Positions 1 through 33,708 of a DNA stretch of 33,708 nt are shown in pieces. A program made the position numbers and the translations under genes. The notes beneath the pieces are model-generated. The model was not told the DNA's origin. It made no database searches and worked only from the letters and a program-made list of their open reading frames with translations. Origin of the DNA: an uncultured Porphyromonadaceae bacterium (GTDB taxonomy: Bacteria; Bacteroidota; Bacteroidia; Bacteroidales; Muribaculaceae); the NCBI GenBank assembly GCA_947175665.1, contig CAMWNR010000011.1, positions 1 through 33,708 on the forward strand, given 5' to 3'. How positions within the stretch are numbered: position 1 is the stretch's first letter; each line of letters starts with the position of its first letter.

Positions 1-2
1 AG

Positions 3-87
3 CGGAGAGGGAGGGATTCGAACCCCCGGAGGTGTGACCCTCAACGGTTTTCAAGACCGCCGCAATCGACCACTCTGCCACCTCTCC
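3..87 (-). tRNA. tRNA-Ser (anticodon UGA)
   Basis: On the minus strand this folds as a class II tRNA. The acceptor stem GGAGAGG/CCUCUCC is followed by discriminator G, the anticodon loop is CUUGAAA with anticodon UGA (reads UCA codons), the variable arm is long as expected for serine, and the T loop is UUCGAAU. No CCA is encoded: the genomic sequence after the discriminator is CU. The gene lies at the window edge but its body is complete. A well-formed promoter sits just upstream. Confidence 0.96.
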
Positions 88-101
88 TTGAGATTGCGAT
101 G

Positions 102-132
102 CAAAGTTACGACTTTTTTTTTATTCTTGCAA
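102..132 (-). promoter_or_regulatory. Promoter of tRNA-Ser
   Basis: Minus-strand -7 box TAACTTTG (102-109) matches the Bacteroidetes consensus TAnnTTTG exactly. A TTG -33 element (130-132) lies 20 bases upstream. The predicted start is about 10 bases before the tRNA body. Confidence 0.7.
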
Positions 133-289
133 TACCTGTGCAAACTTTTTTTAAATATTTTTTTATTCAATTTTGATGCGACGAGGTGGTGTCTAATGCT
201 ATTTTTAAAGTAATCAATAAGTTGGGTTTGGGTGGTGAGTAGTTGTTTGGTATGGCGTTTTTTTTAATCGTATATAGTTTTTTTAATAG

Positions 290-335
290 TATGTAGTTTC
301 CTTAAAAAATCATAGGTAGTTTTCTTAAAAAATGA
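290..335. repeat. Two imperfect tandem copies of a 23-base unit
   Basis: The units at 290-312 and 313-335 share TA.GTAGTTT.CTTAAAAAAT.A. A more diverged third piece (TATATAGTTTTTTTAATAG) precedes them at 271-289. They lie just downstream of the stop codon of the minus-strand AlkD gene. No function is evident. The rest of the 88-339 intergenic stretch is AT-rich with no gene seen. Confidence 0.5.
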
Positions 336-339
336 GAGG

Positions 340-1110
340 TCAGGGTTTGCGGGTGAGCCATAGGCGGCGTTCTGATTCGGGCATACGCTCGATGGCATAA
401 CGCAGGGAAGTACGGGGGAGACGGGAGTAATTTTTCTCAAGGTATCGGGTTAGGGCGTTAATATCTTTTTTGCCGACTTCTCTAAGTGTCCATCCTATCG
501 CCTTATGGATAAGGTCGTGGTGATGATCAAGTAGCCTGTCGCAGATGGTAAGAGTAGGGATGAAGTCGCCGTTGCGTATAAAATCAAGTGTGGTCACAAT
601 CGAGATCCTTTGCTCCCAAAGATTATCGCTCTCTGCTAAATTATATAAGATCTCATAATTATCATCTTTAGAAAAGCGGATATAGGGTCCCAGTATGTAC
701 TGACACGATAGATCTACCAGATCCCAATTATTGGCCTGCCGCGCATGAGTAAGATAAAACTCCGCGATGTCCTTGCGTGTCCGGGATTTTAAGTCTCGGA
801 CTTCATCGGAATCTTTCTTTTGGGGTAAGTTGGCTTTCATCATCTCCACCAGCAGAAGCAGGCCGCAGAGGCGTACCTCATGCCAAGTTGAGTACAGCAA
901 CTTCTTTATTTCCGGAAACATTTCCGGTATCTGGACCTGATTCTTGATACTTTTCACGATAGAGCGTGTATCAGGGACCTTAATACCTAAAAAATCATCA
1001 CCCTCGCCATATTGACCTTTACCGGTCTTGAAAAATCTCATAAGGTGCAGCCGTTGAGCATCATCTTTAAGGGCATAAAACCTTTGTTCTATTATCTCTG
1101 CGGTTATCAT
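340..1110 (-). CDS. AlkD-family DNA alkylation repair protein (DNA glycosylase)
   Basis: A 256-residue all-helical protein of the HEAT-like-repeat DNA alkylation repair family, which excises cationic alkylated bases such as 3-methyladenine and 7-methylguanine. The residues that line the lesion-binding cleft of Bacillus cereus AlkD (Trp109, Asp113, Arg148, Trp187, from memory) have counterparts here at Trp129, Asp133, Arg168 and Trp207 with exactly the same spacing. They lie in the segments NNWDLVD, LWEQR and AIGWTLRE. This makes an active enzyme likely. It starts at an ATG 136 bases after the glycosyltransferase stop codon, and no promoter is obvious, so it may be read from the upstream operon. 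A short inverted repeat, ACAGAT/ATCTGT (1111-1138), directly precedes the start codon. It has no functional link to the sugar genes next to it. Confidence 0.85.
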   Translation of the reverse strand: MITAEIIEQRFYALKDDAQRLHLMRFFKTGKGQYGEGDDFLGIKVPDTRSIVKSIKNQVQIPEMFPEIKKLLYSTWHEVRLCGLLLLVEMMKANLPQKKDSDEVRDLKSRTRKDIAEFYLTHARQANNWDLVDLSCQYILGPYIRFSKDDNYEILYNLAESDNLWEQRISIVTTLDFIRNGDFIPTLTICDRLLDHHHDLIHKAIGWTLREVGKKDINALTRYLEKNYSRLPRTSLRYAIERMPESERRLWLTRKP

Positions 1111-1246
1111 ACAGATGGTTATGATGTAAAATATCTGTTAATTAGTAGGGTATGACACTGTCGGGAGTAATGGTGAAAGACACGTAACAAGTAAAATTGA
1201 TCAAGACAATATATGAGTAAACACATCCGGAGAATTTAGCGGTAAA

Positions 1247-2485
1247 TTACAGAAGAGAATTATAAATCTCCAGATGTTTGTCTACCACGCTGTGAATATC
1301 GTAATCTCTTTCGGCTATTTTGCGGGATTCCTGCCCCATACGTCGGCGTAGTCTTTTATCAGAGAGGAGTGTATCGATTGCCTCGGCAAGTTGACGTGGA
1401 TTCTGTTTTTCGACAAGAAATCCATTGCGTTGCGGCTCCACGGTATCTCTGCACCCTACGCTGTCGCAAGTTACCAGGGGTAATCCGGAGGCAGAGGCTT
1501 CGAGCAATATGCGAGGCACACCCTCTCTGTAATAACTGGGATACGCCATAATATCGGCCGATCTCACCACATTAGGCATATCATTGCGGTAGCCAAACCA
1601 GCGGATGAAACTCCCGTCGGTCATCAGATTCATCTCCTCTTCGGATATAGAGTCGATATTAGTGGATAGTGCACCGCAAATATGAAATTCAGCAAGGCCA
1701 TTCCATTTGGCTCTAAGCAATTCGGCGGCCTGAATAAAGTCCTCCACACCCTTACTGCGCAGGAGTCGGCCTGCAAACAAAACAGTCAATTTCTTTTTAT
1801 CGGCAGCCGGTTTGGCGTTGTTTTTAAATGAGAGGCGGCTACGCAAGAGGCTTGATTTATCGGTGTTCTTGATCTGCGGTTTATCAGTATCGTTAAAATC
1901 TCGAGGATAATACTCATTCAGATTAACTCCTGATCCCTTAATATACACAGCCTCAGATCCCTCAAGCAAACCTGCATTGCTGAAAAGACGTTGATCGTCA
2001 GCATTCTGGAATATAGTGCGAGAAGGGATCTTGGAGTTCTTGAATAATCGCAACAGTCTGAAAAGAGATTGTTGCAACCTGCCGTTAGGATTTATAAACA
2101 GTACCCCGAGTCCGCTAACGGCATTGACAATACCACGTGGAGAAGATACAAGGCGCGAAGCGAGGTTGCCCGACAAAATCAGTTTCATCCCGACGAAATG
2201 CATGATCGCACCGGGATACTTGCGCATTAAACTTGTCAGAGCCGATACCACTCTCCACTCTTTAAGAGGGTTAAGACTGCGCGGTGTAATAGGCAGCGAC
2301 TCAAATATAAAGCCATACGATCTGATCCTTCCCGCCAAACCGGTATCAGCGCAGGTGATAACCACGCGCCATCCGGCCTCTTGCGCTGCAAGGGCAATAT
2401 CAAGACGGTGAGACAGAAAGAAGCAGTCTTCATTAACCGCAAGAATGAGGGTAGGTACAGAGGTATGTTTATTTGATTTTTTCAT
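1247..2485 (-). CDS. GT4-family glycosyltransferase
   Basis: A 412-residue GT-B fold glycosyltransferase, probably acting on a cell-surface polysaccharide or lipid-linked oligosaccharide at the inner face of the membrane. The C-terminal donor-binding half carries LFAGRLLRSKGVEDFIQAA and the EX7E motif EGVPRILLE, followed by ASGLPLV, all typical of GT4. The N-terminal half has the usual HRLDIALAAQEAGWRV start. A hydrophilic, lysine- and asparagine-rich stretch of about 35 residues (roughly 197-232) separates the two halves where most relatives have a short linker. The ATG overlaps the 3' end of the EpsG-like gene by 17 bases, which suggests translational coupling. Donor and acceptor sugars cannot be read from the sequence. 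Its place in a GDP-fucose operon makes a fucose- or mannose-containing glycan plausible. Confidence 0.8.
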   Translation of the reverse strand: MKKSNKHTSVPTLILAVNEDCFFLSHRLDIALAAQEAGWRVVITCADTGLAGRIRSYGFIFESLPITPRSLNPLKEWRVVSALTSLMRKYPGAIMHFVGMKLILSGNLASRLVSSPRGIVNAVSGLGVLFINPNGRLQQSLFRLLRLFKNSKIPSRTIFQNADDQRLFSNAGLLEGSEAVYIKGSGVNLNEYYPRDFNDTDKPQIKNTDKSSLLRSRLSFKNNAKPAADKKKLTVLFAGRLLRSKGVEDFIQAAELLRAKWNGLAEFHICGALSTNIDSISEEEMNLMTDGSFIRWFGYRNDMPNVVRSADIMAYPSYYREGVPRILLEASASGLPLVTCDSVGCRDTVEPQRNGFLVEKQNPRQLAEAIDTLLSDKRLRRRMGQESRKIAERDYDIHSVVDKHLEIYNSLL

Positions 2486-3782
2486 TCATGAGTTTTTGAT
2501 GGAAGCGGGTCGTCTCCGGATTTTGTTCGAACCGCAAATCATAAAAAGTGCCGGCTATGCTGTCGCGCTCGTGAGTATCCTGATTCTGTATCCAGTTAAG
2601 GTAAGGATAATAAGCATTAAATCCACACAGATCTTTATGATACTTCATCGGGGCGCGAAACTTATTGATATTAAAGAATATCATCGGCGACAATAATACC
2701 AACCAGACGCATCTGCGCATGGCCGTGGAGGTAATCGGTCCCAACCCCGGAATATGTAATTCAAACATACGATCCGACTGTTGCGGGCAGATCTCCATTA
2801 TCGCCACATAAAAGAAAGGGAGGAGATAATAATTAAGTCGCAGGCATACCTCTAATGTTACCGAACCGATACTAAGCAGAGCCGACAATGCTACCAACGT
2901 CATAAATCGGGTATCAGAGGTATATTTCCGCAAGATATAGAATATCGCTGTCGGGAATATCATAAAAGTTACGATATGTCCGGTCCACCCTTTCCAGTTG
3001 TAAGATGATACAATAGTGGAAATATTTTCAGATAAATTATACACCACGCGCCTGAAGAAGAAACCGATATACGACCGAACCGGGAATAAATCGGCTATAC
3101 TGTCAAATACCGGCGTAATAAGAGGTAAAATCAAACTTCCTGCGCACACTGCAACAGCCAGAAAAGGGAAAATGCGGTAAGAGATGATTTTACTGCTTAT
3201 ATTTTTGCGCAACAGGAGTGGTAAAAGCATCATGCTGATGGCAGAAAAGTGAAAATATGTCGCCACCAAGACTTTAATGAGATAAGTCCATAATCGATTG
3301 TGCTTCAGATCCCGGTAAGCCCAAAGGAAGATGCCTACAGCCGCTCCCTGAAATATCACTTCAAACTCCAGTGGACAGAAAACAGTGATAAAAAAGAGGA
3401 TATAACAGGAAAACCAATACCTGGTATTGTGCAAAAGGAAGCAAGAGAAAGGGATAGTGAGGAGAAGGGAAAATACGGACTGCAAAGCCAGCGAACGCCA
3501 AGGATCACTTAAAGGCTTGATAATCATGAAAAGAATATCCAGTCTGTTGCGGAAAAGCCGAGTGCCGGAAGAAAAGAGGTCAGGCAATGATAGGGAGTTT
3601 ATGACACGCGAATCATAGACTACAAAATCGATGCCAAGATGCTTACGGCAAGATACGCAGATAATAACTGCGGAGGTGAAAATCCAGAAGATTTTACGCC
3701 ACAATTTCTCGGAAGCGTCCGGTCGAAAATCATGTCCGAACACTCCCAAAAACGCAAAAACTATAATCAGCAGATATACCAT
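2469..3782 (-). CDS. EpsG-family polytopic membrane protein (candidate polysaccharide polymerase)
   Basis: A 437-residue protein with about ten hydrophobic membrane segments. It shows features of the EpsG family: an early basic/Asp/Tyr segment (CRKHLGIDFVVYD), a central segment with FQGAAVGIFLWAY, and a later helix containing YFHFSAI, equivalent to the family's FH.SA motif. EpsG proteins are thought to polymerise or help export exopolysaccharide repeat units. The neighbours (GT4 enzyme overlapping by 17 bases downstream; fcl and gmd upstream) fit a Wzy-like role in surface-glycan assembly. Sequence divergence in this class is high, so O-antigen polymerase is an equally fair label. The initial ATG is directly followed by a hydrophobic helix, consistent with the chosen start. 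Confidence 0.65.
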   Translation of the reverse strand: MVYLLIIVFAFLGVFGHDFRPDASEKLWRKIFWIFTSAVIICVSCRKHLGIDFVVYDSRVINSLSLPDLFSSGTRLFRNRLDILFMIIKPLSDPWRSLALQSVFSLLLTIPFSCFLLHNTRYWFSCYILFFITVFCPLEFEVIFQGAAVGIFLWAYRDLKHNRLWTYLIKVLVATYFHFSAISMMLLPLLLRKNISSKIISYRIFPFLAVAVCAGSLILPLITPVFDSIADLFPVRSYIGFFFRRVVYNLSENISTIVSSYNWKGWTGHIVTFMIFPTAIFYILRKYTSDTRFMTLVALSALLSIGSVTLEVCLRLNYYLLPFFYVAIMEICPQQSDRMFELHIPGLGPITSTAMRRCVWLVLLSPMIFFNINKFRAPMKYHKDLCGFNAYYPYLNWIQNQDTHERDSIAGTFYDLRFEQNPETTRFHQKLMNEKIK

Positions 3783-3863
3783 CTAACGCATAAAATTACC
3801 CTTATCGGCCACAGTGGAGGTATCGGTGAGAGAAAAGGCCGGGGATAGTAAAGGGTCTGAAGT

Positions 3864-3905
3864 TAAGTAAGTAATAAATACTCATTAATTTTAATTACTT
3901 ACTTA
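3864..3905. repeat. Short inverted-repeat element (copy C)
   Basis: Perfect 12-base arms TAAGTAAGTAAT (3864-3875) and ATTACTTACTTA (3894-3905) enclose 18 bases. The arms equal the outer ends of the longer elements at 6020-6144 and 11233-11427. The right arm contains the last lysine codon and TAA stop of fcl. It looks like a shortened copy of the same repeat family. Confidence 0.7.
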
Positions 3906-4849
3906 GAACGTAAAGAATCATCTTCGAGATGATTAAGAAAATCCTGATAAGCCAATGCGATCCCCTCTTTGAGATCAATACTGTATTCCCAACCTAAAGC
4001 CTTGGCTTTAGAGACATCCAGAAGTTTACGGGGAGTGCCGTTAGGGCGAGATGTATCCCACTTGATTTCACCCTCAAACCCCACTGTGTCGGCTACTATG
4101 CCGGTAAGTTCGCGGATTGAGACCTCCTTGCCCGAGCCTGCATTTACCGTTTCGTTGCCATTATAATTATTCATCAGGAAAACGCAGAGGTTGGCCAGAT
4201 CATCGACATAAAGAAATTCCCTGAGCGGAGAGCCGTCACCCCAGCAAATCACCTCAGACGCACCGCTCTGTTTAGCCTCGTGAAATCTGCGTATAAGAGC
4301 CGGGAGAACGTGGCTATGTTCCGGATGATAATTATCATTAGGCCCATAAAGATTTGTAGGCATTACTGAAATATAATTAGTGCCATACTGCCGGTTAAGG
4401 TACTCGCAATACTTAAGACCGGAGATTTTAGCCAGCGCATAAGCCTCATTGGTCTGTTCGAGAGCCGAAGTGAGCAGACAACTCTCAGGCATAGGTTGGG
4501 GGGCAAGGCGGGGATAAATGCAGGAAGATCCAAGAAATTCCAATTTCTTGACACCATTTTGCCAGGCTGAATGAATAACATTCATCTCCAGGGTCATATT
4601 CAGCCACATAAAATCAGCCGGGTGAGCGGCATTAGCGGCGATGCCACCCACCTTGGCGGCGGCTAAAAACACATATTCCGGTTTTTCCTCACGAAAAAAC
4701 TCTTCGACCCCTTTCTGATCGGTAAGGTCGAGTTGGTCATGAGTGCGGGTGATGATATTATCATAACCTTGTCTGCGCAGTTCGCGGACTATAGCCGAAC
4801 CCACCATACCGCGATGGCCGGCAACATATATTTTGGAATCTTTATGCAT
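3899..4849 (-). CDS. fcl: GDP-L-fucose synthase (GDP-4-keto-6-deoxymannose 3,5-epimerase/4-reductase)
   Basis: A 316-residue SDR-fold enzyme that converts GDP-4-keto-6-deoxy-D-mannose to GDP-L-fucose using NADPH. The N-terminal nucleotide-binding motif is GHRGMVG (11-17). The catalytic residues of E. coli Fcl (Ser107, Cys109, Tyr136, Lys140) match Ser108, Cys110, Tyr137 and Lys141 here, in LGSSCIYP and EAYALAK, with a constant offset of one. The protein starts at an ATG 46 bases after gmd, which makes its substrate, so the two form one pathway operon. Its last lysine codon and stop codon lie inside the inverted-repeat arm at 3894-3905. Confidence 0.95.
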
Positions 4850-4895
4850 AAATAGTGATAGCGGTAAAAAGAGAGAGTAAGATTGGAGAGTAAGA

Positions 4896-5993
4896 TTATT
4901 TTACAATACCCTTTTCGAGATACTCCGCGAGATTAGTGGTGAGGTGTTCGGAGGCGCGCTCTACAGCCACCTTCTTCATATCAGCCTCCACCATAATGCG
5001 CACGAGATTATCAAAAGAAGTCTTCAGGGGGTTCCAGCCGAGTTTTTTACGTGCTTTAGACGGGTCACCCCAGAGGTTCACTACATCTGTCGGGCGGTAG
5101 AAATCGGGTGAGACTTCCACTATGACCTTACCGGTAGCCTTGTCGATACCCTTCTCATTCTCACCGGATCCCTCCCAGCGGAGTTCGATGCCGGCATAAT
5201 GGAAAGCGAGAGTGGCAAATTCGCGTACGCTATGTTGCTCACCGGTAGCGATTACATAATCTTCCGGTTCCGGTTGCTGAAGTATAAGCCACATGCACTC
5301 TACATAATCCTTAGCGTAACCCCAGTCGCGCAGCGATGAGAGGTTGCCCAGATATAATTTATCCTGCTTCCCCTGTGCGATTCGGGCGGCCGCGAGAGTG
5401 ATTTTGCGGGTTACGAAAGTTTCGCCTCTTCGTTCGGACTCATGATTAAACAAGATCCCCGAGCAGCAATACATACCGTAAGCCTCGCGATACTCCTTTA
5501 CGATCCAGAAGCCATAAAGTTTAGCCACGGCATAAGGGCTGTAAGGGTGAAACGGAGTGTTTTCATTTTGGGGTACTTCCTCAACCTTGCCATAAAGTTC
5601 GGAAGTAGAAGCCTGATATATGCGACAACTATCCTGAAGATTACAAGCGCGCACAGCCTCAAGCACCCGGAGCACACCGGTAGCATCGGTATTGGCGGTA
5701 TATTCAGGCACATCAAAACTAACCTGCACATGGCTTTGAGCCGCAAGATTATAGATCTCATCAGGTCTGACATTGCCTATGACCTTAACCAGGCTCATAG
5801 AGTCAGCCATATCAGCGTAATGCAGATGGAAATTAGGGTGACCCTCCAGGTGGGCGATACGCTCACGGAAATCAGAAGAAGATCTGCGGATTGTGCCATG
5901 CACATCATACCCCTTCTCAATCAGAAACTCAGCGAGATAAGAGCCATCCTGACCGGTGACACCGGTAATCAATGCTTTCTTAAAATTTGCCAT
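4896..5993 (-). CDS. gmd: GDP-mannose 4,6-dehydratase
   Basis: A 365-residue extended SDR enzyme, first step of GDP-L-fucose synthesis: GDP-mannose to GDP-4-keto-6-deoxymannose, with bound NADP. The motif GVTGQDG (11-17) binds the cofactor. Thr130 in QASTSELYG and Tyr154/Lys158 in YSPYAVAK are the catalytic positions. [19 protein letters not shown] and [12 protein letters not shown] are signature segments of the family. Length is normal. It is the promoter-proximal gene of the minus-strand fucose/glycan operon. Its upstream region holds a long inverted-repeat element and, beyond it, a TATCTTTG -7 box, so its 5' leader would be about 215 bases. Confidence 0.96.
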
Positions 5994-5994
5994 A

Positions 5995-6144
5995 TTAAGT
6001 AATGAAACTTAAGCGATATTAAGTAAGTAATGAAAATTAAACGATATTATGAAAATAAGCAGTAAAAGAATATCTTGTGCAATAAAACTTAATCTTTTGG
6101 TAAATTTAAGTTTTATATGCACATTAAATTTCATTACTTATTTA
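5995..6144. repeat. Inverted-repeat element (copy A), with a partial left-end duplication
   Basis: The core at 6020-6144 (125 bases) starts with TAAGTAAGTAATGAAAATTA (plus one A) and ends with the inverse arm at 6124-6144, which has two mismatches to the perfect arm. Inner arms containing CAATAAAACTTAA and TTAAGTTTTAT continue the palindrome. A degenerate second copy of the left end (ATTAAGTAATGAAACTTAAG, from 5995) sits between the element and the gmd start codon. The left half matches copy B at 11233 almost base for base through AAACGATATTA. It lies in the gmd 5' leader. Confidence 0.8.
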
Positions 6145-6211
6145 ACTTGAAAACAGATGCAACCGGAGTAAAAACGATAGTATATAAGCCGGTTGACTGT
6201 AGTCTGATATG

Positions 6212-6219
6212 CAAAGATA
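6212..6219 (-). promoter_or_regulatory. Candidate -7 box for gmd
   Basis: The minus strand reads TATCTTTG, an exact TAnnTTTG. No good -33 element is found at 19-21 bases, so the call is tentative. If used, transcription would begin near 6207 and run through the inverted-repeat element before gmd. Confidence 0.4.
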
Positions 6220-6265
6220 AGTGAAAATAAGGAGGTAACTGTAATAAATTATAAAAAAAAATTAT

Positions 6266-6273
6266 TAAATTTG
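6266..6273 (+). promoter_or_regulatory. Candidate -7 box for fba
   Basis: The plus strand reads TAAATTTG, an exact TAnnTTTG, about 80 bases before the fba ATG. The -33 region is poor. It would be divergent to the gmd box 46 bases away. The rest of the 5994-6353 gap is the repeat element plus AT-rich leader. Confidence 0.4.
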
Positions 6274-6353
6274 CCAATAATTTGAGGAAACTACAGGTCC
6301 TTTATTGTTATAGATTTAGACAACATATTGTTTATTAAAATAATAAAATTACA

Positions 6354-7355
6354 ATGGTAGATTACAAAGAACTTGGTTTGGTTAACACCAAAGAGATGTT
6401 TGCCAAGGCCGTACACGGCGGATATGCCATCCCCGCATTCAACTTCAACAACATGGAGCAACTGCAGGCTATTATCAAGGCTGCGGCAGATACAAAATCA
6501 CCTGTCATCCTTCAGGTATCAAAGGGTGCGCGTAACTATGCAAACCCCATTCTTCTCCGTTACATGGCTCAGGGTGCAGTAGACTACGCCAAGTCATTAG
6601 GTTGGGAGAAACCCCAGATTGTACTTCACCTCGACCACGGTGATTCATTTGAACTCTGCAAGGATTGTATCGACCATGGCTTCTCATCAGTAATGATCGA
6701 TGGTTCGCACCTCCCCTACGAAGAGAATGTAGCGCTCACTAAGAAAGTAGTAGACTACGCTCACAAGTATGATGTGACTGTAGAAGGCGAACTCGGTGTG
6801 CTCGCAGGTGTAGAAGATGAAGTAAGTTCAGACCACCACACATATACTGATCCCGAAGAGGTAATCGACTTCGTAACCCGCACAGGTTGTGACAGTCTCG
6901 CTATCTCAATCGGTACATCACACGGTGCTTACAAGTTCACTCCCGAGCAGTGCACACGCGATCCCAAAACCGGTCGTCTCGTGCCCCCGCCCTTGGCATT
7001 TGACGTACTTGAGGCAGTAGAGGCAAAACTCCCCGACTTCCCGATCGTACTTCACGGTTCATCTTCTGTACCTCAGGAGTATGTAGACATCATCAACAGC
7101 AACGGTGGCAAACTTCCCGATGCAATCGGTATCCCCGAAGAAGAACTCCGCAAGGCTGCTAAGATGGATGTATGTAAGATCAACATCGACTCAGACAGTC
7201 GTCTCGCTATGACTGCCGCTATCCGTAAGGTATTTAACGAGAAGCCCGCTGAGTTCGATCCCCGTAAATATCTCGGCCCCGCACGCGATGAGATGGAAAA
7301 ACTCTACAAAGAGAAAATCATCAACGTGCTTGGTTCTGAAGGTAAAGCAGAATAA
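6354..7355 (+). CDS. fba: Class II fructose-1,6-bisphosphate aldolase
   Basis: A 333-residue zinc-dependent aldolase of glycolysis and gluconeogenesis, interconverting fructose-1,6-bisphosphate with DHAP and glyceraldehyde-3-phosphate. It contains HLDHGDS (Asp94 catalytic, His95 zinc ligand), EGELG near 144-148, SIGTSHGAYK (His190) and VLHGSSSVP (His234), the three zinc histidines of the class. KINIDSDSRLAMTAAIR near the C-terminus binds the phosphate. It is a single-gene unit on the plus strand, with a strong hairpin terminator 33 bases after the stop codon. Cytoplasmic and probably abundant. Confidence 0.96.
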   Translation: MVDYKELGLVNTKEMFAKAVHGGYAIPAFNFNNMEQLQAIIKAAADTKSPVILQVSKGARNYANPILLRYMAQGAVDYAKSLGWEKPQIVLHLDHGDSFELCKDCIDHGFSSVMIDGSHLPYEENVALTKKVVDYAHKYDVTVEGELGVLAGVEDEVSSDHHTYTDPEEVIDFVTRTGCDSLAISIGTSHGAYKFTPEQCTRDPKTGRLVPPPLAFDVLEAVEAKLPDFPIVLHGSSSVPQEYVDIINSNGGKLPDAIGIPEEELRKAAKMDVCKINIDSDSRLAMTAAIRKVFNEKPAEFDPRKYLGPARDEMEKLYKEKIINVLGSEGKAE

Positions 7356-7388
7356 TTATCAGTTATATTGATATAACATTATAAAAAT

Positions 7389-7430
7389 AGAGCGCGTGAG
7401 AGAGTTTTACTCCATCACGCGCTCTTTTTT
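7389..7430 (+). terminator. Intrinsic terminator after fba
   Basis: An 11-base-pair stem AGAGCGCGTGA/TCACGCGCTCT with a 15-base loop is followed directly by a T run. It separates fba from the next plus-strand gene. Confidence 0.85.
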
Positions 7431-7515
7431 AATATTCTTTTCCTTTATTTTTACATAACCTTCACGCGCTTTTTTTTTAATAAAACCGCTATTATAGTTG
7501 CTTATCCGGTCTGAT

Positions 7516-8697
7516 ATGAAAATTACACATCTCATTACTGATATGGAAATCGGGGGTGCCCAGCGTCTGCTGTGTGATCTGCTACCCCTCGGTGTGAAAG
7601 GGTATGCGGAAACTGCTACAGTCGAGGGTGAGCGCGACAGTAAATCGGATAAGCAAGCGGATCAGATGAGACTCTGTATACTGCAAGGCAAAGGAGCATC
7701 GGCATTTATGGATCAACTTAAGGATAAAGAGGGGATTGATATAATCTGTCTAAATCCGGAGGATAAGCACGATCTGAATACTATGTTCAAGAGTCTTAGG
7801 CAATTGCGCAAGATTATCAGAGACAGCCATATTGTGCATGTACATCTCTTTCCCGCGTTATATTATGCGGCCATAGCATCTGCCGGACTTAAATGCAAAC
7901 TTATATATACGGAGCATAATACTTTCAACCGCCGCAGACTTAAGAAGTATCTCAGACCTCTTGAGAGGTGGATATATTCGCGATATTCAAATGTAATATG
8001 TATAAGCAAAGCCGTCCGAAACAACCTTGCGCATTGGATAGGGAAAGATAAGAATTCACCTTATTTCCGTATCATAAACAACGGTATCCCTGTAAATAGA
8101 TTTATAGAGGCCACAACAGCGGCAAGACGCACTGACGCAGAAGTACAGAAGAAACGCAGTGAAATATTCGGTCGTCAAGGTATCCCGGTACTGATGATAT
8201 CCAGGTTCGTTGACTCCAAAGATCAACCCACTCTCATACGGGCGATTAAAGAGATCGAAGATACCTCGATCTACGCGGTGCTGGTGGGTGACGGTCCGAG
8301 GCGCGGTGAATATGAAGAATTGATCAAGGAGTTAAAGTTAGAGGATAGAGTAATCATGCTCGGTTCACGAAGCGATATTTCAGAACTGATAGCGGCTGCG
8401 GAAATCGGTGTGCAATCATCAAATTGGGAAGGCTTCGGACTCACGGTTGTAGAGATGTTTGCCGGGATGTTGCCCGTCATAATATCGGAAGTCGACGGAC
8501 TGAACAGTGTGGCAGACGGTTATACGCTTACATTCAAGCGCGGAGATTACAAAGGTTTGGCTCGACAGATAGAGCGTATGGCCGGTGATAGCGCCCTGCG
8601 CCGGAGCATTGGCACCAACGGAGTGAACCGCGCCCGCGATTTCGATATCGAAATTATGGGAGAGCAGTATCACCGACTATATACCGAAGGTAAATAG
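7516..8697 (+). CDS. GT4-family glycosyltransferase
   Basis: A 393-residue GT-B glycosyltransferase. The N-terminal half begins KITHLITDMEIGGAQRLL, the usual glycine-rich acceptor-side loop, and contains HVHLFPALYYA and YTEHNTF. The C-terminal half has VLMISRFVDSKDQPTLIRA, VLVGDGPRR and the EX7E motif EGFGLTVVE. The ATG at 7516 is preferred over an in-frame TTG at 7498, because the family motif begins right after the ATG and Bacteroidales rarely use TTG. It is convergent with murF-alr (20 bases between stop codons) and follows the fba terminator. The sugar is unknown; a role in a surface glycan is inferred from the family and from the fucose genes across fba. Confidence 0.8.
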   Translation: MKITHLITDMEIGGAQRLLCDLLPLGVKGYAETATVEGERDSKSDKQADQMRLCILQGKGASAFMDQLKDKEGIDIICLNPEDKHDLNTMFKSLRQLRKIIRDSHIVHVHLFPALYYAAIASAGLKCKLIYTEHNTFNRRRLKKYLRPLERWIYSRYSNVICISKAVRNNLAHWIGKDKNSPYFRIINNGIPVNRFIEATTAARRTDAEVQKKRSEIFGRQGIPVLMISRFVDSKDQPTLIRAIKEIEDTSIYAVLVGDGPRRGEYEELIKELKLEDRVIMLGSRSDISELIAAAEIGVQSSNWEGFGLTVVEMFAGMLPVIISEVDGLNSVADGYTLTFKRGDYKGLARQIERMAGDSALRRSIGTNGVNRARDFDIEIMGEQYHRLYTEGK

Positions 8698-8717
8698 ATA
8701 TTTATCCGGAAGTATTC

Positions 8718-11222
8718 TTATTCCCGATAATAAATCCTTTTGACGCGCGGAGATACAGAGGTCAGAATCTCGTAAGGTATTGTCTCCAAAACATCAGCCA
8801 GCCGATATAGCGGTATATTCTGGCCGAATATCTCAACCTCATCACCGACCTTGCAATCGATACCGGTTACATCAATCATACACGCATCCATGCAGATATT
8901 CCCTATTGTCGGAGCATCTTTACCATTTACGCGCACCTTGATAGCACCATTGCCAAACTTACGGCTCATACCATCGGCATAGCCTATGGGAATAGTGGCA
9001 ATCGTCGATTTACGGTCAAGCACACCCCTGCGGGCATAACCTATGGTAGTATCTGCCTCCCACTCCCTGAGATTAATTATCACACTCTTCAGGGTGCTGA
9101 CTACGCTGAGGGGTTTCTCCATATCACTCGGGAGGGTATTGACACCATACAAACCTATCCCCAATCGAGCCATATCGTAATGATGAGTCTTGCCGTAACG
9201 CAATATGCCGGCCGAATTAAGGATATGACGCTTGAAACTTCCCGGGTACATATCTCGCATAAAAGAAGACCAATTCTCAAAATTATTCAACTGAAAATCG
9301 GTATAATCATTCATATCCGGCATATCAGCGGTAGCCAGATGGGAGAAAACCGATGCAATCCGTACGCTGTCTTGAGAATTAATCCTCTCCATAAGCGTCC
9401 GGAGTTCGGACTCGATAAATCCCATACGGTGCATACCGGTATCAAGTTTGATATGAATGGGGTAATTGTCGACACCATATTTGCGGGCAGCCGCAATCAC
9501 ATCCTCAAGCATAGCCGGAGAGTATATTTCCGGCTCCAGATGATAAGCAAACATATCGCGATAATCCGCTACTCTCGGATTCATTACCATAATAGGCATG
9601 GTGATACCCTGACGACGTAATTCGATACCCTCATCAAGTACAGCGACAGCAAGATAAGTGGCACCGGCATCCTGCATGGTCTTGGCTATCTCATAACTTC
9701 CGGCACCGTAAGCCGAAGCCTTGACCATCGCCACTATTCCGGTAGAAGCCGGCAGATGGCTTTTAAAATATCGGTAATTCTCAACCATCGCATCCAGATT
9801 CACTTCAAGAACAGTCTCGTGGGTGCGTTTTACAAGCCTTTCGAGTACATTATGGAGGTCAGATTCGCGCGATCCTTTAAGCAGAATCACGGAGTCTGAT
9901 ACAGGATGCTCACGCAGATAAGAGAGCAACGCCGAGGTATCTTTAAAAAAGAGAGCATTATTATCAAAACAATGAGCATAATCGCCAATGCGCGAGCCGA
10001 CACCGATAAAGTTATCGATATTGCGCAACCGCAAATAATCTGCCACCATACCGTAAGCCACCTCGGCTTCTTCCGCCTCGTGGCGCAGGTCAGCGAGAAT
10101 AACGGTTGTAGTCTGATCAGGCATACGGCGGCGAACCAAGAAATCGAGAGCCGGCAGCAGTGTACTCACATCGGCCGGATAGGCATCATATACAATATTG
10201 CAATTGTTAGCCCCATCGATTACACTCATGCGGGTGTCAACCGGATGAATATCCCTAAATCTGCGGGATATCAGAGTGGGGGAGTACCCGGCCTCAAGCA
10301 TATAGCACAGCGCGGAGCAGAAAGCGCGGATGTCGTTGGTATTAGCGGCTTCCACTTCAATCTGATGCATCTCGAGATCCCTCCACTTGTAAGAGATAAG
10401 AACTTTATCGGCAATCCTGTTATCAGTGTGTCCGCACTTCTTGATATCCGATATTCTGAGGTCGCAATCATCGCTTGTCAGACTCCATGATATACGTTTT
10501 ACGGTATCGGGTAGATTGGCAATCTGTTGCGTCACCCGTATATCGTCAGCGCAAAAGAATATCCTTTTTGCTCTGCTGGCCAGACTCACCTTTTCGGCTA
10601 ATTTAGCGTTATGATCGGCAAAGCCATCGTCATGTTCATCGCCCATATCGGTCAGAATCACGCTGTCGGGACGTATGCACTTTTCCAGATTAGCCATTTC
10701 ACCACTACGTGATATGCCCGCCTCAATAATAGTGAGATCGGTATTCTCGGTAATACCCCATAAAGATAGCGGTACACCGATCTGAGAGTTATAACTTCGC
10801 GGACTTCTTACTATCTCATGCAGTGGTTCGAGGAGTTGAAACAGAATCTCCTTAAGGGTCGTCTTGCCATACGAACCCGTTATGGCTATTACTTCACCCC
10901 CCTGCATTGAGTCTCCGCGCGATGCAATCTTCTGTAGCAGAGCCACAGGATTGTCGCATATTAGAATGGCCGCATCCTTAACATTTCTCATATCCTCCGG
11001 CACTGCGGGAGCGACAAACATACGCACACCCCTGTCGTAGAGTCTGCGCATATATCTCTCGCCTGAATTAGTGGCAGTAGGTATGGCAAAAAAAAGAGTA
11101 CCCTCAGGGGTAAGAAAGGATCTTGAGTCAGTGAGCAATCTGCGCACGACGGCAGACTCCCACTCGGTAGATATAGTGGTATCGGGTATCAGCGAGGCTA
11201 TCTCGCCCAATGTGATAATCAT
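8718..11222 (-). CDS. Bifunctional MurF ligase / alanine racemase
   Basis: An 834-residue fusion that is a known arrangement in Bacteroidetes. Residues 1-460 resemble MurF, which adds D-Ala-D-Ala to UDP-MurNAc-tripeptide. The ATP loop is GSYGKTT (116-122) and IIEAGISRSGEM follows. Residues about 468-834 are a fold-type III PLP alanine racemase: Lys501 in MVKASAYGAG holds PLP and Tyr729 in TTIGYARRG is the opposite catalytic base. Their spacing is close to that of Lys39/Tyr265 in the Geobacillus enzyme. The fusion would supply D-alanine and use the dipeptide made from it. The PLP motif reads KASAYGAG rather than the commoner KANAYGHG, a mild variant. It is the last gene of the minus-strand run, separated from ispG by inverted-repeat element B. 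Confidence 0.93.
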   Translation of the reverse strand: MIITLGEIASLIPDTTISTEWESAVVRRLLTDSRSFLTPEGTLFFAIPTATNSGERYMRRLYDRGVRMFVAPAVPEDMRNVKDAAILICDNPVALLQKIASRGDSMQGGEVIAITGSYGKTTLKEILFQLLEPLHEIVRSPRSYNSQIGVPLSLWGITENTDLTIIEAGISRSGEMANLEKCIRPDSVILTDMGDEHDDGFADHNAKLAEKVSLASRAKRIFFCADDIRVTQQIANLPDTVKRISWSLTSDDCDLRISDIKKCGHTDNRIADKVLISYKWRDLEMHQIEVEAANTNDIRAFCSALCYMLEAGYSPTLISRRFRDIHPVDTRMSVIDGANNCNIVYDAYPADVSTLLPALDFLVRRRMPDQTTTVILADLRHEAEEAEVAYGMVADYLRLRNIDNFIGVGSRIGDYAHCFDNNALFFKDTSALLSYLREHPVSDSVILLKGSRESDLHNVLERLVKRTHETVLEVNLDAMVENYRYFKSHLPASTGIVAMVKASAYGAGSYEIAKTMQDAGATYLAVAVLDEGIELRRQGITMPIMVMNPRVADYRDMFAYHLEPEIYSPAMLEDVIAAARKYGVDNYPIHIKLDTGMHRMGFIESELRTLMERINSQDSVRIASVFSHLATADMPDMNDYTDFQLNNFENWSSFMRDMYPGSFKRHILNSAGILRYGKTHHYDMARLGIGLYGVNTLPSDMEKPLSVVSTLKSVIINLREWEADTTIGYARRGVLDRKSTIATIPIGYADGMSRKFGNGAIKVRVNGKDAPTIGNICMDACMIDVTGIDCKVGDEVEIFGQNIPLYRLADVLETIPYEILTSVSPRVKRIYYRE

Positions 11223-11232
11223 TGTTTACTTT

Positions 11233-11427
11233 TAAGTAAGTAATGAAAATTAAACGATATTAAAAATGTAAGTAGTAATAAAATATCTTGTACAATAAAA
11301 CTTAATCTTTTTGGCTAATTTTCAATTGTCACTCAGTCAGATACAAAGTATCTTCCTTCGCTCCGCATGGAAATTATCTCAAAAATCTTTAAGTTTTATT
11401 TGCACATTAATTTTCATTACTTACTTA
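11233..11427. repeat. Inverted-repeat element (copy B), 195 bases with perfect 21-base arms
   Basis: The left arm (11233-11253, beginning TAAGTAAGTAATGAAAATTA) and right arm (11407-11427) are perfect inverse copies. Inner arms TGTACAATAAAACTTAATC (from 11290) and AAGTTTTATTTGCACA (11391-11406) extend the palindrome. Relative to copy A there is about 70 extra bases in the centre, including a small hairpin AGATAC/GTATCT. No open reading frame is present. The element fills the ispG-murF gap, reaches into the end of ispG, and would be transcribed as the leader of murF-alr. Confidence 0.85.
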
Positions 11428-13064
11428 TTATAATCTTTGATAAGAGCCAGAAGCGCAGGTAATGCATCATCGGTAGGGAGATTCTTATGTATCAACTCCT
11501 TCCCCTTATAAATGCTGACTCTCCCTACACCGGCACCTACATAACCGAAATCAGCATCCGCCATCTCTCCGGGGCCATTTACGATACATCCCATCACCCC
11601 GATCTTAAGCCCCGGCATATCAGCGGTAGCCTTGCGCACCTCGGCCAGTGTGGCAGGGAGATCAAAGAGGGTCCGGCCGCAACTCGGGCAGGCTATATAC
11701 TCTGTTTTAGAGAATCTCAGGCGTGCGGCCTGGAGAATACTGAGCATCAGGGATTGTCTCTGCTCCGGAGTCAGAGCAGGGGCAGTGATAAGCACACCGT
11801 TGCCATAACCGTTAAGCAGAAGGGTGCCTAAATCAGCCGAAGCCTTCAGGCGCACGGTGTCGGCATCCTCATCGCTGTAATGCAAATGTAGAATTATAGG
11901 AGACTTACCCCCGGCAACAATATATCTTTCTATCCAGGACTGAATTTCACCTACAGGATTGATATGATTGGAAGAGAGGGATATTAGTTTACCCTCAGAA
12001 GTGTCAGCAATGACTTCCGGGTCGGTAGAAGCATGAGTACGCAATATCAGATTCTCATCGATATCAGAAGCCATAATATCGTAATCCACCACCTTAGGCC
12101 ACCCGGTAGGTCCGAATCCCGCCACCGGAGAGGCACTCGTGCGGGCAGGATATGCTGCCTCCTTTTCAGGGGTAGGAATGGCAGGGTGATTATCACGCAG
12201 GGCAATATAGTCACGTAGTTGCGCGGCCACCGGAATCTCATTTTCGGGTGGTTCGGAGAGCGACACGCGGATAGTGTCACCGATACCCTCGCTAAGCAGG
12301 GCCCCGATGCCCACGGCGCTCTTGATGCGACCATCTTCACCATCACCGGCCTCGGTCACGCCTAAATGTATTGGATAGTGCATATCCTCCTTATTCATCT
12401 CCCTTACGAGCAATCGTACGGTAGTGACCATAACCACCACATTAGAAGCCTTAATGGAGATGACTACATTATCAAAATTCTCCTCTCTGAATATCCGCAG
12501 AAACTCCATCACAGACTCGACCATACCGGCAGGGGTATCACCATACCGGCTCATAATGCGGTCAGAAAGCGAGCCGTGATTTACACCGAGTCTGACAGCG
12601 GTATTATTGGCCTTACATAGGTCGAGAAAAGGTATTACGGCCTTACGGATCTTCTGTAACTCCGCCTGATACTCCTCATCGGTAAATTCGAGTCTGCGGA
12701 ATGTACGGGCTGCATCAACAAAATTACCCGGATTAATGCGCACCTTATCGCAGGTAGTGGCAGCGGTATAAGCGGCTTTAGGATTAAAATGCACGTCTGC
12801 CACCAGAGGTGTCGTAAAACCGGCCTTGCGTACACCATTTGTTATTTCAGCCATATTGGAGGCTTCGGCCACACCTTGAGTGGTAAGGCGCACGATCTCA
12901 CCACCGGCTTGGGCGATACGTATAGTCTGAGCCACCGACCCCTCCGTATCGAGGGTGCTTGTATTGGTCATCGACTGTATGCGTATCGGTGCATCTCCAC
13001 CTATACGGATATTACCTACCTGTACAGGCGATGTAGATCGACGAGAGTAATTATATCGGGACAT
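11421..13064 (-). CDS. ispG: 4-hydroxy-3-methylbut-2-enyl diphosphate synthase (HMB-PP synthase)
   Basis: A 547-residue enzyme of the MEP isoprenoid pathway that reductively opens MEcPP to HMBPP. It begins with a TIM-barrel domain (RRSTSPVQVGNIRIGGDAPIRIQSM.. at the N-terminus). The C-terminal iron-sulfur domain has CPSCGR (Cys459, Cys462) and GCIVNGPGE (Cys493, Glu500), which together ligate a 4Fe-4S cluster. It is much longer than the roughly 370-residue E. coli enzyme because of a central insert (about 270-440), as is normal in Bacteroidetes, chlamydiae and plants. The last lysine codon and TAA stop lie within the arm of inverted-repeat element B. Upstream is the PAP2-like gene, 61 bases away. 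Confidence 0.95.
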   Translation of the reverse strand: MSRYNYSRRSTSPVQVGNIRIGGDAPIRIQSMTNTSTLDTEGSVAQTIRIAQAGGEIVRLTTQGVAEASNMAEITNGVRKAGFTTPLVADVHFNPKAAYTAATTCDKVRINPGNFVDAARTFRRLEFTDEEYQAELQKIRKAVIPFLDLCKANNTAVRLGVNHGSLSDRIMSRYGDTPAGMVESVMEFLRIFREENFDNVVISIKASNVVVMVTTVRLLVREMNKEDMHYPIHLGVTEAGDGEDGRIKSAVGIGALLSEGIGDTIRVSLSEPPENEIPVAAQLRDYIALRDNHPAIPTPEKEAAYPARTSASPVAGFGPTGWPKVVDYDIMASDIDENLILRTHASTDPEVIADTSEGKLISLSSNHINPVGEIQSWIERYIVAGGKSPIILHLHYSDEDADTVRLKASADLGTLLLNGYGNGVLITAPALTPEQRQSLMLSILQAARLRFSKTEYIACPSCGRTLFDLPATLAEVRKATADMPGLKIGVMGCIVNGPGEMADADFGYVGAGVGRVSIYKGKELIHKNLPTDDALPALLALIKDYNK

Positions 13065-13125
13065 AAGATAGAATTGTAACGTAAATATCAGGAAAGCAAT
13101 AAAGAAATCGGGAGAGAAGGCTATA

Positions 13126-13971
13126 TCATATAGGGGCAGGAATAATCAACTCCATGCTCAGCACACCGAGAAATCCCACTATTTCACCGGCCACAGTCTG
13201 CAGAGGGGTATGGCGCCCCAACCATACGCGGGCCATACCTAACAGGCCGGCAGCCAATATGGCACCCATACACCACCACCAGAGATTATAAGGAGGTAGA
13301 CCGTAACGGTTCATAACCAGAATCATAGCAATAAATCCACCCATCCCGGCACCGTGAGCCGAAATCTTCCACCAGAAATTAATGATGAGGTTAAGACCGG
13401 TGGCTATGGCTGCTCCGATAAAGAAGAAACCTACCCAGTCCGGCAGACCTGTAGTAGTGAGGTAGAACCCTGTAGCCAGCATCGCGCCCCCCTCTACAAT
13501 ATAAGGGATCAGACGGTCAGTTCGTCGGGAGAGAGCATAATCCGAGACATCTCCAAATTTAGCGAGAACGAAAACTGCAAGAGCCGGAATCACCGCCGTC
13601 ATAGCGAAGACTATACCTATAATCGACCATTTGGAAGATAGGGGAGCGTAAGAGAGCATAGAAAGGTAAAACACCATTATTATGGCGTAAGTAGGCACTA
13701 TCACAGGAGAGAAAATCCAGGAAAGCGCGTGAGAAAAGAGCGTCATGAAACCCTTTGGCGGGTTCTCATCATCAGATGTACGCACTTCGAGAGGTTTACC
13801 CTGAAATTCATTTATAAGATTGGAGATTTCCTGATTCTTGGCAGGAAGATCATCATTCGGCTCATTATGCATATCCTGCGAGGCGACAGCATCTTCAGCC
13901 GCCCCCTCAGGGTCGCAACTGCTCCCCGGAGAATAAGGATAATAATCCGAAATATCAGGTTTTAAAGCCAT
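13126..13971 (-). CDS. PAP2-like integral membrane protein
   Basis: A 281-residue protein: about 75 charged residues, then roughly six membrane helices. Segments resemble the PAP2 (lipid phosphatase) motifs in order: SRRTDRLIPY for the K..RP motif, KISAHGAG for the central SGH-type motif, and ARVWLGRHTPLQTVAG for SR..H...D. The histidines of motifs 2 and 3 are present, but other positions are weak, so catalysis (e.g. on undecaprenyl or other lipid phosphates) is uncertain. The ATG at 13971 is chosen: it gives a 13-base gap after rluA, whereas an upstream start would overlap rluA by over 80 bases. It lies in an operon with rluA, ispG and murF-alr. Confidence 0.6.
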   Translation of the reverse strand: MALKPDISDYYPYSPGSSCDPEGAAEDAVASQDMHNEPNDDLPAKNQEISNLINEFQGKPLEVRTSDDENPPKGFMTLFSHALSWIFSPVIVPTYAIIMVFYLSMLSYAPLSSKWSIIGIVFAMTAVIPALAVFVLAKFGDVSDYALSRRTDRLIPYIVEGGAMLATGFYLTTTGLPDWVGFFFIGAAIATGLNLIINFWWKISAHGAGMGGFIAMILVMNRYGLPPYNLWWWCMGAILAAGLLGMARVWLGRHTPLQTVAGEIVGFLGVLSMELIIPAPI

Positions 13972-13984
13972 ATTTACAAAGTAT

Positions 13985-14941
13985 TTAAATATCGTCGGAG
14001 GTAGATTCCTTAGTACCCTTGATACCACCGACCATTTTAAGGAAGCGGGCAGGTACGGGAGTCTCAAACCTCATATCTTTTCGGGTTACTGGATGCACGA
14101 ATCTCAGGGTACGCGCATGGAGAGCAAGGCGGTTGAGCGGACTCGCTTTAGCGCCATATTTACGGTCACCTACTATGGGATGCCCGAGTTCCTTGGCATG
14201 AACGCGTATCTGGTTTTTGCGTCCTGTATCGAGAGAGAATTCTATCAGCGAATAACCGTAGCCGCGGGCAAGCACCTTATAGCGGGTGGTAGCCGCCAGC
14301 AATCCCTCTTTAGGTTCGCTTGAAGAGTACACCTCAAATTGCGAAGTCTCACCGAGATAACTCTTAATTACCCCTTCATCCTCCTTGACAAAACCCTCTA
14401 CAACGGCTACATATTTGCGTTCAAGCACCATATTGTTCCAATTGTGCTGCATTGCCTCTTGAGCCTCCGGATCTTTGGCAAACATCATCAGACCGCTGGT
14501 AGCCTTATCCAGACGATGTATGACAAAGATCTTGTTGTAAGGTGATGCATTTTTAAGATATGTCTTAAGAATGTTATATGCGGTTTCCTCCTTTTTTTGC
14601 GAACCGGTTCCAACCGACAATAGTCCATAACCCTTATTAACCACGATTACATCATCATCCTCATACACCATCTGCATGCGGGGATGACGAAAAACTATAA
14701 ACGGTCGGCTCAGGTTAAGTTCTACCCAGTCACCCGGAGCGACAGGCGCGTCAAAAGCGTTGGTGACCACACCGTTAATCATAAGGTGTCCGAACTTTAG
14801 CCACTTCTTGACATCATTGCGAGGGGCGGCGGGGAAATTTTCGGTTACAAACTGCATGAGCGGAGTGATAAGATCCGAGCGGTTCTGACGCGCAAGGATA
14901 TTATCCGGTTGCCAATTACTGTTTTTTCTCTGTATAGCCAT
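13985..14941 (-). CDS. RluA-family RNA pseudouridine synthase
   Basis: A 318-residue protein with an N-terminal S4-like RNA-binding region (about 20-75, DVKKWLKFGHLMINGVVTN) and a pseudouridine synthase core. The catalytic aspartate is Asp145 in IHRLDKATSG. Later motifs LERKYVAVVEG and GRKNQIRVHAKELGHPIVGDRKYG are also typical. It isomerises specific uridines in rRNA or tRNA; the exact target (RluC- or RluD-like) cannot be assigned. The start codon is the first ATG. A -7 box lies about 75 bases upstream, and a leader hairpin sits immediately before the start. Confidence 0.88.
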   Translation of the reverse strand: MAIQRKNSNWQPDNILARQNRSDLITPLMQFVTENFPAAPRNDVKKWLKFGHLMINGVVTNAFDAPVAPGDWVELNLSRPFIVFRHPRMQMVYEDDDVIVVNKGYGLLSVGTGSQKKEETAYNILKTYLKNASPYNKIFVIHRLDKATSGLMMFAKDPEAQEAMQHNWNNMVLERKYVAVVEGFVKEDEGVIKSYLGETSQFEVYSSSEPKEGLLAATTRYKVLARGYGYSLIEFSLDTGRKNQIRVHAKELGHPIVGDRKYGAKASPLNRLALHARTLRFVHPVTRKDMRFETPVPARFLKMVGGIKGTKESTSDDI

Positions 14942-14953
14942 AATGCGTAATCG

Positions 14954-14994
14954 CGGATTCAGAATCTCAGAAAGTACCGGAGTGTTCTGATCCG
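14954..14994 (-). promoter_or_regulatory. Hairpin in the rluA leader
   Basis: On the minus strand CGGATCAGAA pairs with TTCTGAATCCG, with one bulged base. The 3' side ends about 12 bases before the rluA ATG, where it could affect ribosome access. Confidence 0.4.
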
Positions 14995-15016
14995 TGTAAG
15001 ATTTTTTAATAACCTA

Positions 15017-15024
15017 CAAAGATA
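15017..15024 (-). promoter_or_regulatory. Candidate -7 box for the rluA-ispG-murF run
   Basis: The minus strand reads TATCTTTG, an exact TAnnTTTG. The nearest TTG upstream is 22-23 bases away, slightly too far, so the -33 element is unconvincing. Confidence 0.45.
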
Positions 15025-15094
15025 ACAAATTTACCGCTGATAAGATTCAATAATGTCCATAAATTTTATTCTATTCAGCCGAGTCGGGTGTCGA

Positions 15095-16384
15095 TTATGT
15101 AGAGTGTACTGATTTGCGGAGCAGATGGTGGCCGAAGCGGCAGTTGAGGCAACGCTGTTTATCGCAATATTCGGAGCGGAGGTGTAGCAACGCTTGCGAA
15201 CGCAAGGCATTGTGCGGCTTGAGGCCGCTATTCTCCCACGATGTTATAATGCTGTTCTTTTCGGGAGGAAGATGGGATAGAATGTCGCAGCCATATTCCG
15301 CTTGGAGATAGTCACCGGTTATCTGCGCGTAGGCATAATAAAAAGGTGCAGCGACATTTATAAGTAAGAGCCTTCGGCTTGCGGCTGATAATGAGGTATT
15401 TGCCGAGTCGGTACGACCCTCAGCACCAAAGGCGAAGTGGTCTCTCCAATATTGGTGCAGTTGCCAATCGAAGTTTTTAAGTAATTGATCTATATTCCCT
15501 TTCGCATCAAGGATATATGACGTAAAACCGCGACCTGCATAAATGGCTGCGGCCAGAAGGGCGATACGGCGATGGGGGAAATTTTGCGGACGAGTTCTGG
15601 CATATTTCCACAGGTCGAGCCGCATAGGTCTTAATCCATATTTACGCGCCAGAAAACCATACTCGCGGCATAAGGATTGATAATAATCATCAAAGATGTG
15701 CATGGATCCGTTGAGCATACCCGCCTGACCAAACAGGAGAGCCTCAATCTGCATCAACGAGTCTGAATGACGATAAAGATAATTGAGCGGTATGGACTTG
15801 GCGAGAAGTTCGAAAGGTACACCGTTAAGATTGAATCCCAGGCCGCGAGCCAGTGCGGTAAACATGGTCTGCTCCCAGTCACAATTAAGAGAATGATACC
15901 AATCGAGAATGCGTTGCGCCTTGAAATGCAGTCGCTCTATGGCTATGGTTTCCAGCCAATCCTCACGGTTGAGCGGAGGTATAGAGGGTATAGCCGAAGC
16001 GCATCTCACCCCTTTCATATCCGCCGACAATTCAGAATATGTGATATAGAAATCTCTCGGCAAAACGACAGCAAGTTGAGGTATTTCTGTGCCATCTTTG
16101 CGCGTGACTCTCTTATCATCTATGGCTACTACATGTAATATTACATTGTCGTATGCGCCATCCAGGTGATGGCCATGCGCATACCAGTCAGAAGCCTTGA
16201 CATGGATCTCAACGTTGCCGGTCCACTTAACATTATCTATGCATACCGCGGCATTAGAAAAATCCGGACCTGCATTATCATTATGCAAGCCGGGATATAA
16301 AACCTCAACCGGCTCACCTTTACAGCACCGGGCAGGCATCGGGATCATCCTGTGCTTCCATATATAATGATAGAGAAGTTCCAT
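15095..16384 (-). CDS. DUF2851 family protein
   Basis: A 429-residue conserved protein of unknown function, common in Bacteroidetes. It begins with the family's hallmark: ELLYHYIWKHRM, then DNAGPDFSNAAVCIDNVKWTGNVEIHVKASDW, a pattern with conserved DAGPDF and GNVEIH blocks. The C-terminus is cysteine- and histidine-rich (CDKQRCLNCRFGHHLL) and may bind a metal. The start is well fixed because the family motif begins at residue 2. Its promoter's -7 box ends only four bases before the ATG, so the message is probably leaderless. The next gene, rluA, is 153 bases downstream and has its own candidate -7 box. Confidence 0.8.
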   Translation of the reverse strand: MELLYHYIWKHRMIPMPARCCKGEPVEVLYPGLHNDNAGPDFSNAAVCIDNVKWTGNVEIHVKASDWYAHGHHLDGAYDNVILHVVAIDDKRVTRKDGTEIPQLAVVLPRDFYITYSELSADMKGVRCASAIPSIPPLNREDWLETIAIERLHFKAQRILDWYHSLNCDWEQTMFTALARGLGFNLNGVPFELLAKSIPLNYLYRHSDSLMQIEALLFGQAGMLNGSMHIFDDYYQSLCREYGFLARKYGLRPMRLDLWKYARTRPQNFPHRRIALLAAAIYAGRGFTSYILDAKGNIDQLLKNFDWQLHQYWRDHFAFGAEGRTDSANTSLSAASRRLLLINVAAPFYYAYAQITGDYLQAEYGCDILSHLPPEKNSIITSWENSGLKPHNALRSQALLHLRSEYCDKQRCLNCRFGHHLLRKSVHST

Positions 16385-16388
16385 AATT

Positions 16389-16420
16389 CAAAGGTAAGAT
16401 AAAATATTAAAAAAATCAAA
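16389..16420 (-). promoter_or_regulatory. Promoter of the DUF2851 gene (probably leaderless transcript)
   Basis: -33 TTTG (16417-16420), a 20-base spacer and -7 TACCTTTG (16389-16396) on the minus strand match the consensus. The ATG begins at 16384, where transcription itself should start. Confidence 0.75.
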
Positions 16421-16488
16421 TAGGATATGGTGAAGAGGTTAAAAATCAGTAAAAAGAGGGTTAATAGAGGTTATGAGAGGTCTGAGGT

Positions 16489-16519
16489 TTTGCAGATACG
16501 TAAATAATTAGTACCTTTA
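16489..16519 (+). promoter_or_regulatory. Promoter of predicted small RNA 1
   Basis: -33 TTTG (16489-16492), a 19-base spacer and -7 TACCTTTA (16512-16519), one base off TAnnTTTG. The RNA's conserved 5' end begins five bases later. Confidence 0.7.
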
Positions 16520-16523
16520 CCGA

Positions 16524-16595
16524 GTGTTTTTCATAGTATTAAATTAAGATTAAGGTTTCGGACTGTCGCTTTGTGAAAAGCGACAGTCTTTTTTT
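16524..16595 (+). ncRNA. Predicted small RNA 1 (paralogous pair, member 1)
   Basis: About 72 bases, from GTGTTTTTCATAGTATTA to a strong intrinsic terminator. There is no coding potential. The 5' half is single-stranded and AT-rich; the 3' end is a GACTGTCGCTTT/AAAAGCGACAGTC hairpin plus seven T's. Its first 20 or so bases closely match those of small RNA 2 (17526-17591, opposite strand), while the terminator stems are unrelated. Conserved 5' sequence with divergent hairpins points to a conserved pairing region. I recall a family of paralogous sRNAs (FopS) in Bacteroides thetaiotaomicron with this kind of design, but I could not compare sequences. Confidence 0.72.
16561..16595 (+). terminator. 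Intrinsic terminator of small RNA 1
   Basis: Stem GACTGTCGCTTT / AAAAGCGACAGTC with a short loop, followed by seven T's. No plus-strand protein gene lies upstream for more than 7 kb, so it must end a small transcript. Confidence 0.88.
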
Positions 16596-16612
16596 GTTGA
16601 GCCGAGTGATGT

Positions 16613-16672
16613 CACCGCTACTACGGCGAAGCATATTTTAAGTAGGGCCGGTTAAAAATATGTGGAGCGGTG
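16613..16672. repeat. Two-step inverted repeat between small RNA 1 and rubrerythrin
   Basis: Outer arms CACCGCT (16613-16619) and AGCGGTG (16666-16672) enclose inner arms CATATTTTAA and TTAAAAATATG. It could be a hairpin in the DNA or in any read-through RNA. No T run follows. Confidence 0.45.
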
Positions 16673-16745
16673 CGAACTAAATAATTGCATGACGTGTTAA
16701 CATTATGAAAGCAAAAAACATATAAATTATCAAAAACAAAACATT

Positions 16746-17336
16746 ATGGCAAACACAACAAAAAGCCTTAAAGGCACTAAGACCGCAGATTATCTTGCAC
16801 AAGCATATTTAGCAGAATCAACAGCAGTTACAAGATATATTTACTACGCACAGCAGGCTAAGAAAGATAAATATTTATATTATTCAACTCTTATCCAGCA
16901 GACCTCGGACAATGAACTTCATCACGCCAAGATTTTCTTGAAATATCTGGTAGACGGTGGTGTGGTTAATGTACCGGTAGGTGTGGATAGCGGTGATCTT
17001 TCCAATACAGTTAAGAATCTTGAGATTGCGGCATCTGAAGAGCAGAAGGAGGGTGTAGATCTCTATACCGAGGCTGCCAAAGTGGCTAAAGAAGAGGGCT
17101 TTGATGAGATTTCGGCTCAGTTTGCGGCAATTGCTACAATTGAGGCACACCACGAAGCACGCTTTAACAAGATGCGCGAACGTATTGAGAACGGTACTGT
17201 CTGGAAAAGAGAAACACCCATCAAGTGGCAGTGTGATGTATGCGGCTATATTTATGAAGGTACTACACCTCCCGAGGTTTGTCCCGCATGTCTGCATCCA
17301 TATCAGCACTACTTCCCCGCAGATGAAAATGTATAA
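16746..17336 (+). CDS. Rubrerythrin
   Basis: A 196-residue non-haem diiron protein that reduces hydrogen peroxide in anaerobes. The ferritin-like domain (1-150) supplies iron ligands in YLAESTAVTRY (Glu24), SDNELHH (Glu57, His60) and ATIEAHHEARF (Glu133, His136). The C-terminal rubredoxin-like domain binds one iron through CDVC (163, 166) and CPAC (179, 182). Length and domain order are those of classical rubrerythrin. It is a single-gene unit on the plus strand, flanked by two convergently oriented predicted small RNA genes and closed by its own terminator. No exact TAnnTTTG box was found upstream. Confidence 0.95.
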   Translation: MANTTKSLKGTKTADYLAQAYLAESTAVTRYIYYAQQAKKDKYLYYSTLIQQTSDNELHHAKIFLKYLVDGGVVNVPVGVDSGDLSNTVKNLEIAASEEQKEGVDLYTEAAKVAKEEGFDEISAQFAAIATIEAHHEARFNKMRERIENGTVWKRETPIKWQCDVCGYIYEGTTPPEVCPACLHPYQHYFPADENV

Positions 17337-17357
17337 TAACCCGAACAATAATAAGAT

Positions 17358-17393
17358 AAAAATAAGGTTGTGCTTGCACAACCTTATTTTTTT
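17358..17393 (+). terminator. Intrinsic terminator after rubrerythrin
   Basis: A perfect stem AAAAATAAGGTTGTG / CACAACCTTATTTTT with loop CTTG and further T's. The A run on the left makes it potentially bidirectional. Confidence 0.9.
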
Positions 17394-17472
17394 ATCCCCA
17401 TACCGATAATACGCTGTAACTATAACCCATAGACAAGTGCGTGTATATGGATATGTTATAATAGTCAAAGGT

Positions 17473-17495
17473 GCCGCGTTAGCGGTACTTCAGTA
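17473..17495 (+). repeat. REP-like 23-base repeat (single copy)
   Basis: GCCGCGTTAGCGGTACTTCA plus GTA: a small hairpin (CCGC-GTTA-GCGG) followed by a TACTTCAG tail. The same unit occurs as an inverted pair at 30748-30816. It lies between the rubrerythrin terminator and small RNA 2. Confidence 0.7.
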
Positions 17496-17525
17496 GCCCT
17501 TTGAAAGCATATATTTATACAAAAT

Positions 17526-17558
17526 AAAAAAGATTAATTGTCATCGCGACAACTAATC
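17526..17558 (-). terminator. Intrinsic terminator of small RNA 2
   Basis: Minus-strand stem GATTAGTTGTC / GACAATTAATC (one G-U pair) with loop GCGAT, followed by six T's. Confidence 0.85.
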
Positions 17559-17591
17559 CTCTAACCTTAAATCTAATACCATGAAAAACAC
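17526..17591 (-). ncRNA. Predicted small RNA 2 (paralogous pair, member 2)
   Basis: About 66 bases on the minus strand, from GTGTTTTTCATGGTATTA to the T run of an intrinsic terminator. The 5' 18 bases differ from small RNA 1 at one position (CATGG versus CATAG), and both continue into AT-rich sequence ending AAGGTT. The reverse complement of this region reads CTAATACCATGAAAAAC, which looks like a bacterial translation start. A 19-codon open frame on the opposite strand begins at that ATG but is most likely chance. The promoter is a near-perfect consensus. Confidence 0.75.
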
Positions 17592-17594
17592 GCA

Positions 17595-17626
17595 CAAAAG
17601 TAATATTAATTTTCAGCACTTCCAAA
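17595..17626 (-). promoter_or_regulatory. Promoter of predicted small RNA 2
   Basis: -33 TTTG (17623-17626), a 20-base spacer and -7 TACTTTTG (17595-17602), an exact consensus match. The conserved 5' end GTGTTTTT starts four bases later. Confidence 0.82.
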
Positions 17627-17648
17627 TTTTTTTGATATAAAATGCATT

Positions 17649-17673
17649 AATTAATAGTACTTTAACTATTAAT
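17649..17673. repeat. AT-rich inverted repeat upstream of small RNA 2
   Basis: ATTAATAGT and ACTATTAAT, nine-base arms around ACTTTA; weaker outer arms (AAAATGCA/TGCATTT) extend it. It lies in the gap between small RNA 2 and recO. The remainder of that gap (about 17674-17815) shows nothing recognisable. Confidence 0.4.
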
Positions 17674-17815
17674 CACACTTTTTGCATTTAATCAATTTGT
17701 TACATCCTGTCTGCGTTATTTCCGCTCTCTTTATAGTAATTCTTTACGATTGTATCTATTTATAAGTCAATACAAGATTATTCTCTATGTCTAAATTACA
17801 TTTTGATAAGGCTTT

Positions 17816-17889
17816 AACCCGCAAAAAAATATCTGCATACCAAACATATTCGGCTCTATTTTTTTGTATGCATTAATATTTATCGGGTT
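17816..17889 (-). terminator. Nested inverted repeat downstream of recO (possible terminator)
   Basis: Outer arms AACCCG/CGGGTT and inner arms GCATAC/GTATGC, starting five bases after the recO stop codon. On the minus strand a T-rich run (ATATTTTTTTG) follows the inner hairpin. The stems are short and the loop large, so termination is only suggested. Confidence 0.35.
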
Positions 17890-17894
17890 GAAGA

Positions 17895-18620
17895 CTAAGT
17901 GAAAAGTTCGCGCAGTACCTCCATACATTTAAGATCCTCGCGAATAGGGAGATGAAGAGAATAGTATTTTATAAGAACATTCAGCAGGTTTCTGCGCTCC
18001 TCGACATTAAATCGATATAAGTGCATATTGCCATAGTTCATCCTTAGCAATAAGGCCACACGGGCGCTATCTATAGCACTAAGGTAAACACCTTTGCGCG
18101 TAAAATCATCAGTATATTCACCGGCTTGCAAATCAAATATTGCATCGGGAGAGTAGCCCGTTATATCAGGTTCGATACCCATAAAAGGGAGCAGGCGTAT
18201 AAGAAAAGCGATATGAAAATTAGCAATACCCTTATCGAGGGTGTCAAGATGATGAAGCGACCCTACAAGAAAGTCCCACAAAGCCGGGTCTGCATCAGAG
18301 GTATAAAGGAGTTTATTGGTAAACTCAGCCATAAAAAATGCCAGCGCGCTCTTCATCGGGTCAAAATATATATTTCGCCAACTTATTACGGGATTAATGG
18401 CTCCGAGATACTGCAATTCTCTTGTTTCCTTAAAGTTGACATCGCTCTCGACTACGGCCATAAGGCTCAGACGGGCATTACGTATTTTGCCCTGTTTTCC
18501 TCCGGCCGCAGAAGATAAAAGTGAGAGCCGGCCCCGCTCACGGGTATAAAGCACTATGATATTATTCTTGTCGTTATGTCTGATAGTTTGTAGTACTATC
18601 CCCTTAATTCGTGTCAACAT
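17895..18620 (-). CDS. recO: DNA repair protein RecO
   Basis: A 241-residue recombination mediator that, with RecR, loads RecA onto SSB-coated single-stranded DNA and anneals strands. The N-terminal OB-fold begins LTRIKGIVLQTIRHNDKNNIIVLYTRERGRLSLLS, the family's usual opening, and a helical C-terminal domain follows. There is no four-cysteine zinc motif; many Bacteroidetes RecO proteins also lack it. The start codon sits five to six bases from an excellent -7 box, implying a near-leaderless mRNA. It is downstream of, but separated by a terminator from, the starch locus. Confidence 0.85.
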   Translation of the reverse strand: MLTRIKGIVLQTIRHNDKNNIIVLYTRERGRLSLLSSAAGGKQGKIRNARLSLMAVVESDVNFKETRELQYLGAINPVISWRNIYFDPMKSALAFFMAEFTNKLLYTSDADPALWDFLVGSLHHLDTLDKGIANFHIAFLIRLLPFMGIEPDITGYSPDAIFDLQAGEYTDDFTRKGVYLSAIDSARVALLLRMNYGNMHLYRFNVEERRNLLNVLIKYYSLHLPIREDLKCMEVLRELFT

Positions 18621-18625
18621 ATACC

Positions 18626-18657
18626 CAAAGTTACAAATTTATATAGTAATACGCAAA
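18626..18657 (-). promoter_or_regulatory. Promoter of recO (leaderless or nearly so)
   Basis: -33 TTTG (18654-18657), a 20-base spacer and -7 TAACTTTG (18626-18633). The ATG begins at 18620, about where transcription should start. Confidence 0.78.
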
Positions 18658-18683
18658 TGCAGATGGTTGAGACTACCGCTCAC

Positions 18684-18720
18684 AAAAAAATGTTAATACC
18701 AGGTTGGTATTAACATTTTT
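18684..18720 (-). terminator. Intrinsic terminator of the starch-utilization operon
   Basis: A perfect 15-base stem AAAAATGTTAATACC / GGTATTAACATTTTT with a five-base loop, followed by further T's on the minus strand, 37 bases after the GH97 stop codon. Confidence 0.88.
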
Positions 18721-18757
18721 AAGTTTATTATTTAACAGAGTTTACACCAGGCGCCCG

Positions 18758-20863
18758 TTAAAGAGCCTTAAGTTGAATTGCTGTGCCACCGCCGGGCGCA
18801 AGATTGAGATTAAGATGACTGCGCGAGTCTACTTTTACTTTACGTATGCGGTAAGCCTGCGGATTGCTCTTCCAGTCGGCATCGGGAGCATCCTCGTAGA
18901 TTACGGCCTCAAACTTCTTACCTTTCGGAAGAAAAGAGAGATCAATACGGGTCTTGCGTGCTTTATCATCAGTGATAGCACCTACATACCAGTCATCTGA
19001 ATTTTTATCAAGGCGTGCCACGGTGATATATTGATTAGGCTCAGCCTCAAGATATTTAGAGTCAGCCCAATCTACCGGTACATCTTTAATAAACTGAAAA
19101 GCATCAGGAAATCTCTCATAGTTCTCAGGGAGATCACAGACCATCTGCATGGGAGAGGGCATAGTGAGATAGAGAGCGAGTTGACGAGCCAGAGTAGTAC
19201 CCGCTTGCGAATCCTTCCCTTCATTATAATAACTCATCTTAGTCTCAAACAGACCGGGTGTATAATCCATCGGTCCACCTTTAAGACGTGTAAACGGCAA
19301 CATCGCTGTATGCGAGGGGGGATTGCCACCCATTGATTCAAACTCACCGCCGCGGGCTGACTCCTGTGCAAGCCAGTTAGGATATGTGCGGCAAAGTCCT
19401 GTGGGGCGGGGAGCCTCATGGCTGTCGACCATGATCTGATAATCGGCAGCCCGCTCTATGACGTGCTTGGCATGGTCTACCATCCACTGCGACGTGTGAT
19501 GTTCCGACCGAGGTATGATAGCCCCCACATAACCGGTTTTGACCGCATCATAGTTATTATCCTTCATAAATTGGAAGGCGCGGTCAAGTTGGAGTTCGTA
19601 ATCAGCGGCATTAGCGGCAGTCTCATGGTGCATGATAAGTTTAACCCCCTTGGATTTGGCATAATCTCTGAGTTCATCGACATCAAAATCGGGATAAGCC
19701 TTATCAAAGAGAAACTGACGGTTCTTGCGATAAGACGCCCAATCTTCCCAGCCTTCATTCCACCCCTCTACGAGTACACCGTCAATACCGTTGGCAGCGG
19801 CAAAATCAATATACTTCTTCACATTATCAGTGTTGGCGGGATGGCGGCCGTTAGGTTTGAGAGCCGAATAATCGGTTATTCCCGGTTTTGCCAAATAGTC
19901 ATCCGAATAAGCCCAGGTCTTCTGATACCCTGTAAACATTTCCCACCAAACGCCTACAAACTTCATAGGCTTTATCCAAGAGGTGTCGGCAATCTTGGAT
20001 GGTTCGTTGAGATTGAGTATTAATTGAGACGCGAGGATATCGCGAGCGTCATCGCTGATAATCAGTGTACGCCAGGGTGTAAAGAAGGGGAGTTGCAGAT
20101 AAGCGCTCACGCCCAGACGATCAGGCACAAGATGGCTCTTCATCGAGTTATTGCCGGTATCAACATCCAGCAGCATAGCCGGATACCCGATAAGAGCCGC
20201 CTCGTGAATATTCACGTAAACGGGGTTCTTGGTATCGTTTGTCTTGAGAAGCATCGGAGTCTGGATAGAGGTGCCTCCGGCGCGTTGTGCTTCCGAGTGA
20301 CGGTGATAGTTATTAAGCGCATCCGGCAGGTCGGCAAAAGTAGTCTCCGACCAGAGATATTCATCAGTGTCGTAATCGCCGGGGATACAATATAGTTTAT
20401 GATTATCGGTAAAGTTAAAACCGGTAAGTTCGTCCCGTATGGTCAGGTAATTCTTATCCTGTGCGGGGAGTTCGTATCTGAAACCTACACCGTCATCAAA
20501 AACTCGAAACCGTATAGTAAGGAATCTATCGGGATTATCGGCTTTCAGATTCACAGCGAGTTCGCGGAAGTGGTCGCGAATCTGCGAATATTCACCCCAC
20601 ACAGGTTGCCAGGATCGATCTACTGTCGTGGTGTCAGAAGATTCTATATGAAAACCGGTAGTGAAAACCGCTTCGTCAGCAATCAGCCCTAAAGGGGAGG
20701 GCGCTACAAGTTGCCGACCTTTATAATCAACCGAATAAAATGGCTGACCGGCAGAATCCAGATTAAAATCAAGGGTAATATCTCCCGAGGGTGAAGAAAT
20801 ACCTACAGCCGACATCGAGGCGGCAACGGCCAGCGAAGCGAAGAGAAAATAATTTCGGATCAT
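18758..20863 (-). CDS. susB: GH97 inverting alpha-glucosidase (SusB-like)
   Basis: A 701-residue periplasmic enzyme with a type I signal peptide (MIRNYFLFASLAVAASMSAVG) that releases glucose from maltooligosaccharides. The inverting mechanism is supported by residue matching to B. thetaiotaomicron SusB: Glu439, Glu508 and Glu532 there correspond to Glu414 (MHHETAAN), Glu483 (SHEAPRPTG) and Glu507 (ARGGEFES) here, all with the same offset of 25. The N-terminal beta-sandwich and central barrel (WWEMFTGYQKTWAYSD.. onward) are complete. It is the last gene of the locus, 37 bases after the GH13 gene. The gene symbol is by analogy with the B. thetaiotaomicron sus locus. Confidence 0.93.
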   Translation of the reverse strand: MIRNYFLFASLAVAASMSAVGISSPSGDITLDFNLDSAGQPFYSVDYKGRQLVAPSPLGLIADEAVFTTGFHIESSDTTTVDRSWQPVWGEYSQIRDHFRELAVNLKADNPDRFLTIRFRVFDDGVGFRYELPAQDKNYLTIRDELTGFNFTDNHKLYCIPGDYDTDEYLWSETTFADLPDALNNYHRHSEAQRAGGTSIQTPMLLKTNDTKNPVYVNIHEAALIGYPAMLLDVDTGNNSMKSHLVPDRLGVSAYLQLPFFTPWRTLIISDDARDILASQLILNLNEPSKIADTSWIKPMKFVGVWWEMFTGYQKTWAYSDDYLAKPGITDYSALKPNGRHPANTDNVKKYIDFAAANGIDGVLVEGWNEGWEDWASYRKNRQFLFDKAYPDFDVDELRDYAKSKGVKLIMHHETAANAADYELQLDRAFQFMKDNNYDAVKTGYVGAIIPRSEHHTSQWMVDHAKHVIERAADYQIMVDSHEAPRPTGLCRTYPNWLAQESARGGEFESMGGNPPSHTAMLPFTRLKGGPMDYTPGLFETKMSYYNEGKDSQAGTTLARQLALYLTMPSPMQMVCDLPENYERFPDAFQFIKDVPVDWADSKYLEAEPNQYITVARLDKNSDDWYVGAITDDKARKTRIDLSFLPKGKKFEAVIYEDAPDADWKSNPQAYRIRKVKVDSRSHLNLNLAPGGGTAIQLKAL

Positions 20864-20876
20864 TAAACTTGATTAT

Positions 20877-20896
20877 TAAGTTACTTACTTACTTAA
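20877..20896. repeat. TTAC-repeat remnant of the inverted-repeat family (copy D)
   Basis: TAAGTTACTTACTTACTTAA lies between the GH13 stop and GH97 start codons. Minus-strand reading gives TAAGTAAGTAA, the same outer-arm motif as elements A-C; with its 4-base period it places a stop codon in all three frames. It is too short to call an element. Confidence 0.4.
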
Positions 20897-20900
20897 CTGA

Positions 20901-22226
20901 TTACTGCTTAAGAATCGTATATGAATACGCCTCGAGATTTATCACATACGGCACTGTAATTTCGCCGCCATTGATCAAATCGGTCATGACACTCCCGGCC
21001 AGATTGATGGGTACTCTTACATCCTGAGCCTCGTTAGTAGTGTTTACGACAACGAGAAGATTATGCTCAGGTGTAGACCTTGTGAAGCAGACAGCACTTG
21101 ATGTGGAGTAATCGTAGAGTTGTCCGCGGCGAACTTCTTCAGTCATCTTGAAAGCAGCATTGATAGCCTTGTATTTCGCTGTCAGTGCGGCAGAGAATGT
21201 AAGAGGATTATAGTTGAAAAAAGATAGTTTGCCCGACATATTCTCAACATCCATAGAAGAGTATATGAGCGGAGTACCGTTGAGCATTGCCGCTACAACG
21301 TAAGCCGCCGGCACTGCATCCCAACTGCCATACATACTGTTCACGCTATTCTCGGCGGCCACATCATGGTTAAACACATAGCGCAGGATAGATTTGCCTT
21401 CCGGCACTTTAGCGAGTGCGTCAACCCCCTCCTGCACTGCTTCTGCAGTCTTCTTATTGGTAAAGGCTGCGGCGATTGAAGTCGAAGAGTTCCAATCATA
21501 TATCATGTCGAAACCATCGGCATAAAAGTCGGTGTTTGCAGATTCGGCAAGCATGAGGAGATCAGGATGAGCAGTACGGAGACCTGTGATGAGAGAGGTC
21601 CAGAAATCATGAGGTACACCATCGGCATAGTCGCAACGATAGCCGTCTATATCCGCATTCTCCACCCAATAGGTCATAGCATCGGTCATAGCCTGGCGCA
21701 GACCCTCATTCGAGTAGTCAAGTTGGGCTACATCGGTCCATCCGGAAGGGGAAACGATATTTCCGGCAGCATCATGCACATACCAGTCCGGATGCTCGGT
21801 AATCCAAGGGCAATCCCATGCCGTATGATTTGCGATCCAGTCGAGTATAACTATCATCCCCATTGAGTGCGCTTCATCTACAAGCGCTTTCAAGTCGGCA
21901 AGAGTGCCATATCGGGGATTGACCTCGGTAAAATCTTTTACGCAATAAGGAGATCCGATAGCATTTAATTCGCCCCTTTGGTTGATAGGCATTATCCAGA
22001 GGATGTCGGCACCCATATCTGATATTCTGGGGAGTTGAGCCTTCAGGGCATTCAGGCAATCGTTATTGCCAAAGAAAGCGGGGTTAGCCTGATATGCCAC
22101 TTTCTTAGAAACTTCATGCCCTACTACGGGAGGTTCGGGGTTGGCAGGCATATCGATCTCGTATGAAGTGCAGCCACCTGCGATTAAGGTGAGAGCCGCG
22201 AGACCATTTATAATATTTGATTTCAT
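20901..22226 (-). CDS. GH13 alpha-amylase family lipoprotein
   Basis: A 441-residue endo-acting alpha-glucan hydrolase, probably anchored on the outer membrane. The lipoprotein signal has a lipobox ending at Cys19 (LTLIAGGC). Catalytic residues are intact: nucleophile Asp199 in GYRCDYADG, acid/base Glu228 in LMLAESAN, and transition-state stabiliser Asp288 in FNHD; conserved region I is DWIANH (129-134). It is much shorter than SusG (about 690 residues) and has no inserted starch-binding module, so binding is probably left to the CBM26 lipoprotein encoded 13 bases upstream. It likely cuts surface starch or glycogen for import by SusC/D. Confidence 0.9.
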   Translation of the reverse strand: MKSNIINGLAALTLIAGGCTSYEIDMPANPEPPVVGHEVSKKVAYQANPAFFGNNDCLNALKAQLPRISDMGADILWIMPINQRGELNAIGSPYCVKDFTEVNPRYGTLADLKALVDEAHSMGMIVILDWIANHTAWDCPWITEHPDWYVHDAAGNIVSPSGWTDVAQLDYSNEGLRQAMTDAMTYWVENADIDGYRCDYADGVPHDFWTSLITGLRTAHPDLLMLAESANTDFYADGFDMIYDWNSSTSIAAAFTNKKTAEAVQEGVDALAKVPEGKSILRYVFNHDVAAENSVNSMYGSWDAVPAAYVVAAMLNGTPLIYSSMDVENMSGKLSFFNYNPLTFSAALTAKYKAINAAFKMTEEVRRGQLYDYSTSSAVCFTRSTPEHNLLVVVNTTNEAQDVRVPINLAGSVMTDLINGGEITVPYVINLEAYSYTILKQ

Positions 22227-22239
22227 TGTCTAAAATAAC

Positions 22240-23685
22240 TTATTTAAGTTCTGCCTTATCAGGAAGAGCGATAATGTAATAATCCTTGTCAACAGTTATT
22301 GAGAGAGCGTCATATTGACCACCTTCGCCACCTACGCCATCGTTGAATATCAGATTTTCGGAGTTGCCGTTACCCTTCACTTTGAAGACCATGTATTCCA
22401 CACCATCGATAGACTTGGTTTCAGTAGAGGTCTGTCCCGGCCATGCGCCAAACATCTCCTTATCACCATAAGCATACACATACAGAGGTTTCCAATTACT
22501 CTGATTTGCGATGAAGATGGTGTAATCCTTCTCCGGTTGTTCGGGGGTAGGATCAGGGATTACGATACCTCCGGGAGTATAATCATTCGGGTCAATCTCT
22601 TTTGAACCTGTAGCGGTAAGTTCGATATAGACATCACGATCAATGTTGAATATCACGACATCATCAATCTGCTTGCCATTGCCATTATTAAGGATAACAT
22701 GCTGAGGATCACCTGTGAGATTGCTATTTTCAGCGCCCAAATCAAAATAGGTGTATTTCACACCATTGATCATCTGAGTACCTGTGGGCGACATGCCGGG
22801 CCAAGCGCCATTCAGGTCATTGATTCCACCCCACATGTAGAGGTATAGCGCATCCCAACCGGTGTAGTCGGCCACATAGACTGTGAAGCCATCGTGAGTA
22901 ATAACCGCGCTCGGGTCAAAAGGAGTAACCTCGGTAGCCGTAATACTCAGATATATATCCTCATTAAGAGTCACATTATAGTCCGGGGTCTGCTTGCTAC
23001 CATCATTAAAGTTAAATATAAGGTTGATATTCAAGCCTTCATTAGCGACACCGGTATCGAAATATTTATAATTCACACCCTCGATAGTTACCTTTCCGGT
23101 AGGAGCGATACCGGGCCAGGAGCCGAATGCTTCTGCATCACCCCATGCGTAAAGATGGAGATCATCAAGTTCTGAATTATCCACGACATAGATAACATAG
23201 CCATCATGTACGATTTCTCCCGGATCTACCGGTGTATCGAAGTAATCTGCCCAGCGATAGACAATTACGTTCTGCCTGCCACCAACCGCCGGCACCTCGG
23301 TATGCAGTACGGGTTTATTTTCGAGCGAACGCTCCTCTCCCTGCTCCACATTGACAAATGTATAGCCGTCAGCGAGAGTCTTGCCATTGATACAATCGTC
23401 AGGATTGATATAGATACCCCACTTCACATCGGTGTCAGGGGCTTTTTGCAACTGCCAGCGCGGATCGTTTTTGGCTTCTTCAATACCACCGTTAAACTCA
23501 CCGGCGATAAAGATTTTGTCGCCTACGCGGGTACTCTGAGGCACAATTACCTCAAGGAGTTGATAGCCGGGGCGGGTTTCGAAGCGAGGCAACTCACTGT
23601 CGAATATGATCTCATCTTTCTGGCACGCTCCCAATATAGTCAGGAGAGTGACGAAAAATAGACCGAATATACTTATTTTTCTCAT
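22240..23685 (-). CDS. Surface starch-binding lipoprotein with three CBM26-like repeats (SusE/F position)
   Basis: A 481-residue lipoprotein (lipobox LTILGAC, Cys21) that should hold alpha-glucan at the cell surface. An N-terminal beta domain (about 40-150, with IFIAGEFNGG) is followed by three repeats at about 163-250, 267-358 and 388-474. Each has the pattern IYV.D.S.L..L.LYAWG....FG.WPG..PTG...I.GV.Y.YFD, then NLIFN(D/N)G and a final D.Y..I.A strand, resembling starch-binding module 26. The putative stacking tryptophans Trp181 and Trp285 are replaced by Tyr406 in the third repeat. A proline-rich linker (375-386) precedes repeat three. It takes the SusE/SusF place but one protein does the job of two. 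Confidence 0.82.
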   Translation of the reverse strand: MRKISIFGLFFVTLLTILGACQKDEIIFDSELPRFETRPGYQLLEVIVPQSTRVGDKIFIAGEFNGGIEEAKNDPRWQLQKAPDTDVKWGIYINPDDCINGKTLADGYTFVNVEQGEERSLENKPVLHTEVPAVGGRQNVIVYRWADYFDTPVDPGEIVHDGYVIYVVDNSELDDLHLYAWGDAEAFGSWPGIAPTGKVTIEGVNYKYFDTGVANEGLNINLIFNFNDGSKQTPDYNVTLNEDIYLSITATEVTPFDPSAVITHDGFTVYVADYTGWDALYLYMWGGINDLNGAWPGMSPTGTQMINGVKYTYFDLGAENSNLTGDPQHVILNNGNGKQIDDVVIFNIDRDVYIELTATGSKEIDPNDYTPGGIVIPDPTPEQPEKDYTIFIANQSNWKPLYVYAYGDKEMFGAWPGQTSTETKSIDGVEYMVFKVKGNGNSENLIFNDGVGGEGGQYDALSITVDKDYYIIALPDKAELK

Positions 23686-23716
23686 AATTTGATCTTAAAT
23701 ATAAATTAGCACTTAC

Positions 23717-25528
23717 TTAATAATTCGGATTCTGCACAAGTCCCGGATTAACCATCAGAGCCACCTGGGGGAGAGGATACCATTCATAACGGCGATCACG
23801 CTTTGCAGGGAGTTGACGGTCGGTCTCGGTAGCACGGCCGAAAAACCACCACTGACCCTGAGTAAACTTATCAAAGCGGCGAAGATCAGTGCGTCGGCGT
23901 CGACCTTCGTTAAGGAACTCAAGGCCCCACTCGCTCAGCATCCAGTCCATATCAAATGCTGTGAATCCCGGACCCGGTTTTTCAATTTCATTGATGTATG
24001 TAGGATCGAAATAGCGCTTACGCACGCTGTTTACGAGTTCCTTGGCAGTAGATGATGCTCCGTTGCGCATTTTACATTCAGCCAGAGTGTAGACCACCTC
24101 GGCAAGACGGAACTCAACCTCCCCTGCGTTACGGAAATCCTTGCCTGCCGATGCAGGATAGATAGGGTATTTTAAAACGCGGTAGCCGGTATTTGTCATA
24201 CCCCAGCGCGGACTCATCACCACTTCGAGTTGGCGACCCAGATTAGTAAAAGTACCGCACTGGTCTACATAAATAAGGGGCTTATCCTGAAGATCTGCAT
24301 CAGCGAGTACGGCGGCACCGGTATCGTAATTAAGTTGGGCACCGATAGCGAGCATACCGTCCCAGTTGCCTGCCGCATCGCAATGGAAAGGCTGCTTGCG
24401 GACATCGCGATCGTTGAGACGATCATAAGGAGCACCGAGTTTATCGCCATAGTAAGTAATGAAACTTCGGCCGTCGCGTGTACCGCACACATCGGCTCCG
24501 GCATAGATATAATCCGAGCCATAATTATCTTTTGAAGGCACAAGGCAGGTACAGTTCCAGCCACCCTGATCACACGAGAAACCGAACATTTCATCATAGT
24601 TATAGGGGAGGAACGGTGTGTTGCGGTTATTGTTGGTGAGTCGTCCTGCTTCCTCAGCAAACGCGAAGACTATTTCAGGACAGGAATAGTTGTCGATATC
24701 CCATACTTTGTGATAATCAGAAGAGATGCTGTAAGAACCATAATTACCTGCTATTATTTCATCACAAAGTTTCTCACATTCGGTAAATCGCGGAGTGCCG
24801 GTGAAGAGTTCTGAATTTAGCAACAGTCTCATCTTAAGCATTCTGTTGACACCCTGATTCATGCGATTGCGGGTAGCACCGGCGCCGTCTTCTTTAGAGA
24901 GGTCATCGTTGCAGTCATCAAGTTCCTCGGCAATGAAATTCCAGATTTTTTCACAACCCTTATTAAAGTCTGTGTCGGCAGATCCGGGTATCTCGCCCCC
25001 TACAGATATGTTGAGAGGAAGCGCGCCGCCCCATAACTCGAAATTCTGATAATAAGCCCATGCACGCATTGTGCGCACTTCTGCGATATAGGATTTCAAT
25101 TTCTCGTCAGTCATACCGATCGAGCCGGCATTGAGATTCTGAAGATCATTGATAAGAGTGTTACAAAGTCCGATTGTCTCCCAGGCATGTTCCCAAGCCT
25201 GACGTATTATTACGGATTCAGAGTTCCACGTCTGGGTGGACAGTACAAACTTCTGGGCTTCATCGTAACCCCAGGCACCACCGTTCCACGAGCGCCACGC
25301 GATCTGGTCGGCAGGAAACTCATTAAGATACCAGAAATACTCGAGAAAGCCGCTTGCCGCGCTGGAATAAATAGATGCCACGGCACCTTGTACGCTACTC
25401 TCGTCTTGGTAATAGACACTCGCATCGATACGGTCGTAAGTTACTTCATCGAGGTCAGTACAGGAAGATGCTCCTGCTGCGATTGCGGCTGTCATAGCCA
25501 AGCCGCCGATGATTTTATTTAGTTTCAT
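23717..25528 (-). CDS. SusD-like outer-membrane glycan-binding lipoprotein
   Basis: A 603-residue RagB/SusD-family protein with a lipoprotein signal (Cys23 after GASS). Family segments include AVASIYSSA, a helical region with WETIGLCNTLINDL, YIAEVRTMRAWAYYQNFELWGGALPL (the characteristic R..RA..Y..L...FG.vP-type motif) and the C-terminal LNEGRRRRTDLRRF, WYPLPQ and NPNY end. It forms the hinged lid over the SusC channel and captures maltooligosaccharides. It starts 19 bases after the susC stop codon. It carries several cysteines (e.g. CTCLV), which is unusual for the family but may be structural. Confidence 0.93.
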   Translation of the reverse strand: MKLNKIIGGLAMTAAIAAGASSCTDLDEVTYDRIDASVYYQDESSVQGAVASIYSSAASGFLEYFWYLNEFPADQIAWRSWNGGAWGYDEAQKFVLSTQTWNSESVIIRQAWEHAWETIGLCNTLINDLQNLNAGSIGMTDEKLKSYIAEVRTMRAWAYYQNFELWGGALPLNISVGGEIPGSADTDFNKGCEKIWNFIAEELDDCNDDLSKEDGAGATRNRMNQGVNRMLKMRLLLNSELFTGTPRFTECEKLCDEIIAGNYGSYSISSDYHKVWDIDNYSCPEIVFAFAEEAGRLTNNNRNTPFLPYNYDEMFGFSCDQGGWNCTCLVPSKDNYGSDYIYAGADVCGTRDGRSFITYYGDKLGAPYDRLNDRDVRKQPFHCDAAGNWDGMLAIGAQLNYDTGAAVLADADLQDKPLIYVDQCGTFTNLGRQLEVVMSPRWGMTNTGYRVLKYPIYPASAGKDFRNAGEVEFRLAEVVYTLAECKMRNGASSTAKELVNSVRKRYFDPTYINEIEKPGPGFTAFDMDWMLSEWGLEFLNEGRRRRTDLRRFDKFTQGQWWFFGRATETDRQLPAKRDRRYEWYPLPQVALMVNPGLVQNPNY

Positions 25529-25547
25529 TGATTTTTCGGTATAAAAA

Positions 25548-28514
25548 TTAACGGAATTTGAGAGTCACACCCAGAGTGATCTGAGTAGCATTGGGATAAG
25601 CGGAAGTAACATCAATACCGGGAGTAATACCGGTAGACTGTACTGCCGAAGGATCATTTCCGCTGTACTTAGTCAGCGTAAACACATTCTTCACCGCCAG
25701 ATAGAGGCGCAGAGTATCGAGCAGTCTGCGGTTCTTGATGGGTACATTATAGCCGAGAGTGATATTCTCAAGTTTGAAGTAATCACCGTTTTCAAGGAAA
25801 TAAGAAGAGATTACGCCACCACCTGACCATACATCGCGATCTTTAAGATAAGTGCTGCGCAGTACGTTGTCGCTGCCGCTCCCTTTAAGTCCCATACCGT
25901 ATCTTCTCATATTGAAAATCTGGAAGCCGAATGCACCGTTAAACATAAGGCTGAGATCGAAGTTTTTCCATTTCAAAGTGTTAGACCATGTGAGGAAGTG
26001 TTTCGGAGCGCCATCGCCGATGTATCTCTTATCTTCGGGATTGGCGGCTGCGGCCGGAACCTTCTCACCATCCTTGGTGTATACCAGCATGTTGTGGGCG
26101 TCATCGACACCGGTGTATTCATATCCCCAGAACTGGCCGATTTGTCCCCCTTCTTCTACGCGGAAGAAGTATTCACTTGTACCCACACCCGGTTTCTGAT
26201 AAAGATCAAGATATGAGGCCTGATATATAGAGTTGGATAGTTTTGTAAGTTTGGTAGTGCCGTAAGAATAGTTGATACCGGAAGTCCAGGTGACGGGCTG
26301 ATTTACAATTATGTCACCGTTAAGAGCGAGTTCGATACCGGTATTCTTGATAGTACCGACGTTTACGAGAATATTCGGATAAACATACGGAGGTTGCGGA
26401 GCGGTATAGTTATAAAGAAGATCCTGAGAGCGGCGGTCGAAATATTCGATCGAACCGTAAAGACGGTTGAAGAACATGAAATCAACGCCATAGTTCATAC
26501 TTGAGAGTTTCTCCCAGCCAAGATCCGGATTGGCGTTGTTAGAGGGGCGGTAACCGGTAATCCAGGTGCCGTCGATGAGATAAGACCCCGAGGGTGAATA
26601 GGTTGCGAGCGAAGAGTATGCCTCAAAGTCGCTTCGGCCTGTGACACCGTAAGAGAAACGGGGTTTAAGACTCTGTACAGTCTGTACATAATCGGAAAGG
26701 AATGGAGCCTTAGCCATTTCCCAGGCTACTGACACAGAAGGGAAGGCACCCCACTTCTTATCGGCACCAAACTTGGTAGAACCTTCATAACGTATAGAAG
26801 CCGAACCGATGAGCATTCCGCGCCATGCATAGTTGACACGACCGAAGAAACCGGCAAGCGCACTCTCGGATCTGCCGGCATACATCACGGCCTTGCCGTC
26901 AGCAAGCCATGAACCGGAGCCGATACCTTCCCACATAGGTTTGTCGAAGGTAAAGTTATTGTTTTGTTCAAACATCTGCTGCCAGTTGGTTTTCTCGTAA
27001 GAGTATCCCACCATCGCCTTAAAATCGTGGTCACCGGAATTGAATGAATAGTTGCCGATCCATTCAACGCGGTTGGTCCACCATTTCTGGTACTGTATTG
27101 AAGCGCGTCCGGCATATCCACCCCAGTAAGATTCGCCTGAAGTAGTGGGAGTATAATAGTCGCTCTTAAGGTCATTGTAATTATAGGAGTAGGAAAGAGT
27201 AGTGCTGATATTATGCTTTTCATTGCTCCAGATGTCATATTTCAAGTCTACGGAGCCGAGCAGATAAGTACGGGCACCTTTTGAAGTATTTACCTTAAGT
27301 TGCTGAACAGGATTCTTGATATCGGTAGGAGAAGTAGGCTGATAATAAGAACCGTCTTCGTTATAAACCGGAATTGTGGGGTTCATGGTGAGGGCGGTAT
27401 CAAACATACCGTCATCGCCCCATGTCTCGTTAACACGGCGGGCATTGAGGGAAGCGGTTATACGAAGGTGATGATCGAGAGTATTGGCCGATACAGCGGC
27501 ACGTCCGCCAAACTCCTCGCGCTTGCTTGTGATATCCAGACCGTTTGCACTCTTATAGTTTAGAGATGCGGTATAATAACCACCATTAGCCAGCGAACCG
27601 TCGATGCCAACATATTGGTTGGTATCGTAAGCGGCCTTGCGGGTGATAAGACTATACCAGTCGGTGCTTGCGCCGTAGTCGTTGCCACGACGTGCGAGAC
27701 GCCACTCGTAAGGTGTAAGTACTTCCGGACGATCCTTTTCAACTGCGATTGCAGCATAAGAATCATAGGTAATGACAGGAAGTCCCGGTTCGCCGGTACC
27801 CTTCTTCGTGGTAATAAGGATTACGCCATTCGCACCGCGAGTACCGTAAATAGCAGCCGAAGCAGCATCTTTCAATACGGTCATTGACTCAATATCCTGA
27901 GGGGCGAGAGTCCGGATGTCGCCGCCTGCTACACCGTCTATGACGATAAGCGGGCCATTACCGGCGCTGAGTGATGTAGCACCGCGTACCTGAAGATCGG
28001 CCGAGCCGTTAGGGTTAGCGGCCGCCTGAGTAGAGACGTTAAGACCCGCTACTTTACCGGTCAGCATTTCCATGGGGTTATTCATTGCGCCCTTCTGGAA
28101 ATCGTCGCTGTTGACTTGCACTATAGAACTTGATACCTCCTTTTTGCTGAGCGAGCCGTAGCCCACCACCACAATTTCATCCAGGAGTTCACTATTCTCT
28201 TGCATTACTACATTGATTGTAGACTGACCTTTTACGGGTTTCTCAACGGCACCGAAGCCAACGTAACTGAATACGAGGGTAGCATCGGATGGTACGTTTG
28301 AGAGCGAATAACTGCCGTCAATATCGGTTGCCGTACCCTTAGTCTGATCTCCTTTAACGGAGACACTCACACCGATCAGTTCAAGACCTGCGGGGTCAGT
28401 GACATTACCACTGACAGTCACAGACTGAGCCATCGCTGTCTGAGCGAACATGAGAGTCAGCACCATTAATATGGCATAAATACCGACTCTGAATTTCCAT
28501 GGTTTTCTGTACAT
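25548..28514 (-). CDS. SusC-like TonB-dependent outer-membrane transporter
   Basis: A 988-residue beta-barrel importer for oligosaccharides. Order of parts: signal peptide cleaved near AMA-Q30; carboxypeptidase-regulatory-like domain (about 32-105, VTDPAGLELIGVSVSVKG); TonB-box-like DEIVVVGYG (112-120); plug (about 125-238) ending IYGTRGANGVILITTKKG; then the 22-strand barrel to the terminal LGVTLKFR. It is the first gene of the starch operon, 240 bases after the regulator gene, with its own promoter. Alpha-glucan specificity is inferred from the GH13, GH97 and CBM26 neighbours. Translation starts MYRKPWKF, unlike the common MK(K)-type SusC starts. Confidence 0.95.
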   Translation of the reverse strand: MYRKPWKFRVGIYAILMVLTLMFAQTAMAQSVTVSGNVTDPAGLELIGVSVSVKGDQTKGTATDIDGSYSLSNVPSDATLVFSYVGFGAVEKPVKGQSTINVVMQENSELLDEIVVVGYGSLSKKEVSSSIVQVNSDDFQKGAMNNPMEMLTGKVAGLNVSTQAAANPNGSADLQVRGATSLSAGNGPLIVIDGVAGGDIRTLAPQDIESMTVLKDAASAAIYGTRGANGVILITTKKGTGEPGLPVITYDSYAAIAVEKDRPEVLTPYEWRLARRGNDYGASTDWYSLITRKAAYDTNQYVGIDGSLANGGYYTASLNYKSANGLDITSKREEFGGRAAVSANTLDHHLRITASLNARRVNETWGDDGMFDTALTMNPTIPVYNEDGSYYQPTSPTDIKNPVQQLKVNTSKGARTYLLGSVDLKYDIWSNEKHNISTTLSYSYNYNDLKSDYYTPTTSGESYWGGYAGRASIQYQKWWTNRVEWIGNYSFNSGDHDFKAMVGYSYEKTNWQQMFEQNNNFTFDKPMWEGIGSGSWLADGKAVMYAGRSESALAGFFGRVNYAWRGMLIGSASIRYEGSTKFGADKKWGAFPSVSVAWEMAKAPFLSDYVQTVQSLKPRFSYGVTGRSDFEAYSSLATYSPSGSYLIDGTWITGYRPSNNANPDLGWEKLSSMNYGVDFMFFNRLYGSIEYFDRRSQDLLYNYTAPQPPYVYPNILVNVGTIKNTGIELALNGDIIVNQPVTWTSGINYSYGTTKLTKLSNSIYQASYLDLYQKPGVGTSEYFFRVEEGGQIGQFWGYEYTGVDDAHNMLVYTKDGEKVPAAAANPEDKRYIGDGAPKHFLTWSNTLKWKNFDLSLMFNGAFGFQIFNMRRYGMGLKGSGSDNVLRSTYLKDRDVWSGGGVISSYFLENGDYFKLENITLGYNVPIKNRRLLDTLRLYLAVKNVFTLTKYSGNDPSAVQSTGITPGIDVTSAYPNATQITLGVTLKFR

Positions 28515-28552
28515 TTATTATTGTGTTTTAATGAAGATATAATATGTGGGTG

Positions 28553-28584
28553 CAAAGTTTGTAAACTTTAACATATTAATCAAG
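28553..28584 (-). promoter_or_regulatory. Promoter of the susC operon
   Basis: -33 CTTG (28581-28584), a 20-base spacer and -7 AAACTTTG (28553-28560), one base off the consensus, as expected for an activated promoter. The leader is about 35 bases. Confidence 0.55.
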
Positions 28585-28682
28585 TATATCAAAACACAAT
28601 CTAAATCTTATTTATTGAATAGGTGTTGATTTACAGTATTTTAGATTGTAGAAGAGAGGGCTGAAATCAAAACGTCCAAATC

Positions 28683-28755
28683 GGACTTATTTACATGAAT
28701 AATGTATTTTTAACATCTGCCAGTGGTCTGGACCTATATTTTTTTGTGGACTTAT
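28683..28755. promoter_or_regulatory. Three ATARGTCC half-sites upstream of susC (candidate operator)
   Basis: On the minus strand ATAAGTCC, ATAGGTCC and ATAAGTCC (plus-strand 28683-28690, 28730-28737, 28748-28755). The copy nearest susC is part of a GTCC-GATTT-GGAC palindrome, and the middle one of GGTCTGGACC-type symmetry. They lie 100-200 bases before the susC -33 box. A role as binding sites for the adjacent regulator is inference only. The rest of the 28515-28754 gap is AT-rich leader. Confidence 0.3.
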
Positions 28756-30476
28756 CAGTATATTTTCTTTACCAGTGCTTCAAAGTTATCCTGATCCTTT
28801 GCTCTCTTTTTTAACTTCGACCGATAAGTATATACTGTCGATACGGAGCACCGCAGGAAACTTGCAATCTTACTGCTCTCTTCAATTCCTACCCTTATCA
28901 ATGCCAATATCCTGAGTTCGGTATTTAACACTTCTCCGGGTCTGAGCAGAGATTCCTTGCCCGGCAATAGCAGTGCATTCACCTTATCAATAAAATCGGG
29001 ATATATATTTAAAATGGCCTCATCAAATTTCTTATAGAAATCATTAAACATCGATTCCGACATCTCTGAAGACTCCAGTTTATTGAGTAAAGCCGTTCTG
29101 CTCCCTCCCTGATTGGCGAGAATCTTTAATGATTTCTGATATTGATGTAATGTGGAAATACCAGAAGAGCAGGTCTCCATAAAGAGGCCGGCATACTGTT
29201 CAATCGTCTTGTTTGACTCATTGAGTTGCAGATTTCTCTCCCGGAGTTGCTCGGAGAGATTGCTCAGTTCCTCATTTTTATCTTTGAGTGATGCATTTGC
29301 ATCCTTTAATTGATTGGAGACATATAGAAGTTCGTTGTTGGACGCAATCACCCTGGCGTTTGCCTTTCTTACACTACTGAACTGCTTGAGAATAAACCAA
29401 AGCATGATCAGTAATCCTACAGAGAGACATAAACTTAATGCCACAAATAATCTAAGCCTGCGCTTATTGCTCTCCTGCAATGACTTATAAGCATCATCTA
29501 TCACCGGGAGCATCTTGCTTGACTGGGCATTACGGAGCATACTCGAATAAAAGTTTGCATCTTCGATACTCTTTTTAAGATAGAAATCGGCTCTCTCTAC
29601 ATCCATATCCTCATACATTATTGTAGCCAATTCCCGAAACGACATGTTTTCTTTCACGGCACCTTTCACATCTGATATTGCGCTAAGGGCGATGTATCGT
29701 TTATATTTTTCAGGATTATCGGAAGTTTTATAGATATAAGCCAAGGTGGAGGCTAAAATTGAATATTCCCTGCTGCCGAAAGGGTATTCGCTCAGATGCC
29801 TTTCCAATCCGTTGATTGCCGCTTCCGGGTTACCATTGCGGGCTGTCTCCATCATTACATATACAAGATGATTGAACGACCCCGGTTTAACATATTTATT
29901 AAGAGAATCAGTATATACGGCACGTTGATTCTCATAGTGTCTCCCCGTCTCATGCTCGCTATTATATTCACTCAGATACTGATAGAGTACACTATAAGTA
30001 GCGAAATAATCTTCCTTTAAATCGTCTTCCAACTCATCGGCAGGGATAGACCTCAATTCTAACGCGGCATCCGGAAACATACCGGCATGAGCAAGAATAT
30101 CCGCTCGCCTGATTTTAAGTCGGTGCAACTGCGCGGGGTTATTCTGTACGGATACCAACCTCATGTTTTGGTTAATATAATAAAGAGCCGAATCTGCATT
30201 GTAGGCGCTAAACTCATCGACCAGCCGCGCATATAGTACATTCTTAATATCTTCATCAGCACTCTTATTCAATTCATTCTGCAACTGCTTTATTCGAGAT
30301 TCCTTGACCGAAGAGTAAATGTCGGCCTGCTTAATCTCCGTATCGAGTGTATTTAAGAGGTCCTCCATATTATCATCCTCTCCCCTCCGTTCGCTTCTGC
30401 AACTGATGGTAATGGAAAATAAAAAAATCAACCCGATGTATGACGCTTTGTTTAATATGTGATTCAAGGTGCTCAT
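28755..30476 (-). CDS. SusR-like membrane-spanning transcriptional regulator (DUF6377-type)
   Basis: Starting at the ATG at 30476 the protein has 573 residues. This start is preferred to an in-frame TTG at 30521, because it places a normal lipoprotein/signal sequence at the N-terminus (LIFLFSITISC, Cys26). A helical, TPR-like periplasmic domain (about 60-335) is followed by one membrane helix (342-363), a cytoplasmic coiled coil (about 369-430) and a C-terminal helix-turn-helix (about 532-559, ESSKIASFLRCSVSTVYTYRSKLKKRA). This layout suits a one-component regulator sensing oligosaccharide in the periplasm, as described for SusR. Its position directly upstream of susC supports control of this locus. 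A lone DUF6377 label is the safer name. Confidence 0.75.
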   Translation of the reverse strand: MSTLNHILNKASYIGLIFLFSITISCRSERRGEDDNMEDLLNTLDTEIKQADIYSSVKESRIKQLQNELNKSADEDIKNVLYARLVDEFSAYNADSALYYINQNMRLVSVQNNPAQLHRLKIRRADILAHAGMFPDAALELRSIPADELEDDLKEDYFATYSVLYQYLSEYNSEHETGRHYENQRAVYTDSLNKYVKPGSFNHLVYVMMETARNGNPEAAINGLERHLSEYPFGSREYSILASTLAYIYKTSDNPEKYKRYIALSAISDVKGAVKENMSFRELATIMYEDMDVERADFYLKKSIEDANFYSSMLRNAQSSKMLPVIDDAYKSLQESNKRRLRLFVALSLCLSVGLLIMLWFILKQFSSVRKANARVIASNNELLYVSNQLKDANASLKDKNEELSNLSEQLRERNLQLNESNKTIEQYAGLFMETCSSGISTLHQYQKSLKILANQGGSRTALLNKLESSEMSESMFNDFYKKFDEAILNIYPDFIDKVNALLLPGKESLLRPGEVLNTELRILALIRVGIEESSKIASFLRCSVSTVYTYRSKLKKRAKDQDNFEALVKKIY

Positions 30477-30648
30477 AAGAGTCTGATTGCCTGATAATAA
30501 ATATTTAAGTAAGTCCTCCAAGAAACAGGTTGGATTTATGTGCCAAAAAGATTCTTGAAATCAATTGTTGAAAACTGCTCAAAACCTTGAAGAACCATAA
30601 CCCTGAGAAAAGTTAAGATGACTTCAATAGCATAATTGCTATTGTTTG

Positions 30649-30679
30649 TAAAGATATGTAAAAAAATTGAAATTTCAAA
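30649..30679 (-). promoter_or_regulatory. Promoter of the regulator gene
   Basis: -33 TTTG (30676-30679), a 19-base spacer and -7 TATCTTTA (30649-30656), one base off consensus. The leader would be about 165 bases and would open with a hairpin, AATAGC/GCTATT (30626-30643). Confidence 0.65.
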
Positions 30680-30747
30680 TATTTATAAGCGCAACCTCAA
30701 ATTGAGATTCCGGGCGGCAAGGATTTGTAGTTGAGATGATAAAATGA

Positions 30748-30816
30748 GCCGCGTCGGCGATACTTCGGCAGACCGGTAAATACGGCTTAATGGTGCTGAA
30801 GTACCGCTGACGCGGC
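30748..30816. repeat. Inverted pair of REP-like 23-base repeats
   Basis: Left unit 30748-30770 (GCCGCGTCGGCGATACTTCG plus GCA) and right unit 30794-30816 in opposite orientation, 23 bases apart. The right unit, read on the minus strand, matches the single copy at 17473-17495 at nearly every position. The pair follows the queA stop codon by 20 bases and can fold as one long stem, so it may also end or protect the queA mRNA. The rest of the 30477-30836 gap is regulator leader and promoter. Confidence 0.75.
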
Positions 30817-30836
30817 CCATTTATCAGGTGGAGGGA

Positions 30837-31889
30837 TCAGCGGAGGATCAGCATGGCATCGCCGTAGGCTCCGAATTGGTAGCCTTCTTTGACAGCGATG
30901 TCGTAGGCTTCCATTACCAGATCATAGCCACCGAATGCTGTTACCATCATAAGCATGGTAGATAGAGGGAGATGGAAATTAGAAACCATCGCGTTGCATA
31001 CCTGGAAATCGTATGGGGGGAAAATGAATTTGTTGGTCCACCCCTCGTAAGGCATGATATGTCCGTTCATACATACCGATGAGGCTATGCCGCGCAATAC
31101 TGAAGCGCCTACCGCACATACCTGATTGCCACGGTCTTTTGCATCATTTACCATATCCACAAGGTCACCGCGTACAAACATCTCCTCGCTGTCCATACGG
31201 TGCTTGGTGAGATCCTCTACATCAATATCGCGGAAATTACCTTTACCGCAGTGAAGAGTAAGAAAACCTCTCTCCACACCCTTGATTTCAAGGCGTTTCA
31301 TAAGTTCGCGGCTGAAGTGTAACCCTGCTGCGGGAGCCATAACGGCGCCTTCTACTTCGGCGTAGATAGTCTGGTAACGTTCGGCATCATCCGGCTCGGC
31401 GGGACGATTTATATACTCCGGCAGGGGGGTATGACCTAAAGCGTAAAGAGCCTCCTTAAATTCATCGTGCGGACCATCGTAGAGAAAACGCAATGTGCGA
31501 CCGCGCGAGGTAGTGTTGTCAATTACCTCAGCCACCATGCTGTCATCCTCACCAAAATACAACTTATTGCCGATACGGATTTTGCGGGCAGGTTCTACGA
31601 GTACATCCCAGAATTTGTTTTCTACATTAAGTTCTCTAAGCAGAAAAACCTCGATACAAGCACCGGTTTTCTCCTTATTACCGAAGAGACGTGCCGGGAA
31701 AACCTTGGTATCATTAAAGATCATTACATCCCCCTCGTCAAAGAAATTGATAATTTCCTTAAAGATGTGATGCGAAATTTCGCCTGTGCGAGCGTTAACC
31801 ACCATAAGGCGGCACTCATCGCGGTTCTCCGAGGGGTATTGTGCTATAAGGGAGTCAGGTAGTTTAAACTTAAACTGAGAGAGTTTCAT
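30837..31889 (-). CDS. queA: S-adenosylmethionine:tRNA ribosyltransferase-isomerase
   Basis: A 350-residue enzyme that transfers and isomerises the ribosyl part of SAM onto preQ1 at tRNA position 34, giving epoxyqueuosine. Family features include the N-terminal [49 protein letters not shown] and the C-terminal [18 protein letters not shown]. Length is typical. It is the third gene of a uppP-truB-queA run, 30 bases after truB. No preQ1 riboswitch is seen, as expected for an internal operon gene. Confidence 0.95.
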
Positions 31890-31919
31890 AGTCTATATTG
31901 ATGTCTAAAAAGTATTATG

Positions 31920-32756
31920 TTATGCATCCGTATTGCTGCGAAATGCGGTTATATTCTTTTTGGGTGATTTTTCGGCCGGCAGTTCTCCGGTCGCAATTTT
32001 GCGCAGATACTCACCAGCCGGAGTCGGGGGGAGTGCAGAGTCGGCACCGGGATAATTATCAGGAAATGTAAGAGGTGTAGAATCTATAAGATCGATAGCC
32101 TCATTGACCGAGAGTGCATTATCCACGGTCATATCACCGACCGAGGTGCGTCGCAGGCCTATAAGATGTGCCCCGCTCTCCAGAGCGATACCGAGATCGC
32201 GAGCCAACGCCCGTATATAGGTGCCCTTACTGCACACTATCCTTAAGGTAGCATCGCGTCCGTCAAAGTCGAGGAGTTCAAACTCGGTGATTTCGAGAGG
32301 TTTGGCTTTAAGTTCCACCTCTTTTCCCTTGCGAGCCTCAAGATAAGCCCTCTTGCCATCTACTTTAACAGCAGAAAATACGGGAGGAACCTGCAGTATT
32401 TTGCCGGTAAACTTAGGGAGAGTATCCAGTATCAGTTGCCTGGTGATATGTTGGTAGGGATAAGTGGCGTCAATATCCTTTTCGAGATCAAAACTGGGAG
32501 TTGTGGCTCCGAATCTCACATTGGCTATATACTCCTTTTTCCCCTCTTGCAGCCGCTCTATAAGAGAGGTAGCCTTACCGGTACAGATAATCAGCACACC
32601 GGTGGCGAGAGGATCGAGAGTGCCGGCATGGCCCACTTTAAACTTCTTGACACCGAGACGACGCTGCAACGCACCGCGCAGTCGCTTCACGACATCAAAA
32701 GAGGTCCATCCCAGAGGTTTATCTACACAGATTATTTCGCCTGTTACGAAATCCAT
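31920..32756 (-). CDS. truB: tRNA pseudouridine(55) synthase
   Basis: A 278-residue enzyme that makes pseudouridine 55 in the T loop of tRNAs. The catalytic aspartate is Asp48 in GHAGTLDPLATG, the same number as in E. coli TruB. Other matches are VDKPLGWTSFDVVKRLR, VPPVFSAVKVDGKRAYLEARKG and CSKGTYIRALARDLG. The C-terminal PUA-like tail is short, as in many Bacteroidetes. It begins 25 bases after the uppP stop codon and is presumably co-transcribed with it. Confidence 0.95.
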   Translation of the reverse strand: MDFVTGEIICVDKPLGWTSFDVVKRLRGALQRRLGVKKFKVGHAGTLDPLATGVLIICTGKATSLIERLQEGKKEYIANVRFGATTPSFDLEKDIDATYPYQHITRQLILDTLPKFTGKILQVPPVFSAVKVDGKRAYLEARKGKEVELKAKPLEITEFELLDFDGRDATLRIVCSKGTYIRALARDLGIALESGAHLIGLRRTSVGDMTVDNALSVNEAIDLIDSTPLTFPDNYPGADSALPPTPAGEYLRKIATGELPAEKSPKKNITAFRSNTDA

Positions 32757-32781
32757 TCAAATCAGTTTATAAAAGTTACGC

Positions 32782-33606
32782 TTATTGCCAGAGCAGGCAG
32801 ATTACGCCCATGAGTACGCAATAGATGGCAAACCAAACCAGTTTACCTTTCTTAACCAGATTGAGCATCCATTTACAAGCGGCGCACCCTACTACAAACG
32901 CTGTTATAAATCCGATGGCCAGTACTAAAGGTGATGTGGCCTGCTGTTCGGCCGGTGTGGATATGAGATCCTTAACATCAAGCAGGGCCTCACCCAAAAT
33001 GGGGATAATTACCATCAGGAAAGAGAAAGAAGCCACCTTATCGCGCTTGTCACCTATCAGGATACCGGTAGCGATAGTAGTACCGCTGCGGCTCAAGCCC
33101 GGGAGTACGGCCACAGCCTGAGCGCAACCGATTACAAAAGCATCCAGCCATGTTATATCGCGTCCTTTATTAGCCGGAATCATGCGTCCGGAGGCAAGTC
33201 TGTCAGAATAATGAGCAAATGTAAGCAGAATAGCGGTGATAATCAGGCAGACTCCCACGATTGTGAGTCCATCACCGAAAAAAGCCTCTACATAATCCTT
33301 GAAAAAAACTCCGACAATACCTACCGGAATGCAGGATACAAGAATTTTGCAGACATAATAAAATTCGGAATCACGCTTAAAAGTAAAGAAACTCCGGCAT
33401 AGAGAGGCAAACATAGGCCATAATATCACTATTGTGGAGCATACGGTGGCAGCGTGAACAATAATATCAAACTGCAGTACATCATCTTTCGGTATATCGA
33501 TACCTAATATAGTGCGGAAAATTTCGAGATGACCGCTTGATGAAATGGGGAGATATTCAGCGAGGCCTTGCACGAGGCCGAGTATAAGGGCGTCAAGCCA
33601 ATCCAT
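32782..33606 (-). CDS. uppP: Undecaprenyl-diphosphate phosphatase (BacA type)
   Basis: A 274-residue integral membrane enzyme that recycles undecaprenyl diphosphate to the monophosphate carrier for peptidoglycan and polysaccharide synthesis; it also gives bacitracin tolerance. The two active-site loops are present: GLAEYLPISSSGH (Glu17, Ser22-24, His26) and AVLPGLSRSGTTIATG (Arg173). About seven to eight membrane helices follow the known pattern. It heads the visible uppP-truB-queA run. A 14-base tandem array lies directly before its ATG, and upstream genes are outside the window. Confidence 0.95.
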   Translation of the reverse strand: MDWLDALILGLVQGLAEYLPISSSGHLEIFRTILGIDIPKDDVLQFDIIVHAATVCSTIVILWPMFASLCRSFFTFKRDSEFYYVCKILVSCIPVGIVGVFFKDYVEAFFGDGLTIVGVCLIITAILLTFAHYSDRLASGRMIPANKGRDITWLDAFVIGCAQAVAVLPGLSRSGTTIATGILIGDKRDKVASFSFLMVIIPILGEALLDVKDLISTPAEQQATSPLVLAIGFITAFVVGCAACKWMLNLVKKGKLVWFAIYCVLMGVICLLWQ

Positions 33607-33619
33607 TTTTTAGGTATAA

Positions 33620-33708
33620 AGTATTAGTGATTAAGTATTAGTGTTCAAGTATTAGTGATTAAGTATCAGTGATTAAGTATCAGTGATTAAGTATCAGTGA
33701 TTAAGTAT
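33620..33708. repeat. Tandem array of a 14-base unit upstream of uppP
   Basis: Six full copies of AGTAT(T/C)AGTGATTA (the second is AGTATTAGTGTTCA) plus a five-base start of a seventh at the window edge. Three copies have TATT and three have TATC. The array begins 14 bases before the uppP ATG and continues beyond the window. There are no spacers, so it is not CRISPR. Confidence 0.9.

Follow-up and report, generated by a model that had tools for sequence, protein, structure and literature searches.

A predicted FopS small RNA and a GibS-like sister unit on either side of a rubrerythrin gene in an uncultured Muribaculaceae bacterium

Two convergent units around a rubrerythrin gene

The window, i.e. 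the whole stretch of 33,708 nucleotides analysed, carries two stand-alone units that converge on a rubrerythrin gene lying between them; we call them, after their strands, the plus unit and the minus unit. An 18-mer, GTGTTTTTCATRGTATTA, forms the 5' end of both (16524-16541 on the + strand and 17591-17574 on the - strand), and these are its only exact matches in the 2,325,215 bases of the own assembly, in which the reversed-pattern control gave 0 matches. The features of the locus are the following.

16488-16492, + strand: TTTTG, candidate -33-type element in the promoter of the plus unit, read from the sequence
16512-16519, + strand: candidate -7 box TACCTTTA of the plus unit, one letter off TAnnTTTG, read from the sequence
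16524-16596 (end approximate), + strand: predicted sRNA gene of a second class, whose 5' end is GibS-like and whose short body is FopS-like (plus unit; class alignment A4)
16524-16554, + strand: conserved second-class seed region at the 5' end, single-stranded; near-invariant in 15 rows and unpaired in the centroid fold
16561-16588, + strand: stem of the plus unit's predicted intrinsic terminator, with a T run after it (terminator scan, fold, covariation in the class)
16746-17336, + strand: rubrerythrin gene (NF045767, 206.8 bits, cut-off 200)
17358-17391, no strand assigned: perfect inverted repeat in the gap that separates the rubrerythrin gene from the minus unit, terminator-like on the - strand in the scan
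17524-17591, - strand: predicted FopS sRNA gene (minus unit)
17532-17558, - strand: stem of the minus unit's predicted intrinsic terminator, with a T run after it (terminator scan and fold; no covariation)
17562-17591, - strand: single-stranded R1' seed of the minus unit, complementary to a start region reading TAACCTTAAATCTAATACC-ATG-AAAAAC, invariant in 21 rows of alignment A5 and unpaired in the centroid fold
17595-17602, - strand: candidate -7 box TACTTTTG of the minus unit, read from the sequence
17623-17626, - strand: candidate -33-type element TTTG (at -35) of the minus unit, read from the sequence

A sequence-only reading of the locus had described two separate units, and the parts it gave them (promoter-like box, 18-mer at the 5' end, terminator hairpin) are indeed present in both. 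Its statement that the two sequences diverge directly after 18 bases has to be corrected, since an A/T-rich likeness runs on to about base 33. The inverted repeat at 17358-17391 could serve as a terminator for either strand.

The minus unit is preceded by a sigma-ABfr-type -33/-7 promoter sequence, and a -33/-7-like box fits the plus unit as well. The -7 box ends 4 bases before the GTG with which the plus unit begins and 3 bases before that of the minus unit, where the sequence-only reading had given four to five bases for both. For comparison, the exact TAnnTTTG box occurs in 399 of the 67,380 18-base windows of the whole stretch (0.6%).

At the other end of the units, a terminator scan of 1.5 kb returned 3 terminator-like sites, those of both units included, against 0.9 +/- 0.9 in shuffled sequences. 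Both RNAs fold better than their shuffles, with z-scores of -3.90 (0/200 as good) and -3.35 (2/200). The centroid folds contain the terminator only, leaving the first 29 bases or more unpaired in both units. The plus unit, with a single-stranded 5' stretch, a terminator, no middle hairpins and a length of about 70-75 nt, thereby has the architecture of FopS, a family of 14 sRNAs described in the main text of PMC11697453 for Bacteroides thetaiotaomicron.

Comparison with curated models separated the two units. The minus unit scores 67.5 bits with Rfam RF04319 (BTncRNA_FopS; gathering score 56), matching positions 1-71 of 71; its letters equal the FopS consensus through base 30 and include the extended R1' seed. 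RF04319 is also the best Rfam family for the plus unit, at 51.5 bits, which is below the cut-off, and the plus unit is therefore not filed as a formal FopS member. This lower score arises because the plus unit has CATAGTATTAAATTAAGATTAAGG at its 5' end in place of the FopS R1' letters CATGGTATTAGATTTAAGGTTA found in the minus unit. With GibS (RF04182), the plus unit reaches 42.9 bits against a gathering score of 115; it carries the GibS 5' seed letters GTGTTTTTCATAGTA, identical to the consensus of the GibS model, and it lacks the R2 middle-region seed, its alignment skipping the middle of the model. Over the first 30 letters, 2 edits separate the plus unit from the GibS consensus and 4 from that of FopS; the corresponding figures for the minus unit are 3 and 0. 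No curated model was found for the class of the plus unit.

In conclusion, the minus unit is, to judge by its sequence, a FopS RNA, and the plus unit belongs to a second class, sister to FopS, whose seed letters resemble those of GibS. The earlier proposal of a paralogous pair with FopS membership is thus borne out for the general look of both units and for the family of the minus unit; the two are not of one type, and membership does not extend to the plus unit. In the own genome there is one copy of each class, plus two weak matches (23.5 and 21 bits). The 21-bit match (G000 contig 90, 3647-3697) overlaps a further near-match of the 18-mer and is possibly a remnant FopS copy.

Predicted pairing with start regions in the own genome

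As reported in the main text of PMC11697453, FopS uses its R1' seed to pair with SusC-type mRNAs at their start region and blocks their translation, an effect counteracted in B. thetaiotaomicron by RbpB, an RRM-1 protein. Association with RbpB characterizes the published FopS members but does not enter the Rfam definition of the family. We scored the pairing of the first 30 bases of the minus unit with 603 ORF starts, called crudely at the first ATG over 831,658 bases of the own genome and containing a smaller set of 318. Pairing at -16 kcal/mol or better was predicted at 53 of the 603 starts, compared to 33 +/- 5.2 for leader-shuffled controls, 0/24 of which reached the actual count. Shuffling only the 3' part of the seed gave 34.6 +/- 6.2 starts at this threshold, and again 0/24 shuffles attained 53; the mean was reached by 3/24 of these shuffles, the count at <= -15 by 2/24, and the counts at <= -16 or -18 by none. 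Internal Met codons paired at <= -16 in 30 of 567 cases. In the mean, starts (-11.06) did not pair better than internal Met codons (-11.2); the difference is confined to the tail of the distribution. We take the excess at start regions as a modest statistical signal and not as a target list.

Among the best predicted FopS targets are the following.

L266:2783-4984: dipeptidyl-peptidase relative, -23.4 kcal/mol
L240:3773-5110: glutamate dehydrogenase, -22.6 kcal/mol
L242:1150-2217: phosphoserine transaminase, -22.5 kcal/mol

Further top predictions are a uridine-phosphorylase relative, a cytochrome bd subunit I relative, a Rid-family protein and glutamate formimidoyltransferase; the three proteins termed relatives score below their curated cut-offs. 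When the 30 best predicted targets were sought among loci from other genomes, one protein was matched (5 loci).

Seven SusC genes lie above the family cut-off, five of them with a readable start. Predicted FopS pairing is -16.1 kcal/mol in one of the five and -7.9 to -12.1 in the others; L164 and L166-L176, being below the SusC cut-off, stand outside this count, and the L166 receptor pairs at -20.0. The window itself contains a SusC-type receptor gene about 8 kb from the pair (25554-28418 on the - strand; TIGR04056, 645.5 bits), whose first-ATG start pairs with FopS at only -12.1 kcal/mol.

For the second class, 7 of the 603 starts pair at <= -16, against 6.4 +/- 2.6 in leader-shuffled controls, of which 11/24 reach the actual value; there is hence no excess. 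The same threshold is passed by 1 of 567 internal Met codons, and 2/60 whole-seed shuffles attain the actual value in the 318-start set. In addition, a search of the own genome for the antisense of the 18-mer, with up to 3 mismatches and no indels, turned up 2 extra places, one with 2 mismatches and one with 3; the control gave 3 matches, so that nothing stands above chance.

FopS with and without RRM_1, and the rubrerythrin neighbourhood

The RRM_1 domain, which characterizes the FopS antagonist RbpB, found no match in the own genome, nor in any of 118 genomes of the host family that are at least 90% complete (0/118), whereas the control, Bacteroides ihuae, was positive. RF04319, by comparison, matched 118/118 of these genomes at E <= 0.1, and 115 above the cut-off. 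Because RRM_1 gave no match either in the own genome or in the 118 family genomes, RbpB, the published partner of FopS, seems to be absent from the host family on sequence grounds; the host family may hold an RRM too diverged for the model, but the best RRM_1 hits in other parts of the order have E-values of 1e-15 to 1e-26.

Across the order, in a sample of 247 genomes with only a few per family, RRM_1 was present in 170 and FopS at E <= 0.001 in 56 (above cut-off in 47). Joining the two gave 33 genomes with both, 23 with FopS and no RRM_1 (some of these FopS matches being weak, as in G151 and G154), 137 with RRM_1 and no FopS, and 54 with neither. The two are accordingly not tightly linked in either direction, as 23/56 and 137/170 carry one alone. 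The pattern looks family-wise: FopS without RRM_1 was seen in family f1 (4), in f18, f37 and f61 (3 each), in f98 and f99 (2 each), in f10, f13 and f101 (1 each), in 2/3 carriers of f79 and in 1/3 carriers of f53. This distribution departs from the published picture. In a limited search of the literature on FopS, RbpB and RRM proteins of Bacteroidota and Muribaculaceae (PMC11697453 and PMC12119571 included), we found no report of FopS without an RRM protein.

All together, we consider it quite probable that both units are independently transcribed base-pairing sRNAs, likely lowering translation at start codons and working without an RRM antagonist. Each unit would be transcribed from its own sigma-ABfr-type promoter and end at its intrinsic terminator; its 5' seed, some 30 nt long and unstructured, would be complementary to the region around a start codon (ACC-AUG-AAAAAC in the case of the minus unit); and the seeds would cover the start codons of several mRNAs in trans, most likely with lowered translation as the outcome. 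In this host, the FopS mechanism would then run without an RbpB-type RRM antagonist. We infer transcription, repression and targets of both units from the sequence.

It is possible, if on balance somewhat unlikely, that the sRNA pair acts together with an unrecognised RNA-binding protein which has replaced RbpB. FopS is kept in all 118 genomes without an RRM_1 match, and a partner protein is needed by many sRNAs. Against this stands the high affinity with which GibS bound its targets in vitro in the absence of any protein, as stated in the main text of PMC7366714.

A wider proposal, which we regard as doubtful, would have FopS regulation proceed with no need for an RRM protein in the host family and in the sampled FopS carriers of several other families, the relief of FopS repression provided by RbpB being taken over by the second, GibS-like class, and the main targets having moved from SusC to amino-acid and central metabolism. 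As the second class has the same first 18 bases and weaker predicted pairing, it could compete for FopS start codons.

The surroundings of the units bear on whether they serve rubrerythrin itself. A model of the FopS of the host family, R1, was built from alignment A2, which combines both window units with 26 loci of the set L007-L036 (30 loci, L020-L023 left out); it scores the plus unit at 55.7 bits and the minus unit at 81.9 bits, both units being contained in it. Applied to 52 rubrerythrin loci, R1 yielded 44 matches: 24 strong ones (76-85 bits; class 1), 18 weaker ones (48-56 bits; class 2) and 2 poor or incomplete ones (L039 poor, L054 partial), the last two outside the class counts. One or both sRNAs occur at 28 of the 52 loci (14 with both, 10 with the strong and 4 with the weak only) and 24 have neither, including L054 with its partial match at a contig end; the loci cover up to 1.5 or 3 kb on each side, and some contigs, e.g. 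L044/L079, are counted twice.

The layout changes from locus to locus. Rubrerythrin is flanked by both classes in 6 of the 14 loci and the two units converge only at this window. Four genes, namely rubrerythrin and recO (both identified by profile match) together with what we take to be a DUF2851 gene and a pseudouridine synthase gene, occur with both sRNAs in changing order and orientation (L037-L085). As to the second class, no gene family neighbours it in more than 3 of the 35 best loci (about 3 kb or less, the window's included), and a common neighbour gene was rejected on this maximum. Since the layout varies and no second-class neighbour recurs in more than 3 loci, the sRNA pair is not a rubrerythrin module: a conserved rubrerythrin-flanking module was rejected, and the suggestion that pairing around rubrerythrin is a conserved design falls with the position and orientation, which differ among relatives. 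At L045 and L052/L066, recO lies between two rubrerythrin paralogues that share about 39% and 60-63% identity with that of the window.

That both units are cis elements regulating rubrerythrin itself, one as a leader and the other as an antisense or 3' element, we regard as very unlikely. Both do lie within 200 bases of the gene, and the 28 of 52 loci with one or both sRNAs agree with such a role, but each unit has a promoter-like box and a terminator of its own, its distance, side and orientation vary, and recO, DUF2851 and pseudouridine synthase are shuffled among the rubrerythrin loci. Furthermore, the second class is found elsewhere beside unrelated genes, and FopS at at least 1 to 14 places per host-family genome; these copy numbers are lower bounds because of strict filters and the limited number of candidates scored. 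Independent transcription of both units as trans-acting sRNAs remains the preferred reading.

Conservation and spread of the two classes

The upstream regions of the relatives share little besides the promoter-like box. TAnnTTTG ends 3-4 bases before GTG in 23 of the 24 distinct class-1 upstreams, that of L054 among them, and of the 15 distinct class-2 upstreams 9 have the exact TAnnTTTG and 12 have TAnnTTTR; outside this box the upstream sequences are largely divergent. Constant promoter spacing and a constant 5' end, combined with a free terminator sequence, are as expected if transcription starts at the GTG. The sequence-only reading had pointed to the shared 5' sequence ahead of terminators as the thing to look for in relatives; it is present there, and the finding survived the comparison.

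Class 1 was aligned in A5 with 21 of its 24 matches (L069, L072 and the diverged L053 omitted), and no variation occurs in the first 35 columns, not even at third codon positions. The strong copy of L053, outside these 21 rows, differs at base 2 and has one T inserted (GAGTTTTTC...). No covariation was seen in the class-1 terminator in 21 of 24 rows, there being too little variation for it to be demonstrable.

Class 2 was aligned in A4 with 15 of its 18 matches (L044 and L050 omitted as lying on the same contigs as L079 and L080, and L072 as a copy identical to that of L069), and the first 35 bases are near-invariant, small gaps and single changes aside. Its terminator stem consists of 12 pairs, and 97.2% of the cells in the 12 distinct rows are standard-paired. 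Seven of the 12 pairs are changed on both sides, in 21 cells. Among 500 shuffles, 0 reached the paired percentage, the number of both-side cells or the covariation score, while 6 reached the number of both-side pairs and 11 the 14 further pair types; slid controls were down to 46-56% paired.

A model of the second class, R2, matched 113 of the 118 host-family genomes at E <= 0.001, part of these being cross-hits to ordinary FopS at about 40-52 bits. At E <= 2e-6 (about 54 bits), 78 of the 118 genomes were matched, with 9 of 11 in the own genus. The names of close rubrerythrin carriers (L068, L075, L086-L088) point to Muribaculaceae as the probable host family. Class assignment was made by reading 58 loci of R2 matches, and not all of the 78 genomes; the second-class form, CATAGTATT...AAGAT, is present in 35 of these 58 loci (L179-L212, L214), spanning several genera of the host family (L179-L209) and two other families, f18 and f99 (L210-L212, L214). 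The remaining loci are FopS-like, intermediate or devoid of the 18-mer. The latter is the case of L216, in which the R2 match (50.9 bits, near 1501 on the minus strand) has TTTTTTTTCATAAAAAGTATTATTAGGG where the usual 5' 18-mer is missing, and which may be a distant form or have arisen by chance. Short tandem rows of FopS-like copies, two or three per about 1.2 kb, were also seen in other families, at L234 (starts near 332, 568 and 1501) and at G261 contig 1, 3141137-3141708.

These data leave a very slim chance that the plus unit is a decaying, functionless FopS copy. Its score below the FopS cut-off, its -7 box one letter off the motif and the lack of a target excess over leader shuffles would suit decay; against it stand a 5' end that hardly varies over 15 class rows, alongside compensating pair changes in the terminator stem, and the recurrence of the same form in 35 of 58 loci, across several genera and two other families. 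Hardly credible at all is a translated short peptide from the minus unit, a GTG- or ATG-start mini-ORF (MVLDLRL...): the 5' end does read in frame as ATG GTA TTA GAT TTA AGG TTA, but this coding reading was rejected because third codon positions are invariant in the 21 rows of A5 (first 35 columns) and the ATG is destroyed in the plus class, which has ATA and a shifted frame, and the B. thetaiotaomicron authors, in the main text of PMC11697453, excluded sORFs in the FopS loci.

In conclusion, the alignments support an sRNA subclass with a conserved seed of its own, the copy of which in the window falls below both curated cut-offs, FopS and GibS, and the preferred reading of both units as base-pairing sRNAs is retained. 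The sRNAs occur throughout the host-family sample, in which RRM_1 was not found; because a family of the same order thus has FopS with no RRM_1 found, the contribution of RbpB becomes open to natural comparison.

Relation to known small RNAs of Bacteroides

The minus unit resembles the FopS RNAs of B. thetaiotaomicron in its full-length match, its R1' letters, its unstructured 5' end followed by a terminator, its -33/-7-type promoter and a seed antisense to a start region. It differs in its setting, the own genome having no RRM_1 match and SusC starts showing no strong predicted pairing. Moreover, there are two FopS copies here at E <= 1e-5, among the 150 of 303 candidates scored, as against 14 in B. 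thetaiotaomicron, for which the main text of PMC11697453 reports a few seed SNPs in four members and otherwise no strong sub-diversification.

The plus unit has GTGTTTTTCATAGTATTA and AAGATTAA in common with GibS (RF04182) of B. thetaiotaomicron; unlike GibS, it is about 73 nt long instead of 145 and the R2 middle region is absent. The relatives of the plus unit have TAnnTTTG-type boxes, whereas GibS has promoter motif 2, according to the main text of PMC7366714. Two more families give weak matches that take in the 5' end, BTnc231 (RF04180) with at most 26.8 bits against a cut-off of 80.4, and BTnc060 (RF04184) with at most 24.4 bits against 228.9; these probably arise only through the common 5' end.
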